A stretch of 64,000 bases of DNA from assembly GCA_900100245.1 (NCBI GenBank), contig FNEU01000010.1, positions 62,001-126,000 of the forward strand, written 5' to 3'. The stretch comes from Lachnospiraceae bacterium G41. Lineage in GTDB: Bacteria > Bacillota > Clostridia > Lachnospirales > Lachnospiraceae. The position numbers and the translations under genes are program-made. This document shows, piece by piece, positions 1 through 64,000 of this stretch. The first letter of the stretch is position 1. The number at the start of each line of letters is the position of its first letter. A model generated the notes under the pieces. The model saw nothing but the letters and a program-made list of their open reading frames with translations. It was not told the DNA's origin and searched no databases.

Positions 1-2
1 AT

Positions 3-338
3 TCAACAGTTTCACTTCCTTTCTCTGTAGCTGCACTCGGCGGTGAAATCTTTATTGATACCGTGGACGGCAAAGTGGTATATGATATTAAGGCAGGTAC
101 TCCTACCGATACAACGCTTAGACTACGCGGTAAAGGCGCTCCGAATGTAAAGAACAAAGACAGCAGGGGCGACCACTATGTCAAGCTTGTAGTCAAAGTT
201 CCCGAGCATTTGTCTGCAGAAGCAAAAGAAGCATTAAAGGCATTCGATGCTGCGAGCGGAGATTATTTAAATGCCACAAAGAATGCTTCAAAGGACGGTA
301 TTCCCAAAGAAAAGAAGAAAAAAGGTATATTCAAATAA
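3..338 (+). CDS. dnaJ: Chaperone DnaJ, C-terminal end (5' part outside window)
   Basis: The frame is open from the left edge, so only the last ~111 residues are present. They carry the C-terminal substrate-binding domain signature of DnaJ: FSVAALGGEIFIDTVDG, then KAGTPTDTTLRLRGKGAPN and RGDHYVKLVVKVPEHL. A short lysine-rich tail follows (KEKKKKGIFK). DnaJ is the Hsp40 co-chaperone that delivers unfolded clients to DnaK and stimulates its ATPase. The J domain and zinc fingers would lie upstream of the window. A hairpin made of GTGCCCGG repeats follows directly and separates it from the convergent TIR gene. A GTG at 63 is an internal codon, not the start. Confidence 0.93.
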   Translation, partial: STVSLPFSVAALGGEIFIDTVDGKVVYDIKAGTPTDTTLRLRGKGAPNVKNKDSRGDHYVKLVVKVPEHLSAEAKEALKAFDAASGDYLNATKNASKDGIPKEKKKKGIFK

Positions 339-342
339 AAAG

Positions 343-377
343 TGCCCGGCTCGCAACTGCGTGCCCGGCACTTTCTT
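343..377. terminator. Bidirectional hairpin terminator of the GTGCCCGGC repeat family
   Basis: AAAGTGCC pairs with GGCACTTT across an inner CGCA/TGCG hairpin, and T-rich sequence follows. It sits between the convergent dnaJ and TIR genes. The GTGCCCGGC core recurs at 17907, 20075 and 27931, so this is one copy of a dispersed palindromic repeat. Confidence 0.7.
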
Positions 378-396
378 TGTGTCAATCTAAAATTTT

Positions 397-2151
397 TTAA
401 TCATCTAAAAATGCTCTTATAATCTTGTCGCCTATAGTTCCATCTTCGATATGATCGTATTCATGAATGGATTTTTCAATTGCTCTTTTTCGTGCTGCTT
501 TCTTTTGCAAAATCTCTTCGTTTAAATCAACATACTCTTCCGAAATAATGTATTTCTGACGTAGCGTTTTATTCTCTTCGATATACTGATTTCTTAACTC
601 TTTCATTTTTCCCGAAGCATTGTCGAGTTCTACGAGATTAGAAATATTATGGTCCGCACAGAATTTTCTGTATTCGGAGATACATCTTGAAGAAAGACTG
701 GCGAGAATTGTTCTGTAAATTGAATCCAGTTCGGCAACCTTTTTTGATATCTCCTGCAATAATTTTGAGCCGCTGAATTTTGAAAGAACCGCATTGTCAT
801 AATCTCTTTTAAGAGAATGGAGTTCTTTTATGATTTCATCTTTTTTCGCATAGGTTTTACTTGATAATACGGTTTGTCTGAATTCATCCGCAGCAACATC
901 CAACTGTACATCGAATTCTTTCTGAAGATTTATATTTTCAAGACACTGATCTTTAATCTTTTCGTATTTTTCTTTTAAAGCATCACCTGCAAATGTAATT
1001 GCTTTTTCGTAGTTTTCATCGGTCGTCAAATCTGCTTTTGCATAGATGATATTATCTTCATTGTGACGCACGTTTGCAAGCAATCTTATCCAGTATGCTT
1101 CGGCCATGGTAGGAGCTATTTCAAGCAGATCGCTTATGTTGGAATAAACTGCCGCATAGTTTTTATTATTTAAGTTATTTGTTGCTTTTAACAGCATTCC
1201 TTCGGGAGAACTTAAGTTAACAGGTTTTTTGTCGGGAAGTCCGTTCTTTCCTGCTTTAAGAATATTGTTAAGATAATTGATTATGTTTTTGGCGAGTACT
1301 TCCATTGCATTGGGATTGGAAAGAAGCTGTGCCTGCTTTAAACTGAATGCTCTGGGGAGTTCTTCGGGATCGTCGCATGCAAAGAATATCTGCTTGGTTT
1401 GATCCTTTTCCATCAGTTTAAGGAAACGGCTCCATTCGTTCTTAACCCAGGTAGCGGTAAAGTATTCGGACTTGCTTCCGATAACCGCCATTACCTTTGA
1501 ACTTTTAAGTGCAGCGAAAATATAAGGCTCATAATCAACGCTTAATTTATTCTGAAGTGTTTCTCTTGCAAAGAATACTTTATATCCGCTCTTGGTGAGG
1601 ATTTCATAAAGACGTGAGCAGTATGCAACATCCTCTGTAGTCGTCTTTGTATCTTCGTCAGTCTCTTTGTAGCAGATAAATACATCGTAAGGAGCCTCGT
1701 TTTTGGCGATTTCCAGATATTCAGTCTGTATTCTGTTTATCTCAACTGCTTCTTTTTCGAGGATTGCTTTCTGCTCGTCATCGCACAATTTAAGCGCATC
1801 GAGATAAGAATAGTAGTTAAGAATACTTTCGTCTTTTACTCTGTGAAGAGTAGGAAAGTATTTGCTGCTGATAGGATCCGGAACATATTCGATGCCGTAT
1901 TCGCAGAGGGTTCTTAACCATAAAATATCGGCTGAAGGAATATTCTCCGATAAAATATTGTCATAAATACGAATAGCATTGTCGTATTCTTTCTGCTGAC
2001 GTAATTTATTGGCACGGTTAAGCTGGTTAATGTATTTTCCTGCCGTATCCGATACAAAGTTGGTGGCTCCGCAGTATTCACATACAGTTAAAGCCGATTT
2101 AACATCCAACACACCGCCGCAACATCTGCAATTCAAAGCTTCTGTTTTCAT
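397..2151 (-). CDS. Zinc-ribbon / TIR-domain protein with helical C-terminal region
   Basis: A 584-residue cytoplasmic protein. Residues 8-27 form a zinc ribbon (C8, C10/C11, C24, C27). Residues ~40-75 look like a TPR-type helical hairpin. A TIR domain begins at about 153 (YDVFICYKE) and contains FFARETL, DYEPYIFAALKSSKVMAVIGS and WVKNEWSRF. E208 in DYEPYI occupies the position of the catalytic glutamate of NAD-cleaving TIR domains; this alignment is by eye. The remaining ~300 residues are charged and helical, probably TPR or coiled coil. The start is set by GGAGGT eight bases upstream. Bacterial TIR proteins include NADase effectors of antiphage defence, but no partner gene (Thoeris, SIR2, nucleotide cyclase) is adjacent. 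Function is unassigned. Confidence 0.85.
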   Translation of the reverse strand: MKTEALNCRCCGGVLDVKSALTVCEYCGATNFVSDTAGKYINQLNRANKLRQQKEYDNAIRIYDNILSENIPSADILWLRTLCEYGIEYVPDPISSKYFPTLHRVKDESILNYYSYLDALKLCDDEQKAILEKEAVEINRIQTEYLEIAKNEAPYDVFICYKETDEDTKTTTEDVAYCSRLYEILTKSGYKVFFARETLQNKLSVDYEPYIFAALKSSKVMAVIGSKSEYFTATWVKNEWSRFLKLMEKDQTKQIFFACDDPEELPRAFSLKQAQLLSNPNAMEVLAKNIINYLNNILKAGKNGLPDKKPVNLSSPEGMLLKATNNLNNKNYAAVYSNISDLLEIAPTMAEAYWIRLLANVRHNEDNIIYAKADLTTDENYEKAITFAGDALKEKYEKIKDQCLENINLQKEFDVQLDVAADEFRQTVLSSKTYAKKDEIIKELHSLKRDYDNAVLSKFSGSKLLQEISKKVAELDSIYRTILASLSSRCISEYRKFCADHNISNLVELDNASGKMKELRNQYIEENKTLRQKYIISEEYVDLNEEILQKKAARKRAIEKSIHEYDHIEDGTIGDKIIRAFLDD

Positions 2152-2186
2152 CTGTAACCTCCTAAAACAGTTTTATACATAATACT

Positions 2187-2215
2187 ATTATAAAGGATTA
2201 TTACTTAAGGATAAA
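2187..2215 (-). promoter_or_regulatory. Possible promoter of the TIR gene
   Basis: On the minus strand a perfect TATAAT lies at 2192-2187. The -35 at 17-bp spacing (TTTATC) is weak. The distance to the start codon (~36 bp) is plausible. Confidence 0.4.
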
Positions 2216-2282
2216 TAGTATATTACAGTAAAATATACACATATTTTTTGCCATCTTAATAAAATCTTAACCAATTGTCCCC

Positions 2283-2311
2283 TTGTTTCTTAATAATCGG
2301 ATGGATATTAT
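2283..2311 (+). promoter_or_regulatory. Promoter of the two-component operon
   Basis: TTGTTT at 2283-2288, a 17-bp spacer, then TATTAT at 2306-2311. It lies ~60 bp before the response-regulator start, in the divergent region shared with the TIR gene. Confidence 0.55.
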
Positions 2312-2370
2312 TATAGATGTACGGAAGACCTGCAGGATTCCTTAAATAAATATTTGGGAGTTAAATTAAC

Positions 2371-3063
2371 ATGTACAACATTTTAATTTGTGATGATGAG
2401 AAAGATATCGTAAACGCGCTGAAGATTTATTTATCATCCCCTGATTTAAACTTTTACGAAGCCGAAAACGGGCTGGAGGCACTAAACATTTTAAAATCCA
2501 ACGAAATTCACCTGGTTATACTTGACATAATGATGCCTAAAATGAACGGAATAGAAACACTTTCCAACCTTCGACAATTCAGTAATGTTCCGGTAATTAT
2601 GCTCTCGGCCAAAAGCGAAGATACAGATAAAATTCTCGGGCTTAACGTAGGAGCCGACGATTACATCACAAAACCCTTTAATCCGATTGAAGTTAATGCG
2701 AGAGTTAGATCGGCCTTAAGAAGATACTTCGATTTCGGAGGCAAGGTTAAAACGGAAAGCATGTATACTGTAGGAGGCGTTACACTCGATGACTCTACTA
2801 AAACCGTAACTGCTGACAATGAAGAGGTAACGCTTACTCCCAAAGAATTCGATATATTAAAAATGCTTATGCAGTCACCGGGAAAGGTGTTTTCACCCAA
2901 AGAAATCTACGAGAAAAACTGGGAAGAAAGCATGATGCCCGGATGCGAGAAAACAGTTGCGGTTCATATAAGACATATTAGAGAAAAGATTGAAATCAAT
3001 CCCAACGAACCGAGATACTTAAAGGTTATCTGGGGACAGGGATACAAAATCGAGGGACAGTAA
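2371..3063 (+). CDS. OmpR/PhoB-family response regulator
   Basis: 230 residues, the usual size for this family. An N-terminal receiver domain has acidic residues D8-D9, phospho-acceptor D52 in LVILDIMMP and K101 in DDYITKPF. The C-terminal winged helix (about 130-228) contains TLTPKEFDILKML and VAVHIRHIREKI and ends in the typical WGQGYKIEGQ. It should bind DNA as a phosphorylated dimer and control membrane or envelope genes. The histidine kinase starts 9 bp downstream, so the two form one operon and a cognate pair. The architecture resembles VanR/RegX3-type regulators. The target is unknown; neither neighbouring gene suggests a specific signal. Confidence 0.93.
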   Translation: MYNILICDDEKDIVNALKIYLSSPDLNFYEAENGLEALNILKSNEIHLVILDIMMPKMNGIETLSNLRQFSNVPVIMLSAKSEDTDKILGLNVGADDYITKPFNPIEVNARVRSALRRYFDFGGKVKTESMYTVGGVTLDDSTKTVTADNEEVTLTPKEFDILKMLMQSPGKVFSPKEIYEKNWEESMMPGCEKTVAVHIRHIREKIEINPNEPRYLKVIWGQGYKIEGQ

Positions 3064-3072
3064 GGATAGGAT

Positions 3073-5034
3073 ATGAACGAAGAAAACATTATTGAAACAG
3101 AAATCATAAAAGAAAAAAACATAGATAAAAAAGTAAAAAAATACTGGCTTGCACATCCCGTGGCAAAAGTGCTTTTATTCGCAGCAAGCGCCGGTGCACT
3201 GGCAGTACTTTTGTTTTGTATAGCGGCAATACTTGATATCGGACAGAACGGATTGTACAGACCCGAAAATGCACTTGAACGTACTTTGGAAGAGCACTTT
3301 GAGGATAACGCCGAAAGAAATGTCAGAACGGTCAAAAATTATCTTTCCATGGATATGAAAGAAGATGCGGATTATTTCCTTAAGGAAAGAAATATTGCAG
3401 CACTTATTTTAACACCTCTTTCCAGCCAGCCGGAGATTTACAGATACTCTTATTTCAGGGAACCTTATTCTGCGGATATGGTCCCGACGAAATATGTTTA
3501 CAAAGGCGTTGATGAAGGCATTGAATGGAGCGTTTATCTTCTACCTGATTTAAATGCGGAGGATGATGCATATAAAAGTAATTTGACACGTTTCAGTCTT
3601 GAATACCAATTCCGTATCTGGGTGTTGGTCGGGAGCGTTGTCAGCGCCATTTTGTTACTTGTATTTGCAGCTTTATTCATAAGCGTAATAGGACGTTCTT
3701 ATGAGGACGGAGAAGTAAAAGAGAGTTTCTTTACCAAGATTCCTTTCGATATAGCAGCGTTATTGTTCATTTTTGTAGAAATCTGTTTATTTGGTGTTGC
3801 GGTTTCATGCGGCGATGCTGAGGGAGAGGTAATTTCGATATGTCTCTTCATCATTTTGTTCATAACAGCTTTTATCAATTTCGTACACAGAGTTAAACTT
3901 AAAAACATTTTCAAAAGCACTTTGTGCTACAAGATACTCGCTTTGTTTGCAAAAATGAACTTAAAGATTTCGGTTATCTGGAAGGCAATTCTGATAGGTG
4001 CCGTAATACTTATAGTGGAACTGTTCGGATCGATATGTATAGCGGGAATGGTTGGGGAACCGGCTGTAATTTTCCTCCTCTTTCTTGCAATTATGTTTGA
4101 AAAATCCATTATTTATCCGATTGCTTTATACATAGTTCTTATGATACGTCAGCTCTTTTATGCGGGTGAAAAACTTGCTGAAGGCGATACGGATTATAAG
4201 ATTAACTTAGCAGGTTTCTTTGGCATCTACAAAAAACATGCCGAGAATCTTAACAATCTTTCAGGTTCTGTAAACAATGCCGTTGAAGAAAGAATGAAGA
4301 GCGAGAGAATGAAGACCGAACTTATCACCAATGTTTCTCACGATCTTAAAACTCCGCTTACATCCGTTATCAATTATTCTGATTTAATCAATACCGAGGC
4401 GGCGTCATTTAATGAAAATACCGATGCGGCCGAAAGCATGGGAAAGATAACCGAGTACTCTGAAGTTTTAAACAGACAGTCCAACAAATTAAAACGTCTT
4501 TTGGACGATCTTGTTGAAGTGTCAAAGGCAAGCAGCGGAAATATAGAGCTTGTTATGGAAAAGCTTGACGTCGGAACAATTATTTCTCAGGCACTCGGCG
4601 AGTACGAGGAGAGATTTGAAGAAAAACAGCTTGAGACAATTACGGCTATTCCCGAAGAAAACTTATTTGTAAATGCCGACAGCAGAAAACTCTGGAGAGT
4701 GGTTGATAATCTCTTACAGAACATTTACAAATATGCTCTTCCTTCAACCAGAGTTTTCATCGAAACAAAAGAGGTAAACGAAAAGGTAAATATAATATTT
4801 AAAAATACATCCAGAGATATCATTACGATTTCTCCCGATGAACTGACGGAAAGATTCACCAGAAACGATGAGTCCAGACATCAGGAAGGCAACGGACTCG
4901 GACTTGCGATTGCAAAGACCATGACCGAAGCTATGAAAGGTAATTTCAAAATAGAAGTAGACGGAGATTTATTCAAGGTCATTCTGACTTTTGATAAAGA
5001 AAGCGCTCCCGAAGAGGCAGACGCTGAAGAATAA
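3073..5034 (+). CDS. Membrane sensor histidine kinase
   Basis: 653 residues. One TM segment at ~31-53 precedes an external region of about 130 residues. A block of five to six further TM segments follows (about 184-206, 224-246, 254-271, 302-327, 331-357), which is more than the usual two. The cytoplasmic part has a HAMP-like stretch, the H-box VSHDLKTPLTS with phospho-acceptor H423, an N-box VVDNLLQN and a G-box GNGLGLAIAK. The C-terminal tail is acidic. It pairs with the preceding response regulator. The multi-TM sensor block suggests detection of a membrane or lipid-associated signal. This is inferred from topology only; no named sensor domain is recognised. Confidence 0.93.
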   Translation: MNEENIIETEIIKEKNIDKKVKKYWLAHPVAKVLLFAASAGALAVLLFCIAAILDIGQNGLYRPENALERTLEEHFEDNAERNVRTVKNYLSMDMKEDADYFLKERNIAALILTPLSSQPEIYRYSYFREPYSADMVPTKYVYKGVDEGIEWSVYLLPDLNAEDDAYKSNLTRFSLEYQFRIWVLVGSVVSAILLLVFAALFISVIGRSYEDGEVKESFFTKIPFDIAALLFIFVEICLFGVAVSCGDAEGEVISICLFIILFITAFINFVHRVKLKNIFKSTLCYKILALFAKMNLKISVIWKAILIGAVILIVELFGSICIAGMVGEPAVIFLLFLAIMFEKSIIYPIALYIVLMIRQLFYAGEKLAEGDTDYKINLAGFFGIYKKHAENLNNLSGSVNNAVEERMKSERMKTELITNVSHDLKTPLTSVINYSDLINTEAASFNENTDAAESMGKITEYSEVLNRQSNKLKRLLDDLVEVSKASSGNIELVMEKLDVGTIISQALGEYEERFEEKQLETITAIPEENLFVNADSRKLWRVVDNLLQNIYKYALPSTRVFIETKEVNEKVNIIFKNTSRDIITISPDELTERFTRNDESRHQEGNGLGLAIAKTMTEAMKGNFKIEVDGDLFKVILTFDKESAPEEADAEE

Positions 5035-5113
5035 ATACTAAATTAAAAACCTCAAGGAGTGTGATGCCTATATAAAATAATCTTCCAAATCGAAATTAAA
5101 ATGTTGCTTTTAA

Positions 5114-5144
5114 GGATTGTCCTGCGCGGGGCAATCCTTTTTTT
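5114..5144 (+). terminator. Rho-independent terminator of the two-component operon
   Basis: GGATTGTCC / GGGCAATCC with a TGCGC loop, followed by seven T residues. It lies 80 bp after the kinase stop codon. Confidence 0.9.
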
Positions 5145-5233
5145 CTTTGAATAATTTACTTTATTATGTATTTTTTAAATCTTATTTTTCTGATTTTACG
5201 AAATTGGGTATCCCTAAAGTTCTGTTCTTATAT

Positions 5234-5262
5234 CTGACAGAGAAATTATTTTATGATATAAT
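5234..5262 (+). promoter_or_regulatory. Promoter for the downstream membrane-protein gene
   Basis: CTGACA at 5234-5239, a 17-bp spacer and a perfect TATAAT at 5257-5262, with AGGAGG at 5312 just before the next start codon. This arrangement argues against translation of the open frame that spans it. Confidence 0.8.
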
Positions 5263-5324
5263 GTTTTCCGATAGCAGAAAATCTGCTTTCCGATTGGGGA
5301 ATTATTTTTTTAGGAGGAGATGAA

Positions 5325-6020
5325 ATGTTTGATAATTACTCAAATTACGATTCAATTACTAACGACAGAGAACGCGAAGAAAAACTGATGCAGGACAAGA
5401 GAGAACGCTGCCATAAGGAAGGAAAACTCTATTTTGTTCTTTTCTGGCTGACGGTTCTCGGAACACCGGTTATATTTTTGTTATCGCTTATCGGCGGTAT
5501 TGCCGGCGCTGCTTTTGATGTTTTATTTGATTCGCAGGCTGTATTATATGGTTTTCTCGGCATAATCGGCGTCATATCATTAGCCGCCGGTATTGTAACC
5601 GCCGTTATTTTATTTATTCTCGGCAAAGAAGAAAGCTGCTTTAAAGCTGCAGGCATTGCTTATATTATTATTGCATTGTCAAGTACGGTTACTGAATTCC
5701 TGCCTGACGGACTGATTAAGACAGTTCTTGAACTTGTAACTCTTATTGCTGAGATGTTTTATCTGTTTGAGTTTATAAACGGCAGCATTTATATTTTGGC
5801 AGGCGTTGATAATTATATTGCTTCTTCTTGGGAGACACTCAAAAAGGTCATTATATATTTGTTTATCGGAATCGTGGCATGCGTAATTCTCGTGTTTATT
5901 CCCATAATAAGATATCTTGCATTAATAGCAATTTTTATCGCTGCTATAGGAGCAATCGGTATATTAATTTGGGAGTGGGTACTTATGTTTAAAACAGCAC
6001 GTGCTCTTAAAAACTTTTAA
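5325..6020 (+). CDS. Hypothetical polytopic membrane protein
   Basis: 231 residues with a strong AGGAGGAGATGAA ribosome site. A charged N-terminal tail of ~35 residues (NDREREEKLMQDKRER) precedes about six hydrophobic segments, near 35-60, 70-100, 105-125, 128-150, 165-190 and 195-225. I recognise no family motif. It has its own promoter. The next gene, recU, begins 16 bp after its stop, so it may be co-transcribed with recU-prmA-rsmE without sharing their function. Isoleucine- and alanine-rich membrane composition gives no hint of substrate. Confidence 0.8.
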   Translation: MFDNYSNYDSITNDREREEKLMQDKRERCHKEGKLYFVLFWLTVLGTPVIFLLSLIGGIAGAAFDVLFDSQAVLYGFLGIIGVISLAAGIVTAVILFILGKEESCFKAAGIAYIIIALSSTVTEFLPDGLIKTVLELVTLIAEMFYLFEFINGSIYILAGVDNYIASSWETLKKVIIYLFIGIVACVILVFIPIIRYLALIAIFIAAIGAIGILIWEWVLMFKTARALKNF

Positions 6021-6036
6021 TTAAGTCAGGTAAAAA

Positions 6037-6570
6037 ATGGCTACTTGGAAATCAAGAGGTTTAAGAGGTTCGGCGCTTGAGGAACTGATAAACCGAACAA
6101 ATGAAAAATACAGAGATGAAGGTCTGGCTCTGATTCAGAAAATACCTACACCGATTACACCCATAGAAATCGATCAGAGCACCAGACATATCACTCTTGC
6201 ATATTTCGATCAGAAAAGTACCGTCGACTACATCGGTGCGGTTCAGGGAATTCCGGTTTGTTTTGATGCAAAGGAGAGTGCGACCGAAACATTTTCGCTG
6301 CAGAATATTCACGAGCATCAGTACAAATTCATGGAGGATTTCGAAGCGCAGGGTGGAGTGGCGTTTTTTCTGATTTATTATACTTCTATAGATGAACTCT
6401 ATTATCTCCCGTTCGAATATCTTAAAATATTCTGGCAGAGAGCCAAAGAAGGCGGAAGAAAGAGCTTCAGACATGACGAATTAAATCCCGCGTATGTTAT
6501 ACCCAGGGATTCGGATGTATTCGTACCATATCTGGAAACATTAAAAATCGATCTTGCGGACAGAGAATAA
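6037..6570 (+). CDS. recU: Holliday junction resolvase RecU
   Basis: 177 residues, slightly short for the Gram-positive RecU family. The N-terminal signature WKSRGLRGSALEELINRTN is typical, followed by KIPTPITPIEI. The PD-(D/E)xK-type metal site is visible as D64 in STVDYIG and D77-x-K79 in CFDAKES, followed by LQNIHEHQYKFME. RecU cleaves four-way junctions during recombinational repair and chromosome segregation together with RuvAB. In bacilli recU sits next to a penicillin-binding protein gene; here it sits next to prmA instead. The ATG is preceded by CAGG at a workable distance. Confidence 0.93.
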   Translation: MATWKSRGLRGSALEELINRTNEKYRDEGLALIQKIPTPITPIEIDQSTRHITLAYFDQKSTVDYIGAVQGIPVCFDAKESATETFSLQNIHEHQYKFMEDFEAQGGVAFFLIYYTSIDELYYLPFEYLKIFWQRAKEGGRKSFRHDELNPAYVIPRDSDVFVPYLETLKIDLADRE

Positions 6571-6589
6571 TTATAAGGATCATAAAAGA

Positions 6590-7552
6590 ATGAAGTGGCA
6601 TAAAATAACAATCAAAACAATTACAGATGCTGAAGATATCATTATCTGCTACATGGAAGACATTGGTCTTGAAGGTGCACAGATAGAAGATAAAATTCCT
6701 TTAACTCCGCTTGAAAAAGAAAAGATGTTTGTGGATATTCCGCCGGTAAGCGAAGAAGATGACGGTATTGCTTATCTTAATTTCTTTGTGGAAGACGAAG
6801 AAGGTTTGGATATTGACGAGATAGTAGCAAACGTTAAAACCGAACTTGATGCGATAAGAGAATTCACAGATATCGGCGAAGGAAGCGTAATGCTGTCCGA
6901 GACCGAGGATATGGACTGGATTAATAACTGGAAAAAATATTTCCATCAGTTTTATATCGATGATCTTCTTGTAATTCCTTCGTGGGAAAATGTTGAAAAT
7001 CCCGAGCACACAGGAAAGATTCTTCATATCGATCCCGGTACCGCATTCGGAACGGGCGCGCACGAAACCACACAGCTTTGCATCAGACAGATTAAAAAGT
7101 ATGTAAATGAAAATACCGAAATACTGGATGTCGGATGCGGCAGCGGAATACTTGGAATAGTTGCGCTTATGTACGGTGCAAAACATGCAAAGGGTACTGA
7201 CCTTGATCCCTGCGCCATAGATGCATCTGCGGAGAACCTTGCAAACAACGGAATATCTCCCGAAGACTTTGAAATCATTATCGGAAATATCATCAGCGAT
7301 AAGGAAGTTCAGGACTGGGCCGGCTACGAAAAATACGATATAGTCGTTGCAAACATTTTGCATAACGTTTTAGACGTTTTAACGCCCGTTATTTTGCATC
7401 AATTAAAGCCGGGCGGTATTTATATCACCTCGGGCATTATCGACGAAAAAGAGGGCTTTATGCTTGATGTAATGAAGCGTGACGGCCTTGAGGTACTCGA
7501 TGTCACCAGACAGGGCGAGTGGGTATCGATTACAGCACGTAAAAGAGTATAG
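6590..7552 (+). CDS. prmA: Ribosomal protein L11 methyltransferase PrmA
   Basis: 320 residues from the ATG with AAGGAT upstream; an in-frame TTG at 6554 would overlap recU without a ribosome site. The N-terminal domain is the small acidic L11-recognition module. The SAM-binding half shows DPGTAFGTGAHETTQLC (148-164), motif I LDVGCGSGILGI (179-190), the acidic motif II TDLDPCAI, and VVANILHNVL (252-261), the PrmA version of the catalytic loop. It trimethylates amino groups of L11. The pairing with rsmE downstream is common in Firmicutes, but here a 146-bp non-coding-looking segment separates them. Confidence 0.95.
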   Translation: MKWHKITIKTITDAEDIIICYMEDIGLEGAQIEDKIPLTPLEKEKMFVDIPPVSEEDDGIAYLNFFVEDEEGLDIDEIVANVKTELDAIREFTDIGEGSVMLSETEDMDWINNWKKYFHQFYIDDLLVIPSWENVENPEHTGKILHIDPGTAFGTGAHETTQLCIRQIKKYVNENTEILDVGCGSGILGIVALMYGAKHAKGTDLDPCAIDASAENLANNGISPEDFEIIIGNIISDKEVQDWAGYEKYDIVVANILHNVLDVLTPVILHQLKPGGIYITSGIIDEKEGFMLDVMKRDGLEVLDVTRQGEWVSITARKRV

Positions 7553-7698
7553 AATTCATTTGAGGGCGAAAGGCACCTTCAGACATCGCTTTTATGAGCT
7601 GACGGTCGCGCGAGAATCGGAGGATGTCGGGTTTGCGACGATTGGAGTGAAACGCAGATTCGACAGACTAGATAAGGTGTTCGAGACAGGATTTTGAA
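7553..7698 (+). other. 146-bp segment of unusual composition between prmA and rsmE
   Basis: This spacer is richer in G+C than its surroundings. It contains similar short direct repeats (GCGAGAATCGGA / GCGACGATTGGA) and imperfect inverted ends (CGAAAGGCACCTTCAGAC near 7565 against CAGACTAGATAAGGTGTTCG near 7662). An open frame crosses it, but no start signal or recognisable protein was found. It may be a small repeat element inserted into an otherwise tight operon. Only the flanks are confidently genic. Confidence 0.45.
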
Positions 7699-8445
7699 AT
7701 GTACCATTTTTTTGTAGATAAAAACAATATAATCAATCATACCGTCATTATCGAGGGCGCGGATTTCAATCACATTAAAAACGTTCTTCGCATGCGTGAG
7801 GGTGAAGAAATTTCCGTCGGAAACGGAGAAGATGAGAACGAATACAGATGTGCTATCGAGCGCTTTGAAGATGACAGGGTAATCTGCAAACTTCTTTTCA
7901 TAAAAGAAGCCAACGTCGAACTTCCCTCAAAAGTTATCCTCTATCAGTGCCTTCCGAAAGCCGACAAAATGGAGATGATAATCCAGAAATGCGTGGAGCT
8001 CGGCGTAAGCGAGATAATCCCCGTTGCATCGAAAAGATGCGTGGTCAAGCTCGATGATAAAAAAGCCTCTTCGAAAGTGACTAGATGGCGGGCTATAGCG
8101 GAAGCGGCCGGCAAGCAGAGCAAAAGAGCATATGTACCGATTATTGGACAGGTTACTTCTTTTAAGGATGCCGTCAAAGATTCTGCCAGAGCCGACGTTA
8201 AACTTATTCCTTATGAACTTGCCGAAGGAATGGAAGCTACCAAAGAGGCATTTGACACCATAAAAGAAGGCAAAACAATTGCAGTCTTCATCGGGCCAGA
8301 GGGTGGATTCGACGAGAGTGAAATCGACGAAGCTGTAAACTCCGGTATAAAACCAATCTCTCTGGGCAGACGTATCCTTCGCACCGAGACAGCAGGCATG
8401 ACCGTACTGGCCTGGATCGGATATAAACTTGAAGTAAATCGCTAA
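7699..8445 (+). CDS. rsmE: 16S rRNA (uracil-1498-N3)-methyltransferase RsmE
   Basis: 248 residues, the normal RsmE length. The N-terminal PUA-like part includes DFNHIKNVLRMREGEEISV. The C-terminal SPOUT knot domain has KADKMEMIIQKCVELGVSEIIPV, then FIGPEGGFDESEID and LGRRILRTETAGMTVLAWIGY, the conserved SAM-pocket elements of the family. It methylates U1498 of 16S rRNA in the assembled small subunit. It follows prmA, the usual neighbour. The final codons run directly into the 63-bp tandem hairpin array. Confidence 0.96.
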   Translation: MYHFFVDKNNIINHTVIIEGADFNHIKNVLRMREGEEISVGNGEDENEYRCAIERFEDDRVICKLLFIKEANVELPSKVILYQCLPKADKMEMIIQKCVELGVSEIIPVASKRCVVKLDDKKASSKVTRWRAIAEAAGKQSKRAYVPIIGQVTSFKDAVKDSARADVKLIPYELAEGMEATKEAFDTIKEGKTIAVFIGPEGGFDESEIDEAVNSGIKPISLGRRILRTETAGMTVLAWIGYKLEVNR

Positions 8446-8676
8446 ATTACGCGCGAATGACTAAAAGATGTTAAAATGCGCGTAGTCAGACAAGAGGATA
8501 TTGTTGAAATTACGCGCGTAGAGTTAAAAGATGCTAAGATGCGCGTAGTCAGACGAAAGAGCAGTGCGAGAATTACGCGCGTAGAGTTAAAAGAAGCTAA
8601 GATGCGCGTAGTCAGACGAAAGAGCAGTGCGAGAATTACGCGCGTAGAGTTAAAAGAAGCTAAAATGCGCGTAATT
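8445..8676 (+). repeat. Four-unit 63-bp tandem hairpin repeat
   Basis: The left arm AATTACGCGC starts at 8445, 8508, 8571 and 8634, exactly 63 bp apart. The right arm GCGCGTAGT/GCGCGTAATT starts at 8478, 8541, 8604 and 8667. Each pair forms a hairpin: 9 bp with one G-U wobble in the first three units, and a perfect 10 bp in the last. Loops are ~23 bases. Hairpins are joined by a spacer containing GTCAGACGAAAGAGCAGTG. TACGCGCGTA at the left arm of units 2-4 is itself a 10-bp palindrome. The period is a multiple of three, so a 71-codon frame from 8476 encodes 21-residue repeats (MRVVRRKSSARITRVELKEAK). It has no convincing ribosome site, so I treat this as a nucleic-acid element. Confidence 0.9.
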
Positions 8677-8741
8677 AGAGAAAATAATTAGAGTGGCCGA
8701 CCCACTAAGGGCGCCGGCTCAGAAATATGGCATCGAAAGAT

Positions 8742-8775
8742 AAATCCCGTCGGGCAGCCGGCGGGATTTTTAGAT
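8742..8775 (+). terminator. Strong rho-independent terminator
   Basis: AAATCCCGTCGG / CCGGCGGGATTT with a GCAG loop and a T run. It ends the recU-prmA-rsmE transcription unit downstream of the tandem array. Confidence 0.9.
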
Positions 8776-8783
8776 TTATTTAA

Positions 8784-8812
8784 TGGAAAAATAAGCGCTC
8801 TTATGGTATTAT
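8784..8812 (+). promoter_or_regulatory. Promoter for the cysteine desulfurase / envelope operon
   Basis: TGGAAA at 8784-8789, a 17-bp spacer and TATTAT at 8807-8812, ~30 bp before the desulfurase start. The close gene spacing downstream suggests that it may drive everything through 15912. Confidence 0.55.
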
Positions 8813-8844
8813 TTTTTTGGAAATCTGAAAAGGAAATATAAGTC

Positions 8845-9999
8845 ATGGAATGTTATCTTGACAATTCGGCCACAACGAAAGCTTTCGATGAAGTCATCGA
8901 AGCCGTAAAGTCCGAAATGAGCGAATATTACGGCAACCCTTCAAGCATGCATATAAAGGGTTTTGAAGCCGAAAAGAAAATAAAAGAAACGACAAAAATA
9001 ATCGCTTCCACCTTAAAGTGTGACGAGAGCGAGATTATATATACATCGGGCGGTACCGAAGCCGACAATATGGCTTTAATCGGTATTTCAAGAGCGTATA
9101 AAAGAAGCGGAAAACATATCATCACTTCTTCGATTGAGCATGCTGCAATTCTTCAGAGTGCAGAGTTTCTAAAAGAAGAAGGCTATGAAATAACATATCT
9201 TTCAACCGATTCAAAAGGCGTTGTAAATCTCGAGGAACTTGAAAATGCCATCAGGGAAGATACGATTCTTGTTTCCGTAATGGGCGTTAACAACGAGATT
9301 GGAACCGTTGAACCGATTGAGAAAATCTCCGAGATTATCAAAAAGAAAAATCCCAATACTCTTTTCCATGTGGATGCTGTACAGGCGTATGGTAAGATTA
9401 AACTCATCCCCAAGAAAATGGGTATTGATTTACTCAGCGTAAGCGGTCATAAAATACACGGTCCCAAGGGAATCGGTTTTCTTTATGTGTCTTACAAAAT
9501 TAAAATCAAACCGATTATATTCGGCGGCGGACAGCAGAAGAATATGCGAAGCGGTACCGAAAACGTATGCGGTATCATGGGACTCGGCGCAGCGGTTAAA
9601 AAGATATTTGATAATTTTGATGAAGATACCGCTCGTATGAGAGAGCTTCGCGAATATATGATTAATGGCCTCAAAGAGTGTGATGGCGTTATGATAAACG
9701 GTGCGGATTTGGAAAACAGTGCGCCCCACATTGTCAGCGCATCCGTAAAGGGTGTAAGAGCAGAAGTTTTGCTTCATTCACTCGAAGAAAAGGGAATTTA
9801 TATTTCTTCGGGAAGCGCCTGTGCGTCCAACAAGCCCGCTGTTTCAGCCACCTTAAAGGCTATCGGTGTTGATAAGGATCTTTTAGATTCGACCGTTAGA
9901 TTCAGCTTTTCGGTAATGACTACAAAAGACGAAATAGATTATGCACTTTTAAATTTCAAAGAAACGATAGAAAAATTAAGGCTTTATGTAAGACGTTAA
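8845..9999 (+). CDS. Cysteine desulfurase, NifS/IscS-like
   Basis: 384 residues of a class V aminotransferase-fold enzyme. It removes sulfur from cysteine and holds it as a persulfide. Visible landmarks are YLDNSATT at the N-terminus, GGTEADN (69-75), H99 that stacks on the cofactor, HVDAVQAYGK (175-184), PLP lysine K203 in VSGHKIHGPKG, RSGTEN (235-240) and the persulfide cysteine C326 in SSGSACAS. Similar genes stand immediately before thiI in many Firmicutes and feed sulfur to ThiI for 4-thiouridine. Here thiI is ~6.7 kb downstream, beyond an inserted envelope cluster. The hybrid kinase gene begins 10 bp after the stop, so the two are probably co-transcribed. Confidence 0.93.
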   Translation: MECYLDNSATTKAFDEVIEAVKSEMSEYYGNPSSMHIKGFEAEKKIKETTKIIASTLKCDESEIIYTSGGTEADNMALIGISRAYKRSGKHIITSSIEHAAILQSAEFLKEEGYEITYLSTDSKGVVNLEELENAIREDTILVSVMGVNNEIGTVEPIEKISEIIKKKNPNTLFHVDAVQAYGKIKLIPKKMGIDLLSVSGHKIHGPKGIGFLYVSYKIKIKPIIFGGGQQKNMRSGTENVCGIMGLGAAVKKIFDNFDEDTARMRELREYMINGLKECDGVMINGADLENSAPHIVSASVKGVRAEVLLHSLEEKGIYISSGSACASNKPAVSATLKAIGVDKDLLDSTVRFSFSVMTTKDEIDYALLNFKETIEKLRLYVRR

Positions 10000-10009
10000 A
10001 GGAGAGAGC

Positions 10010-12133
10010 ATGTTACCTTTTTCCACCACAATGGTGCTTAGTTTAATCGAATTTTTCTGCGTGGTTGTACTTCACGTAATATATGCGTTCGGCCATTTCG
10101 GAATTGAAGAAACGCTTCTTTCCGCAATCGGTTTTATTCCGATTCTTTTAACAGTGCTTCTGTTCAGACTTGTTAAAAAAGAGTCGATTATCATCAGAGT
10201 GTTCTATATTTCCATGCTTATTGCGAGCTATTTTATCTCATGGAAGATTCAGACTCTCGGTATGTTAATCATGGTTTATTTTGCCGGCGCATTAATGATA
10301 GCTTTGCACTCCAACAGAAAACTCATGCTCGAATATTCGATAGTATCCGCGGTTATTTTAATAGCGATGGCTATTTTTCAGATGGATGCAATCGATCAGG
10401 TTTGCCCTTCGCAGATTTATTACATTTACCTGATTCTGTATGCATTCGGTATGGTGACGTTGGTCTTCATGGCGAGCGGTATCAAAAACTACAAGCAGAA
10501 GATGGAAGAAAAACAGGTAGAAGCTCAGAATGCTCTTGAAGCAAAAAGCAACTTTCTTGCAAATATGTCTCATGAAATCAGAACCCCTATGAATGCTATC
10601 TGCGGTATGGCACAGCTTCTCTCTGAGAGAGAACTCGGTGATGAAGAGAGTGAATATGTCGAGACGATCCAAAAGTCAAGTGAGAGCCTTCTTTCAATCA
10701 TCAACGAAATCCTCGACTTCTCTAAGATTGATTCCGGTAAGATGGAAATAAACGAAGAAGAGTATCACTTCAACTCACTTATCCACGATGTATTAAGTAT
10801 CATCGAATTCAGACTGAAAGACAAATCCGTCAAGTTGATAACCGAGATTAATCCCAACATTCCGAGAATAATGATCGGTGATGAACTTCGTATCAGACAG
10901 ATTTTAATCAACCTTTTAAACAACGCAGTTAACTTTACCCATCGAGGCAGCATTACCTTAAAAATCGTCTGGGTTGCTCAGGGAAACGACAAGGGTGTAC
11001 TCGAAGTCGAGGTAAAAGATACGGGTATCGGTATCTCCGAAGAAAACATGGGCAAGCTCTTTAAGGCCTTCGGACAGATTGATACAAGAAAGAACAGAAA
11101 CGTTGAAGGTACAGGTCTTGGTCTTGCGATTTCCAAGAACCTGCTTGAACTCATGGGCGGCGGAATCTGGGCTACCAGTACGCCTGATTACGGTTCAACC
11201 TTCAGCTTTTCACTACCTCAGAAAGTTAAGGACGGCAGACCTTCGAACTATAAAAACGACCACAATATCGTTGTCAGACAAAACGACGAATTTAAGATCT
11301 CCTTTAAGGCGCCTACTGCACGTGTAATGATTGTAGATGATAACAAGGTCAACCTTTTGGTCGCTTTTGAAATCATGAAAAGATTCGGTTTTGAAGCAAC
11401 GACTATCGATAACGGTTCAGAAGCGTTTAACAGAATCGATGAACATCTCGTAACCTACGACATTATTTTCATGGATCATATGATGCCTTTTATGGACGGT
11501 GTTGAAACCACCATGAAGATAAGGGCACTCGATTCGCAGTATGCGAAAGAAATTCCCATCATTGCACTTACCGCAAATGCTATAAAAGGTGTTGAAAAAC
11601 AGTTCAAGGATGCAGGCATGAACGATTATCTTTCAAAGCCTATCCATGTCGATCAGTTAAATGACATCCTTAAAAGATGGCTTCCTCTTGAAAAGCAGAT
11701 TCGTGTGGTAGACGGCGAAGAAATGAAGCCCGTTCCTTCCAGCAATGCAAAGACCAAGGAACAGAGAGAAGAGGATATACTTTTCTCAATCAAAGGCATC
11801 AACCCCGAGACCGGTATCAGAAACTGCGGCGGAAACAGAAATGTTTACATACAGATTCTGCGTACTTTTTCATCATCCAATCTTGCTGCGGGACTTGAGT
11901 CCTACTATGAAGATTCGGACTGGAAGAACTACGAGGTTATCGCTCATTCCGTAAAAGGAGCCTGCCGTAATATCGGTGCGAATGACATCGGCGAAAAGGC
12001 TTACCAGCTTGAACTTGCGGGCAAAAAGGGCGATGAGACTTTCATCAGAGCCAACCACAAAGATTTCTTAAACGAGTACAAAGAACTGATAAGTTCGATT
12101 ACAAAAGCTATCATTCAGATAAATGTTCACTAG
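10010..12133 (+). CDS. Hybrid sensor histidine kinase with receiver and Hpt domains
   Basis: 707 residues. Five to six N-terminal TM segments (about 8-28, 37-55, 62-78, 84-100, 108-124, 136-156) form an unrecognised membrane sensor. They are followed by a short coiled coil and the H-box ANMSHEIRTPMNAI with H188. An ATPase domain has NLLNNAVNFT, DTGIGIS and GTGLGLAISK. A receiver domain (about 437-555) has D489 in FMDHMMP and the conserved TAN and SKP motifs. A C-terminal Hpt domain has H646 in IAHSVKGACRNIG. It is therefore a complete internal phosphorelay. It sits between the cysteine desulfurase and the LtaS-like gene, and a LytTR response regulator lies 3.9 kb downstream. Its output partner is not evident, and control of the envelope genes is an inference. 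Confidence 0.93.
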   Translation: MLPFSTTMVLSLIEFFCVVVLHVIYAFGHFGIEETLLSAIGFIPILLTVLLFRLVKKESIIIRVFYISMLIASYFISWKIQTLGMLIMVYFAGALMIALHSNRKLMLEYSIVSAVILIAMAIFQMDAIDQVCPSQIYYIYLILYAFGMVTLVFMASGIKNYKQKMEEKQVEAQNALEAKSNFLANMSHEIRTPMNAICGMAQLLSERELGDEESEYVETIQKSSESLLSIINEILDFSKIDSGKMEINEEEYHFNSLIHDVLSIIEFRLKDKSVKLITEINPNIPRIMIGDELRIRQILINLLNNAVNFTHRGSITLKIVWVAQGNDKGVLEVEVKDTGIGISEENMGKLFKAFGQIDTRKNRNVEGTGLGLAISKNLLELMGGGIWATSTPDYGSTFSFSLPQKVKDGRPSNYKNDHNIVVRQNDEFKISFKAPTARVMIVDDNKVNLLVAFEIMKRFGFEATTIDNGSEAFNRIDEHLVTYDIIFMDHMMPFMDGVETTMKIRALDSQYAKEIPIIALTANAIKGVEKQFKDAGMNDYLSKPIHVDQLNDILKRWLPLEKQIRVVDGEEMKPVPSSNAKTKEQREEDILFSIKGINPETGIRNCGGNRNVYIQILRTFSSSNLAAGLESYYEDSDWKNYEVIAHSVKGACRNIGANDIGEKAYQLELAGKKGDETFIRANHKDFLNEYKELISSITKAIIQINVH

Positions 12134-12149
12134 TCAGGAGATAACTAAA

Positions 12150-13796
12150 GTGTCTGAAACAAAGAAAAAAAGAGAAAAATTCCATGCTGTTCCCGCAGTG
12201 ATTATATCTTCGGCGTGTGGTTTTTTTCTCTATTTGTATGCCCCTTTCGAGATGTATTTTACAAATAAAACGGACTTTTGGTTTGATTTTTATAATATCA
12301 TAGGCATCAATTTGGGACTGGCGCTTTTAACGGCAGCAGTCATTTTCGGACTTTTATTTCTCGCTCATATTATTCACCCTATAGTTTACAAAGTATTGTT
12401 TTCAGCAGGCGTTGTGTGCTTCTTCGATTTTTACGTTGAAGGAAGCTTCCTTGCGAAGAATCTTCCGAGACTCGACGGCAGAGAGATTGACTGGAGCGTA
12501 TACACTACACATCGAATTTTGTCGATTGTATTGGTTCTTTTACTCATCGGTATAGTAACTGCGCTTGTAATAATCTTTAAGTTTGAAAAAGCTGAGAAGT
12601 TCATGCAATACGGATTGCTTGTGATTAGCGGTATTTTGCTTATAACAGTGATTTCACTCGGCGTGATGAATAACGGCTTTGAGAAGAAGAGCAGACTTGT
12701 AATTAACAAAGACTGCGAGTTCGAATTCTCGAATGAACAAAACATAATCATTCTGGTCCTTGATGCTGTGGATGGCGATACGTTTGATGAAGTTTTAAGC
12801 GAACATCCTGAGTATTATGATGATTACAAGGATTTCACGTACTACAGCAATATGGTCTCAACATATACCCAGACCGATACCTCCATTCCGTATCTTTTAA
12901 CAGGTGTTTTCTGGGAAGGCGAAAAGGCTGAACCGTTCGAAGATTATCTTAACAGAGAGATTGAAAATTCGGCATTTTTGGAAAAACTTCAAAACGAAAA
13001 TTATAGAATCGGTTTTTATGAACCCTTCGTTTATCCCGCAAAAGGAGACCGCATTACCACGTTCGATAATGTATACAGAACAGGCATGATGAGTATAGAA
13101 TTCGTGTCGTATTTCAAGAATATGACCAAACTCGTCGGATTCAAAAATGCACCGTTCGAACTTAAAAAATACTGCGAAATTTATTACAAGAATTTCCTTG
13201 CTGACGAGCGCGATATTGTAAGGGATAATATATTCCGCGACGATAACGACGACTTCCTAAAAGATATAAACAGCGCTACATTTACCACTTCCGGAGATAA
13301 GTTTTTTAAGATTTATCACGTAGAGGGTGCGCATGTGCCTTTTGTGTTTGACGAGAAGCTTAACAGGGTTTCGGATTCGAATTATAAAAAGAGCGTTGAA
13401 GGTTCAATGTATTTGGCCAAGGAATTTATCGACAGACTGAAAGAAAACGGCGTGTACGATAATTCCGTGGTTATCATACTGGCCGATCACGGCTTTTCCG
13501 AGGAAGATATACCTGAAGACAGACTTCATCCGATATTCTTCGTAAAAGGCATCGGCGAGACCAAAGAAAGTATGGAAATAAACGACGCGCCCGCCTCTTT
13601 TGAAGATTTCATCGAAGCAGTTGAAAGACTTAAAACAGGTACGAATAGCGATGGTATATTTGACTGGCACGAAGGCGATATTCGCGACAGAAAATGTTAT
13701 GTGAATTTCTACAAAGAAGAAGGAAACGCATACTATGCGGAGTGTATTCAAAAAGGTCACGCCGGAGACTACACTCAGGTAATTGTCGTTAAGTAA
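12150..13796 (+). CDS. LtaS-like membrane protein of the sulfatase / alkaline phosphatase superfamily
   Basis: 548 residues from a GTG that has CAGGAG nine bases upstream; an in-frame ATG at 12123 overlaps the kinase gene and lacks a ribosome site. Five TM segments (about 15-36, 47-73, 80-100, 122-144, 154-175) precede an external catalytic domain, the topology of lipoteichoic acid synthases. The metal-binding D205 lies in ILVLDAVDGDTFDEV. A Thr/Ser-rich strand, TQTDTSIPYLLTG (240-252), is where the nucleophile is expected. H395 is in GAHVPF, and D446-H447 are in ILADHGFSE. Family members transfer or hydrolyse phosphate or sulfate esters such as glycerophosphate or phosphoethanolamine. The sequence is diverged from true LtaS, so the substrate is unknown. 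The fused glycerophosphotransferase gene starts 14 bp downstream. Confidence 0.85.
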   Translation: MSETKKKREKFHAVPAVIISSACGFFLYLYAPFEMYFTNKTDFWFDFYNIIGINLGLALLTAAVIFGLLFLAHIIHPIVYKVLFSAGVVCFFDFYVEGSFLAKNLPRLDGREIDWSVYTTHRILSIVLVLLLIGIVTALVIIFKFEKAEKFMQYGLLVISGILLITVISLGVMNNGFEKKSRLVINKDCEFEFSNEQNIIILVLDAVDGDTFDEVLSEHPEYYDDYKDFTYYSNMVSTYTQTDTSIPYLLTGVFWEGEKAEPFEDYLNREIENSAFLEKLQNENYRIGFYEPFVYPAKGDRITTFDNVYRTGMMSIEFVSYFKNMTKLVGFKNAPFELKKYCEIYYKNFLADERDIVRDNIFRDDNDDFLKDINSATFTTSGDKFFKIYHVEGAHVPFVFDEKLNRVSDSNYKKSVEGSMYLAKEFIDRLKENGVYDNSVVIILADHGFSEEDIPEDRLHPIFFVKGIGETKESMEINDAPASFEDFIEAVERLKTGTNSDGIFDWHEGDIRDRKCYVNFYKEEGNAYYAECIQKGHAGDYTQVIVVK

Positions 13797-13810
13797 ACGA
13801 CGGAGGAATC

Positions 13811-15712
13811 ATGCAGATTATATTTAAACCTTTTATACTGATAATGGAGGCCTGCTACGGGTTTTGCAAAAACTATGGTCTTGCAATAATTGTATTTACC
13901 CTGCTTAGCAAGATAATTCTTCTCCCTCTTTCGATTTGGCTTCAGGTAAACTCGATTAAGATGGTCAAAATGGAGCCCGAGCTTAACTTCATGGAGGCCA
14001 AGTTTTTCGGTGACAAGGAACGAATAGCCGAAGAAGAAACCAAGATTTATAAAAAATACAAATACAATCCTTTTATTTCCATCATTCCGACTATTATTCA
14101 GTTGATTCTCTTAATGGCTGTAATTGAGGCAATAAAGGCCGGAATGCAAAATCCCGGCGTGAACATGATGTTTATGGGATTTTCCCTCGCAACGGTTCCA
14201 TCAAAAGTCGGCGGATGGTATCTTTTATCCCCGATTATTGCCGCAGTATCGGCTCTTTTAATGTGCATTTGTCAGAATAAAAGCAATGTCATTCAGGCAG
14301 AGCAGTCAAAGGCTTCCCAGATAATCATGCTCGTAATTTCTGTTGGATTATCCCTGTATCTCGGCTTTTTCGTGTCCGTCGGCGTAGCACTTTACTGGGT
14401 ATTCAGCAATCTTTTTGCGATAGCGCAGCTTTACATTTTAAACTTTTTCATCAATCCTAAAAAGCATGTTGATTATGCCAAACTTGAGGAGAGCAAAAAG
14501 GCGCTCGAAGAGCTTGAAAACCTTGGCTTAAAAGATCATAAAAGAGGCGAGGCGAAGGCCTATGCCAAAAAAGAAAAGGAAGATTATAAAAGATTTTTCT
14601 CTGTTGTAAACAAGCACCTTGTCTTTTATTCCGAAAGCAACGGGTTTTATAAGTATTATGCGGGAATGATTGATTATCTTTTGGAAAAAACAAATATAAC
14701 CATACATTACATCACATCGGACCCTAACGACAATATATTCAATATGGCCGAAAAAGAGCCCAGAATCCGCGGATATTATATCGGCGAGAAGAGATTAATC
14801 ACGCTAATGATGAGAATGGAAGCGGATATTGTGGTCATGACAGTGCCCGATCTTGAGAACTTCCACATCAAGAGAAGTTATGTCAGAAAAGACATTGAAT
14901 ATCTGTATGTACAGCACGGAATGGGCAGTGTGAGCTTAACCTACAGGAAGGGCGCACTCGATCATTACGACACGATTCTTTCTCCCAACAGAAAGCAGAC
15001 TGAAGAAATCAGGGCGCAGGAGGCGCTTTACAATTTACCTCAAAAGAAGATCATCGAATGCGGTTATTTTATCCTCGATGATATGATAAAAGCCTACGAT
15101 GCGATGGATAAGACGCCCACAGAGGGACCAAAGACTGTACTCATTGCGCCGTCATGGCAGGAAGACAATATCGTTGACAGCTGTCTTGACGAACTGGTAG
15201 AAGTACTCAGTTCAATGGATTTAAAGATAATCGTTCGTCCTCATCCGCAGCATGTAAGACACAAGAGAGAGAAGCTTGAAAAGCTCAAAGATAAATATTC
15301 GGACAACGATCGAATAGAGGTACAGCTTGATTTCTCGGCTACCGATACGGTATGGAAGGCAGACCTTCTTATAACCGACTGGTCCGATATTTCAATGGAG
15401 TATTCGTTCTGTACGCACAAACCCGTACTCTTCATCAATACGCCAATGAAAATCATGAATCCCGAGTACGATCGTATAGATGTGGTGCCGATCAATATCG
15501 AAATCAGAGATATAGTCGGATGCAATATATCGCCCAAAGAACTTGACAAGGTACCGGAAAAGATAGAATATTTATTTGCGAACAGCGAAATGTTTGCCGA
15601 GAAGATTCGCGAATACGAAGAGGCGCAGGTCTACAATATCGGACACAGTGCAGAAATCGGCGGCAAATACGTAGTTGATCAATTGATGAACAAAGTGAGG
15701 AACAAAAAATGA
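13811..15712 (+). CDS. Fusion of Oxa1/YidC-like insertase domain and CDP-glycerol glycerophosphotransferase-like domain
   Basis: 633 residues. Residues 1-215 show the YidC core: NYGLAIIVFTLLSKIILLPLS with K34 where YidC has its groove arginine, a cytoplasmic helical hairpin (45-85) with VKMEPEL, then TM segments near 88-108, 136-154, 170-188 and 190-213, the last containing VGVALYWVFSN. A charged linker (218-262) leads to a TagF/TarB-type glycosyltransferase fold: LVFYSESNGFYKYY (270-283), YVQHGMG with H369, RPHPQHV (476-482) and ITDWSDISMEY (521-531). The cytoplasmic domain would transfer glycerophosphate or a related polyol phosphate from a CDP donor to a membrane acceptor. The TM part may anchor it or guide lipid or protein substrates. 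The stop codon overlaps the next start. Confidence 0.9.
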   Translation: MQIIFKPFILIMEACYGFCKNYGLAIIVFTLLSKIILLPLSIWLQVNSIKMVKMEPELNFMEAKFFGDKERIAEEETKIYKKYKYNPFISIIPTIIQLILLMAVIEAIKAGMQNPGVNMMFMGFSLATVPSKVGGWYLLSPIIAAVSALLMCICQNKSNVIQAEQSKASQIIMLVISVGLSLYLGFFVSVGVALYWVFSNLFAIAQLYILNFFINPKKHVDYAKLEESKKALEELENLGLKDHKRGEAKAYAKKEKEDYKRFFSVVNKHLVFYSESNGFYKYYAGMIDYLLEKTNITIHYITSDPNDNIFNMAEKEPRIRGYYIGEKRLITLMMRMEADIVVMTVPDLENFHIKRSYVRKDIEYLYVQHGMGSVSLTYRKGALDHYDTILSPNRKQTEEIRAQEALYNLPQKKIIECGYFILDDMIKAYDAMDKTPTEGPKTVLIAPSWQEDNIVDSCLDELVEVLSSMDLKIIVRPHPQHVRHKREKLEKLKDKYSDNDRIEVQLDFSATDTVWKADLLITDWSDISMEYSFCTHKPVLFINTPMKIMNPEYDRIDVVPINIEIRDIVGCNISPKELDKVPEKIEYLFANSEMFAEKIREYEEAQVYNIGHSAEIGGKYVVDQLMNKVRNKK

Positions 15713-15912
15713 ATCATATAATGCTTTACATCGATCCGTCCGTAACAACCTACCTTATTCAGGCTGTTGCAGCAGTTGTTATAGCCGTTGGTGCGGGCCT
15801 GGCAATATATTTTAGAAAAGCCAAGAAAAAAATGAACGAGAAATTCGGAATCGATGAGAACAAAAACAAGGAAGTCGAGTCCGACGATATCGTTTTCAAA
15901 GATGAGCAATAA
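15709..15912 (+). CDS. Small single-TM protein with YIDPS motif
   Basis: 67 residues, start overlapping the upstream stop (ATGA), so translation is probably coupled. A short N-terminus carries LYIDPSVTTYLIQ, then one TM helix (about 14-35), a basic patch RKAKKKM and an acidic tail. I recall similar short proteins with a YIDPG/YIDPS-x-Q motif near sulfatase-fold envelope genes, but cannot name a family. It is probably a partner of the LtaS-like protein and/or the YidC-TagF fusion. A terminator follows within 20 bp, marking the end of the operon. Confidence 0.75.
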   Translation: MNHIMLYIDPSVTTYLIQAVAAVVIAVGAGLAIYFRKAKKKMNEKFGIDENKNKEVESDDIVFKDEQ

Positions 15913-15929
15913 TAATGCTTCTAAAGGGC

Positions 15930-15957
15930 AACCGTCTTGTCAAAAGGCGGTTTTTTT
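15930..15957 (+). terminator. Terminator of the envelope operon
   Basis: AACCGTCTT / AAGGCGGTT with a loop around GTCAA and seven T residues. The loop and T run also hold the promoter of the next gene. Confidence 0.85.
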
Positions 15958-15965
15958 AGTATAAT
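15937..15965 (+). promoter_or_regulatory. Promoter of the LytTR regulator / thiI unit, nested in a terminator
   Basis: TTGTCA at 15937-15942 within the terminator stem-loop, a 17-bp spacer, then TATAAT at 15960-15965. The start codon with AGGGGGGAA follows at ~40 bp. Confidence 0.8.
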
Positions 15966-16005
15966 TTAAAGGATGCAATAAGCATCGCCAAGGGGGGAAT
16001 TGAAA

Positions 16006-16716
16006 ATGTTCAAGGTTGCGATTTGCGATGACGAAATGACGTCATTGATGATTAACCAGGCACTTACTGAGCAGGTATTAGAAGAAGCAAATATCGAATA
16101 TGAAATTACCACATTCGAAGACATGCAGTCCATGATTAAGGGAGTCTTGGATGATAATGCTGATTTTGATCTTCTTTTATCAGACATACTTGCGGTAGGA
16201 ATGAACGGAATCGAAGCGGCTGAGGAAATCAGAAGACTCGGTGATAAATTGCCGATAGTATTCATTTCTTCAACGGCTGAATTTGCACTGGACGGATATC
16301 GTGTAAATGCGCTCAGATATTTACAGAAGCCGGTTCAGATAGACAAGTTAAAAGAAGCGATTCTCGAAGCATATGCAGCCAAGGGCTCCAAGAAAAAAGA
16401 GTATCTTTCTTTCCAGGTTGCAGACAGATTTTACAAGGTCAACCTTGATGACATTGTTTATCTTGAGAGTATGGGAAGAGATACATACGTGGTTACCAAG
16501 ACGGAGACAATCTGCGTTCATGCGAAGTTCTCTGATATGGAACAGCAGGTTCCCGCAGACAGATTTGTCAGATGCCACAGATCATACATTATCAATCTGT
16601 CCGAAGTAAAGGACATAGCAAGATACAGATTTTTAACTAAGAACGGTATAGAGATTCCTATCAGTCAGCTTCAGTATACCGACGTTAAAAAAGATTTTAT
16701 AGAATTCGAGCAGTAA
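16006..16716 (+). CDS. LytTR-family response regulator
   Basis: 236 residues from the ATG eight bases after AGGGGGG; a TTG two codons earlier sits too close to that site. The receiver domain has D8-D9-E10, phospho-acceptor D60 in LLLSDILAVG and the conserved K in RYLQKPVQ. The C-terminal LytTR DNA-binding domain (about 130-232) contains DDIVYLESMGRDTYVVT, FVRCHRSYIINLSEV and IPISQLQY. LytTR regulators bind pairs of short direct repeats and often control envelope, biofilm or toxin genes. There is no LytS-type kinase next to it; the hybrid kinase at 10010 is the closest candidate input. It has its own promoter and is followed 7 bp later by thiI. Confidence 0.93.
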   Translation: MFKVAICDDEMTSLMINQALTEQVLEEANIEYEITTFEDMQSMIKGVLDDNADFDLLLSDILAVGMNGIEAAEEIRRLGDKLPIVFISSTAEFALDGYRVNALRYLQKPVQIDKLKEAILEAYAAKGSKKKEYLSFQVADRFYKVNLDDIVYLESMGRDTYVVTKTETICVHAKFSDMEQQVPADRFVRCHRSYIINLSEVKDIARYRFLTKNGIEIPISQLQYTDVKKDFIEFEQ

Positions 16717-16723
16717 AACAGTT

Positions 16724-17902
16724 ATGACAGACACATATTTAATCAAGTACGGAGAGATCTTTTTAAAGGGCAAAAACAGATTTATTTTTGAAGATGCTCT
16801 CGTAAACAGAATTACCGAAGCCGTAGAAAAGGTAGAGGGAAGATTTAAGGTTTATAAATATCTTTCCAGAGTCTATGTAGAATGTAAAAGCGATTTTGAC
16901 GAAGAAGAATTAATCGCTGCACTTAAAAAAGTATTCGGTATTACCGCAATATGTCCGGTTCGCGTACTTGAAGACAAGGGATTCGATGATCTCAAAGAAC
17001 AACTCGTAAAATATGTGGCTGAAGTTCATCCCGAAGCGGATTTTACTTTTAAGATGCTCTGCAAGAGAGCGAGAAAAAACTATCCGCTCAATTCACAGGA
17101 AATGAACTGTGCACTCGGAGAAGTGCTTCTTGACAGTTATCCCAATTTAAAAGTTAATGTTCATAATCCCGATGTTCTTATAACCGTAGAGGTCAGAGAA
17201 AGGATTTACGTATATTCAAAATCCATTCCGGGCCCGGGCGGAATGCCTGTGGGAACTGCGGGAAAAGCAATGGTTCTTTTATCAGGAGGACTTGATTCGC
17301 CTGTTGCCGCATATATGATCTCAAAGCGCGGCGTTAAGATAGAGGCGGTTTATTTCCACGCGCCTCCTTACACATCCGAGAGGGCTAAGGAAAAGGTCGT
17401 AGACCTGGCTAAAATTGTATCCGCATATACAGGACCGATTAAGCTTCATGTAATCAACTTCACGGATATTCAGATGGCTATTTACCAGAAATGTCCGCCC
17501 GATGAACTGACGATAATTATGCGAAGATACATGATGAGAATCGCAGAGCACATCGCTTTGGAAAACGGCTGTATGGGCCTTGTAACGGGCGAAAGCATCG
17601 GTCAGGTTGCAAGCCAGACAATGCAGTCATTAATGTGTACCAACGAAGTATGTACGCTTCCCGTGTACAGACCGCTTATAGCATTTGACAAGCAGGACAT
17701 CGTGGATATTTCCGAGAAGATAAATACCTACGAAACCAGCGTCCTTCCATACGAAGACTGCTGTACGATATTCGTAGCGGAACATCCTGTCACAAAACCG
17801 ATACCTTCGGTAATTGAAAAACACGAACACAATCTCGACGATTGCATAGATGAAATGTATAAGAAAGCAATTGAAGAGAGAGAAATAATAGAGATTAAAT
17901 AA
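16724..17902 (+). CDS. thiI: tRNA 4-thiouridine synthase ThiI
   Basis: 392 residues without the C-terminal rhodanese domain seen in enterobacterial ThiI, as is normal in Firmicutes. The N-terminal ferredoxin-like region and THUMP domain (to ~165) include LIKYGEIFLKGKNR. The adenylating PP-loop is VLLSGGLDSPVAA with SGGLDS at 187-192. The C-terminus has ESIGQVASQT and a conserved CC motif in YEDCCTIF. It adenylates U8 of tRNA and receives sulfur from a cysteine desulfurase persulfide; it can also supply sulfur for thiamine. The likely donor is the desulfurase at 8845. It shares a transcript with the LytTR regulator 7 bp upstream. Confidence 0.96.
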   Translation: MTDTYLIKYGEIFLKGKNRFIFEDALVNRITEAVEKVEGRFKVYKYLSRVYVECKSDFDEEELIAALKKVFGITAICPVRVLEDKGFDDLKEQLVKYVAEVHPEADFTFKMLCKRARKNYPLNSQEMNCALGEVLLDSYPNLKVNVHNPDVLITVEVRERIYVYSKSIPGPGGMPVGTAGKAMVLLSGGLDSPVAAYMISKRGVKIEAVYFHAPPYTSERAKEKVVDLAKIVSAYTGPIKLHVINFTDIQMAIYQKCPPDELTIIMRRYMMRIAEHIALENGCMGLVTGESIGQVASQTMQSLMCTNEVCTLPVYRPLIAFDKQDIVDISEKINTYETSVLPYEDCCTIFVAEHPVTKPIPSVIEKHEHNLDDCIDEMYKKAIEEREIIEIK

Positions 17903-17906
17903 AATT

Positions 17907-17944
17907 AGGTGCCGGGCACCCTTTCGGGAGCCCGGCACCTTTAA
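17907..17944. terminator. Terminator built from a GTGCCGGGC palindrome
   Basis: AGGTGCCGGGC / GCCCGGCACCT-type arms around a CTTTCGGGA loop, with flanking A and T stretches. It serves thiI and possibly the convergent HPr-like gene. It is a copy of the repeat family seen at 343, 20075 and 27931. Confidence 0.8.
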
Positions 17945-18008
17945 CTGAAAAGAAAAAAGCAACACAGTAAACTGCATTGCTTTAAACTCAACTTACTTGA
18001 TTATCTGA

Positions 18009-18239
18009 TTAAACGATGTAAGGAGCAAGTACCTTAAGTACCTCGTCGCAATCGTTCTCAGCATGAATGTTAAGCTCGATGTTCTTGGATAAGTCAAGTG
18101 AGAAAATACCCATGATTGACTTTGCATCGATTACATATCTTCCTGATACAAGATCGAAATCATAATCAAATTTAGTAATATCATTAACAAATGCTTTTAC
18201 CTTATCGATTGAGTTTAAAGAAATTGTAACTGTCTTCAT
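18009..18239 (-). CDS. HPr-like protein lacking the phosphorylatable histidine
   Basis: 76 residues starting at the ATG that follows AGGAGGGTATTTA; in-frame codons further upstream lie within the leader. The fold signature is in the second half: SGRYVIDAKSIMGIFSLDL, matching the HPr region around regulatory Ser-46 (here S41), then IELNIHAENDCDEVLKVLAPYI. At the position of catalytic His-15 (HARPA in HPr) the protein reads IDKVKAF, so it cannot accept phosphate from enzyme I. Ser phosphorylation by HPr kinase remains conceivable. It diverges from mtaB and is probably a regulatory HPr paralogue; its role is unknown. Confidence 0.8.
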   Translation of the reverse strand: MKTVTISLNSIDKVKAFVNDITKFDYDFDLVSGRYVIDAKSIMGIFSLDLSKNIELNIHAENDCDEVLKVLAPYIV

Positions 18240-18293
18240 GTTAAATACCCTCCTTTTTACTGTTTCTTTAAGTGATTTCCTAATCACGAGTTT

Positions 18294-18322
18294 ATAATAT
18301 TGTATATGGTAAAAAAAGTCAA
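18294..18322 (-). promoter_or_regulatory. Promoter of the HPr-like gene
   Basis: On the minus strand TTGACT (18322-18317), a 17-bp spacer and TATTAT (18299-18294), ~55 bp ahead of the start. It lies in the short divergent region shared with mtaB. Confidence 0.75.
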
Positions 18323-18355
18323 TTACTCAAAATGCCGAAAATAAAGGGTCAAAAA

Positions 18356-19720
18356 ATGAGAACTATAGCATTTCATAACCTTGGTTGTAAGGTAAATTCA
18401 TACGAAACGGATGCAATGGCACAAAAATGTGTCGAAAAAGGATACAAAATTGTCGACTTTGAACAAAAAGCAGACATTTATGTGGTTAACACATGTTCCG
18501 TAACAAATATTGCAGATCGAAAATCCAGACAAATGTTACATAAAGCCAAGAAGCAAAATCCCGATTCCGTCGTGGTTGCGGCAGGATGTTTCGTACAGGC
18601 CAATCCCGAGGAAGTGGCCAAGGATGAAGCGATAGATTTAATCGTCGGCAACAACAAAAAGAAGGATTTGTTTGAGATTGTCGAAGAATATTTAAATCAA
18701 AAATCAGTCAGCAAAGATTTAGAGGGAACTACCGTCACCGACATTCACCACTGCGACTACGAAGAATTAAAAATCAACAAAAGCGAAGAGCATTCCCGCG
18801 TATTCGTCAAAATCCAGGATGGGTGCGACAGATACTGTACATACTGCATTATCCCTTATGTCAGGGGCAATTTAAGATCAAGAAAACCCGAGGATGTAGT
18901 AAGAGAGATAAAAGAAATTGCAGCCAACGGCTACAGAGAAGTGGTTATCACAGGAATTCATCTTTCCTCCTACGGCAAAGACTTCCTAAAAGACGGCAAA
19001 CCCTCTTTGGACTACAGCGGTAATGCGGATTATTTAATAAACCTCCTAAAAGACATAAACGAAATTGAAGGCATCGACAGAATAAGAATCGGTTCATTCG
19101 AGCCGATGATTCTCTCTGAAGATTTTGTATCGAAATTAAGCAAGATTACAAAACTCTGCCCTCATTTTCATATCTCGCTTCAGTCAGGATGTGACAGCGT
19201 GCTTAAGCGCATGAACAGACATTATGACACCAAAGATTTTTATGAGAAAACGGTTCTTTTACGAGAGTATTTTCCCGGCTGTGCATTAACAACCGACGTC
19301 ATCGCAGGATTCCCCGGAGAAACCGAAGAAGAATTCGAAGAGACTTACGAATACCTAAAGAAGATTAAATTCTTTGAGACACATATCTTCCCTTATTCAC
19401 GAAGAAAAGGCACCATAGCCGACAAGATGGCAGGCCAGCTTACAATGAATGAGAAAAAGGAGAGAGTAACCAAACTTCTCGAACTCGACGCAAAACTCTC
19501 GCGCGAATACAGAGAAAGCAAACTCGGCGAAACAGACAATATCATCGTCGAAGAAATCAAAACAATTAACGGTGCAAATTACTATGTAGGCCATACGCCC
19601 GAGTATGTAATGGTTGCGCTAAAGGAAGATGATTCCTTAAAACAACTCGTTGGCCACACAGTCAAAGTGAAACTTGAAAAAATGCTTACCGATGAAGTTG
19701 TACTTGGTATTATTGAATAA
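18356..19720 (+). CDS. mtaB: tRNA t6A37 methylthiotransferase MtaB
   Basis: 454 residues from the ATG preceded by AAAGGG; the in-frame ATG 24 bases earlier has no ribosome site. The UPF0004 domain has the three cysteines of the auxiliary cluster: C11 in LGCKVNSYET, C47 in NTCSVT and C78 in AAGCFVQ. The radical-SAM core has C157, C161 and C164 in DGCDRYCTYCIIPYVRG, and a C-terminal TRAM domain ends near VVLGIIE. The LGCKVNSYE form and the cysteine layout fit MtaB/YqeV, which makes ms2t6A at position 37 of tRNAs reading ANN codons, rather than MiaB or RimO. Confidence 0.94.
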   Translation: MRTIAFHNLGCKVNSYETDAMAQKCVEKGYKIVDFEQKADIYVVNTCSVTNIADRKSRQMLHKAKKQNPDSVVVAAGCFVQANPEEVAKDEAIDLIVGNNKKKDLFEIVEEYLNQKSVSKDLEGTTVTDIHHCDYEELKINKSEEHSRVFVKIQDGCDRYCTYCIIPYVRGNLRSRKPEDVVREIKEIAANGYREVVITGIHLSSYGKDFLKDGKPSLDYSGNADYLINLLKDINEIEGIDRIRIGSFEPMILSEDFVSKLSKITKLCPHFHISLQSGCDSVLKRMNRHYDTKDFYEKTVLLREYFPGCALTTDVIAGFPGETEEEFEETYEYLKKIKFFETHIFPYSRRKGTIADKMAGQLTMNEKKERVTKLLELDAKLSREYRESKLGETDNIIVEEIKTINGANYYVGHTPEYVMVALKEDDSLKQLVGHTVKVKLEKMLTDEVVLGIIE

Positions 19721-19761
19721 TAATGTGATTAATAGTAGTATTAATTCATAGGAGAAAATCT

Positions 19762-20070
19762 ATGAAATATTCCAACGACCAAGCCTTTGATGAAATAATG
19801 AATCGAGGCAAAATGATCAAAAAGAAACATGATAAAAGAAATACAGTTATTCTGTCTTCTGCGACCGCATTATCAGCATTCCTGCTTATAATTTCGGTCA
19901 GCCTTTTTGCGGGAGGCGGCGAAGCGGGAACTTATTCAACATACGGCTCTTTTGTGCTTAACAACGACTCCATTCAATACGTTGTTGAAGCATTGGCCAC
20001 ATTTTTATTCGGATCGGTTGTAACGGTTGCTATATACAAGATCCGTAATTCAAGATATACCAAGAGATAA
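19762..20070 (+). CDS. Small two-TM membrane protein, paralogue 1
   Basis: 102 residues, AGGAGAAAATCT before the ATG. A charged N-terminal segment, KYSNDQAFDEIMNRGKMIKKKHDKR, precedes TM1 (about 28-50). An external loop GTYSTYGSFVLNND and TM2 (about 71-93) follow, with a basic end. It is clearly related to the 103-residue protein at 22464, sharing MKYxxDxAxxEIxxRGxxI and the xSxYGSFxL loop. The pair brackets the sigma factor / PrsW cluster. No known family is recognised. The N-terminal half is cytoplasmic by the positive-inside rule and could bind a cytoplasmic partner such as the adjacent sigma factor; this is speculation. Confidence 0.78.
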   Translation: MKYSNDQAFDEIMNRGKMIKKKHDKRNTVILSSATALSAFLLIISVSLFAGGGEAGTYSTYGSFVLNNDSIQYVVEALATFLFGSVVTVAIYKIRNSRYTKR

Positions 20071-20074
20071 TAAC

Positions 20075-20141
20075 GGAGCCAGGCACGCGCGCGAGCCAGG
20101 CACCGATGTTGGAGCCAGGCTCCCGAAGGGTGCCTGGCTCC
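20075..20141. repeat. Compound GGAGCCAGGCAC/GTGCCTGGCTCC palindromic repeat
   Basis: Two direct GAGCCAGGCAC copies are followed by GGAGCCAGGCTCCCGAAGGGTGCCTGGCTCC. The last ~30 bases form a hairpin, and the distal arms can also pair with the first copies. It lies in the gap between the small membrane protein and the ECF sigma gene and is not followed by a T run. It may be an RNA structure in the leader or an attenuator rather than a simple terminator. Confidence 0.8.
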
Positions 20142-20156
20142 AAAGTGGAGATAACA

Positions 20157-20741
20157 ATGCCCGAAACAGACGGACAACTTTATATCAGATACGTCAAGGA
20201 AAACGATACCGAAGCCTTTCGAACAGTGTATGAGAAATACCGTGATTCCTTAATACTTTTCCTAAACGGAATTGTCGGAAATATTGACGATGCGGAAGAA
20301 CTGATGATGGATACGTTCGCCATCCTTTCGTCAAGAACGGTAAAATACAGGGAAAAAGAAGACGCGGGATTTAAGACATGGCTTTATGCGATAGCCAAAA
20401 ACCGTGCGAAGATGTTTCTTAGAAAACACAAAACGATGTTTCAGCTTCCCGAAGATGACGAAATGAATTCTGAAGAACTCTCGGACGGAAATACCGATGC
20501 ATCTCCCGAAGAATCGCTCATAAAAGAAGAGCGAAACCAAAAGCTTTATTCGGCATTAGAGAGCCTTGATTCGGATACAAGACAGGTAATATATCTGATG
20601 TATTTTGAAGGTTTAAAACCGCCTGAAATAAGCCGTATCATGAAAAAGAACGTCAAGCAGATTTACAATCTGACGGCAAGAGGAAAGACGGCTCTTAAGG
20701 ATACTTTGGAAAGGATGGGATATAAATGGGATATGTCATAG
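20157..20741 (+). CDS. ECF-type RNA polymerase sigma factor
   Basis: 194 residues from the ATG following TGGAG; upstream in-frame codons lie within the palindromic repeat and would encode an artefactual LEPGSRRVPGS leader. Region 2 (about 10-90) contains AFRTVYEKYRDSLILFL, DAEELMMDTFAIL and FKTWLYAIAKNRAKMFLRK. A Ser/Glu-rich linker follows. Region 4 (about 128-185) contains ALESLDSDTRQVIYLMYFEGLKPPEI and the helix-turn-helix KKNVKQIYNLTARGKTALK. ECF factors are normally held by a membrane anti-sigma factor. The downstream translationally coupled microprotein and membrane proteins, including a PrsW-like protease, are the obvious partners. Confidence 0.92.
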   Translation: MPETDGQLYIRYVKENDTEAFRTVYEKYRDSLILFLNGIVGNIDDAEELMMDTFAILSSRTVKYREKEDAGFKTWLYAIAKNRAKMFLRKHKTMFQLPEDDEMNSEELSDGNTDASPEESLIKEERNQKLYSALESLDSDTRQVIYLMYFEGLKPPEISRIMKKNVKQIYNLTARGKTALKDTLERMGYKWDMS

Positions 20742-20890
20742 TTGGGATAGCCGCATTTGCACTTGGAATATCCCTCACACTTCTTTGTCTGCATTTAAGA
20801 GAAACAAGACAAAGCGATTCGATAAAAGATAAAACATCCGAACAATCGGATAAAAACAAAGAGACTGATTCACAATCGGAGCACAAATGA
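20726..20890 (+). CDS. 54-residue single-TM microprotein coupled to the sigma factor
   Basis: This reading frame starts inside the sigma gene at an ATG preceded by AAAGGATGGGA and ends in an ATGA overlap with the next gene. Read by hand it encodes MGYVIVGIAAFALGISLTLL, then CLHLRETRQ and a hydrophilic Ser/Lys/Asp/Gln tail. It thus has an N-terminal TM helix (3-24) and a ~30-residue charged tail. Overlaps on both sides indicate real, coupled translation. Its position directly behind an ECF sigma gene is where an anti-sigma factor is usually found, but it has no zinc-binding anti-sigma motif and is very short. Regulation of the sigma factor is an inference. Confidence 0.72.
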   Translation: MGYVIVGIAAFALGISLTLLCLHLRETRQSDSIKDKTSEQSDKNKETDSQSEHK

Positions 20891-21693
20891 GTTTTGAAAC
20901 CGTATTTGGAAATATAATTTCAATATTGTCTTTAATTGTTACCGTTTCAATAATCATTTTGTCGGTAAGAAAACTGACGGAAAAGAAGAACAAAGTTCTT
21001 TCCGTCTTTTTTACGTTTGCGATGGTCAGTTATTTTATGAGTGAAGTTTATTATTTCGCTTATAATTTCCTGATCCCCGATACGAGGATGCCTTTTGCGG
21101 CCAACGAAATCGCGGAAGCATCCATGATTCTTTTGCTTTGTGCCGTTCTTGAAACAGTACTTGGCAAAGAAAGAAAAATAAACATCCCGGCACTCATCTT
21201 TTCAACAGTTTTCATAGGAGTCAATATAGCGCTTTGGGTTATGTGGGCGGATGAATGGATCAAGAATATTCTCTTCGGCCTGCCTTATATTTATTACCTT
21301 TATCTTTTACTTAAGGGCGTGATTAAAACCAAAGCAGCATCGAGCAAAGAGATTATATTTGCAGCCGCTTGCAGCTCCCTGGTTTTTGTATTGGAAGCCA
21401 TTGCGTTTGCAACATATGATACCGTCGGACCGATAGTAGAGATAAGCTGTTATCCTTTTATGTATATTCTCTGGATCCTGATTGTTGTTAAGACCATTTA
21501 CACATTACGCAAAGAAGATAAAAACAATGGCGAGGCAATGTACCTTTCTTTTACACTGCATATCTGGACCATGCTTCTGATGTTTATGAGCGCGGATATC
21601 TTTTATAATGTGGCGAACATCATGTATATATTAGTAATGCCTCTTATGTATCTTGCATTTAAAAAGGAGTTATCAAAAGATGATATACGCTGA
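20887..21693 (+). CDS. Multi-TM membrane protein of the sigma/PrsW cluster
   Basis: 268 residues with about eight hydrophobic segments spread over the whole length and no large soluble domain. The first segments are near 10-28 and 38-60, with a charged RKLTEKKNK loop between them. Several aromatic- and acidic-containing helices follow (SEVYYFAYNF, SCYPFMYILWILIV). The start overlaps the microprotein stop, and the 3' end overlaps the PrsW-like gene by 14 bp, so the cluster is translated as a unit. I do not recognise the family. It may be the membrane sensor or signal-transducing part of the sigma system. Confidence 0.8.
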   Translation: MSFETVFGNIISILSLIVTVSIIILSVRKLTEKKNKVLSVFFTFAMVSYFMSEVYYFAYNFLIPDTRMPFAANEIAEASMILLLCAVLETVLGKERKINIPALIFSTVFIGVNIALWVMWADEWIKNILFGLPYIYYLYLLLKGVIKTKAASSKEIIFAAACSSLVFVLEAIAFATYDTVGPIVEISCYPFMYILWILIVVKTIYTLRKEDKNNGEAMYLSFTLHIWTMLLMFMSADIFYNVANIMYILVMPLMYLAFKKELSKDDIR

Positions 21694-22324
21694 GAATATT
21701 TTAATCTGTATAGCGGTGCCTCTTGTGATAGCTTTGATGTTCCTAAGAGGCGGCGGAAGAAAGTTCGTAGTAACATTCCTGCTTGGAATGGTTGTCTGCC
21801 TGCTTTCCGCATATATGAGCGGATTTTGCCAGAATGTATTTGGCTTAAGCGCAGAGGAAACATCCGTCTTCATATCACCTATTACGGAAGAGATAATGAA
21901 GCTCCTTCCGATAATGTTCTATCTCTACATCGTCGAGACCAAAGGTGAAGAGATATTATTCGTGGCAGTCGGAATCGGCGCAGGATTCGCGACTTTTGAG
22001 AACGCATGCCATATTCTCTCGAGCGGCTCGCAAAGCCTTTACTACATCCTTATTAGAGGCGCTGCAGTCGGTGTAATGCACCTTGTAACCATGGTAGTGC
22101 TCGCGATGGGCTTAAACCTCCTAAAAGATTACAAAACCTTCTCACTCGCAGGAATCCTCGGTGCGCTTTCGCTTGCCATGACCGTCCATGCCCTTTATAA
22201 CCTTCTTGTCTCAAGAGCAGGCGCATCCACATATATCGGATACGCATTTCCGTTGATTCTTGTTATTATTTTCTGGGTACTCAGGTATCTTTATCTAAAC
22301 AAAAGAGCAGAAAAGTATTCATAA
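21680..22324 (+). CDS. PrsW-family intramembrane metalloprotease
   Basis: 214 residues from the ATG that follows AAGGAG. About seven TM helices. The characteristic sites are present: E70-E71-x-x-K74 in ITEEIMKLLP, the GAGFATFENACH motif with E107, H134 in GVMHLVTMV and H170 in TVHALYNLL. These are the conserved motifs of PrsW, which in bacilli starts cleavage of the anti-sigma factor RsiW after envelope stress and frees SigW. Its co-occurrence with an ECF sigma factor in one operon supports the same logic here, although no RsiW-like substrate is visible unless the 54-aa microprotein plays that part. A terminator follows. Confidence 0.85.
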   Translation: MIYAENILICIAVPLVIALMFLRGGGRKFVVTFLLGMVVCLLSAYMSGFCQNVFGLSAEETSVFISPITEEIMKLLPIMFYLYIVETKGEEILFVAVGIGAGFATFENACHILSSGSQSLYYILIRGAAVGVMHLVTMVVLAMGLNLLKDYKTFSLAGILGALSLAMTVHALYNLLVSRAGASTYIGYAFPLILVIIFWVLRYLYLNKRAEKYS

Positions 22325-22339
22325 AAATCTTTAAATTTC

Positions 22340-22369
22340 GGGCGCCAATTCAGGTTGGCGCTCTTTTTT
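22340..22369 (+). terminator. Terminator of the sigma/PrsW cluster
   Basis: GGCGCCAA / TTGGCGCT arms with a TTCAGG loop and TTTTTT. It begins 16 bp after the protease stop codon. Confidence 0.88.
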
Positions 22370-22463
22370 ATACCCTAAAATAAAAAAATTTAAAAAATTT
22401 TTCAAAAATCGTGAGTAAAAATCTGACAAACTGCAATTAAGTATATAGAAGAGGTAAAAAACC

Positions 22464-22775
22464 ATGAAATATACGAAAGACGAAGCCCTTGAAGAAATAC
22501 TTAAAAGGGGCAGAAAAATAAGAGAAAAAAGAAATAAGCAAATTACCGGTGTTCTTTCAACGACAACGGTGATATTGACGTTCATTCTGTTTTTATCAAT
22601 CAGCATATTTACCGGAAACGTCGTAACCGGAACGCATTCGGCATACGGATCATTCCTTCTTCCTACGGAAGTGCTCGGATATGTAATTGTTGCGGTAATT
22701 GCATTTGTAATGGGTGTGATAATTACGGTTATCGTAAGACAGTATAAAAGAAAAGAAAATGAAAGAGAAGAATAA
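22464..22775 (+). CDS. Small two-TM membrane protein, paralogue 2
   Basis: 103 residues, GAAGAGG upstream. The layout is the same as in the protein at 19762: basic cytoplasmic start KYTKDEALEEILKRGRKIREKR, TM1 (about 27-50), loop GTHSAYGSFLLPTE, TM2 (about 70-93) and a charged end. The duplication brackets the sigma factor cluster. It lies 28 bp before the large surface-protein gene and may be co-transcribed with it. Function unknown. The conserved N-terminal motif, shared despite divergence elsewhere, suggests a specific binding function. Confidence 0.78.
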   Translation: MKYTKDEALEEILKRGRKIREKRNKQITGVLSTTTVILTFILFLSISIFTGNVVTGTHSAYGSFLLPTEVLGYVIVAVIAFVMGVIITVIVRQYKRKENEREE

Positions 22776-22803
22776 AAATCTAAAAGAAGGGTAGGTATTA
22801 GAA

Positions 22804-25800
22804 ATGAAAAAGAGTGGCAGAAAGGTTTTATCGGTTATCTTGACGGCAGTGATGGTGTTTGCGTTGTTGCCGGTATTTGGTAAGCCGATGGTTTTAGAAG
22901 CAGCACCGGGAACACATACGCATAATAGAACTGATAATTTAGCACATCTAGGATGGATGCCCATAGCGACGAAAGCTGATCTTCAAAAATGGATGTTGAA
23001 ACAAAATGAAGGTACAAGTGTAAGTGGTTATCTGATTGATGATATTACCATTAATGGAGATTATTATTTTACGGGAGGAGAAGAGTATAATTTATGTCTT
23101 AATGGACATAGTATTACTCAAAAACTTAGCGGTCCATGTATAACAATAGAAAAGGGCGCCACACTAAATCTTTATGATGTAATTAATAATGATGGGTCAT
23201 TAACTCATGACAAAGGCGTTCAAGGTCCTGGTATATTTATTAAGACGGGCGGGACACTTAATATGTATGGTGGAAAAATATCAAATAATTATAATTATCA
23301 AATTGGAGGTGGAATTGATCAAAACGGTGGAACAGTGAATATGTATGGGGGAGAGATTTCTAATAACACAGCGAACGAAGCGGGAGGAGTATATATATGT
23401 GGAAATGGAACATTTAATTTGTATGGGGGAATAATATCCGAAAATAAAGCAGAAATGTATCCGGGCGGAGGAATATTCATATCTGATGGAACATTAGATA
23501 TTTCGGGAGGAGAGATTACAAAAAATAGTTCAAAATTTTCTGGAGGTGGTGTATATTGCTCAGGTTATAATCCAACAAAACTTGTTATTTCCGGGGGAAA
23601 AATCACAGATAATAAATCGGAAGGCTTTCAAGACGCAGAAACTGGTTGCGGAGGAATTTTTACGAGAGAGATGAATGTAGAATTTGTGATGTTAGGAGGA
23701 ATTGTCTCCGGTAATTCAACTGATAAAAATCACTATGGGATAATGTCGGATCGTCTTATTTCTATTACAGGTGGATATATTTATGATCATATAAAAAGTA
23801 ATATAAATACTTATTCTGTGACGTTTGATGCTAATGGCGGCACAGGAAATATGCCAACGCAATATGTTCCCGGAAATACAGATATGCCTATTGGCAAGAA
23901 TCAATTCACTAATTCGGGAAAAGTATTTGTAGAATGGAATACGGAAAAGGACGGAAGCGGTACTTCTTATGCAGATGAAGATAAGATAAATATTGATAAA
24001 GATACAACTCTTTATGCCCAATGGACAGATCCTAATGTTAATAGTTATAAAGTTACTTTCAAAGTTGATAATGGAACATGGAATGATGGTACAACAAAGG
24101 ACAAAGTAATCTTACTTAAACGTAAAGCAGGCGAAATCAAGCTGCTTAGGGTTGATTCATCTGCGATTCCTGAAGTTGGGAACAAACCTTATTTTAAATA
24201 TAAAGCAGGTAAATGGGACGGTTCTTTTAAAAAGGTAATATCCGAAGATACTACGTTTATTTATTCCTATGAATTCGACGTACCATATGAAATAACATTT
24301 GATGAAAATTGGGGATCATCAAATAGCATAAAAGATAATACAGATTATGACCATAAACTCAAACAAATTCCAACACCCTCTTCTTCGAGAGAAGGATATG
24401 ATTTTGAGGGATGGTACACTGATAAGAAGGATGGAGAAAAAATAACCACAGAAACAGTATTCGATTCTGAAACTACTGTTTATGCACATTGGAAAGCACA
24501 TAATTATACCGTTGTGTTCGACGCAAATGGCGGAAGTGGTAACATGGACAATCAGAAGAGAGAGTATGATAGTACAGAACCGCTTACGAAAAATACTTTT
24601 ACTAAAGACGGCAATACGTTTATGGGATGGAATACAGATAAAAATGGTTTAGGTGATGGTTATTCAGATAAAGCAATTGCCAATTTGACGAGTGAAGATG
24701 ATGTAGAAATTACTTTGTTTGCAATGTGGAATCCAAATGCATATAAGGTTACATTAAACGAAGGCAATGGAACCATTAATACGGGTAATATAACAGATTA
24801 TACCTATGGAGTGGGAGCAAAACTTCCTACAGCATCAGATATGACCTTAACCGGTTATACCTTTGATGGCTGGTATGATAATGCAGGATTAACAGGCACT
24901 GCGATAACAGAAATATCAACTACAGATATTGGAGATAAAGAGTTTTATGCTAAATTTACTCCGAATTCTTATACGGTTAAGTTTGATGCTAATGGCGGAA
25001 GCGGTAACATGGACAATCAGAAGAGAGAGTATGATAGTACAGAGCCACTTACGGAAAATACTTTTACTAAAGACGGCAATACGTTTATGGGATGGAACAC
25101 AGATAAAAATGGTTTAGGTGATAGTTATTCCGATAAAGCGATTGCTAATTTGACAAGTGAAAATGATGTAGAAGTTACTTTGTTTGCAATGTGGAATCCA
25201 AATGCATATAAGGTTACATTAAACGAAGGCAATGGAACCATTAATACCGGTAATATAACAGGTTATACATATGGAGTAGGAGCAAAACTTCCTACAGCAT
25301 CTGATATGACCTTAACAGGTTATACATTTGAGGGTTGGTATGATAATGCAGGATTAACAGGCACTGCGATAACAGAAATATCAACTACAGATATTGACGA
25401 TAAAGAGTTTTATGCTAATTGGACTCCCAATCCTTATACAGTTGTATTCGATGCAAACGGCGGAAGTGGAAACATGCTTAATATGGACCGTATATATGAT
25501 GACGGATTGGCTTTAACTGAAAATGCATATTCTTTTGAAGCTCATTCTTTTAATGGTTGGAATACAAAATCTGACGGAACAGGAACAGCTTATAAAGATA
25601 AGTATTTAGGAAATTTGTCGATTACTGCAGGAGAGGTAGTAACTCTTTATGCTCAGTGGGATGATGTAGTTTATACCATAAATGCAACCAATGACGGCAA
25701 CGGAACAGCCACTGTAAGTGATGATACAGGAATAAAAGGAACAACTATTACTGTTACAGCAATTCCTAATGATGGCTATAAGTTTGCAGGTTGGGAAGTA

Positions 25801-26526
25801 GTATCAGGTAGTGTTTCGCTTACAGACGCTAAATCTTCATTGACTACATTTACTCTTGGTGCAGAAAATGCGGTTGTGAAGGCTACATTCGAAGAAATCA
25901 CTAAAGAACCTCAGTCAGGTTCAATGGAACCTACTAAACCCGGAACTCCGGAAGAACCTACCAATCCTACAACACCTGAAGAACCCTCAGAGCCCGGAAC
26001 ACCGGAAGAGTTTAAAACGCCTGAAGAGCCCACGGAGCCCGGAACAGAAGATTTAACCGACCTTGAGACTGAAAATCCCGAAGAGGAAATCCCTGCCAAG
26101 GATTGGCTAGACGACTTAAGACTTCAACTTCAAATAGCAGCTGAACTCACAGGACCGCAGACGGTCAAATACAGCGGTGATTTTGCTCTTTCATATGATA
26201 TCATGCTTTACCTCGTAGAGCACCCGGATATCACACTCATCTACACAGTAACCTATGAAGGCGTAGATTACACAATTACAATTCCAGGCGGAAAGGCTAT
26301 CGCAGACCCTAACATTCCATGGTACGGACCTTTGTGGCTTCTTGCAAACTACGGCGGAGATAATGTTCCCGAAGTATTAGCAGGAAGTGGCAGATATACA
26401 GTAGTTGCAGGCGATACGCTTTCGGGTATAGCCGCTAAGTTTAATACTACAGTAGAAGAACTTGTTAGAAAGAATGGAATCGAAAACCCTAATTACATCA
26501 TAGTGGGACAGGTGATTGTTTACTAA
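22804..26526 (+). CDS. Large secreted repeat protein: beta-helix, InlB/Flg_new repeats, LysM
   Basis: 1240 residues. A signal peptide (1-34, basic start, hydrophobic core, VLEAAPG end) leads to glycine-rich parallel-beta-helix repeats (about 70-335) of the form LNMYGGKISNN / VNMYGGEISNNTA. From ~336 to ~955 come InlB B-repeat (Listeria-Bacteroides) modules with the VxFDANGGSGNM start and GWNTDKNG / GYTFDGWYDN cores. One 155-residue unit is repeated exactly in phase at DNA level. A Pro/Glu/Thr-rich linker (about 1030-1092) and a C-terminal LysM (about 1197-1240, YTVVAGDTLSGIAAKFNTTVEELV) follow. The LysM would tether it to peptidoglycan; no LPxTG signal is seen. Probably an adhesin or matrix protein. 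The beta-helix part is more A+T-rich than its neighbours. Confidence 0.9.
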   Translation: MKKSGRKVLSVILTAVMVFALLPVFGKPMVLEAAPGTHTHNRTDNLAHLGWMPIATKADLQKWMLKQNEGTSVSGYLIDDITINGDYYFTGGEEYNLCLNGHSITQKLSGPCITIEKGATLNLYDVINNDGSLTHDKGVQGPGIFIKTGGTLNMYGGKISNNYNYQIGGGIDQNGGTVNMYGGEISNNTANEAGGVYICGNGTFNLYGGIISENKAEMYPGGGIFISDGTLDISGGEITKNSSKFSGGGVYCSGYNPTKLVISGGKITDNKSEGFQDAETGCGGIFTREMNVEFVMLGGIVSGNSTDKNHYGIMSDRLISITGGYIYDHIKSNINTYSVTFDANGGTGNMPTQYVPGNTDMPIGKNQFTNSGKVFVEWNTEKDGSGTSYADEDKINIDKDTTLYAQWTDPNVNSYKVTFKVDNGTWNDGTTKDKVILLKRKAGEIKLLRVDSSAIPEVGNKPYFKYKAGKWDGSFKKVISEDTTFIYSYEFDVPYEITFDENWGSSNSIKDNTDYDHKLKQIPTPSSSREGYDFEGWYTDKKDGEKITTETVFDSETTVYAHWKAHNYTVVFDANGGSGNMDNQKREYDSTEPLTKNTFTKDGNTFMGWNTDKNGLGDGYSDKAIANLTSEDDVEITLFAMWNPNAYKVTLNEGNGTINTGNITDYTYGVGAKLPTASDMTLTGYTFDGWYDNAGLTGTAITEISTTDIGDKEFYAKFTPNSYTVKFDANGGSGNMDNQKREYDSTEPLTENTFTKDGNTFMGWNTDKNGLGDSYSDKAIANLTSENDVEVTLFAMWNPNAYKVTLNEGNGTINTGNITGYTYGVGAKLPTASDMTLTGYTFEGWYDNAGLTGTAITEISTTDIDDKEFYANWTPNPYTVVFDANGGSGNMLNMDRIYDDGLALTENAYSFEAHSFNGWNTKSDGTGTAYKDKYLGNLSITAGEVVTLYAQWDDVVYTINATNDGNGTATVSDDTGIKGTTITVTAIPNDGYKFAGWEVVSGSVSLTDAKSSLTTFTLGAENAVVKATFEEITKEPQSGSMEPTKPGTPEEPTNPTTPEEPSEPGTPEEFKTPEEPTEPGTEDLTDLETENPEEEIPAKDWLDDLRLQLQIAAELTGPQTVKYSGDFALSYDIMLYLVEHPDITLIYTVTYEGVDYTITIPGGKAIADPNIPWYGPLWLLANYGGDNVPEVLAGSGRYTVVAGDTLSGIAAKFNTTVEELVRKNGIENPNYIIVGQVIVY
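24504..25900 (+). repeat. 465-bp internal tandem repeats in the surface-protein gene
   Basis: The anchor AACATG...-containing segment falls at 24541, 25006 and 25471, spaced exactly 465 bp. Copies one and two are nearly identical over most of their length (for example GGATGGAA-ACAGATAAAAATGG blocks and AACGAAGGCAATGGAACC). The third copy is diverged. The pattern implies recent duplication and possible length variation by recombination. Confidence 0.88.
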
Positions 26527-26574
26527 AACAAAATGATACAACAACCCCGTCCCCAAGTGTCAAAATGACCGACT

Positions 26575-26615
26575 GAGTCAAACTACAGCAAACACCTGTA
26601 GTTTGGCTCGTTTTT
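26575..26615 (+). terminator. Terminator of the surface-protein gene
   Basis: GAGTCAAACTACAG / CTGTAGTTTGGCTC, with an inner perfect 10-bp stem, followed by G and a T run. Confidence 0.9.
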
Positions 26616-26686
26616 CTTTTGTTTTATGAGGTTTTGTGGTAAAATAATATAGTTGGTTTGTATGAATCTTAAAGAGGGGTTAACGG

Positions 26687-27109
26687 ATGAAAAAAGAACT
26701 TAAAAATCTTATGATAATAGCGATGGAAGCTAGGAATTATGCGTATTGTCCTTACTCGAATTATTCGGTTGGAGCTGCGCTTCTTTGCAAGGACGGAAGG
26801 GTTATAACCGGCAGCAATATAGAGAATGCATCCTACGGAGTTTCAAACTGTGCCGAGAGAACGGCATTTTTTAAGGCAGTTTCCGAAGGTGAGAAGGATT
26901 TCGTTGCGATTGCGATTTCGGGAGGCAGCAGTGGAGAGGACAGCGATTCCTACGCCTATCCCTGCGGTGTCTGCAGACAGGTTATGAGAGAGTTTTGTGA
27001 CGAAGAGAAGTTTAAAATCCTCGTGGTTAAGAACGAAAAAGAGTACGAAGAGTATCTTTTAAAAGATCTGCTTCCGAAGAGTTTCGGTCCCGACAACTTG
27101 GGCAAATAG
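26687..27109 (+). CDS. cdd: Cytidine deaminase
   Basis: 140 residues, typical of the small tetrameric enzyme. It has [13 protein letters not shown] (21-33), the zinc ligand C55 with catalytic E57 in NCAERTAFF, and the second pair C93 and C96 in [12 protein letters not shown]. It hydrolyses cytidine and deoxycytidine to uridine forms in pyrimidine salvage. The final ~25 residues ([22 protein letters not shown]) are the expected C-terminus. It stands alone between the surface-protein terminator and the ireB promoter. An AGAGGGG ribosome site precedes the ATG. Confidence 0.95.
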
Positions 27110-27138
27110 TCGCGAAATCCTTTTATGTAAGGATATAC

Positions 27139-27167
27139 TTCAAATAATTAACATAATATGGTATAAT
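27139..27167 (+). promoter_or_regulatory. Promoter of the ireB-ruvX-DUF1292 unit
   Basis: TTCAAA at 27139-27144, a 17-bp spacer and TATAAT at 27162-27167, with an extended -10 TG at 27159-27160. Confidence 0.72.
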
Positions 27168-27227
27168 AAAAAGTCAGAATTTAAGGGAAAACAATTATTT
27201 TTACATAAATGTATGGAGGGAAACAAA

Positions 27228-27506
27228 ATGGCTGTATCCACAGAAACCCAATATTTTAACGTCGGATGGGACGAGAGAGATTCCGTTAACAATATCATAA
27301 AAGAGGTTTACACAGCTCTTAAGGAAAAAGGTTACAATCCCGTCAATCAGATTGTCGGCTACATTATGTCCGGCGATCCCACATATATTACCAGCTACAA
27401 GGGCGCGAGAAGCCTTATTATGAAAGTTGAGAGAGACGAACTTGTTGAGGAAATGCTCCTTGAGTACATCTTCTCGAATGCATGGGACGAGGAAACCGAT
27501 GAATAA
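27228..27506 (+). CDS. IreB-family regulatory phosphoprotein
   Basis: 92 residues from the ATG preceded by GGAGGGAAACAAA; an earlier in-frame ATG contains this ribosome site. It matches the IreB/DUF965 family (YrzL in B. subtilis): TETQYFNV near the start, then [31 protein letters not shown] and [18 protein letters not shown]. In enterococci IreB is phosphorylated near its N-terminus by the kinase IreK and affects cephalosporin resistance. T5 and T7 are the corresponding candidates here. It is followed by ruvX (8-bp overlap) and DUF1292, the standard Firmicutes order. Confidence 0.9.
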
Positions 27507-27927
27507 CGAAAGACTCATGGGGCTTGACTTCGGTTCCAAAACGGTTGGCGTCGCGTTATCCGATCCGACCGGACTTATTGCGTCTCCGCTTGAAATAATC
27601 GAGAGAGAACGCGAAGACAAATTAAGAAAAACCTACGCGAGAATCGAGGAATTAATAGAAGAGTATAATGTCACGAAAATTGTGCTCGGACTTCCGCTTA
27701 ACATGGATTCAAGCGAGGGCGACAGAGTCAGGAAAACCGCAGAATTCAAAGAAACTCTCGAGCGAAGAACAGGACTTGAAGTAATATCCTGGGACGAGAG
27801 ATTAACCACCGTCGAAGCGCATGATATCATGAGCGAGGTCGGCGTAAAAGGTGTGGACCGCAAAAAATATGTGGACAAGATTGCGGCTGCGATAATTCTG
27901 CAGAGTTATATGGATTCGTTAGAATAA
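27499..27927 (+). CDS. ruvX: Putative pre-16S rRNA nuclease / Holliday junction resolvase-like RuvX (YqgF)
   Basis: 142 residues, starting at the ATG within the end of ireB; longer in-frame extensions run through ireB coding sequence. The RNase H-like fold is visible: [20 protein letters not shown] with the first Asp, [29 protein letters not shown] and a C-terminal D-x-x-AA-x-IL-Q element ([14 protein letters not shown]). YqgF proteins process the 5' end of 16S rRNA in E. coli, and the Holliday junction role is disputed. It is translationally coupled to ireB. Confidence 0.93.
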
Positions 27928-27930
27928 GAC

Positions 27931-28005
27931 GGAGCCAGGCACGCTTTGCGAGCCAGGCACCGAAAGAGCAAAACGGTGCCTGGCTCCCGTAGGGTGCCTG
28001 GCTCC
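27931..28005. repeat. Compound GGAGCCAGGCAC/GTGCCTGGCTCC hairpin
   Basis: GGAGCCAGGCAC, then GCGAGCCAGGCACCG, a ~10-base loop, CGGTGCCTGGCTC and a second GGTGCCTGGCTCC. The inner arms pair over at least 13 bp, and the outer arms extend the structure. There is no T run. It is inserted between ruvX and the DUF1292 gene, which are usually adjacent. Confidence 0.85.
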
Positions 28006-28020
28006 GAAAGAGGAAAATAC

Positions 28021-28275
28021 ATGGAAAAAATATTATTTAAGGCAGATGGCGAAAACCCCGTTGAATTTTACGTACTCGAGCAGACCACCGTTTCGGGTAT
28101 CAATTATATTTTAGTGACCGAAGAAGAGGACGGGGACAGCGAGGCTTTGATTCTAAAAGATACATCAAAACCCGAAGACGAGGATGCAGTATACGAGATC
28201 GTTTCCGATGATACGGAACTTAAAGCTCTCGCGGATATTTTCGAAAGCCTTATGGAAGATATTTCGTTTGAATAG
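28021..28275 (+). CDS. DUF1292 (YrzB-like) protein
   Basis: 84 acidic residues. The ATG follows AAAGAGGAAAATAC; an upstream in-frame extension would translate the palindromic repeat and is rejected. The sequence KADGENPVEFYVLEQTTVSGINYILVTEEE and the end VYEIVSDDTELKALADIFESLME fit the DUF1292 family. Its genes travel with ireB and ruvX across Firmicutes. Molecular function is unknown. The compact beta-rich fold and strong acidity suggest protein binding. Confidence 0.88.
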   Translation: MEKILFKADGENPVEFYVLEQTTVSGINYILVTEEEDGDSEALILKDTSKPEDEDAVYEIVSDDTELKALADIFESLMEDISFE

Positions 28276-28301
28276 TTTTATAAACAGATTAGGAGACAGT
28301 T

Positions 28302-29963
28302 TTGAATAAAAATAAAAATAGCGTTCGCATCATTCCTCTCGGGGGACTTGAGCGAATCGGCGTTAATATTACCGCCATCGAATATAACGATGAAATCATC
28401 GTTATCGATTGCGGTCTCGGATTTCCGGAAGACGATATGTTCGGTATCGACCTTGTGATTCCGGATGTTACGTATCTTGAAGATCACAAGGACAAGGTTC
28501 GTGCTTTTATGATTACGCACGGTCATGAAGACCATATCGGAGCACTTCCGTATATTCTTAAAAAGATTAATGTACCCGTGTTTGCTACTACTCTTACACA
28601 GGGACTTATTGAAAACAAATTAAGAGAACATGAACTGCTTGACGTGGTAGAACGTCACACGGTTCATTTCGGCGACGTGGTTAAAATCGGCCCTTTCGGT
28701 GTCGAATTTATCAAGACCAACCACAGTATCGTGGATTCGGCCGCGCTTGCAATCCACACACCTGCCGGAGTTATAGTTCATACGGGCGATTTTAAGGTTG
28801 ATTACACACCTGTATACGGTGACCGAATCGATCTTGAAAGGTTCGCAGAACTTGGCAGCAAGGGCGTTTTGGCACTTATGTGCGATTCGACCAATGCAGA
28901 GAGAGAAGGTTTTACACCTTCGGAGAAAACCGTCGGACGTAAGTTTGATATCATATTCAGCGAACACAAGGATTCGCGTATCATAGTAGCCACATTCGCA
29001 TCAAACGTCGACAGAGTTCAGCAGATACTTAATTCCGCACAGCGCTTCAACCGCAAGGTTGTAGTCGAGGGAAGAAGTATGATCAACATCATTGATGTTG
29101 CGACCAAACTTGAGCGTATAACCATTCCCGAGAATACGCTCATCGACATTGAAAATATCAAGGATTATCCGCCTGAGCAGACCGTGCTTATTACTACGGG
29201 AAGCCAGGGAGAAAGTATGGCAGCTTTAAGCCGTATGGCTATGGGCACTCATAAAAGAGTCAAGATTTCACCCAAGGATGTGGTTATCTTTTCTTCCCAT
29301 CCGATTCCCGGCAACGAGAAAGCCGTTACGAAGGTAATTAACGATCTTTTACGACTCGGCGCAGATGTTATCTTTGAAGATACTCATGTTTCGGGCCATG
29401 CCTGCAGGGAAGAGATTAAGCTTATTTACTCGCTTACCAATCCGAAGTATGCGATACCCGTTCACGGCGAATACAAGCATCTTATAGCTCATGCAAAGCT
29501 CGTAAAAGAACTCGGCATGGATTCGGAAAATGTATTCATTTTATCGTCGGGCAATGTATTGCAGCTTGACAGCGAAAAGGCAGAGATTATAGGCAATGTT
29601 GATGCCGGTCCCGTATTTGTTGACGGACTTGGCGTAGGCGATGTCGGAAACATTGTTTTACGAGACAGACAGAAGTTGGCCGAAGACGGAATCGTGGTAG
29701 TGGTACTTGCACTTGATTCCTATTCGGGAGAGATATATGCGGGTCCTGAAATCGTTACCAGAGGATTTGTATACGAAAAAGAATCCGAGGAACTTTTAGG
29801 CAATGCAATGGCACAGCTAAGAGATTATCTTGAAGCCAAAAATTCCAAGGATGTTGCTGATATGTATCGCTGCAAGAATATCATAAGAGATTTCTTAAGC
29901 GAATATTTTTGGAAAAATACCAAGCGTAAACCTATGATTCTGCCGATTATTACAGAGGTATAA
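28302..29963 (+). CDS. Ribonuclease J
   Basis: 553 residues from a TTG that has AGGAGA at good spacing; no ATG or GTG start fits. The beta-lactamase metal site is H73-x-H75-x-D77-H78 in THGHEDHIGALPY, with HTGDFKVD, the beta-CASP domain motif FASNVDR and the C-terminal motif YAIPVHGEYKHL. RNase J combines 5'-3' exonuclease and endonuclease activity in mRNA decay and rRNA maturation. Bacilli have two paralogues (J1/J2), and the sequence alone does not decide which this is. The YlbF gene follows after three bases, an apt neighbour because YlbF/YmcA proteins influence RNase Y-dependent RNA maturation. Confidence 0.95.
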   Translation: MNKNKNSVRIIPLGGLERIGVNITAIEYNDEIIVIDCGLGFPEDDMFGIDLVIPDVTYLEDHKDKVRAFMITHGHEDHIGALPYILKKINVPVFATTLTQGLIENKLREHELLDVVERHTVHFGDVVKIGPFGVEFIKTNHSIVDSAALAIHTPAGVIVHTGDFKVDYTPVYGDRIDLERFAELGSKGVLALMCDSTNAEREGFTPSEKTVGRKFDIIFSEHKDSRIIVATFASNVDRVQQILNSAQRFNRKVVVEGRSMINIIDVATKLERITIPENTLIDIENIKDYPPEQTVLITTGSQGESMAALSRMAMGTHKRVKISPKDVVIFSSHPIPGNEKAVTKVINDLLRLGADVIFEDTHVSGHACREEIKLIYSLTNPKYAIPVHGEYKHLIAHAKLVKELGMDSENVFILSSGNVLQLDSEKAEIIGNVDAGPVFVDGLGVGDVGNIVLRDRQKLAEDGIVVVVLALDSYSGEIYAGPEIVTRGFVYEKESEELLGNAMAQLRDYLEAKNSKDVADMYRCKNIIRDFLSEYFWKNTKRKPMILPIITEV

Positions 29964-29966
29964 AAA

Positions 29967-30293
29967 ATGGAAAGTTTTGACAAATTGACCGAAATCTATA
30001 TTGAAGATTTAAAGAAGACTCCTGCATACAAAACATACAGAGACAAACTCAAAGCTCTCAAAAAAGACGATGAAATGTGGGAGAAAGTCAAAGAGTACAG
30101 AAACAAAAGATTTGACCTTCAGAAAAACACATCGGGTGACGAGCTGTACGATAAAGCGGACTGGTTCGAAAGAGAACATGCTTATATCTACGAGAACAAA
30201 CAGGCAAGAGAATTTCTGGAAGCGGAAGTTGCTCTTTGCAAATTGATGCAGGATATTTGTTTCAGACTCACTTCTTCGATAGAGTTTGAATAG
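29967..30293 (+). CDS. YlbF/YmcA-family protein
   Basis: 108 residues, mostly helical and charged: YIEDLKKTPAYKTYRDKLKALKKDDEMWEKVKEYRNKRFDLQ, later YIYENKQAREFLEAEVALCKLMQDI. This matches the Com_YlbF fold. In B. subtilis YlbF, YmcA and YaaT form a complex that affects RNase Y processing, competence, sporulation and biofilm. It sits between RNase J and the MltG-like gene with gaps under 10 bp. Confidence 0.82.
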   Translation: MESFDKLTEIYIEDLKKTPAYKTYRDKLKALKKDDEMWEKVKEYRNKRFDLQKNTSGDELYDKADWFEREHAYIYENKQAREFLEAEVALCKLMQDICFRLTSSIEFE

Positions 30294-30302
30294 AGGTATA
30301 AA

Positions 30303-30797
30303 ATGACCAGAAAGATACTACAGGAAATAGTTTTTATAGCGGTAAGGGTGGCACTTATTGTCGCAATTATTTATGCCGGATACAGCTGCATTTCCGCATG
30401 CTATGATTTCGGATATAAAATATTTGCCGATGAAGCCAAGGATCCAGAACCGGGAATTGTCAAAACGGTTGCCATTGTGGACGGCAAGAGCGACAAGGAA
30501 ATCGGAGACGTGCTCGCGGAAAAAGGCCTCATAGACAGCGGCTTTTTATTTATGATTCAGGTTAAGTTTTCCGATTACAAAGATCAGTTAAAGCCCGGCG
30601 TGTACGAATTAAGCACAGCGATGTCACCCTATGATATGATGGCAGTTATGGCTGCATCAGGGGAGGATGAGGAAGTTGATACCGAAGACGAAAACTATGT
30701 ACCGACCAAAAACGAAGCCAACCTCTGGGATGAGGCAGACGATACCGTAAAAGAAAATAAAGACGAGAAAAAAGAAACCAAAGAAGATGGAAATTGA
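30303..30797 (+). CDS. MltG-like protein without the catalytic domain
   Basis: 164 residues. One N-terminal TM helix (about 8-32) precedes an external LysM-like region: VDGKSDKEIGDVLAEKGLIDSGFLFMIQVKFSDYKDQLKPGVYELSTAMSPYDMMAVM (about 58-118). This corresponds to the N-terminal module of the endolytic transglycosylase MltG (YceG). The catalytic half with its active-site glutamate is absent, replaced by an acidic, Lys-containing tail. The following methyltransferase starts inside this gene, so the short form is the natural product and not a frameshift visible here. It may bind or regulate a glycan-processing enzyme. Confidence 0.75.
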   Translation: MTRKILQEIVFIAVRVALIVAIIYAGYSCISACYDFGYKIFADEAKDPEPGIVKTVAIVDGKSDKEIGDVLAEKGLIDSGFLFMIQVKFSDYKDQLKPGVYELSTAMSPYDMMAVMAASGEDEEVDTEDENYVPTKNEANLWDEADDTVKENKDEKKETKEDGN

Positions 30798-31431
30798 CGA
30801 AGAAAGAGCCGAAGTTTTTATACGTGCACATTCCAAGGGATTTCCTGAATACCTTGAGGTGCTTGAAAAAGAAGCGAGGCAACAGGACGTACCTGTTATC
30901 AGAAAGGGTACGCAGGAGTTACTTCGTTTCTTGTTATGTTTAAAGAGACCGAAAAATATCTTGGAAATTGGTACCGCCGTCGGTTTTTCCACACTTCTTA
31001 TGGCAGAATACACGGGTGCGGATACAAAGATTACAACCATAGAAAATTACGCACCGCGAATAGAAAAAGCCAAAAAGAATTTTGTGGCATATGATAAAGA
31101 CGGCAGGATAAATCTTATCGAGGGCGATGCGGGAGAAGTGTTAAAATCGCTGGACGATAAATATGATTTAATTTTTTTAGACGGTCCGAAAGGACAGTAC
31201 GAAGCATATCTTGATGATATTTTACGATTAATGCCCGAGGGCGCTTTGTTAATCACAGACAATATTTTCAAAGAGGGAGATATCCTCGAATCACGGTATG
31301 CGGTTGAAAGAAGAGACAGAACGATTCACGCGAGAATGAGAGATTTCCTTCTTCGACTGCGCGATGAAGAATCGCTTGAAAGTGTGATTTTATCCTCCGG
31401 AGACGGAGCGACTTTAAGTGTAAAAATTTAG
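30787..31431 (+). CDS. trmR: O-methyltransferase, probable tRNA 5-hydroxyuridine methyltransferase TrmR
   Basis: 214 residues of the class I SAM-dependent O-methyltransferase family (YrrM). Motif I is ILEIGTAVGFSTLLMA, followed by ITTIENYAPRIEKAKKNF, LIFLDGPKGQYEAYLDDIL and LITDNIFKEG, the metal/substrate-site elements. In B. subtilis TrmR methylates ho5U34 to mo5U34 in tRNA. The directly downstream U32-family gene is the hydroxylation partner, so the context strongly supports this assignment. It overlaps the MltG-like gene by 11 bp. Confidence 0.88.
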   Translation: MEIDEERAEVFIRAHSKGFPEYLEVLEKEARQQDVPVIRKGTQELLRFLLCLKRPKNILEIGTAVGFSTLLMAEYTGADTKITTIENYAPRIEKAKKNFVAYDKDGRINLIEGDAGEVLKSLDDKYDLIFLDGPKGQYEAYLDDILRLMPEGALLITDNIFKEGDILESRYAVERRDRTIHARMRDFLLRLRDEESLESVILSSGDGATLSVKI

Positions 31432-31439
31432 GATATTTT

Positions 31440-32669
31440 ATGAGAAAGCCGGAACTACTTATTCCCGCAGGCAGTCTTGAAGTACTGCGTACCGCGGTGA
31501 ACTACGGAGCCGATGCGGTTTATATCGGAGGAGATGTTTTTTCTCTTCGCGCAAAGGCAAAAAATTTCACAAAAGAAGAAATGATTGAGGGCATAGCATA
31601 TGCGCATTCAAAGAATGTAAAGGTTTATGTTACGGCCAATATTTTCGCGCATAACAAAGATTTAAAAGAGGCAGAGGAATATTTTAAGGAGATGGCTGTG
31701 GTGAAGCCTGACGGACTGATTATCTCAGATCCCGGAATGTTTACTTTAGCCGAAAAATTCTGCCCCGAAGTTGAAAGACATATTTCCACGCAGTCAAACA
31801 ATACCAATTATCTTACATACAGATTCTGGTATGAGCACGGCGCAAAAAGAGTTGTCAGCGCGAGAGAATTATCACTCGAAGAGATAAAAGAAATCAGGGC
31901 CAATATTCCAGAAGACATGGAGATAGAAAGCTTTATTCACGGTGCAATGTGCATATCGTATTCCGGCAGATGTCTTTTATCAAATTACTTTACCGGAAGG
32001 GATGCAAACCAGGGCGAGTGCACACATCCATGCAGATGGAAATATGCTGTGGAAGAAGAAAAAAGACCCGGTGAATATCTGCCTGTGTTTGAAAACGAGA
32101 GAGGCACATATATTTTCAATTCAAAGGATCTTTGCATGATAGAACATATCCCTGAGATGATTGATGCGGGGATTGATTCTTTTAAGATCGAAGGCAGAAT
32201 GAAGACCGCTTTGTATGTTGCGTGCGTTGCGAGAACATACAGAAAAGCGATTGACGATTATCTTGAAAGCGAAGAAAAATACCGTGCAAATATGGACTGG
32301 TATTTATCCGAGATTTCAAAATGTACATACAGACAGTTTACGACGGGCTTTTATTTTGGAAAGCCTTCCGAAGAGTCGCAGATATACGATAACAACACAT
32401 ACATCAACGAATATATTTATCTTGGTATGTCCGATAAAACGGACAGCGAATCCGTATATATCGAGCAGAAAAACAAATTCTGTGTGGGCGACGAAATTGA
32501 AATCATGAAGCCTGACGGAAGGAATATTCCGACAAAGGTTTTAGCCATTCATGACGAGGACGGAAACGAAATGGAATCCTGCCCTCATTCAAAACAGAAA
32601 TTAAGAATATTCTTAAGTGTGCTTCCCGATGCGGGAGACATATTAAGAACTCCAAATAAATCTATTTAA
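31440..32669 (+). CDS. trhP: Peptidase U32-family protein, probable tRNA U34 hydroxylation protein TrhP
   Basis: 409 residues. The N-terminal TIM-barrel-like half begins PELLIPAGSLEVLRTAVNYGADAVYIGG. The U32 signature is HGAMCISYSGRCLLSNYFTGRDANQGECTHPCRWKY region (around 175-205), where C179, C186, C197 and C201 (numbers approximate) could hold an iron-sulfur cluster. It continues with DLCMIEHIPEMIDAGIDSFKIEGRMK. TrhP uses prephenate to make 5-hydroxyuridine at tRNA position 34, which TrmR then methylates. Annotation as a protease is a historical name. It begins 8 bp after trmR. Confidence 0.88.
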   Translation: MRKPELLIPAGSLEVLRTAVNYGADAVYIGGDVFSLRAKAKNFTKEEMIEGIAYAHSKNVKVYVTANIFAHNKDLKEAEEYFKEMAVVKPDGLIISDPGMFTLAEKFCPEVERHISTQSNNTNYLTYRFWYEHGAKRVVSARELSLEEIKEIRANIPEDMEIESFIHGAMCISYSGRCLLSNYFTGRDANQGECTHPCRWKYAVEEEKRPGEYLPVFENERGTYIFNSKDLCMIEHIPEMIDAGIDSFKIEGRMKTALYVACVARTYRKAIDDYLESEEKYRANMDWYLSEISKCTYRQFTTGFYFGKPSEESQIYDNNTYINEYIYLGMSDKTDSESVYIEQKNKFCVGDEIEIMKPDGRNIPTKVLAIHDEDGNEMESCPHSKQKLRIFLSVLPDAGDILRTPNKSI

Positions 32670-32684
32670 TCAACGGAGTGTAAG

Positions 32685-34796
32685 ATGAAAGACATTATCA
32701 ACATTGAAGAGATTTTCGGCGAGAATGTTTTTACCGTCGGAAAGATGAAAGAGATGCTTCCCAAAGAGGTATTTGAGGAAGTAGTGCATGTAGCGGATTT
32801 CGGCGGCGAGCTTTCCAAAAAGTCCGCCGACATTGTTGCCAATGCAATGAAAGACTGGGCTATCGCAAACGGTGCCACACATTATACGCACTGGTTCCAG
32901 CCTCTTACCGGAACAACAGCTGAAAAGCATGATTCATTCATTTCCCATCCTGACAAGGAAGGCAAGATGATAATGGAGTTTTCCGGCAAGGAACTCATTA
33001 AAGGTGAGCCCGATGCTTCAAGCTTTCCCTCGGGGGGATTGAGAGCCACATTCGAAGCCAGAGGATATACCGCATGGGATATCACATCACCAGCATTTTT
33101 AAGAGAGGACGCAACGGGAACGATTCTCTGCATTCCCACCGCATTCTGCTCATACAAAGGCGAGGCGCTTGATAAGAAAACACCGCTTCTTCGCTCGATG
33201 CAGGCCATCAATGATCAGGCATTAAGAATCGTTAAACTCTTCGGCAACAAGGATGCGAAAAAAGTTATCGCTTCCGTCGGACCCGAGCAGGAATATTTCC
33301 TCGTAGACAGAGATTTATATCTTAAAAGACAGGATTTAATCTATACAGGCAGAACCCTTATCGGCTGTCCCGCAGCCAAGGGTCAGGAGATGGATGACCA
33401 CTACTACGGATGCATCAGAGAAAGAATCGGTGCATTCATGAAGGACTTAAATCTCGAACTTTGGAAAATCGGCGTTACCGCCAAGACACAGCACAATGAA
33501 GTAGCTCCCGCACAGCATGAATTGGCGCCCATCTATGAGACTGCCAATATCGCATGCGACCACAACCAGCTTGTAATGGAGACCATGAAAAAGGTAGCAG
33601 AGAGACACAATCTTGCATGTCTTTTACATGAGAAACCCTTCAAAGGCATCAACGGTTCGGGCAAGCACAACAACTGGTCTTTAAGCACTGACAACGGAAT
33701 GAATCTTTTAGATCCCGGCGATACACCCAATGCAAACATCCAGTTCCTTTTGGTACTAGCATGTATCATGAAGGCTGTTGATACACATGCGGATCTTTTA
33801 AGACAGTCCGCATCAAACGTAGGAAACGATTACCGTCTCGGCGCTGACGAAGCGCCTCCCGCAATTGTTTCAATGTTCCTTGGAGAACAGCTTGACGATG
33901 TGGTTAAACAGCTAGTTGAAAGAGGAGAGGCTACACACTGCAAGGAGAGCAATCATCTTGAAACAGGCGTATCGACACTTCCTGATTTCTTAATCGATCC
34001 TACCGACAGAAACCGTACTTCGCCTTTTGCTTTTACGGGTAACAAATTTGAATTCAGAATGGTCGGATCTTCCGATTCAATCGGTGATCCCAACATCATC
34101 TTAAATACAATTGTTGCAGAGAGTTTCTGCGAAGCTGCTGACAGAATTGAGGCGGCCGACAACTTTGACGAAGCAGTACATGACATCATAAAAGAATTTG
34201 TCACAGCACATCAGAGAATCGTATTTAACGGCAACAACTATTCACCCGAGTGGGTAAAAGAGGCCGAAAGAAGAGGCCTTCCGAATCTTCCCACCATGCT
34301 TGATGCGGTTGACAGCCTTACAACAGAAAAGAGTATCAAACTGTTTGAAAAGTTCGGTATCTTTACCAAAGCAGAGCTTGAGTCAAGAAAAGAGATTCTT
34401 TACGAAACCTACTCAAAGACAATCAACATCGAAGCAAACTGCTTAAGAGAAATGATTAAGAGACAGATTATCCCTGCAGAAATAGCTTACATGGACGAGC
34501 TTGCGAGTGCATACAATAACGGCAGGCAGGCAGGCGTGGAAGTTAAGACTGCAAAGGATATTTTGGAAAAGGTTAACGATTTTTCAAACAAGCTTTCAGA
34601 GTCGATTACTGAACTTGAAAAAGATATAAAAGAAGTAAGAGCTATTAAAGACAACAAGGAAAAAGCTTTTGCATACAAAGACAGAGTTAAGACACGTATG
34701 GAAGAGGCGAGATTCTATTCTGATGAACTTGAAAGAATAACGGATAAGGCATTCTGGCCGATACCGTCATACGGAGACTTATTGTTTGAAGTTTAA
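32685..34796 (+). CDS. glnN: Type III glutamine synthetase (GlnN)
   Basis: 703 residues, the large GSIII size (GSI is ~450). It contains the GSIII-specific [16 protein letters not shown] start, [30 protein letters not shown], the ATP/metal regions [12 protein letters not shown] and [17 protein letters not shown], then [14 protein letters not shown] and [11 protein letters not shown]. It condenses glutamate and ammonia, the main ammonium-assimilation route under nitrogen limitation. GSIII forms large ring dodecamers and lacks the adenylylation site of GSI-beta. CGGAGTGTAAG precedes the ATG. It may be read from the trhP transcript 15 bp upstream. Confidence 0.97.
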
Positions 34797-34840
34797 TTTG
34801 AAGACTAGTTACTTTTGCTTTATGTAGGAGGAGGATTTTT

Positions 34841-35761
34841 ATGAACAAACCGATTTTAGTAATCATGGCAGCAGGCATGGGTTCGAGATACGGAGGATTA
34901 AAACAGATTGATCCGATAGATGAACAGGGCCATATTATTATCGATTTTTCACTTTATGATGCTATGCGTGCGGGATTTGAACGTGCCATATTCATCATCA
35001 AAAAAGAGAATGAGGAAGCATTCAGAGAAGTTATCGGCGACAGAGTTTCAAAGCATATGGAAGTTAAATTTGTATTCCAGGATTTAAACGATGTTCCCGA
35101 AGGCTTTGAGATTCCCGAGGGCAGAGTAAAACCCTGGGGTACCGCACATGCAATCTATTCATGCCGTGACGTAATTGATGCTCCTTTCGCGGTTATCAAT
35201 GCGGATGACTATTACGGCGTTGAAGCTTTTAAAGTTATTTACGATTATCTCGTATCACATTCGGACGACGAGAAATACAGATATGCAATGGTCGGATACA
35301 GACTCGGTAATACATTAACCGAGTTCGGTTCTGTTGCAAGAGGTGTCTGCGTAACAAGCGAAGACGGATATCTTTTAGGAGTAGACGAGAAGACGAATAT
35401 TATTAAGACAGAGACCGGCGCTGCTTTCTCTGAAGACGGCGGTGAGACATATACCGAGATTTCTCCCGACACTCCCGTTTCCATGAACATGTGGGGATTT
35501 TATCCCAGCATCATAAAAGAATTCGGCAAAGCTTTAGATGATTTCTTTGCAAACAAGGTTGCATTAAATCCTCTTAAGGCAGAGTGCTTCATTCCCATTG
35601 AAGTCGATACTTTGCTTAAGGCAGACAAGGCTACCGTTAAGGTTCTTTCGTCAAAAGACAAGTGGTTCGGTGTTACTTACAAGGAAGACAAACCCTTTGT
35701 ACAGGCATCGGTTAAAGCACTTAAAGAAAAAGGTGTTTATCCCGAAAAACTTTGGGAATAA
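34841..35761 (+). CDS. Nucleotidyltransferase family protein (NTP_transferase)
   Basis: 306 residues, AGGAGGAGG ribosome site. The N-terminal nucleotide loop is VIMAAGMGSRYGGLKQ. PWGTAHAIYSCRD and the metal-binding VINADDYYG are the hallmarks of sugar-1-phosphate nucleotidyltransferases. The later part (EFGSVARGV, MNMWGFYPSI, VLSSKDKWFGVTYKEDKPFV) is a lineage-specific C-terminal domain. The galE gene follows 80 bp downstream, suggesting a role in activated-sugar supply. The exact sugar cannot be read from the sequence. Confidence 0.88.
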   Translation: MNKPILVIMAAGMGSRYGGLKQIDPIDEQGHIIIDFSLYDAMRAGFERAIFIIKKENEEAFREVIGDRVSKHMEVKFVFQDLNDVPEGFEIPEGRVKPWGTAHAIYSCRDVIDAPFAVINADDYYGVEAFKVIYDYLVSHSDDEKYRYAMVGYRLGNTLTEFGSVARGVCVTSEDGYLLGVDEKTNIIKTETGAAFSEDGGETYTEISPDTPVSMNMWGFYPSIIKEFGKALDDFFANKVALNPLKAECFIPIEVDTLLKADKATVKVLSSKDKWFGVTYKEDKPFVQASVKALKEKGVYPEKLWE

Positions 35762-35768
35762 ATATATA

Positions 35769-35799
35769 TTGACTCTTCCCCTGGGGAATCCTTTATGAT
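35769..35799 (+). promoter_or_regulatory. Promoter with palindromic operator before galE
   Basis: TTGACT at 35769-35774 and TATGAT at 35794-35799, 19 bp apart. The spacer contains the perfect palindrome TTCCCCTGGGGAA (35776-35788). A long spacer with a central palindrome is the layout of MerR-type regulated promoters. Confidence 0.5.
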
Positions 35800-35841
35800 G
35801 GATTTGAAAACAAAACAGAGGGCCTTCGAAAGGAGAAAAAC

Positions 35842-36858
35842 ATGTCAATTTTAGTAACAGGAGGCAGCGGTTACATCGGAAGTCATACCGTGCTTGAATT
35901 ATTAAACGCGGGATATGAAGTCGTTGTAGTCGACAACCTTTCAAATTCGAGTAAGAAAAGTCTCGAAAGAGTAGCAGAGCTTACGGGCAAGGAAGCGAAA
36001 TTTTATGAGGCTGACATACGTGACGAGGAAGCATTAAGAAAGATTTTCGAAAATGAAAAAATCGATTCATGCATTCACTTCGCAGGACTTAAAGCTGTAG
36101 GCGAAAGCGTTGCAAAGCCCTGGCTTTATTATGACAACAATATTCACGGAACACTGACTCTTCTTAAAGTTATGAATGATTTTAACGTTAAGAAGATTGT
36201 ATTCTCATCATCCGCAACGGTTTATGGTGCACCTGCATTCGTACCCATCACCGAGGAATGCCCTACAGGCGAAATAACGAACCCCTACGGCATGACAAAG
36301 CGTATGCTTGAGATAATCCTTACCGACATGGCTAAAGCCGATCCTGAGTGGACTGTGGTGCTTTTAAGATACTTCAATCCTATCGGCGCACATGAGTCCG
36401 GACGTATCGGTGAAAACCCCAACGGTATTCCGAACAACCTTATGCCTTATATCACGCAGGTGGCTGTAGGTAAGAGAGAAGAACTCGGTGTATTCGGAAA
36501 TGATTACAAGACTCATGACGGTACGGGAGTTAGAGATTATCTTCACGTAGTCGACCTTGCAATCGGTCATTTGAAAGCACTTGAAAAGATTGATTCTTTT
36601 AAGGGTACTAAAATCTACAATCTCGGAACAGGCAACGGCTACAGTGTACTCGATATTGTAAATACCTTTGAAAAGGTCAACGGAATAAAGATTCCTTATT
36701 CCATCAAAGCAAGACGCCCGGGAGACATTGATGAATGTTATGCTTCACCCGAAAGGGCTTATAAGGAACTCGGCTGGAAGGCCACACGCGGTATCGAAGA
36801 GATGTGCCGCGACTCGTGGAACTGGCAGAAAAACAACCCTAACGGATACGATGATTAG
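35842..36858 (+). CDS. galE: UDP-glucose 4-epimerase
   Basis: 338 residues, a standard extended short-chain dehydrogenase. The NAD motif GGSGYIGSH is at 7-15, FSSSATVYG at 121-129 and the catalytic Y149-x-x-x-K153 in [28 protein letters not shown] and [16 protein letters not shown] are typical of GalE. It interconverts UDP-glucose and UDP-galactose for galactose use and surface polysaccharides. It starts after GAAAGGAGAAAAAC. It lies downstream of a promoter with an embedded palindrome and next to a nucleotidyltransferase of likely related pathway. Confidence 0.96.
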
Positions 36859-36918
36859 TCCATAAAATGCCCATTTTTACTCACTCGTGTCGTTATTTTA
36901 GTGCTTCATCAAAATAAA

Positions 36919-36947
36919 TTGACTTATATATAACGAAGTGGTATTGT
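36919..36947 (+). promoter_or_regulatory. Promoter of the pseudopilin gene
   Basis: TTGACT at 36919-36924, a 17-bp spacer and TATTGT at 36942-36947, ~39 bp before the start codon. Confidence 0.68.
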
Positions 36948-36985
36948 TACGATAGGTGGGGATTTTGAAAAAAAGGTGACATTTT

Positions 36986-37483
36986 ATGAAGAAGAATAAA
37001 GGTTTTTCGTTGGTAGAGCTTATTATCGTAATTGCGATAATGGCTATCTTAGTCGGAATCATGGTTCCGGTTATGCTTCATTTTATAGAGAAGTCGAATG
37101 TATCAAGTGATTATCAGCTTGCAGATACAATCCGTTCGGCAGTAGCATACAGTATAGTTGATGCGAGAGTAAAGGATGATCCTGACAGTCAGCCGTACCT
37201 TGATGCAATGGAAAATCCGACCGCGAGTTATGTGGAAATCAACGGAAAGAAGATGATAAGCATTTCTTCCATTACCGGTCCTTGTGTTCTCAAGGAAAGT
37301 TTGGAAGAATACACAGGATACCCTCTCGGTTCTCTTAAATCACAGATCAGATCCGAACATGAAGCTGATACTGAAATCTATGTATGTACCACAAACGGCG
37401 TTGTTACGGTTGCTTTGTATCATACAGACAGCACCGGACGTAAGAAACCTACAACAAACCTTGATATAATTATTTCACAGTAA
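36986..37483 (+). CDS. Orphan type IV pilin-like protein with prepilin signal
   Basis: 165 residues. The class III signal is MKKNKG followed by FSLVELIIVIAIMAILVGIMVPV: cleavage after G6, with Glu at mature position 5 and a long hydrophobic helix that would pack in a pilus or pseudopilus core. The soluble remainder is short and beta-rich with two cysteines (in ITGPCVLKES and IYVCTTNG) that could pair. No prepilin peptidase, assembly ATPase or platform protein lies nearby, so it must use machinery encoded elsewhere. It has its own promoter and a hairpin terminator. Confidence 0.88.
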   Translation: MKKNKGFSLVELIIVIAIMAILVGIMVPVMLHFIEKSNVSSDYQLADTIRSAVAYSIVDARVKDDPDSQPYLDAMENPTASYVEINGKKMISISSITGPCVLKESLEEYTGYPLGSLKSQIRSEHEADTEIYVCTTNGVVTVALYHTDSTGRKKPTTNLDIIISQ

Positions 37484-37492
37484 TATAAAACA

Positions 37493-37527
37493 AAAATCGG
37501 CAGGAATGAATCCTGTCGATTTTCTTT
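37493..37527. terminator. Terminator after the pseudopilin gene
   Basis: AAAATCGGCAGGA / TCCTGTCGATTTT with an ATGAA loop and a T-rich 3' side. The A-rich left side allows action on both strands. Confidence 0.85.
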
Positions 37528-37544
37528 TGCAGAGATTTATTTTT

Positions 37545-37590
37545 TCGGGAATGAAACATTTTTGTAGAAAGCGTTTCATTCCCGATATTT
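37545..37590. terminator. Second hairpin with 13-bp perfect arms between convergent genes
   Basis: TCGGGAATGAAAC (37545-37557) and GTTTCATTCCCGA (37573-37585) are exact inverted repeats. T-rich sequence lies on both sides. It immediately follows the prs stop codon on the minus strand. Confidence 0.7.
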
Positions 37591-37594
37591 TTAT

Positions 37595-38776
37595 TTATTC
37601 AACGCCGCGGCTTGCAAGAAGTCTCTGAATTCTCTCAGAGGGATCAAGCAAATCGCTTATGGAAGCGTCGTGATTAAGTGTATCAATGATGTAAGCAATG
37701 TACTTACTCATATCGCAGTTGATATACCAGTCTCTCTCGAGTAGATCGGGTGTCTGGTAAACAAGGTTTGTTGTAAGTACTCTGTGAATAATTCCTTCTT
37801 CGTAAGCTTTGTCGAATTTATCGAGACCGCCTGTGAAGAGACCGAAGGTTGTGAGGATGAAGATTCTTCTGGCTTTTCTCTTCTTTAATTCGGAAGCTAC
37901 TTCAAGTACCGATTCTCCTGAAGAAATCATATCATCGAGAACGAGGATGTCTTTGCCTTCAACATCTGTGCCTAAGAATTCGTGAGCTACGATAGGGTTT
38001 CTTCCGTCAACTATCTTCGTATAGTCACGGCGTTTGTAGAATGTACCCATATCGATTCCCAATACGTTTGCCATGTAGATTGCACGTCCCATAGCACCTT
38101 CATCAGGGCTGACGCACATCATGGATTCTGCATCGAATTTAAGATCGGGAACATTCTTTACAAGGCCCTTGATAAACTGATATGTAGGCTGTACGGTTTC
38201 AAAACCGTTTAAAGGTATAGCATTCTGAACTCTGGGGTCGTGAGCATCAAATGTGATGATGTTGTCAACTCCCATATTTGTGAGTTCCTGCAGAGCAAAT
38301 GCGCAGTCAAGAGATTCTCTTGCGGTTCTTTTATGCTGTCTGCTCTCGTATAAGAAAGGCATGATAACCGTTATTTTTCTTGCCTTTCCTCCTACGGCTG
38401 CGATAAGTCTCTTAAGATCCTGATAATGATCGTCGGGAGACATGTGGTTAATCTGTCCGCGGAGTTTGTAAGTTAAGCTGTAATTACATACGTCTACGAG
38501 GAAATAAAGGTCATATCCTCTGATGGATTCATCTATAACACCTTTTGCTTCGCCTGTACCGAATCTCGGTGTTCTGGATTTAAGAATGTAGGATTCTCTT
38601 TCGTATCCGTCGAAAGGAAGAGAGTCTTTGTGCTGATGTTCTCTTTCTTTTCTCCATTTAACCAGATAATTGTTGACTTTTTCGCCGAGTTCTCTGCAAC
38701 TCTCCAAAGGTATCAGTCCCAGCGAGCCTACCGGGATTGAGTTTAAATCGCGAATTTCATCACGTTTCTCGGGCAT
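37595..38776 (-). CDS. prs: Divergent ribose-phosphate pyrophosphokinase (PRPP synthase)
   Basis: 393 residues from the ATG that has GTGAGGAAC about ten bases upstream; a GTG five codons earlier (38791) overlaps the upstream gene and is the alternative. It is longer than the usual ~315 residues, with an extra N-terminal ~70. Family landmarks are PFLYESRQHKR in place of the usual PYARQDRK, FDAHDPRVQ, SPDEGAMGRA and the PRPP loop DILVLDDMISSGES. It makes PRPP from ribose 5-phosphate and ATP for nucleotides, histidine and tryptophan. The unusual substitutions mark a lineage-specific form. Catalytic competence is likely but not proven by sequence. Confidence 0.85.
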   Translation of the reverse strand: MPEKRDEIRDLNSIPVGSLGLIPLESCRELGEKVNNYLVKWRKEREHQHKDSLPFDGYERESYILKSRTPRFGTGEAKGVIDESIRGYDLYFLVDVCNYSLTYKLRGQINHMSPDDHYQDLKRLIAAVGGKARKITVIMPFLYESRQHKRTARESLDCAFALQELTNMGVDNIITFDAHDPRVQNAIPLNGFETVQPTYQFIKGLVKNVPDLKFDAESMMCVSPDEGAMGRAIYMANVLGIDMGTFYKRRDYTKIVDGRNPIVAHEFLGTDVEGKDILVLDDMISSGESVLEVASELKKRKARRIFILTTFGLFTGGLDKFDKAYEEGIIHRVLTTNLVYQTPDLLERDWYINCDMSKYIAYIIDTLNHDASISDLLDPSERIQRLLASRGVE

Positions 38777-38787
38777 TGTAAGGTTCC

Positions 38788-39759
38788 TCACTTTCTTTGT
38801 TCAATTCTTTTTTTATAAACACGAATGTCATTTCCCGAGAGATCGTATACATCATAATATGAGTAGATTCTCGAGAAAGTACGCTCGGTATATCTCTGAC
38901 TGATTTCACTGTAATCAAGATTGGTTGAGATTACTGTGGATTTGTTTCTTAAATGGCGCTCGTTTACGATGGTAAAAAGTTCCTGGCAGACGAACTGGTT
39001 TGTAAGTTCCGAACCGAGATCGTCGATTACGAGCAAATCGCATGTATAAATATCCTGCATAGGATTATCGTTCGAGTATTTTTCTTTGCCAAACTTATAT
39101 GAAGAAATCTTTTCAAAAAGAGATACGGCGGAAAAATAAATGACTGCATATCCCTTTTGTATCAGTGCATTTGCAATACAGTTTGAAAGATATGATTTTC
39201 CTGTGCCTGCGGTTCCTTTAAAAAGAATGTTTCCATGCTCAAATTCGAAGTTTGTGACAAGGTTTCTGGATGCTTTTTCGGCCTCGATAAAATGTGTCAG
39301 TTCTTCGCCTGTATGATATTCATGTGAAATGTTATCGAAGTTTTCTTCTTTTAGGAGTAGCTTTGCATTTGACTGCAGGTAAGTGCTGTCTAACTTGGCC
39401 TGCTTAAAGCAATGGCACATTTCAGTGCCTATATATCCGGTATCCTTACAATCCGGACATATATAAGGCGGGTTAAGGTAGTTAATAGAATAACCCGCGC
39501 CGGTAAGTAACAGCCCTTTCTTTCTCTTGAGTTCTTCGATTGTTTCCTTAAGAGATTCGGTATCGGCTGATGAGCCTCCTGTGAGAGAGGCGAGACCGGC
39601 TTTTATGCTTTCTGAAGCTATTTTATTTTCAAGTTCTCTGTATTCAGGCAGAACTTCGTATATTTCTTTTTTACGTTTTTCAATAAGGCGGTGACGGTCC
39701 ATCTGACGTCTGTCATATTCCTGCATTATTGAATCTATTTGTGTATTATTAAGAGACAA
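38788..39759 (-). CDS. DnaC/DnaI-like helicase loader ATPase
   Basis: 323 residues. The N-terminal helical region is followed by a zinc-binding cluster C101, C104, C115 and C117 (ICPDCKDTGYIGTEMCHC). The AAA+ module has Walker A GTAGTGKS (182-189), Walker B LLVIDDLG (242-249), sensor-1 STVISTNL and the arginine region ERTFSRIY. Loaders of this type place the replicative helicase on DNA at origins or stalled forks. It lies 12 bp after the dnaD-like gene, the expected functional partner, and just before prs. Confidence 0.92.
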   Translation of the reverse strand: MSLNNTQIDSIMQEYDRRQMDRHRLIEKRKKEIYEVLPEYRELENKIASESIKAGLASLTGGSSADTESLKETIEELKRKKGLLLTGAGYSINYLNPPYICPDCKDTGYIGTEMCHCFKQAKLDSTYLQSNAKLLLKEENFDNISHEYHTGEELTHFIEAEKASRNLVTNFEFEHGNILFKGTAGTGKSYLSNCIANALIQKGYAVIYFSAVSLFEKISSYKFGKEKYSNDNPMQDIYTCDLLVIDDLGSELTNQFVCQELFTIVNERHLRNKSTVISTNLDYSEISQRYTERTFSRIYSYYDVYDLSGNDIRVYKKRIEQRK

Positions 39760-39771
39760 TGTAGTTTCCCT

Positions 39772-40824
39772 TTATTTCGTCTTTAATTCGCGTTCCAATG
39801 CATCAAAATCGTAGTTGCCGTGTTTGTACTGTCTGTACATATCCGTTGCCGTAGCGGTGGAAGAAACGCTTCTGGCAGGTGCTTTGCATGCGATAGCCTG
39901 TTTCTTGGCTACTTCTTTGCTCTGTCTGAACTTTTCTTCTTCTCTTGCCATTTCTTCAACGGTGGTAATGCCTTTGCTCTTCCAGTTTGAAAAGATTCCG
40001 CTTGCGTATTTTATGCGGTTTCCTGTGGTTGCCATGGAAGCTTTTTTGCATCCTTCGAGAATAAGCTCAAGATTCATATCGGAAAGCCATGTGTTTATAA
40101 AGGAAAGTTCATCCGATGTGGGAACCCCTTTCTTTCCGAGAGCATTCATTATAGCGGTAACGGAAGGACTGATATTTCTTTCGAAATATTTTGCTTCCGC
40201 AGCTTTTTTAATTGAACGCATGGATTTCTTTCCTTCTGTCAGACATTCATCAAATATTTTGTCGATGTCCGATGTTGAAAAGGCCAAATCCTTATATAAA
40301 TGAGCGAGAGTTTGCAGATCGGTCGCTGATAAAGTTCTCTCAAGATATGTTTCGGCGATATTCTTTATGGAAGCCCAGGTTGAATCCTTGGACATTTCCA
40401 CGAAATCCGAAGCCGTAAATTTTGTCTCGGGTAATTCATTCTCTGAAGAAGAAGCGGCATTGTTTGCGTCATTGCCTGGCAATACGGAAAACATATGCAC
40501 GTTGTTTCTCGGATTTACCAGATCCTCGTCTACCTTATGAAGCTCTATTCCCGTTACGGTACCTGCTGCGTCAAACTCGAGTGAAAGTACCTGTTTCTGC
40601 TCCCAGTATTTTAAAGATCTGATCACGTCTTTTTCAGTATGGTTGAATTCGTCAGCGATATTTGATATGTCAAATGGTTTATGATTTGTAATGTGTCGGA
40701 TAAGATACAGATAAACTTTCAGCTGCGCATCATTGGCATCCTTAAGCATATAATCGATAAATACATTAGATATCAAAGTGACACCCGGATCGCATTCTTC
40801 CGCGTATAACTTTATGATACTCAT
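39772..40824 (-). CDS. DnaD-domain replication protein
   Basis: 350 residues. The N-terminal winged-helix region reads AQLKVYLYLIRHITNHKPFDISNIADEFNHTEKDVIRSLKYWEQKQVLSLEF. Later, two DnaB_2/DnaD-type C-terminal helical modules are seen (LERTLSATDLQTLAHLYKDL... and LGKKGVPTSDELSFINTWLSDMNLELILEGCKKA...). One of these ends in a Y-x-x-G-I-x-x-x-W stretch (IKYASGIFSNWKSKGI) characteristic of the domain. DnaD remodels DNA and recruits the helicase loader. The operon order dnaD, loader, prs links it to replication initiation. A good minus-strand promoter precedes it. Confidence 0.9.
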   Translation of the reverse strand: MSIIKLYAEECDPGVTLISNVFIDYMLKDANDAQLKVYLYLIRHITNHKPFDISNIADEFNHTEKDVIRSLKYWEQKQVLSLEFDAAGTVTGIELHKVDEDLVNPRNNVHMFSVLPGNDANNAASSSENELPETKFTASDFVEMSKDSTWASIKNIAETYLERTLSATDLQTLAHLYKDLAFSTSDIDKIFDECLTEGKKSMRSIKKAAEAKYFERNISPSVTAIMNALGKKGVPTSDELSFINTWLSDMNLELILEGCKKASMATTGNRIKYASGIFSNWKSKGITTVEEMAREEEKFRQSKEVAKKQAIACKAPARSVSSTATATDMYRQYKHGNYDFDALERELKTK

Positions 40825-40867
40825 TTTTCAAATCCCCCTAAGCCGTAAGCTAAATCAAGCAAGGGTA

Positions 40868-40896
40868 ATTATATGATGAATTTCATAAAATGTAAA
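40868..40896 (-). promoter_or_regulatory. Promoter of the dnaD-loader-prs operon
   Basis: On the minus strand TTTACA (40896-40891), a 17-bp spacer and TATAAT (40873-40868), ~44 bp before the start codon. Confidence 0.8.
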
Positions 40897-41040
40897 GCGT
40901 TAAATATCTGTCAAACGCCCTATTTATAAGGGTTTCAGCGATTGTTGACAATGTTGAAAACTTCGCGTGCGAAAGTTTACATAAAAGGTTAAAAGTCAGT
41001 TATAAGCGATTAATATAGGGTATTAAAAAATTATTATGTA

Positions 41041-41094
41041 AATAAAAATATCCACATTCTTTTAAGGAACTTTTTTCCTCAAAAAATGTGGATA
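41041..41094 (-). terminator. Terminator of murC
   Basis: Read on the minus strand, TATCCACATT...AGGAA / TTCCT...AATGTGGATA form a long stem: a 10-bp perfect outer part and an inner 5-bp part. TTTTTATTT follows. The outer arms resemble DnaA-box cores, but the position after murC and the T run favour a terminator. Confidence 0.82.
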
Positions 41095-41104
41095 GTGTTG
41101 ATAA

Positions 41105-42481
41105 CTAACTTCCAAGCAGGTTTTCTCCGATTTTTAGTACATCTCCGGCCCCCATGGTTATCAACATGTCCTCGGGGATACAATTTTGTAACAAAAAATC
41201 TTCAATATCTGAAAAACTTTTAAAATGCCAGCATTTTTTGCCGAGATTCTCGATTTTTTGTCTTAAATCTTCGGATGAAATGCCAAGATTGTCATTTTCT
41301 CTCGCAGCATATATATCAGTAAGAACAACATTGTCGGATAAAGCAAGTGCCTCTGCAAATTCATCCATGAATGCTTTTGTTCTTGAATAGGTATGAGGCT
41401 GGAATACTACCCACATATTTTTATGAGGGTAAGTTGATGCTGCCTGAAGGGTAGCTTTAATTTCCGTAGGATGATGTGCATAGTCATCGAAGATGTTTAC
41501 ACCCTTGAGGCTTCCTTTATATTCAAAACGTCTTTTTGCACCTTCAAAGTTGAAAAGTGCCTTCACAGAAGTGGTTAAATCCAGATTTAATATATCGGCT
41601 AAAGCAAGTGCTGCAACGGCATTGAGCACATTGTGTTCACCGGGTACTCTCAAAGTCACTTCAATCTTATCTCCACTCGGAGTATTGAAGTTAAATACCG
41701 AATATCCTTCCTTTGAGATGTGTAAATCGCTGAAATAGTAGTCGCCCTCGTTTCCTTTTGCGAATGTTACAACCTTGCAGGAGAGTGAATCTGTTATCTC
41801 TTTGTAATCTTTTATACCTGCATTTATAAGAAGTACACCGTCTGCGGGGAGAAGCTCTCCGAAGCGCTTAAAAGATGTTCTGATTTCGTTTAAATCCTTA
41901 AAGAAATCCAGATGGTCTTCTTCTATATTTAAAATCACACCGTATTTAGGGAAAAGTGAGAGAAAACTGTTGGTATATTCGCAGGCTTCGGTAAGAAAAT
42001 ATCCGCTTTCTCCGATTCTTATGTTTCCGTTAATGCTCGGAAGGATTCCGCCTATGGAAAGGGTGGGATCAAGATCGGAGGCCATAAGTATTTCGCCTGC
42101 CATAGAAGATGTGGTTGTTTTTCCGTGCGTTCCGCTTATAGCAACGCTGGATGAGTAGTTTTTCATTAAGAGGCCTAAGAATTCGGCTCTGCTCATCATC
42201 GGAAGGGAGAGTTCCTTACATCGTATAAATTCGGGATTGTCTGCATGGATTGCTGCGGTATAAACGACGAGGTCTATGTCTTCGGTTATGTTTGAAGCAC
42301 GCTGGCCTATGTTGATTAAAGCGCCTTCTTCGGCTAACTGGTCTGTCAGCTCGCTGGGTGCTCTGTCAGATCCGGATACTTTGAATCCTCTGGATAAAAG
42401 AATCTTTGCAAGACCGCTCATGCTGATACCGCCGATGCCCATAAAATAGACATGCTGCGATTTGTTAAAATCGATTTCCAT
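41105..42481 (-). CDS. murC: UDP-N-acetylmuramate-L-alanine ligase MurC
   Basis: 458 residues from the ATG preceded by CAGGGAGATTAT; an earlier in-frame ATG would contain this ribosome site. The N-terminal UDP-binding domain starts HVYFMGIGGISMSGLAKIL. The ATP loop is AISGTHGKTTTSSMAGEIL. The central domain has LNIEEDHLDFF and GEHNVLNAVAALALA, and the C-terminal domain has DDYAHHPTEIKATL and VFQPHTYSRTKAF. It adds the first L-Ala of the peptidoglycan stem peptide in the cytoplasm. It is monocistronic here, outside the dcw cluster. Confidence 0.97.
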   Translation of the reverse strand: MEIDFNKSQHVYFMGIGGISMSGLAKILLSRGFKVSGSDRAPSELTDQLAEEGALINIGQRASNITEDIDLVVYTAAIHADNPEFIRCKELSLPMMSRAEFLGLLMKNYSSSVAISGTHGKTTTSSMAGEILMASDLDPTLSIGGILPSINGNIRIGESGYFLTEACEYTNSFLSLFPKYGVILNIEEDHLDFFKDLNEIRTSFKRFGELLPADGVLLINAGIKDYKEITDSLSCKVVTFAKGNEGDYYFSDLHISKEGYSVFNFNTPSGDKIEVTLRVPGEHNVLNAVAALALADILNLDLTTSVKALFNFEGAKRRFEYKGSLKGVNIFDDYAHHPTEIKATLQAASTYPHKNMWVVFQPHTYSRTKAFMDEFAEALALSDNVVLTDIYAARENDNLGISSEDLRQKIENLGKKCWHFKSFSDIEDFLLQNCIPEDMLITMGAGDVLKIGENLLGS

Positions 42482-42789
42482 ATAATCTCCCTGATTTTTT
42501 CTTTCCATATAAATAAATCAACTTAATTATAATGACACAACGCTCAAAATAAAAGTCTCAAACCGCCTTTTGTGAAATAATGAGACAAATAAACATCATA
42601 AAAAACGCCAATTTTGTGAAAGTGCACAAAACCCTAAAATATAATTGGTCAAAATATAGAATATTGACGAAAAAAGGTTTGGCTGATTAACATAAATCGT
42701 TTTCGCGTTAGTACAAAATGGACAAACGGCATGGTATAATATCTTTATTGTTGGGGGACAATATTTTTAGATGCTTGAGAGGTGATCAC
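42482..42789. other. Divergent intergenic region murC/glgC
   Basis: A ~300-bp A+T-rich gap. It holds the murC ribosome site, a minus-strand TATAAT at 42531-42526 without a clear -35, weak inverted repeats (GTCTCA/TGAGAC; TTTTGTG/CACAAAA near 42615) and the glgC promoter. No gene or riboswitch was recognised. Confidence 0.6.
42732..42740 (+). promoter_or_regulatory. Extended -10 promoter of glgC-glgD
   Basis: TGGTATAAT, a perfect extended -10, lies 50 bp before the glgC start. The -35 at 17 bp (TACAAA) is poor. This placement excludes translation starts at or before the element. Confidence 0.65.
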
Positions 42790-44064
42790 ATGATTAAAAA
42801 AGAGATGATTGCAATGTTACTCGCAGGCGGTCAGGGAAGCAGACTCGGTGTGCTGACGGCAAAGGTTGCCAAGCCCGCAGTTTCTTTCGGAGGAAAATAC
42901 AGAATTATCGATTTTCCTTTAAGTAACTGTATCAATTCGGGTGTTGACACTGTCGGTGTATTAACACAGTATCAGCCGCTTCGTCTTAATACTCATATCG
43001 GAATCGGTATTCCCTGGGATCTTGACAGGAATATCGGTGGTGTAACGGTCCTTCCTCCTTATGAGAAAAGTACCGATACCGAGTGGTATACGGGTACCGC
43101 TAATGCTATCTATCAGAACCTGGATTATATGGAAAGCTATAATCCCGACTATGTTCTGATTCTTTCGGGAGACCATATCTACAAAATGGATTACGAGGTA
43201 ATGCTCGACTTCCATAAAAAGAACGGCGCGGAGGTTACAATTGCCGCTATGCCTGTTCCTTTGGAGGAAGCAAAGAGATTCGGTATCGTAATCACAGATG
43301 AAAACAGAAAGATTACGGATTTCGAGGAAAAACCCGCAAATCCGAGAAGCAACCTGGCTTCTATGGGAATTTATATCTTCAACTGGAAGACATTAAAAGA
43401 AGCGCTTCTGGCAAAATCCGATCAGCCTAATCTTGATTTCGGAAAACATATCATTCCTTACTGTCATGAAAAGGGAGCTCCGTTATATGCATATGAATAC
43501 AACGGCTACTGGAAGGACGTAGGAACCCTTCATTCTTATTGGGAAGCCAATATGGAGCTTATCGACATTGTTCCGGTATTTAACCTTTATGAGGAATACT
43601 GGAAGATATATACAAAGTCGGATACACTTCCGCCTCAGTATATAGCAGACAATACCGTCATTGAAAAGTGCCTTATTGGAGAAGGAACAGTTATTTATGG
43701 GGAAGTATACAATTCTATTATCGGTTGTGGGGTTACGATCGAGGAGGGAACTGTAGTACGCGATTCAATCATTATGAATGATACGTGCATCGGCAAGAAT
43801 TGTGAGATTAACAAAGCAATTATCGCCGAGAACGTTGAAATCGGAAATGATGTAAAACTTGGTGTGGGTGAAGAAGTTGATAATGAGACCGATCCTCATA
43901 TTTATAATCACGGACTGGTTACAGTAGGTGAGAAGACGGTCATTCCCGATGGCATAAGCGTCGGAAAGAATTCCGTTATCGCGGGAAATATCAAATCTGA
44001 AGACCTGGAAAATATGAGTTTGGCCAGTGGCAAAACGTTGATTAAGGCAGGTGATGAAGTATGA
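42790..44064 (+). CDS. glgC: Glucose-1-phosphate adenylyltransferase GlgC
   Basis: 424 residues from the ATG after GAGAGGTGATCAC. N-terminal pyrophosphorylase domain: [57 protein letters not shown], the metal-binding [13 protein letters not shown] and the sugar-site [12 protein letters not shown]-terminal left-handed beta-helix of hexapeptide repeats follows ([20 protein letters not shown]). It makes ADP-glucose for glycogen-type polymer. The downstream glgD starts inside the last codons, giving the two-gene layout known in Firmicutes, where GlgC and GlgD form a hetero-oligomer. Confidence 0.96.
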
Positions 44065-45179
44065 GAGCGATAGGAATCATATTAGCGGGCGGACATTCAA
44101 ACCGTATGAGAGAACTTGCACAGAAACGTGCCATTTCGGCTATGCCCATCGCCGGAAGCTACAGAAGTATCGACTTTGCATTAAGTAATATGTCAAATTC
44201 GCATATTCAGAAAGTAGCAGTACTCACACAGTATAACGCAAGAAGCCTTAACGAACATTTAAGCTCATCCAAATGGTGGGATTTCGGTAGAAAACAGGGC
44301 GGTCTGTATGTTTTCACTCCTATTGAAACCAGTGAAAACAGCAACTGGTACAGAGGTACAGCAGATGCCATTTACCAGAATCTCGAATTCTTAAAAATGA
44401 GCCATGAGCCTTATGTAGTAATAGCATCGGGCGACTGCGTTTATAAACTTGATTACAACAAACTTCTTGAATATCATATCGACAAAAAGTCCGATATTAC
44501 GGTTGTTGTAAAAGAAATGCCTGAGGGCGAAAACGTTGACAGATACGGTGTTCTTAAAATGAACGAAGAGAACCGTATCGAAGAATTTGAAGAAAAACCC
44601 ATCGTGGCTAAGTCAAATATCGTATCCTGCGGTATCTACGTAATCAGAAGAAGACTTCTGATTGAGCTTATTGAAAAAGCCAACGAAGAGGGAAGATACG
44701 ATTTTGTAGCCGATATTCTTATCCGTTACAAGAATATGAAGAGAATATTCGGTTTCAAACTCGATAGTTACTGGAGAAACATAGCCAGCGTCGAGGATTA
44801 TTACGAAACGAACATGGATTTCTTAAAGAAAGACGTCAGAAACTACTTCTTCAGAGAATATCCTGATGTATATTCGAAAGTCGATGATCTGCCTCCCGCT
44901 AAATACAATGTGGGTGCCAAGGTTAAAAATAGTCTCGTTTCCAGTGGTAGCATCATCAACGGAACGGTAGAAAATTCATTAATTTTCAAAAATGTTTTCG
45001 TTGGTAACAATTGTGTGGTTAAGAATTCCATCATTTTGAACGATGTATATATTGGAGACAATACTTATCTTGAAAACTGTATTGTTGAAAGTCGGGATAC
45101 TATCAGAGCCAATTCCAATTATGTCGGAGAGGGCGAGATTAAAATATTGATAGAGCAAAACGACAGATACTCGATTTAA
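44061..45179 (+). CDS. glgD: GlgD, regulatory subunit of glucose-1-phosphate adenylyltransferase
   Basis: 372 residues overlapping glgC by 4 bp. It resembles GlgC but is altered in the active site: the loop reads [25 protein letters not shown], and the metal-site strand is [14 protein letters not shown], with Cys where GlgC has His after the Asp. [11 protein letters not shown] and the C-terminal hexapeptide beta-helix ([24 protein letters not shown]) are retained. GlgD proteins are nearly inactive alone and stimulate or tune GlgC in a complex. Confidence 0.93.
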
Positions 45180-45207
45180 AACGAACTACTTAGGGAGGGG
45201 GATAATT

Positions 45208-45468
45208 ATGAAGATTACAGATGTGAGAGTTCGTAAAATGACTGACGGTGGAAAACTTAAAGGAGTTGCGAGCATCACTTTCGATGACGAGTTCGTAGTA
45301 CACGACATCAAGATCATCGAAGGCGAAAAAGGACTGTTTGCGGCAATGCCTTCAAGAAAAGCCGGCGACGAGGGTTACAGAGACATCGCTCATCCGATTA
45401 AAACGGAAACCAGAAATTACATTCAGACAGAAGTTTTGACTGCTTACGAAAATATGCCTGAAGAATGA
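45208..45468 (+). CDS. spoVG: SpoVG-family regulator
   Basis: 86 residues, ribosome site AGGGAGGGGGA. Matches SpoVG throughout: [39 protein letters not shown], then [10 protein letters not shown] and [20 protein letters not shown]. SpoVG is a small nucleic-acid-binding protein that affects septation, sporulation, capsule and virulence factors. It is common in non-sporulating Firmicutes too, so it does not prove sporulation. It lies 28 bp after glgD and is followed by a terminator. Confidence 0.95.
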
Positions 45469-45504
45469 TGAACTCTGAAATGTAGAGGGGATTAATATAA
45501 CAGG

Positions 45505-45532
45505 AAAAGGGAGCCGAAAGGCTCTCTTTTTC
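45505..45532 (+). terminator. Terminator after spoVG
   Basis: GGGAGCC-GAAA-GGCTCTC stem-loop followed by a T run. Confidence 0.88.
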
Positions 45533-45543
45533 GTTGCCAAATT

Positions 45544-45573
45544 GCAACTTAGACATAATGTGACGCAACTTAG
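45544..45573 (+). promoter_or_regulatory. Probable LytTR operator: two 9-bp direct repeats
   Basis: GCAACTTAG occurs at 45544-45552 and again at 45565-45573, exactly 12 bp apart (21-bp period). This is the ComE/BlpR-type layout for LytTR regulators. It lies 11 bp upstream of a weak promoter that would drive the operon containing the LytTR gene at 46364. Confidence 0.65.
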
Positions 45574-45584
45574 CACAGGATTTA

Positions 45585-45613
45585 TTGTTTTGGTTTTCTT
45601 TTTGGGATATCGT
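45585..45613 (+). promoter_or_regulatory. Weak, probably activated promoter
   Basis: TTGTTT, a 17-bp spacer and TATCGT. The poor -10 together with direct repeats just upstream fits an activator-dependent promoter. Confidence 0.5.
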
Positions 45614-45644
45614 GTGCTCATAAAGAAAAGCGAAAGGATATTTT

Positions 45645-46355
45645 ATGATGAAAAACACGAATGAAAAGAAAACAGGAAGATTTATGGAAGGTTTCAGATT
45701 TTTAATCTACGGCCTTGAAGTATTCGGAGTAATAGGATTTGAACTTCTCTGGGGATTTGTAATCGAACCTTTTTTATACAAAAGGGGAGTCAATGATTTT
45801 AATACATGGCAGATGATTATTCACTGGGTTGTTACATGTACGGCATGGGGCCTCGGAGCACTTTTGGTAGTAAAAGAGTGCAAGAAGAAATCAGGTCTTG
45901 ATCTTTTAGGAAATATAAAGAATGCATCATTTTTTAACAAAGAAAACAAGATTAAAATCTGGCAGTGGATTTTAATCATAATCGGAATTATTCTCTGCCT
46001 TGTATCCACATGGATTGACTGGAACGGAAGCAAGGTTTTGGCTGAATTTCACAGTCGCGGACCTTTACTTTTTGTATTTCAATATATCTATTATCTCTTT
46101 GAAGTTATGCTCGTTTTGCTTATAATAATCTTTGGGCAGACGGCATTTGAAAAATGGTTTAAAAACAATAAGATTCCCTTCGGAGGAATTCTTGTGGCAC
46201 TTACCTGGGGACTCGGACACTGGTTAACAAAAGGCTCGCTTTTCGCCGGACTTTATACGGCAGTCGGAGGATTTGTTTTCGGCAGTGCGTATCTTTTAAG
46301 CAACAGAAATGTTAAACTGTCATATGTATTACTTTGCATAATGTTTATTTTATAA
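45645..46355 (+). CDS. Polytopic membrane protein of the LytTR operon
   Basis: 236 residues, starting at one of two consecutive ATG codons after AAAGGATATTTT. About six TM segments (near 20-42, 55-78, 108-125, 140-162, 175-195, 205-235). The C-terminal stretch GGILVALTWGLGHWLTKGSLFAGLYTAVGGFVFGSAYL faintly recalls CPBP/CAAX-protease-like membrane proteins, but the glutamate pair of that family is not evident. It precedes the LytTR regulator by 8 bp and is probably a target or partner of that regulatory pair. The family is not firmly recognised. Confidence 0.75.
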   Translation: MMKNTNEKKTGRFMEGFRFLIYGLEVFGVIGFELLWGFVIEPFLYKRGVNDFNTWQMIIHWVVTCTAWGLGALLVVKECKKKSGLDLLGNIKNASFFNKENKIKIWQWILIIIGIILCLVSTWIDWNGSKVLAEFHSRGPLLFVFQYIYYLFEVMLVLLIIIFGQTAFEKWFKNNKIPFGGILVALTWGLGHWLTKGSLFAGLYTAVGGFVFGSAYLLSNRNVKLSYVLLCIMFIL

Positions 46356-46363
46356 GGAATCAC

Positions 46364-46822
46364 ATGAAATTAATTAAGACCAAAGAAGAAAATCTCGAAG
46401 AGAATTATCTTGAACTTCATTACGATAAAATTGACGAAGAAACGAGTGCTGTTCTTGACAGATTAAGAGATACTCTTCGATATATCGAAGGAACATTTGA
46501 AGATAAAAAAGTTACGATAGCTCTTACCGATATCTTTTATATTGAAACGGTGGACAGGAAAACCTTCGCATACACAAAAGATATGTGTGTCGAGATAAAA
46601 GAGGCACTAAGAGATATTCTTGAAGAGTATTCAAATATAGGATTTGCGAGGATAAGCAAATCAACTGTCGTGAATATTTACAAGATTAAAAAGCTTCAGG
46701 GTGACTTCAATATGAGGGTTATCATTTTCCTTAAGAATGATGAGAAACTCATAATGAACAGAAGCTATAAAAACGAATTTTATGAAAGACTAAATAAACT
46801 TCAGGGGAGGAAAACGAAATGA
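46364..46822 (+). CDS. LytTR DNA-binding regulator without receiver domain
   Basis: 152 residues from the ATG following ATAAGGAATCAC. It lacks a receiver domain: a short N-terminal part (DKIDEETSAVLDRLRDTLRYIEGT) leads to the LytTR fold with KVTIALTDIFYIETVDRKTFAYT, FARISKSTVVNIYKIKKLQG and LIMNRSYKNEFYERL. Such proteins pair with a small DUF3021 membrane protein that inhibits them, as in the HdrRM and BrsRM systems of streptococci. The next gene overlaps by 4 bp and encodes that kind of protein. Direct repeats ahead of the operon suggest autoregulation. Confidence 0.9.
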   Translation: MKLIKTKEENLEENYLELHYDKIDEETSAVLDRLRDTLRYIEGTFEDKKVTIALTDIFYIETVDRKTFAYTKDMCVEIKEALRDILEEYSNIGFARISKSTVVNIYKIKKLQGDFNMRVIIFLKNDEKLIMNRSYKNEFYERLNKLQGRKTK

Positions 46823-47232
46823 AACTTATAAATAAAAAGAACTTCATATCGATTGTTTGCATTTTCTTTACCCTGATTACTTGCGGAAAACTATTGGCAG
46901 AAAAAATGTCAAATTTTACGGATAAGTATTATACGGATAATATCTTTACAATACTTGCTTTTTCGGTATTAATTACCCTGATTCTTTCCGTGCATTATTA
47001 CCTTCAGAAATTCCCGTTCCTTCTGGTGTTTGCAGGTCAGTATATCGCAACCGTTGGTATTGTTTTCATATGTATATGGATACACGGTCTTTTATCAAGT
47101 AATGCACCGACGGCATATTTGGATATGTTCTGGTCGATTACGATTCCGTTTTTTGCGGGAGCGATAGTTTATTATATCTGTTTCTTTTATCAGATAAAAA
47201 AAGCCAATAAGATATTGGAAAAATTGCAGTAA
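46819..47232 (+). CDS. DUF3021-like four-TM membrane protein, probable LytTR inhibitor
   Basis: 137 residues with four TM helices (about 8-28, 42-60, 66-92, 102-125) and a basic C-terminus KKANKILEKLQ. The start is inside the LytTR gene (ATGA overlap). Size, topology and position agree with the membrane partner of LytTR regulatory systems, which sequesters the regulator until a signal releases it. The assignment rests mostly on context. Confidence 0.78.
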   Translation: MKLINKKNFISIVCIFFTLITCGKLLAEKMSNFTDKYYTDNIFTILAFSVLITLILSVHYYLQKFPFLLVFAGQYIATVGIVFICIWIHGLLSSNAPTAYLDMFWSITIPFFAGAIVYYICFFYQIKKANKILEKLQ

Positions 47233-47263
47233 CCAAATGGGTATCGCATAAATACTTCAGGAT

Positions 47264-47272
47264 TGGTATAAT
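47264..47272 (+). promoter_or_regulatory. Extended -10 promoter of the lipoprotein gene
   Basis: TGGTATAAT 27 bp before the start codon; the -35 is poor. The short leader carries AGGAG. Confidence 0.55.
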
Positions 47273-47299
47273 AAATTCGTGGGAAATTTAGGAGTGAAA

Positions 47300-47677
47300 A
47301 TGATGTTTGCAAAACTATCAAAAAAACTGATTTTAATTTTCTCTTGCTTGTCGTTACTTGCAGCGCTTGCAGCCTGTGGCGAAACACCTATGCCGGGCTC
47401 TGCGGGAAAATATTATTTTGTCTACGAAAAAGGCCCTTTGGTAACGCATACCGATTATGATTATACGATTACATTGGACGGTTACGGAAAGGGAGTCCTA
47501 CTAAAAAAAGGCAACGAGCATAAATTAAAATATACGTATACATCCGACGGTACGATAAACTTTACCGATCAGATGACACGTATCAAATACAACGGAACGT
47601 TAAAGGACGGCGAGCTTCTCTTTTATGATGAGGATCCTGACAGCTTAATGGTTACGGAGTATTATTACACTAAATAA
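47300..47677 (+). CDS. Small lipoprotein of unknown function
   Basis: 125 residues from the first of two ATG codons after AGGAGTGAAA; an in-frame GTG upstream is too close to the promoter. A lipoprotein signal peptide (LILIFSCLSLLAALAAC, lipobox LAAC) predicts lipidation at C26 or C25, processed by LspA. The mature part is small and beta-rich: YDYTITLDGYGKGVLLKKGNEHKLKYTYTSDGTINFTDQ, similar to short Gram-positive lipoproteins with an internal beta-sandwich. No enzymatic motif. The gene that follows 21 bp later may be in the same unit. Confidence 0.85.
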   Translation: MMFAKLSKKLILIFSCLSLLAALAACGETPMPGSAGKYYFVYEKGPLVTHTDYDYTITLDGYGKGVLLKKGNEHKLKYTYTSDGTINFTDQMTRIKYNGTLKDGELLFYDEDPDSLMVTEYYYTK

Positions 47678-47698
47678 ATCTTTTGGGAGATTAAAAGT

Positions 47699-48583
47699 AT
47701 GGCATTTACACTGGTTATTCAGAGAAAAGGACTGTTCAGCAAAGCGAAAAGCATTGATTTTGCAACGCTTTTAAATAACTGCAAATTAAGTTACGGATCG
47801 TATAACGATTTTTATACGATGGATGAAGGAAAAACGAAGAGCGGAACGGCTATTCTTTTTAATCCCAACCGAATCGGAAGAGGTATTTTCTTTGACTCGA
47901 GGAATATAAATAAGGGCGAAATAAAAGTCGAATATAATACCCCGACGACAACTGCGGAGATAGAAGATTTTGTAAAAGTTGCCAAAGAAGTGGAAAGACA
48001 GTTCGGCAAAGCATCGTTTCATTTCGAGGATGAAAACAAGTATTTCAGTTCTTCCGAGCTGGAAAAAATGATACCGCAAATGTCGGAGTTTTCTTTAAAG
48101 CAGCTTAATGAAGGCAGTTCGAAAATTGACAATGCGCAGTATATTCTGACTTTGGCAAAATTCCCCTGGTATATGGATGATGAGGCAAAGGAAAAATATA
48201 AGACTGCCAAAACTCTGGATGATTTCGAAGAAACGATTCACGGATTGCAGAAGGATGATGTTTATTATGCGAAACCTTCATTGTTTAAAGACGGTAAAAG
48301 CGGCAAAATATTAGCCTTTTATACCCTAACCTCAAACTGTGAAAGTTATTTCCCGGTTAAGCCGGACAGCTTTTTAAATTTATATGCGCCCAAGATAGAC
48401 GAAGCATTCATAAGATTTTTCATTTATGAAGAAGAGAAGGTTGTTGAAGGACATTATCCGTATGATAAATTCGTTGAATTCATAAAAGAGAAAGGTGCAA
48501 CAAAGTTTGATGCCGAAAGGCTGCGCGTTCCCGAAATATCCAAAGCAGAGATTATGGAGTTTGTAGAGAGTGTTAAACAATAA
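47699..48583 (+). CDS. Hypothetical protein, possibly DUF4299-like
   Basis: 294 residues, soluble, no signal peptide or TM segment. It begins AFTLVIQRKGLFSKAKSIDFATLL, with the ILFNPNRIGRGIFF segment near 55, an acidic helical centre (VKVAKEVERQFGKASFHFEDE, SSSELEKMIPQM) and EDVYYAKPSLF-type and LTSNCESYFPVKPDSFLNLY segments later. The general pattern recalls DUF4299, but I cannot confirm this by eye. GGGAGATTAAAAGT precedes the ATG. Role unknown. Confidence 0.75.
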   Translation: MAFTLVIQRKGLFSKAKSIDFATLLNNCKLSYGSYNDFYTMDEGKTKSGTAILFNPNRIGRGIFFDSRNINKGEIKVEYNTPTTTAEIEDFVKVAKEVERQFGKASFHFEDENKYFSSSELEKMIPQMSEFSLKQLNEGSSKIDNAQYILTLAKFPWYMDDEAKEKYKTAKTLDDFEETIHGLQKDDVYYAKPSLFKDGKSGKILAFYTLTSNCESYFPVKPDSFLNLYAPKIDEAFIRFFIYEEEKVVEGHYPYDKFVEFIKEKGATKFDAERLRVPEISKAEIMEFVESVKQ

Positions 48584-48606
48584 TCTGTACGCGGTTTTAA
48601 TAACGG

Positions 48607-48638
48607 AAACATGCTCGGTTTAAATCGGGCATGTTTTT
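48607..48638 (+). terminator. Terminator after the hypothetical gene
   Basis: AAACATGCTCG / CGGGCATGTTT with a GTTTAAAT loop and a T run. Confidence 0.87.
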
Positions 48639-48667
48639 TGTAATTATAGGCGAAAATATGATATAAT
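48638..48667 (+). promoter_or_regulatory. Promoter of pth-mfd
   Basis: TTGTAA at 48638-48643, an 18-bp spacer and TATAAT at 48662-48667. The -35 begins in the T run of the preceding terminator. Confidence 0.68.
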
Positions 48668-48701
48668 AAAGTGTTTGAGATAATTTTATGAGGTATTGAA
48701 A

Positions 48702-49337
48702 ATGTTTATTATAGTCGGACTGGGAAACCCCGGAAAAGAATATGAGAACACTAGGCACAATGCCGGTTTTAACAGCATAGACGTGCTTGCAAACAAATAT
48801 AATATCAATATCAGGGAAGCTGAGCATAAGGCTTTGGTCGGAAAAGGATATATCGAGGGGCAGAAAGTAATACTCGTAAAACCCCAGACTTATATGAACA
48901 ATTCGGGCGAGGCTGTAAGGGAGATAACCGATTACTACAAGGTTGATCCTGAGAGCGAACTTATTGTGCTTTATGATGATATTTCACTGCCTGTCGGAAC
49001 GCTTCGCATACGTGACAAAGGCTCGGCCGGCGGACATAACGGCATTAAGAGCCTCATTCAGCATTTAGGCACTCAGGTGTTCCTTCGAATTAAGGTCGGT
49101 GTCGGAGACAAAATCCCCGAGATGGACCTTGTTAATCATGTGCTTGGACATTTCAACAAGGATGATTCAGAAGTGATGAAAGAGTCCTTTACAAAGGCAG
49201 CAGAGGCGACTGTAATGATGCTTAGCGGCGATATTGAGAAAGCCATGAATATTTACAACAAAAAGCCTAAAAAAGAAAAGCCCGAGAAGACTGAAAGCGA
49301 AGAGCAGACTGCTGAAACAAAATCGAACGAAGAATAA
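48702..49337 (+). CDS. pth: Peptidyl-tRNA hydrolase
   Basis: 211 residues from the ATG nine bases after GAGG; a TTG two codons earlier is possible but less likely. Conserved sites are IVGLGNPGKEYENTRHNAGF with catalytic H19, KPQTYMNNSGEAV, LYDDISLPVGTLRIRDKGSAGGHNGIKSL and FLRIKVGVGD. It recycles tRNA from peptidyl-tRNA released from ribosomes. A 30-residue Lys/Glu-rich tail beyond the normal end (KKPKKEKPEKTESEEQTAE) is unusual. mfd follows after 6 bp, as in many Firmicutes. Confidence 0.96.
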   Translation: MFIIVGLGNPGKEYENTRHNAGFNSIDVLANKYNINIREAEHKALVGKGYIEGQKVILVKPQTYMNNSGEAVREITDYYKVDPESELIVLYDDISLPVGTLRIRDKGSAGGHNGIKSLIQHLGTQVFLRIKVGVGDKIPEMDLVNHVLGHFNKDDSEVMKESFTKAAEATVMMLSGDIEKAMNIYNKKPKKEKPEKTESEEQTAETKSNEE

Positions 49338-49343
49338 AAATAC

Positions 49344-52300
49344 ATGGAAGTTTTTTACGCACCGCTTTATGAAAACAAGGAGTTTTCGAAAGCACATGAA
49401 GTTTTAAAGAATAAGAAATCGGTTTATGTGCCGGCTACGACGGACTCGCAGAAGATTCACCTGTCCCACGCATTCGGCGCTTCTTTTGACGTACGTTTTA
49501 TCATTACCTACGACGATATAAGAGCAAACGAAATTCTCGAAGAGAGCCGTATGTACGATAAAGATGTCGTATATTTTAAGGGCAAGGATATCTGCTTTTA
49601 TCAGGCCGACATCTGTGGCAATCAGATAGCGCAGGAGAGACTTCGTACACTAAGAAATTTCAGGGAAAACAAAAAGCTTACGGTAGTTACCACAATCGAT
49701 GCATTGATGACGCCCGTAGTTCCGCCCGAAGTTTTTAACGAGAATATAGTTTCAATCAGTGTCAGACAAATCTGCGAGCTTGAGGCTTTAAGATACAAAC
49801 TAATTCATATGGGATATGAAATGTCGGACATCGTTGAAACGCCCGGACAGATGCGTATTCAGGGCGGTATTCTGGATGTTTTTGATCTTACCATGGACAA
49901 TCCCGTGCGTATTGAATTCTGGGGTGATGAAGTCGATTCCATCAGATTTTTTGATGCGCAGTCACAGCGTTCAATCGAAAAAGTTAAAAGCGTAACCTTC
50001 TATCCTGCGACCGAAAATGTAATCGATGAAAATGTTTTCAGAGACGGTTTAAAAAAGATTACAAAGGAATCAAAAGATCACGAAAAGAAATTAAGAGATG
50101 CTTTTAAAACAGAGGAAGCCGCGAGAGTTAAATTCGAAAGAGAAGAGTTTGATTTAAAGGTTTCCCAGTTTGCGAATAAGGTCAATCTCGACGGATATAT
50201 CAAATACTTTTATCCCGCAGCATCGGGCTTTTTAAGTCTTTTTAAAGACAGAAAAACCATCATCTGCATCGATGAGCCGAAGAAGGTTGATAAAAAGGGC
50301 GAAGAGAGTGAAGCGGAGTTTACCGACAGCTTTAAGCACAGAGTTGAAATGGGCTATGCGCTTCCCGGACAGCTTAAACTTCTTCAAAGCTATTCGGATG
50401 TTAAGAAGCAGTATTTATCGTTTCCTACCGTAAAACTTGCAAGCTTTGACGATGAGCCGGGCAAAGACGATTATGCGGTAAACTTTAATACCGTCAGCGT
50501 TCCGAGCTATAACGGAGCCATAACAGAGCTCATAAAAGACCTCGAAAGATATCATCGCGAAGGCTACCGCGTAATGGTTTTCAGCGCATCCAAAACAAGA
50601 GCGCGAAGAATAGCGGATGATATCACAAGAGAAGGCATAGCGGCGTTTTATTCGGACAACAGGGAAAGAGTATTAAACAAAGGCGAAATAATGACCTTTG
50701 CAGGCACTCTTAAAAAAGGTTTTGTATACAGAAACCTTAAATTTGCGATGCTTTCCGATTCGGATATTTTCGGTAGGGAAAGAAAGAAAAGAAGAGGCAA
50801 AAAATATTCCGGATTAAAGATATTTGATTATAACGAACTTAAAGTCGGTGACTTTGTCGTACACGAAGAATACGGTATCGGTATTTACCGCGGTATCGAA
50901 AAAATCAGTCAGGACAGAATCACCAAGGACTATATGAAGGTTGAGTATGCAAAGGGTGATAATCTCTATGTTCCCGCAACCTCTTTTGATATCATAGGCA
51001 AGTATTCATCCTCAGAAGGTGCAACGCCGAGACTTAACAGATTAAGCGGTAAGGAATGGGTTGCAACCAAGGCAAAAGTTAAAGAGGGTGTTGAAGAAAC
51101 AGCCAGAGAACTCGTTGAACTTTATGCTGAAAGACAAAAGCTCAAAGGTCATATTTACGAGAAGGATTCACTCTGGCAGAAGGAATTCGAAGAGATGTTT
51201 CCGTATGAGGAAACCGCAGACCAGATGGACGCAATCAATGCGGTTAAAGACGATATGGAAACGGGCAAGGTCATGGACCGTCTTATCTGTGGTGACGTAG
51301 GCTTCGGAAAGACCGAAGTTGCAATACGTGCGGCATTCAAAGCGGTTATGGGCGGAAAGCAGGTTGTTTATCTCGTACCTACCACAATTTTGGCCGACCA
51401 GCATTACAATACCTTCAAGGAAAGAATGAAAAACTATCCGATTTCTATAGAGCTTTTATGCCGTTTCAGAAGCACCGCACAGCAGCGTGCAACGGTTAAA
51501 CGAATGAAGGAAGGCAAGGTCGATATCGTAATCGGTACACACAGACTTTTATCAAAGGATGTGGAGATTAAAAACTTAGGACTTCTTATCATCGATGAGG
51601 AGCAGAGATTCGGCGTAGGACACAAGGAAAAGATAAAGAAATTAAGAAAAGACGTGGATGTTTTAACACTTTCCGCGACACCTATTCCGAGAACCCTTCA
51701 CATGAGTTTGACAGGCATCAGAGACATGTCGCTTCTGGAGGAAGCACCTGTCGACAGACTGCCGATTCAGACATTTATCCTTGAGTACAACGAGGAGTTT
51801 ATAAGAGAAGCCATAAACCGTGAAATATCAAGAGGCGGACAGGTTTATTTTGTACATAATATCGTCAGAGACATTGACCTTGAGGCCGAGGCAATCAGCA
51901 AACTGGTGCCCAACGCAAGGGTGCGTTTTGCCCATGGTCAGATGAACGAAAAAGAACTCGAGGATATTATGTATGAATTTGTGCGCGGAGAAATTGACGT
52001 ACTTATTTCAACCACCATCATCGAAACCGGCCTTGATATTCCGAATGTAAATACAATCATCATCGACAACGCCGACAGATTCGGCCTTGCGCAGCTTTAT
52101 CAGCTTCGAGGAAGAGTCGGTCGAAGTAACAGAAGCGCATATGCATTCTTAATGTATCAGCAGAACAAGGTAGTCAGTGAAATCGCACAAAAACGTCTTG
52201 AAGCGATTCGCGAATTCACAGACTTAGGCTCCGGCTTTAAGATCAGCATGAGGGATCTTGAGATCAGAGGCGCCGGCAATCTTTTAGGATATAAGCAGTC

Positions 52301-52856
52301 AGGCCATATGGAAGCAGTCGGTTACGAGCTTTACTGCAAGATGTTAAACGATGCAATTATCGAAGCCAAGGGCGAAGAGGTAATTGACAATTACAACACG
52401 AGAATCGACTTAAATATCGATGCCTACATGCCTCCCGAATACATCATAAATGAGAACGAAAAACTTATTATGTACCAGAGAATAGCCTCGATAAACGGGA
52501 AGGTTGACTATGATGAGATGGTTGAGGAATTAACCGACCGTTTCGGCAAAGTACCCAAGCAGGCGGATTATCTTTTAAGACTCGCACTCTTAAAGAGCGC
52601 GGCTAGGGAAGAATACGTAACTTTGGTCAGAGGGTCGGAAGGAAAGATAAGAGTCGATTTGTATCCGAAGGCCAAGGTTGATCCCGACAAACTGGTTGAT
52701 TTCATAAAATCATATCCTAAAATACGCTTCATAAACGGCACCACACCCGGATTTGAGATAAGTTACAAGATGTGCGGACTGCCCGAGAGAGACGAAGAAA
52801 AGCTGCTTGAGACGGCGGAAAAGTTCATCAGGGATATGAGAGTTATACTCGAATAG
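49344..52856 (+). CDS. mfd: Transcription-repair coupling factor Mfd
   Basis: 1170 residues, full length. Order: UvrB-like damage-recognition region (RIQGGILDVFDLTMDNPVRIEFWGDEVDSIRFFD), RNA polymerase-interacting CarD-like domain (LKVGDFVVHEEYGIGIYRGIEKI), then the RecG-like translocase with Walker A GDVGFGKTEVA, LIIDEEQRFGVGHKEK, LSATPIPRTLHMSL and LRGRVGRSNRSAYAFL. The C-terminal TRCF domain follows. It removes stalled RNA polymerase and recruits UvrA. It is co-transcribed with pth. Confidence 0.97.
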   Translation: MEVFYAPLYENKEFSKAHEVLKNKKSVYVPATTDSQKIHLSHAFGASFDVRFIITYDDIRANEILEESRMYDKDVVYFKGKDICFYQADICGNQIAQERLRTLRNFRENKKLTVVTTIDALMTPVVPPEVFNENIVSISVRQICELEALRYKLIHMGYEMSDIVETPGQMRIQGGILDVFDLTMDNPVRIEFWGDEVDSIRFFDAQSQRSIEKVKSVTFYPATENVIDENVFRDGLKKITKESKDHEKKLRDAFKTEEAARVKFEREEFDLKVSQFANKVNLDGYIKYFYPAASGFLSLFKDRKTIICIDEPKKVDKKGEESEAEFTDSFKHRVEMGYALPGQLKLLQSYSDVKKQYLSFPTVKLASFDDEPGKDDYAVNFNTVSVPSYNGAITELIKDLERYHREGYRVMVFSASKTRARRIADDITREGIAAFYSDNRERVLNKGEIMTFAGTLKKGFVYRNLKFAMLSDSDIFGRERKKRRGKKYSGLKIFDYNELKVGDFVVHEEYGIGIYRGIEKISQDRITKDYMKVEYAKGDNLYVPATSFDIIGKYSSSEGATPRLNRLSGKEWVATKAKVKEGVEETARELVELYAERQKLKGHIYEKDSLWQKEFEEMFPYEETADQMDAINAVKDDMETGKVMDRLICGDVGFGKTEVAIRAAFKAVMGGKQVVYLVPTTILADQHYNTFKERMKNYPISIELLCRFRSTAQQRATVKRMKEGKVDIVIGTHRLLSKDVEIKNLGLLIIDEEQRFGVGHKEKIKKLRKDVDVLTLSATPIPRTLHMSLTGIRDMSLLEEAPVDRLPIQTFILEYNEEFIREAINREISRGGQVYFVHNIVRDIDLEAEAISKLVPNARVRFAHGQMNEKELEDIMYEFVRGEIDVLISTTIIETGLDIPNVNTIIIDNADRFGLAQLYQLRGRVGRSNRSAYAFLMYQQNKVVSEIAQKRLEAIREFTDLGSGFKISMRDLEIRGAGNLLGYKQSGHMEAVGYELYCKMLNDAIIEAKGEEVIDNYNTRIDLNIDAYMPPEYIINENEKLIMYQRIASINGKVDYDEMVEELTDRFGKVPKQADYLLRLALLKSAAREEYVTLVRGSEGKIRVDLYPKAKVDPDKLVDFIKSYPKIRFINGTTPGFEISYKMCGLPERDEEKLLETAEKFIRDMRVILE

Positions 52857-52857
52857 T

Positions 52858-52886
52858 TTGAAATAGGGAGCGTTTTAGTATATAAT
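52858..52886 (+). promoter_or_regulatory. Strong promoter of asnA
   Basis: TTGAAA at 52858-52863, a 17-bp spacer and TATAAT at 52881-52886, directly after the mfd stop codon. No terminator separates mfd from it. Confidence 0.82.
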
Positions 52887-52965
52887 ATATTAGTTATGCA
52901 GTTTAAAATGAGCGGATTATGTGAATTCGCCCGACATATAAAAATGAAAGACGAGAGTGGAGAAA

Positions 52966-53976
52966 ATGGAACACATTTATGTACCGAAGGGATACAGATC
53001 CCCTCAGAGCATCAAAGAAACAGAAGTAGCAATCAAGGAAGTAAAGGACTATTTTGAAAGAGCATTGGCTGATGCACTCAATTTAACCAGAGTATCGGCG
53101 CCCCTTTTCGTATGGCCTTCATCAGGTTTAAACGACAACTTAAACGGTGTTGAGAGACCTGTTAAGTTTGGCATCAGAGAGCATGACGACGCAGAGGTTG
53201 AAATCGTTCATTCTCTTGCAAAATGGAAAAGAATGGCTCTTCACGAGTACGGATTTAAAAAGGGCGAAGGCCTTTATACCGATATGACCGCCATCAGAAG
53301 AGATGAGGATACGGACAATCTTCATTCAATCTATGTCGATCAGTGGGACTGGGAGAAAATAATTGATAAGGACGAAAGAAATTTCGACACCCTAAAAGAA
53401 ACAGTCTTCAGAATTTACATGGCTATCAAGCAGACTGAGTTTTATATCTGCGGAAAATATCATTTCATGGATCCGTTCCTTCCCAATGAAATCTTTTTCA
53501 TTACAACACAGGAACTTGAAAACATGTATCCCGACAAGACTCCCAAGGAAAGAGAAAATCTTATCACCAAGGAAAAGGGTGCTGTATTTCTTATGCAGAT
53601 CGGTGACGATCTTGCTTCGGGCGAGCCTCACGACGGCAGAGCTCCCGACTATGATGACTGGAAATTAAACGGTGACATTTTGGTTTATTATCCCATCCTC
53701 GGCAGTGCTTTTGAAATTTCTTCAATGGGTATCAGAGTAGATGAGGATTCACTTGTTTACCAGTTAAAGAAGAAAAACTGCGAAGAGAGAATGGAATTGC
53801 CTTTCCAGAAAGCAATCTTAGAGAAGAAACTTCCTTACACAATCGGCGGTGGTATCGGACAGTCGAGAATCTGCATGTTCTTCTTACAGCGTGCACATAT
53901 CGGCGAAGTTCAGTCTTCAATCTGGCCTGAGGAAGTATATGAAATCGCAGCCGAAAACGGAATTAACATTTTATAG
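52966..53976 (+). CDS. asnA: Aspartate-ammonia ligase AsnA
   Basis: 336 residues from the ATG after GTGGAGAAA, a class II aminoacyl-tRNA-synthetase-like fold. Landmarks: [68 protein letters not shown] and [28 protein letters not shown]. It makes asparagine from aspartate, ammonia and ATP. It is preceded by its own promoter and followed 9 bp later by lspA. With glnN it indicates ammonium-dependent nitrogen assimilation. Confidence 0.97.
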
Positions 53977-53985
53977 GATTTACAC

Positions 53986-54561
53986 ATGAAAAAAGCACTT
54001 GAAAAATATATAATCCCGATACTGGCCGTTCTCGGAATAGTACTTTTGGACCAGTGGACCAAACACCTTACACTTCTTTACGTAAAAGGTACGGACGGAT
54101 TTTATATCATCAATAAAGTTTTAAGAATATACTTTGTCAGAAACGAAGGCATGGCTTGGGGAATGCTTCAAAACAAGCAGGTTTTATTTATCATTCTCAC
54201 GCCCCTTGTTCTGGCTGCGCTCGTATATTTTTATTACAAACTTCCCTTTGAAAAGAAGTTTATTATTGCAAGAATCTGCCTGCTCTGTTTATGCGGCGGA
54301 GCAATTGGCAATCTTATAGACAGAATATTCAACGGTGAAAAGCTATTCCACGGATATGTTGTTGACATGATTTATGTTGAAATTATTAACTTCCCGGTAT
54401 TTAACATAGCGGACAGCTTTATTACCGTTGGCTTTGCACTGATGATTTTCTCGATGATTTTTGTCTATAAGGAAAAAGACTTCGACCTTCTTTTCGGCAA
54501 GAAAAAAGCTGAAGAAAAAAATGAAGAAAAAATTGAGGAAAATGAAAATGAGAATAATTGA
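53986..54561 (+). CDS. lspA: Lipoprotein signal peptidase LspA
   Basis: 191 residues, four TM helices (about 8-26, 66-84, 93-110, 143-162). The catalytic aspartates are visible as D112 in GNLIDRI and D143 in FNIADSF; LDQWTK and FVRNEGMAWGML are also conserved. It cleaves lipoprotein signal peptides in the membrane, including probably that of the small lipoprotein at 47300. A 25-residue Lys/Glu/Asn-rich C-terminal tail is extra. The next gene starts inside this tail. Confidence 0.95.
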   Translation: MKKALEKYIIPILAVLGIVLLDQWTKHLTLLYVKGTDGFYIINKVLRIYFVRNEGMAWGMLQNKQVLFIILTPLVLAALVYFYYKLPFEKKFIIARICLLCLCGGAIGNLIDRIFNGEKLFHGYVVDMIYVEIINFPVFNIADSFITVGFALMIFSMIFVYKEKDFDLLFGKKKAEEKNEEKIEENENENN

Positions 54562-55339
54562 TGCGCATGCGCATATTTTTCCAAGCAAAATTGCTTTTAA
54601 GGCTTCTGAATCGATAGGAGAGTTCTACGGAATATCGATGAGCTCGGATGCTTCGGTTGACAGCCTTTTAAAATGTGAGGAAGAACTCGGAACAAGCTAT
54701 ACTTTGGTCTGTTCCTCTGCACTTTCACCTCTTCAGGTTGAAAGTATAAATAATTTTATTGCGGGTGAAGTTGCAAAACATCCCAACCTTATAGGTTTTG
54801 CATCCATGCACAAGGATTACGAAAACTACAAAGAGGAGCTTGCGCGTATAAAGGAGCTGGGTCTTCGCGGCGTTAAATATCACAACGATATGCAGCGCTA
54901 CGATATCGACGATCCGAAGATGTTTCCGATTTACAAAGCAATGGCTGATGAGGGTCTTGCAGTACTTTTCCATATGGGCGATGACAGATATGATTTCTCC
55001 GCTCCCGAAAAGATGGTAAAGGTTGCAAAAACCTTCCCTGAACTTACCGTTATCGGTGCACATTTCGGCGGATACAGAAGATGGAAGGATTCATTTCACA
55101 ATCCTAAACTTGATAACGTTTATTACGACACATCAAGCTCTTTGTTTATGATTGACAACGCTACGGCGGAAAGATTTATAGATCACTTCGGACCCGAGAG
55201 ATTCTTCTTTGGAAGCGATTTCCCGATGTGGAATCCGAAGAAAGAGTTTGACAGATTTATGAAATTAAATCTTTCCGACGATGTTAGAGAAAAGATTCTC
55301 TACGACAATTTTGCGAAGGTTTTCAATCTTCCTTTGTAA
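54548..55339 (+). CDS. Amidohydrolase-family metal-dependent hydrolase
   Basis: 263 residues from the ATG nine bases after GAGG; another ATG two codons earlier is too close. TIM-barrel metal-site elements: RIIDAHAHIFP with H7 and H9, FHMGDD, VIGAHFGGYRRW and FFGSDFPMW, the pattern of the amidohydrolase-2 / decarboxylase-like group (COG2159). The substrate is not predictable. It overlaps lspA by 14 bp and precedes the carboxylic-acid-reductase-like gene by 32 bp, so it could be in a common operon starting at asnA. Confidence 0.88.
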   Translation: MRIIDAHAHIFPSKIAFKASESIGEFYGISMSSDASVDSLLKCEEELGTSYTLVCSSALSPLQVESINNFIAGEVAKHPNLIGFASMHKDYENYKEELARIKELGLRGVKYHNDMQRYDIDDPKMFPIYKAMADEGLAVLFHMGDDRYDFSAPEKMVKVAKTFPELTVIGAHFGGYRRWKDSFHNPKLDNVYYDTSSSLFMIDNATAERFIDHFGPERFFFGSDFPMWNPKKEFDRFMKLNLSDDVREKILYDNFAKVFNLPL

Positions 55340-55371
55340 TTACTATTCGAACATAAGAAGAGTGGATATAT

Positions 55372-58311
55372 ATGAGTGATAATTTCAACACGATAAAAGA
55401 ATTTACAGACGAGATTTACGAGAAATATTCAGACAACATTGCATATCGTTTCTTCAGGGATGAAGTTATTACAGACAGGACATACAAAGAATTAAGAAAC
55501 GATGTATATGCACTCGCATCATCTTTTATTGGCAGCAATTACAAATCAAAACATATAGCAATTTTAGGCGGCACAAGCTATGAATGGATTGTGTCTTTTC
55601 TTGCTGTCATCATAAGCGGAAACGTAGTCGTACCGATTGACAAGATGCTTCTTAAAAAAGAAATGCTGTATCTTTTCGAAGCGGGCGATGTGGATGTAAT
55701 TCTATACGATGAAGAATTCGAAGAGACCGCTTTAGAGGCTAAAAAGAACATCAAAAAAGTTAAAAAGGTTCACTGTCTTTTAGGAGAAGAATTCCGGGGA
55801 TTTTTAAAGACTAAGGAAGTCGAAATGCCCGAGACAAATCCCGATAAAGTGTGTGAAATTCTTTTCACTTCAGGTACTACAGGAGTCAGCAAGGGCGTAA
55901 TGATTTCCCAGACAAACATCGTTGTTAATCTTAAGGAAATCCACAGACTTGATTTTGCTTCAAACGTTTCGGGACCGAAGGTTGTTTTAAGCGTTCTTCC
56001 CGTACACCATACATTTGAATTGACTGTAGATAACTTAGGTATTTTATGTTACGGCGCGACTATCTGCATTAACGACAGCATCGAAAACATCGCAGCCAAC
56101 ATCAATACCTTTAAGCCTGCGGTAATGTTAATCGTTCCTGCGATTGCGGAAGCTTTGTACAAAAAAATAAAAGACGCAATGTCTGATTCGAAGACGGCTC
56201 GTAAAATAAATAACGGCAAACGCATCGTAAAAATGGCCGGCGTTGTCGGTATGGACGTGCGCCGTTCTATCTATAAATCACTGCTCGACAAGTTCGGCGG
56301 AAACCTTACAAACATCGTAGTCGGTGGCGCAGCGCTTCGTCCTGAAATCTGCGAATGTTTCGCACTCTTCGGAATCAATGTTTTCCAGGGGTACGGCCTT
56401 ACGGAATGTGCTCCGCTTGTTTGTGCGAACTCACCCACGGCAAATAAAATCGGTTCCGTCGGAAAGCCTTATTATTGCGAAGTTAAAACCGTTGACTGCG
56501 AGATAGCGGTTAAGGGTGATAATGTCATGCTTGGCTATTACAAAAACGAGGAAGCAACCAAGGAAGTTTTAAAAGACGGATGGTTTTATACAGGCGACCT
56601 CGGTTACTTTGACGAGGACGGATATCTCTTCATAACAGGTAGAAGCAAAAACGTTATTATTCTTGATAACGGCAAGAATATTTATCCCGAAGAACTCGAA
56701 GAAAAGATAATGGTTATCGACGGAGTTAAAGACGTATTTGTCTATGGAGATAAGGGCAGACTCTGTGCACTCGTCCTTCCCGCAAACCCCGGTGACAAAG
56801 AGAAAAAGAAAGCCATCGAAACAGCCATAAAGAAGATAAACGAAGTTCTTCCCGGCTATAAGAAGATTACATTTATAAGCTTTACACACAGAGAGTTTCC
56901 TAAGACCACGACCATGAAGATCAAACGTCACGAACTCATGGAAATGGTTAAGAATCAGCTCGAGAAAAACGAAGTCAAATATGTGGCTCCGTCTAATCCC
57001 GCTGAGGAAAAACTCGTCAATGCATTTGAGCAGATATTGACAAAACGTGTGGGTATTTACGATGACTTCTTCGATCTGGGCGGAGACTCGCTTGCGGCAT
57101 TCGAACTTGCTGCTATTTTAGGAATTAATGCGCAGGATGTATACGAATATCCGACCGTCGAATCACTTGCAAAATTCATGGCAGGAAACAACGAATTTGA
57201 GGATGAAGAAGACAAGGTTGACGTTAACTCAATTATTCTTCACAATTCAAACGTTTCATATAAAAACGCTCATAAATGCGTATTCCTTACAGGTGCCACA
57301 GGTTTCCTTGGTGCGCATATTTTACGAGAACTTTTAAGAAACAAAGTTAAGGTTGTATGTTTGGTCAGAAACGAAGAGAGACTTCGCCAGACCCTCGGCA
57401 GATATTTCCCGAAGGAGTACAAGTACTTTAATTACAAGGTTGTAAAGGGCGATATTGAAGCAGAGCATTTCGGACTTAACGACGTTGAATACTCAATCCT
57501 TGTAAGAAAGGTCGACACTGTAATTCATACAGCGGCAAACGTACATCACGCAGGTCATTACGAAGACTTTGAGCGAACCAATGTATGGGGCACACAGAAT
57601 GTAATCAATTTCTGCAAGGATGCAAGAGCGGTGCTTCATTACACATCCACCGCATCGGTTAACGGTGTTGGTACTGTTGCCATTCCAAAGACCGACAAGG
57701 TATTCGACGAGTTTGTCTTAGACATCGGTCAGAAGTACGTTCAGAACGTATACATTCATTCAAAATACAAGGCAGAAGAGGCCGTTCTTCTTGCAAGAGA
57801 AGAAGGACTTAAAGTAAATATTTACAGAATAGGAAATCTTACCTGGAGAATGTCCGACGGTATGTTCCAGAAAAACGCCGACGACAACGGATTCATCGGA
57901 AGAGCCAGAGGCTTACTTAAAGCCGGTCTTTACAGTCCCGAAATTGCTGAATTCCCGATGGATTTCACTGCTGTTGACGAGTGTGCGAACGCATATGTAA
58001 AACTCGTTTTGCACAACAGAATTAACAATATTTATCATCTGTACAACCCGCATTTGTTTACCATCGAAAAACTGGCCAACAAACTGCTGTTTAAGTGCAA
58101 GAGTGTTCCGAGAGAAATCTTTGACAAGTTCCTAAAAGAAAAGATTACCGACAAAGACGTGGCAGTTTTATCATTCTACAGCTCGATTGCTTCGAACTCA
58201 AGAAACGTACCCGTAAGCAACGACTTTACAAACGGTGTGCTTTTGTCACTCGGATTTAAGTGGTCCAACATTGGCTTCCACTATCTGAAATATCTAAAAA
58301 GATTTATGTAA
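55372..58311 (+). CDS. Adenylation-carrier-thioester reductase (A-T-R) protein, carboxylic acid reductase-like
   Basis: 979 residues. An acyl-adenylating domain (1-~500) has FTSGTTGVSKG (165-175), LPVHHTFELT, FQGYGLTECAPLV and WFYTGDLGYFDEDGYLFITGRSKNVII. A carrier domain (about 535-610) has the phosphopantetheine serine S573 in FFDLGGDSLAAFEL. A NAD(P)-dependent thioester reductase domain has GATGFLGAH (641-649), TSTASVN and a Y-x-x-x-K in VYIHSKYKAEEA. The enzyme would activate a carboxylic acid, load it on its own carrier and release it as aldehyde or alcohol. The acid is unknown. No dedicated phosphopantetheinyl transferase is adjacent. Confidence 0.9.
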   Translation: MSDNFNTIKEFTDEIYEKYSDNIAYRFFRDEVITDRTYKELRNDVYALASSFIGSNYKSKHIAILGGTSYEWIVSFLAVIISGNVVVPIDKMLLKKEMLYLFEAGDVDVILYDEEFEETALEAKKNIKKVKKVHCLLGEEFRGFLKTKEVEMPETNPDKVCEILFTSGTTGVSKGVMISQTNIVVNLKEIHRLDFASNVSGPKVVLSVLPVHHTFELTVDNLGILCYGATICINDSIENIAANINTFKPAVMLIVPAIAEALYKKIKDAMSDSKTARKINNGKRIVKMAGVVGMDVRRSIYKSLLDKFGGNLTNIVVGGAALRPEICECFALFGINVFQGYGLTECAPLVCANSPTANKIGSVGKPYYCEVKTVDCEIAVKGDNVMLGYYKNEEATKEVLKDGWFYTGDLGYFDEDGYLFITGRSKNVIILDNGKNIYPEELEEKIMVIDGVKDVFVYGDKGRLCALVLPANPGDKEKKKAIETAIKKINEVLPGYKKITFISFTHREFPKTTTMKIKRHELMEMVKNQLEKNEVKYVAPSNPAEEKLVNAFEQILTKRVGIYDDFFDLGGDSLAAFELAAILGINAQDVYEYPTVESLAKFMAGNNEFEDEEDKVDVNSIILHNSNVSYKNAHKCVFLTGATGFLGAHILRELLRNKVKVVCLVRNEERLRQTLGRYFPKEYKYFNYKVVKGDIEAEHFGLNDVEYSILVRKVDTVIHTAANVHHAGHYEDFERTNVWGTQNVINFCKDARAVLHYTSTASVNGVGTVAIPKTDKVFDEFVLDIGQKYVQNVYIHSKYKAEEAVLLAREEGLKVNIYRIGNLTWRMSDGMFQKNADDNGFIGRARGLLKAGLYSPEIAEFPMDFTAVDECANAYVKLVLHNRINNIYHLYNPHLFTIEKLANKLLFKCKSVPREIFDKFLKEKITDKDVAVLSFYSSIASNSRNVPVSNDFTNGVLLSLGFKWSNIGFHYLKYLKRFM

Positions 58312-58326
58312 TAAAGAGGCATTAAA

Positions 58327-61284
58327 GTGAAAATTGGAATTGATATCGGATCCACCACTATTAAGTCGGTGGTATTCGACGATTCGGGGAATTTAATACA
58401 CAAGAGTTACGAGCGTCATTTTACTCTTATCACTGAAAAGACCAAGGAAGTATTAAAAGGTCTTATCGACAAGTTTGATATAAAAGAGCCCGTAATCTGT
58501 GCAATATCCGGTTCAGCAGGAATGGGTCTCGCGGAAAAGGCGGGACTTCCTTTTGTTCAGGAGGTTTATGCAACAAAGGTTGCGATTTCAAAGAGACTTC
58601 CCGACACGGATGTTGTAATAGAGCTTGGCGGTGAGGATGCCAAGATTCTTTTCTTAAACGGTAACCTTGAGGTAAGAATGAACGGAACCTGTGCCGGCGG
58701 TACTGGAGCGTTCGCAGATCAGATGGCGTCTTTAATGCAGGTAAGCGCAGATGAAATGAACGAGCTTGCAAAGAGCGCCGAGAAGATTTATCCGATTGCT
58801 TCAAGATGTGGTGTATTCGCAAAGACCGATATTCAACCCCTCTTAAACCAGGGTGCGAGAAAGGAAGATATTTCGGCGAGTATTTATACGGCCATCGTAA
58901 ACCAGACCATCACAGGTCTTGCACAGGGCCATCCTATTGAAGGTAAAATCGTTTACCTCGGCGGACCTTTAACCTTTATGTCAGAGCTTCGCCTTGCATT
59001 TGACAAAGCTTTAAAGTGCGAAGGAACATGCCCCGAAGATTCGCTTTTTTTCGTGGCAATGGGTGCTGCTTATTATGCAAACGAAGCAGTGGATTTAAAT
59101 GCCGCTTTGGATATTATTACTAAGTCGAAGGATTCTATCAGAATTTCTTCTCTTAAGCCTTTGTTTAAAGACAAAAAAGAGTACGATGAGTTTGTCGAAA
59201 GACATGCGAAAGACAGAGTTGAGAGAATTGAAGGTCAACCTTACGAGGGCGAAGCATTCCTTGGTATCGACTCCGGTTCCACCACTCTTAAAGTAATCCT
59301 TACCAACGACAAGGGTGAGATTTTATATTCAAGATACGAATCCAACCAGGGCAAACCGATTGATGTTGTGGTTGAGTCCCTAAAAGAAATGTATGAGCGT
59401 TATCCGAAGGCTCATATTGCATCGAGTGCAGTCACCGGTTACGGTGAAGACATGATAAAAGCCGCACTTAATATCGAGTACGGTGTAGTAGAAACCGTCG
59501 CACATTTCACGGCAGCGAAATTCTTCTTACCCGATGTTGAATTTATCATCGATATCGGCGGCCAGGATATGAAATGTTTCAAGATTAGAAACGGTGCAAT
59601 CGACAACATCTTCTTAAACGAAGCATGTTCTTCGGGCTGCGGTTCTTTCCTTCAGACATTCGCATCATCAATGGGCTACGGCATTGAAGAATTTGCCAAC
59701 CTTGGTCTTTTCGGAGACAATCCCGTGGACCTCGGTTCCAGATGTACGGTATTTATGAACTCTTCCGTTAAGCAGGCTCAGAAAGAGGGCGTTACGGTTG
59801 AGAATATTTCCGCAGGTCTGTCTATAAGCGTTATCAAAAACGCTCTTTATAAAGTTATCCGTGTTCATTCGGCTGACGAACTCGGCAAAAAGATAGTTGT
59901 TCAGGGCGGTACGTTCTTAAACAACGCCGTTCTTCGTGCGTTTGAAAAAGAGATGGGCGTTAATGTTATCCGTCCCGATATTGCAGGAATGATGGGTGCG
60001 TACGGCGCAGCTTTATATGCCAAGGAACTTTACAGAAGAAAAGGCAATAAGCATGATGCAGAATACGAAGGTGTTATTTCAAGCGAAGAATTAAAAACCT
60101 TCTCGTATGATGTCAAATCCGTTACCTGTAACGGCTGTAACAACCACTGCCAGTTAACGGTTAATACATTCACCGGCGGCAGAAGATTTATCGGCGGTAA
60201 CAGATGTGAAAAGCCCGTCACCAAGAAAGCACAGGATGACTCTTTAAATATCTATGAATACAAACTTTCGCTCCTAAAAGAATACTCAGACGATGTATCA
60301 GAAAAGCCCGAAGGTTCAAAGGTTATTGGTATTCCTCTTGCGATGAATATGTATGAAATGCTTCCTTTCTGGTATGCATTCTTCAAGTCGCTCGGATATA
60401 CCGTTAAAACATCGGGATTTTCCAACAGAGCGATGTACATAAAAGGTCAGGGAACCATTCCTTCGGATACGGTCTGCTTCCCTGCAAAGATGATGCACGG
60501 ACATATCCAGACACTCATCGAAATGGGCGTGGATGTTATCTTTTATCCCGGCATGACTTATCACTTCGATGAGCATAAGGGAAGAAAGAATTACAACTGT
60601 GCGGTTATCTCGGGTTATCCCGAAGTTATCAAAGCAAATACGGTTAACTTCGGCGATATCATTTATATTAACGATTATGTCGGACCTCATGTTAAGAGCA
60701 AATTCCCTGAAAAGATAAATGCAATTCTTGCTAAGAGACTCGGCACATCTTTTACGTCATCAGAGATTAAAAAAGCCTGCAAAGCCGCTTATGAGGAATA
60801 CGGAAAATATGTTTCCAAAGTAAGGTTAAAGGGCGATGAAATCATAAAAAGAGCCAAAGAAGAAAACAAGAAAATCATTCTTCTTGCAGGAAGACCTTAC
60901 CATGCGGATCCCGAAGTAAACCACGGCATCCACAAGCTTATTGCCGCGCTCGGATTTGCGGTTATAAGCGAAGACTGCGTATCGTACAAGGTTGCAAAAT
61001 TCAACACCAATATTATTGCCCAGTGGACCTTCCACCAGAGATTATTCTCTGCGGCAAAATATGTGGCCGACAATGCGGACTTTTATATGGTACATCTTGT
61101 ATCCTTCGGCTGCGGCCTCGATGCACTTACAACCGATGAGGTAAGAGAGATCCTTGAGTGCAGAGGAAAACTCTATACTCAGATTAAGATAGACGAAGTA
61201 ACGAACCTCGGTGCAGTTAAGATCAGACTTCGTAGTTTGATGGCGGCCATCGAATCGGGAAAGGAGGGCGAAGCCAATGAGTAA
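58327..61284 (+). CDS. Double-activase (BadF/BcrA-type) and DUF2229 protein, 2-hydroxyacyl-CoA dehydratase activator-related
   Basis: 985 residues from a GTG with AAGAGG upstream. Two ASKHA ATPase modules in tandem: GIDIGSTTIKSVVF (3-16) and LGIDSGSTTLKVIL (from ~312). Cluster-ligand cysteines: C122 in GTCAGGTGAF, C161 in SRCGVF, C434 and C438 in EACSSGCGSF, and one in GSRCTVF. The C-terminal ~340 residues match the DUF2229 type, with NGCNNHCQLTVN and PSDTVCFPAKMMHGH. Activases use ATP to drive low-potential electrons into dehydratase or double-cubane cluster proteins. The next gene is the matching acceptor-like protein. Confidence 0.9.
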   Translation: MKIGIDIGSTTIKSVVFDDSGNLIHKSYERHFTLITEKTKEVLKGLIDKFDIKEPVICAISGSAGMGLAEKAGLPFVQEVYATKVAISKRLPDTDVVIELGGEDAKILFLNGNLEVRMNGTCAGGTGAFADQMASLMQVSADEMNELAKSAEKIYPIASRCGVFAKTDIQPLLNQGARKEDISASIYTAIVNQTITGLAQGHPIEGKIVYLGGPLTFMSELRLAFDKALKCEGTCPEDSLFFVAMGAAYYANEAVDLNAALDIITKSKDSIRISSLKPLFKDKKEYDEFVERHAKDRVERIEGQPYEGEAFLGIDSGSTTLKVILTNDKGEILYSRYESNQGKPIDVVVESLKEMYERYPKAHIASSAVTGYGEDMIKAALNIEYGVVETVAHFTAAKFFLPDVEFIIDIGGQDMKCFKIRNGAIDNIFLNEACSSGCGSFLQTFASSMGYGIEEFANLGLFGDNPVDLGSRCTVFMNSSVKQAQKEGVTVENISAGLSISVIKNALYKVIRVHSADELGKKIVVQGGTFLNNAVLRAFEKEMGVNVIRPDIAGMMGAYGAALYAKELYRRKGNKHDAEYEGVISSEELKTFSYDVKSVTCNGCNNHCQLTVNTFTGGRRFIGGNRCEKPVTKKAQDDSLNIYEYKLSLLKEYSDDVSEKPEGSKVIGIPLAMNMYEMLPFWYAFFKSLGYTVKTSGFSNRAMYIKGQGTIPSDTVCFPAKMMHGHIQTLIEMGVDVIFYPGMTYHFDEHKGRKNYNCAVISGYPEVIKANTVNFGDIIYINDYVGPHVKSKFPEKINAILAKRLGTSFTSSEIKKACKAAYEEYGKYVSKVRLKGDEIIKRAKEENKKIILLAGRPYHADPEVNHGIHKLIAALGFAVISEDCVSYKVAKFNTNIIAQWTFHQRLFSAAKYVADNADFYMVHLVSFGCGLDALTTDEVREILECRGKLYTQIKIDEVTNLGAVKIRLRSLMAAIESGKEGEANE

Positions 61285-62566
61285 TCAGAGCCCTCATTTC
61301 ATCAAGAAAATAATGTTCACAAAGAAGATGAAAAAGGATTATACAATCCTTTCTCCGATGATGTGTCCGATTCATTTCAGACTCCTTCGTCCTGTATTCC
61401 AGAGAGTCGGTTACAAGGTTGACATTATGGAAAACGAAGGCCCGGATGTAATCCAGAAGGGCTTAAAATACGTACACAACGATATCTGTTATCCCTGCTC
61501 GCTCATCACGGGACAGATGCTTGCAACGATGGAAAGCGGCAAATATGATCCCAACAAAGTTGCAATGATAATCACCCAGTCAGGCGGCGGATGTAGAGAC
61601 TCGAACTATATCAATTTAATGCGTAAGGCGTTTGAGAGAGCGGGTTATCCTAATGTTCCTTTTATTTCGGCCAACACCTGGAATATGGAATATGCACCGG
61701 GCATTTTCTTATCACCCTTAACTCTTTTATCAGCGGCAGCAGCACTTGTTTACGGCGATGCATTAACACTTGTTTCAAATCAGGTAAGACCCTACGAAGT
61801 TAAAAAGGGTGCAACCGACGAACTGTTAAATGAGTGGATAGAAATTCTCGGCAGAGGCTTTTCAAGAGGAAAAGGTTATACGGTTTCGGCAATGAAGAAA
61901 ACCGTCAGCGAAATCTGTCGAACCTTCTCCGAAATAAAGGTTAAAAAAGTTGATAAAGTAAAGGTAGCAGTAATAGGTGAACTTTATCTTAAATATTCGG
62001 TTCCCGGCAACAACCATCTCGAAGAGTTCTTAACCGAACAGGACTGCGAATATTTTATACCGACTGTTTTAGGCTTCGGTGCATACAAAACAAACGGTGC
62101 ACTTGAAGATTTGCGAACATACGGCGGCCACCCGATTAAGAGATTAATCATGGAAGCCGTAATGAAATATTATTTCTTTATCGAGGATCTTTTAATCAGC
62201 GGTATCGAAAAATGGCCTATGTTTACAGCTCCCGAGAGAGTCAACGATTTAAAGAAGAGAGCAGAGGGAATCATCGATACCACCAACAGCATGGGCGAAG
62301 GATGGTACCTTGCTGCGGAAATGCTTGAACTCGCAGAGCACGGATACGAAAACATCATCTGCGTTCAGCCTTTCGGCTGTCTTCCCTGCCATGTAGCGGT
62401 TAAGGGTATGCAGAATGTGGTAAGAAGAGTTAACCCTAAGATTAATTCCGTTGATATCGAATACGATCCCGGTGCCACAAAGGTTAATCAGGAAAACAGA
62501 ATCAAGCTTATGCTTGCTGTAGCAAGAGAAAACCTTCAAAAGGAAACCGAAAACAAAGGTGAATAA
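61277..62566 (+). CDS. 2-hydroxyacyl-CoA dehydratase (HgdB)-like iron-sulfur protein
   Basis: 429 residues overlapping the activase gene by 8 bp. Cysteine motifs at NDICYPCSLITGQ (about 72-84) and CVQPFGCLPCHVAVKGM (about 365-380), plus GGGCRDSNY, fit the HgdB/HgdC-like family (COG3581), whose members hold unusual iron-sulfur clusters. There is no CoA-transferase or fatty-acid gene nearby, so a classical amino-acid fermentation role is not supported. Together with the activase it probably forms a stand-alone low-potential reductase of unknown substrate. Confidence 0.87.
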   Translation: MSNQSPHFIKKIMFTKKMKKDYTILSPMMCPIHFRLLRPVFQRVGYKVDIMENEGPDVIQKGLKYVHNDICYPCSLITGQMLATMESGKYDPNKVAMIITQSGGGCRDSNYINLMRKAFERAGYPNVPFISANTWNMEYAPGIFLSPLTLLSAAAALVYGDALTLVSNQVRPYEVKKGATDELLNEWIEILGRGFSRGKGYTVSAMKKTVSEICRTFSEIKVKKVDKVKVAVIGELYLKYSVPGNNHLEEFLTEQDCEYFIPTVLGFGAYKTNGALEDLRTYGGHPIKRLIMEAVMKYYFFIEDLLISGIEKWPMFTAPERVNDLKKRAEGIIDTTNSMGEGWYLAAEMLELAEHGYENIICVQPFGCLPCHVAVKGMQNVVRRVNPKINSVDIEYDPGATKVNQENRIKLMLAVARENLQKETENKGE

Positions 62567-63771
62567 TGGCGATTTATCATAATCTTTCCGAAGAGGTACA
62601 AAACAGAATACGTGAAGACAGAGCTCTAAAAAAAGAGAATCCCTATGCTTTTAAGGATGAAGACGTCGTAAGACGCGAGCCCGATCACGATATTGCCAAT
62701 CTTTGGCGCCCCGCGTTTGTCAGGGATACGGAAAAAATTATGCACTGCCCTTATTATGTAAGATACATGGATAAGACGCAGGTCTTTTCACTGTGTAAAA
62801 ACGACGATGTTTCAAGAAGAGCCACACATGTTCAGTTCGTATCACGTATAGCCAGAAATATCGGTTCCGTTCTGAATTTAAACTGTGACCTTATCGAAGC
62901 CATTGCCTTAGGACACGATATCGGACATACTCCGTTCGGCCATGCGGGCGAGAGAAAGCTTGATGAGATTTTATATAAAGCAACAGGCAAACATTTCAAT
63001 CACAACATTCACTCCGCAAGGGTTTTAAGTACTATTTTTCCTTTAAACTTAAGTCTTCAGACACTCGACGGAATCATATGCCACAACGGTGAATTCGAAT
63101 GTAAAAAATATAAGCCCGTTCCCTATAATAATTTTGAGATTTTTGACGATAAAATGAAATATAGCTACGAAGACAGCGCCTACATAAAAACGCTTATTCC
63201 GGCTACACTTGAAGGCTGTGTTGTCAGGGTTTCGGACATTATCGCATATCTTGGTAAGGACAGACAGGATGCTAAGAAACTCGGACTCATCGAATCCGAA
63301 AAGGAATTCGGTTCGGCCGTAATCGGTAAAACCAATGCTGAAATCATCAACAACATGATAGTCAATATCATCGAAAACAGCTACGGCAGGGATTACATCA
63401 AGATGGATGATGAGTATTTTGAAGCATTTTCATCCGCCAAAAAAGAAAATTACCAAAAAATCTATTTAAGTGATAAAATAGAAGATGTATATAAGGGAAA
63501 AATATATCCGATGTTTGACGAGCTGTATGACGAGCTTTTAAAACAGGCAAAATCAGGCAGCGAAGATACATTTTTCTACAAGCATCATCTTAAATACATC
63601 GAAGAAATCACAAAACCGTACAGAAGGATTAACAACTACCGCGACGAGAGTTTTGAGGAAATGGTGGTTGACTATTTAGCCAGTATGACGGATGATTATT
63701 TTGTGGAATTACACGAATTTTTATTCCCTGATTCTGAGTTTAAAGTAGAGTACAGGGGATATTTTGACTGA
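62566..63771 (+). CDS. HD-domain deoxynucleoside triphosphate triphosphohydrolase (dGTPase-like)
   Basis: 401 residues; the ATG shares one base with the preceding stop. The HD site is H88 in RRATHVQFVSR, H117-D118 and H121 in GHDIGHTPFGHAGE, and a later Asp in VVRVSDIIAYLGKD. The arrangement, with EIIAYLGKDRQDA-like and CHNGEF segments, fits the dGTPase family (COG0232). These enzymes cleave dNTPs to nucleoside plus triphosphate, balancing pools and in some cases limiting phage replication. Substrate preference cannot be read. Confidence 0.9.
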   Translation: MAIYHNLSEEVQNRIREDRALKKENPYAFKDEDVVRREPDHDIANLWRPAFVRDTEKIMHCPYYVRYMDKTQVFSLCKNDDVSRRATHVQFVSRIARNIGSVLNLNCDLIEAIALGHDIGHTPFGHAGERKLDEILYKATGKHFNHNIHSARVLSTIFPLNLSLQTLDGIICHNGEFECKKYKPVPYNNFEIFDDKMKYSYEDSAYIKTLIPATLEGCVVRVSDIIAYLGKDRQDAKKLGLIESEKEFGSAVIGKTNAEIINNMIVNIIENSYGRDYIKMDDEYFEAFSSAKKENYQKIYLSDKIEDVYKGKIYPMFDELYDELLKQAKSGSEDTFFYKHHLKYIEEITKPYRRINNYRDESFEEMVVDYLASMTDDYFVELHEFLFPDSEFKVEYRGYFD

Positions 63772-63799
63772 TTGTAAAATCATCGGAGGACGAGGGGTT

Positions 63800-64000
63800 A
63801 TGAAGAAAAAAGTTGCGGTATTTGCCAATACATGGAGTGCCGACATCGTGTCTTCTTTTTTAAGCGGCTTTTATGATGCTCTTGAAAAAGATACAACCGA
63901 CACGTTTGTTTTTCTTGCGGCCAATTCTTACGGCAGACCGGAAACACATAATCTGAGCGAAGTATCCATTCATTCACTTCCCGAACTTGAAAAATATGAT
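63800..64000 (+). CDS. Start of a probable periplasmic-binding-like sensor protein (3' cut by window)
   Basis: 67 codons are visible after GGAGGACGAGGGGTT. The sequence KKVAVFANTWSADIVSSFLSGFYDALEKDTTDTFVFLAANSYG resembles the first strand-helix-strand of LacI-type ligand-binding domains (family I periplasmic binding fold). There is no helix-turn-helix before it, so it is not a LacI repressor. In related bacteria such starts often lead to GGDEF or other signalling domains; that is recall, not visible here. Confidence 0.6.
   Translation, partial: MKKKVAVFANTWSADIVSSFLSGFYDALEKDTTDTFVFLAANSYGRPETHNLSEVSIHSLPELEKYD

Follow-up and report, generated by a model that had tools for sequence, protein, structure and literature searches.

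A YidC-TagF fusion and its cassette as a candidate membrane transferase for cytidylyl-activated headgroups

The gut bacterium Lachnospiraceae bacterium G41 encodes a single protein that combines a membrane insertase fold with a teichoic-acid-type enzyme, which raises the question of what such a protein could transfer and why the two folds are joined. We analyzed the 64,000-nucleotide stretch that carries the gene (hereafter, the window), in which the fusion and its neighbors are arranged as follows.

10010..12133, + strand: hybrid histidine kinase with six hydropathy windows and HisKA, HATPase, receiver, and Hpt domains; 11-base overlap with the next gene
12123..13796, + strand: LtaS/YejM-like 'sulfatase' (alkaline phosphatase superfamily; PF00884, 38.9 bits) with five predicted membrane helices (five hydropathy windows)
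13811..15712, + strand: YidC-TagF fusion gene, 633 aa (frame, PF and TIGR profiles, AlphaFold2 model)
13811..14455, + strand: YidC/Oxa1 core of the fusion, residues 1-215
13910-13912, + strand: codon of K34 in the YidC core
14456..14581, + strand: helical linker of the fusion, residues 216-257
14582..15709, + strand: TagF-like GT-B transferase domain, residues 258-633
14915-14917, + strand: codon of H369, a catalytic-type histidine
15242-15244, + strand: codon of H478, a catalytic-type histidine
15709..15912, + strand: 67-aa membrane peptide with a YIDPS motif; 4-base overlap with the fusion stop codon
15930..15952, + strand: terminator-like hairpin 3' of the membrane-peptide gene (consensus scan only)
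16000..16716, + strand: LytTR response regulator adjoining the cassette, in the same position in the relative L047

The fusion starts at 13811 behind a good ribosome-binding site and continues without interruption to its stop codon, as a sequence-only reading had proposed, and the two domains which that reading had recognized by motif are both found in this frame by profile: PF02096 covers residues 22-211 with 98.7 bits (cut-off 35) and PF04464 covers residues 267-542 with 45.2 bits (cut-off 22.1). The YidC C-terminal domain profile, TIGR03592, scores 96.8 bits against a cut-off of 84.3, and a phmmer search of the PDB matches E. coli YidC at 8.5e-12. An AlphaFold2 model (mean pLDDT 90.2, pTM 0.69) is confident inside each half, with a mutual orientation of the two domains that is unreliable at this pTM. 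The model resembles Bacillus halodurans YidC over residues 1-223 (Z 18.6, 199 residues, 3.0 A) and TagF (Z 22.5, 346 residues, 5.2 A), and most of the protein beyond residue 223 fits the latter. A five-TM YidC core had been read from the sequence; the model contains five long helices that fit the membrane helices of YidC, and a hydropathy scan gives four windows. H369 and the motifs RPHP (476-479) and DWSDISMEY (523-531) lie where they had been placed.

Relatives were taken from a scan of the genome_contigs set, which gave 252, the best 80 being kept as type A loci (YidC joined to a TagF-like domain; type B denotes YidC joined to a sulfatase-like enzyme). Frames were counted by a profile recheck, with an overlapping reverse frame lying at the fusion in L049, L081, and L082. 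Among these best 80 of 252 relatives, 79 encode the fusion as a single full frame, and the exception, L047, has it split over two. In the window's own family, 4 of 120 genomes carry the full fusion, own genome included, which makes three further full-length copies; one of the four aligned as two pieces of a single frame. That a sequencing or assembly error joined two genes is next to impossible given that the fusion recurs both in relatives from other assemblies and in these family genomes, and nothing in support of such an error was found.

Both halves of the protein look constrained, as judged from sequence comparison. Between the window fusion and its nearest relative, L044 (84% identity), pN is 0.10 and 0.11 for the two halves, with synonymous differences saturated; over three comparisons it is 0.10-0.19 for the YidC part versus 0.11-0.15 for the enzyme part. 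In a conservation alignment of 74 fusions (from the best 80 of 252, without L047, L049, L061, L066, L071, L081, and L082), 45 positions of the YidC part are conserved at ≥95%, including K34 and polar residues in the helices. H369 and H478 are kept in 74/74, and conservation is lowest in the linker (4 positions at ≥95%). The phmmer alignment places K34 at the column of an E. coli YidC arginine that we take to be the groove arginine, in agreement with the sequence-only reading. Among the 74 aligned fusions (from the best 80 of 252), this column holds Lys in 73 and Arg in one, so that the positive charge is present in all. The column holds Tyr in the housekeeping YidC of the same genome and Asn in its second, type B fused YidC. 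On this alignment, K34 is not a loss of groove charge; because the genome's other YidCs have Tyr or Asn there, the window fusion is the copy that retains the charge. It lacks the Pro of the PxG motif preceding the last helix, which some relatives retain. An unrooted tree of the YidC parts of types A and B separates three clusters only. By eye, the housekeeping yidC gene is flanked by RnpA-like and Jag-like genes. A separate, shorter YidC frame occurs in 27 of 28 carrier genomes examined (two of these partial), and the idea that the fusion is the cell's sole YidC was rejected on this basis.

Upstream of the fusion, the kinase and sulfatase-like genes are probably on one transcript, and the kinase gene has the same order in L047 as in the window. 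Six residues of the sulfatase-like protein are invariant in 29 rows (T251, D214, D455, H456, H399, and H404); from family knowledge, we take them to be a threonine nucleophile, with T251 the probable one, and metal ligands. The best PDB profile match of this protein is LtaS (2w5q, 34.2 bits). By fold, however, the L066 homologue is closest to YejM (Z 21.0), then to sulfatases (best Z 20.9), LtaP (19.1), and LtaS (18.9). In a model of the L066 triple fusion (mean pLDDT 76.7, pTM 0.50), the enzyme domain is poor, few rows having covered it, and the mutual placement of the three modules was left unused. The partner gene has in common with LtaS and YejM/PbgA the five predicted helices and the conserved threonine and metal-ligand-type residues, besides the LtaS profile match; it differs in that type B loci and three type A loci have it joined to YidC. 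Downstream, the peptide gene in many loci encodes an N-terminus resembling, by eye, a signal peptide with cleavage just before YIDPS; such cleavage would place the motif on the outer side of the membrane, with the lysine-rich tail on the inner side.

These genes belong to a recurrent module set: a YidC core, a TagF-like domain, an LtaS/YejM-like sulfatase, and a membrane peptide of about 65 aa with the YIDPS motif. Because it was found in 78 of the best 80 of 252 loci and in 69 is encoded on the fusion's strand at a distance of no more than about 250 bases, the peptide is the closest companion of the fusion; the sulfatase-like gene was found in 57 and is immediately upstream of, or fused to, YidC-TagF in 34. 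The sulfatase-like gene was not found in the other 23 of these best 80 of 252, which we count against the reading preferred below. The modules are also joined in other ways. The window's own genome has a second, type B locus (L007), where a 921-aa gene encodes YidC, five helices, and a sulfatase-like domain and is followed by a 416-aa gene for a membrane segment plus a TagF-like domain. Among the best 80 of 252, sulfatase, YidC, and TagF form a single frame in L061, L066, and L071, and the peptide is fused to the sulfatase in 10 loci. Eight loci have a YidC-sulfatase fusion, and in five of them it adjoins a peptide-plus-TagF gene; the gene in L036 adjoins a TagF-like match, and the genome of L041 and L042 has two such genes. 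These re-fusions are Rosetta-stone evidence linking the four modules, and the earlier suggestion of some coupling role holds to the extent that the YidC core is joined to a TagF-like domain, to a sulfatase-like enzyme, or to both.

Two readings of the YidC half bear on what is coupled. In one, the core merely anchors or scaffolds the enzyme, standing in for the peripheral membrane attachment of TagF; the activity would lie entirely in the transferase, and the groove would be a relic. It gains from the type B TagF-like protein, which is anchored by a YIDPGTGS membrane segment instead, from the additional YidC frame in nearly all carrier genomes examined, and from L038, where a TagF-like gene lies with aepXYZ and an NTase and no YidC gene in the 12 kb covered; this last point is qualified by the two YidC-sulfatase fusions (L041 and L042) in the same genome. 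However, the YidC part is under constraint close to that on the enzyme, its conserved positions include K34 and polar helix residues, and in type B it is joined to the sulfatase too, which makes a pure anchor unlikely. In the other reading, the core still functions as an insertase, one dedicated to the peptide or to the sulfatase-like enzyme, and its fusion to the transferase serves only to time assembly. The core is complete, with the groove charge and first cytosolic loop retained, and the peptide would resemble a short N-out/C-in protein, a kind known among YidC-only substrates. Against this, the peptide belongs to the transferase and YidC to the sulfatase in type B, and the many peptides with a signal-peptide-like N-terminus (by eye) may be served by the usual export route; we regard a dedicated insertase as very improbable.

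The carriers among the best 80 of 252 belong to Lachnospiraceae, Oscillospiraceae, Erysipelotrichaceae, other Bacillota, and records titled Candidatus Saccharibacteria. In a midpoint-rooted tree, the 14 fusions from records so titled group as a single clade with local support 100, next to Bacillota sequences, which suggests a single transfer; 10 carrier genomes recorded as Saccharibacteria measure 0.7-0.9 Mb, a size typical of that group. In the family of one of them, G140, the peptide occurs in that genome and in 0/60 others, and in the window's phylum it occurs in 4/398 genomes, two of them clear, including the window's own. The distribution of the cassette is patchy. A scan of viral contigs gave no relative of the fusion, and a viral origin was rejected.

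TagF uses CDP-glycerol as its donor, and the sequence-only reading had named the enzyme half a glycerophosphotransferase. In the window's own genome, the best match to TagD scores 24.5 bits against a cut-off of 165.4 and corresponds to the portion of AepX that resembles a cytidylyltransferase. Three of 37 other carrier genomes, those of L044, L048, and L107, have TagD above cut-off, and nine more have matches of 79-116 bits, below cut-off, which could be related cytidylyltransferases. A classical teichoic acid enzyme, either a polymerase or a primase, that depends on CDP-glycerol and is anchored by YidC would agree with the PF04464 match, the TagF fold, both TagF catalytic-type histidines, and these TagD-bearing carriers, the nearest relative's genome among them. 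It is opposed by the own-genome TagD result and by the linkage of the fusion to 2-aminoethylphosphonate (AEP) and NTase-CobD genes described below, and we judge it distinctly unlikely. Because TagD is absent above cut-off in the own genome and found in only 3/37 carriers, the literal glycerophosphate reading is weakened, and the weight of a strict teichoic acid polymerase was lowered for the same results. Of the earlier interpretation, both domains, their fusion, and some coupling role therefore stand; a literal glycerophosphotransferase, which may still apply to the carriers with TagD, is not supported for this genome, since the genome has an AEP and cytidylyl-activation cluster and relatives are linked to genes for activating AEP or an amino-alcohol phosphate.

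Among the best 80 of 252 loci, AEP core genes lie within about 6 kb in 12 and NTase-CobD genes lie near the fusion in 22, with no overlap between the two groups; one locus (L107) has NTase-APH, arranged as for choline. Combined, these strong classes account for 35 of the best 80 of 252 within about 6 kb (p 5e-5), or 33 without L057 and L090, which were counted as NTase-CobD via an NTase part at the locus edge. Adding single matches of at least 40 bits to the NTase or CobD-like domain gives 51 (p 5e-8). As a control, 0/20 14-kb stretches from 9 carrier genomes had such genes, at positions that were arbitrary rather than random draws. In the remaining 29 of the best 80 of 252, many of them full 14-kb loci, no donor genes were seen in the locus DNA, which counts against the preferred reading. 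The NTase-CobD protein consists of a LicC/PntC-like nucleotidyltransferase and a CobD-like PLP domain that scores 169.5-188.1 bits in three examples, below the CobD cut-off of 290.6. From family knowledge, it could presumably decarboxylate phosphoserine or phosphothreonine and then activate the amino-alcohol phosphate with CTP, the reaction of the CobD-like part being a guess.

In relatives, and not in the window, the fusion sits inside or beside the AEP cluster, for example, sulfatase-aepX-NTase-[YidC-TagF]-peptide-aepZ-aepY in L069 and aepZ-aepX-NTase-aepY-[YidC-TagF]-peptide in L056, with AEP loci of similar make-up in L118, L119, L123, and L108. Such genes also occur in 4/10 type B loci (AEP in L035 and L038, NTase-CobD in L033, NTase in L036), and none of the AEP, NTase, or CobD type was found in L007, the type B locus of the window's genome. 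Between aepX and aepY in L035 lies a gene for an iron alcohol dehydrogenase, an order that would suggest hydroxyethylphosphonate. AEP genes are often near surface-glycan genes, and part of the linkage may reflect pathway rather than direct use. Because the AEP cluster and fusion of L060 are flanked by secA and sugar-hydrolase genes, the link can exist outside a glycan locus, and a pathway-only linkage is disfavored. LicD, the known phosphocholine transferase, could alternatively perform the AEP step.

In the window's own genome, the AEP cluster is on another contig (contig 17), not beside the cassette, which we also count against the preferred reading. It encodes AepX (417 bits, cut-off 319.6), AepZ (462, cut-off 360.8), AepY (462, cut-off 312.5), and an NTase that is closest to LicC among solved structures (98 bits), with PntC second (41 bits). 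The genome thus has a Pnt-type set of PEP mutase with the motif EDKxxxxxNS (present in 11/11 AepX checked), decarboxylase, transaminase, and cytidylyltransferase. In L044, aepY lies immediately 3' of the peptide gene, and in that genome an NTase-aepZ-aepX run is beside a weak sulfatase-like match (23.0 bits, cut-off 25); TagD is present there as well. A choline pathway in the own genome was rejected, as the LicC-LicA-like protein of L107 has only a 20.8-bit match there. Within the family sample, 5/9 genomes that have a TagF-like match of type A or B carry AepX, versus 7/111 others (p 4e-4, uncorrected for relatedness).

The two donor gene sets were then mapped on a FastTree tree of 76 fusions, of which 16 rows were labeled AEP and 23 NTase-CobD; for L045, L046, L071, L076, and the window, the label came from the genome rather than the locus. 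The labels change 9 times, with at least 7 changes forced by starred branches, or 10 times when L107 is given a third label belonging to neither group. AEP-labeled L056 groups with L055 and L058, L065/L069 (AEP) with L057, and L101 (AEP) with L083. Equally low numbers of changes were seen in 10-15 of 500 shuffles; because some clustering of the labels persists, the pattern is one of repeated exchange rather than of random mixing. In 41 carrier genomes, AepX (9) and NTase-CobD (16) never co-occur (p 0.006), and 16 have neither as judged from the searches for these two. AEP and ethanolamine phosphate differ solely in CH2-P versus O-P. Because the two are near-isosteric, exchange of cassettes is what would be expected of a transferase accepting either headgroup.

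Taken together, we favor, at a probability of roughly one half, the reading that the fusion is a membrane transferase for cytidylyl-activated headgroup donors of the CMP-AEP/CDP-ethanolamine type, and that it perhaps performs a missing late step in the tailoring of surfaces with phosphonate. This donor class itself seems slightly better than an even bet. The donor in the own genome would most likely be CMP-2-aminoethylphosphonate; in relatives it may be the near-isosteric CDP-ethanolamine, a similar amino-alcohol phosphate, or CDP-choline. Cytosolic enzymes would make the activated small headgroup, and the TagF-like domain, expected on the cytosolic side from YidC topology, would move its phosphonyl or phosphoryl group from the nucleotide to a membrane-bound acceptor while the YidC core keeps the domain at the membrane. 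In a fuller version, the loaded lipid or lipid-linked headgroup would cross the bilayer via the hydrophilic groove of YidC, and the LtaS/YejM-like partner, its active-site residues intact, would hand the group to a surface glycan outside, much as LtaS uses phosphatidylglycerol outside the cell. The YIDPS peptide, with its motif at the outer face, would connect the modules. This full relay, with the insertase fold as the headgroup-lipid passage and the peptide as a coupling subunit, is a tentative proposal that we lean against. The lipid-access groove on which it turns fits, by analogy, the lipid scrambling by YidC and Oxa1 in vitro that is described in PMC10491306.

YidC insertases have a C-terminal ribosome-binding tail. 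The fusion shares with YidC/Oxa1/Alb3 the complete five-helix core, the first cytosolic loop, and the positive groove charge, and differs in that an enzyme replaces this tail and that it is an extra copy beside the housekeeping YidC. With TagF/TarL/Cps3D (PF04464) it has in common the GT-B fold, two catalytic-type histidines, and an expected cytosolic CDP-activated donor; it differs in the joined YidC core, an own genome TagD-less above cut-off, and the AEP or amino-alcohol-phosphate linkage in relatives. The TagF catalytic histidines are H444 and H584 in PMC5974469, with which H369 and H478 were equated from motif and position rather than from a superposition of coordinates. Pnt tailoring and lic phosphocholine decoration (PMC6697681) likewise place a cytidylyl-activated zwitterionic headgroup on surface glycans and use AepX-AepY-AepZ and a LicC/PntC-like NTase; the difference lies in the proposed transferase, a TagF-like protein that is joined to YidC. 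The main text of that paper mentions neither YidC nor sulfatase nor glycerophosphotransferase, and its authors call the steps of surface phosphonate tailoring after C-P bond formation enigmatic (Rice et al., 2019, PMC6697681). Judged from titles and the openings of abstracts, the open-licence literature yielded no paper on a YidC-TagF or YidC-sulfatase fusion, and none naming YidC or a TagF-like protein in phosphonate tailoring was found there. The component families are known; on these searches, the combined system looks like a new form of an established kind of surface headgroup decoration.

The cassette, with its interchangeable donor genes, is a concrete candidate transferase for surface phosphonate tailoring, which makes the idea directly testable. 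If the relay is true, it would fill in two missing steps of that pathway, transfer and translocation. The fusion is also a natural case for asking whether the YidC fold serves lipid-linked intermediates, not proteins; to our knowledge, the use of YidC lipid scrambling in a biosynthetic pathway would be new. Finally, its presence in small genomes (0.7-0.9 Mb) recorded as Saccharibacteria suggests that the cassette is transferable and useful on its own.

The cassette, which consists of a sulfatase-like gene, the YidC-TagF fusion and the gene for the YIDPS membrane peptide, is flanked together with its neighbors by a nifS-like gene and a thiI gene, and the same gene order (nifS-like; histidine kinase, cassette and LytTR regulator; thiI) was found in L047, the locus of a relative that is 89% identical.

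Window 8845-17902, cassette with a hybrid histidine kinase and a LytTR regulator
L047:5974-7864, fusion region, split into two frames

The L047 histidine kinase is likewise read in two frames, and these splits are perhaps sequencing errors in a metagenome assembly. The YIDPS peptide was not found in L053 and L060, the sole two such cases among the 80 loci analyzed (the best 80 of 252 relatives). Elsewhere in the window, the consecutive genes at 19762-22324 look like an envelope-stress unit; their products are a small protein with two helices, a sigma-70 family factor, a protein with multiple helices and a PrsW-type protease.

The genome carrying the window also encodes a stand-alone YidC and a second set of these modules.

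L008:4001-5542 (contig 8), housekeeping YidC
L007:9920-13948 (contig 11), second module set

At the expected groove-arginine column, this housekeeping YidC and three other aligned stand-alone copies of the family have Tyr, whereas the window's fused copy has Lys. In L007, a 921-aa fusion of YidC, five helices and a sulfatase-like domain is followed by a TagF-like protein with a YIDPGTGS membrane segment at its N-terminus. A YidC-sulfatase fusion also occurs in L035, where it is preceded by three enzyme genes.

L035:3-2806, PEP mutase, iron alcohol dehydrogenase and phosphonopyruvate decarboxylase

Given this gene combination, the L035 phosphonate may be hydroxyethylphosphonate, not AEP.

The YidC-TagF fusion was also present in Candidatus Saccharibacteria-titled records (L079, L080, L085, L088, L090, L091, L094, L095, L099, L100, L102, L103, L112 and L116), where its sequences form one clade adjoining Bacillota sequences; the 10 carriers whose genomes were measured have 0.7–0.9 Mb. 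The fusion likely entered these small-genome bacteria by a single transfer.
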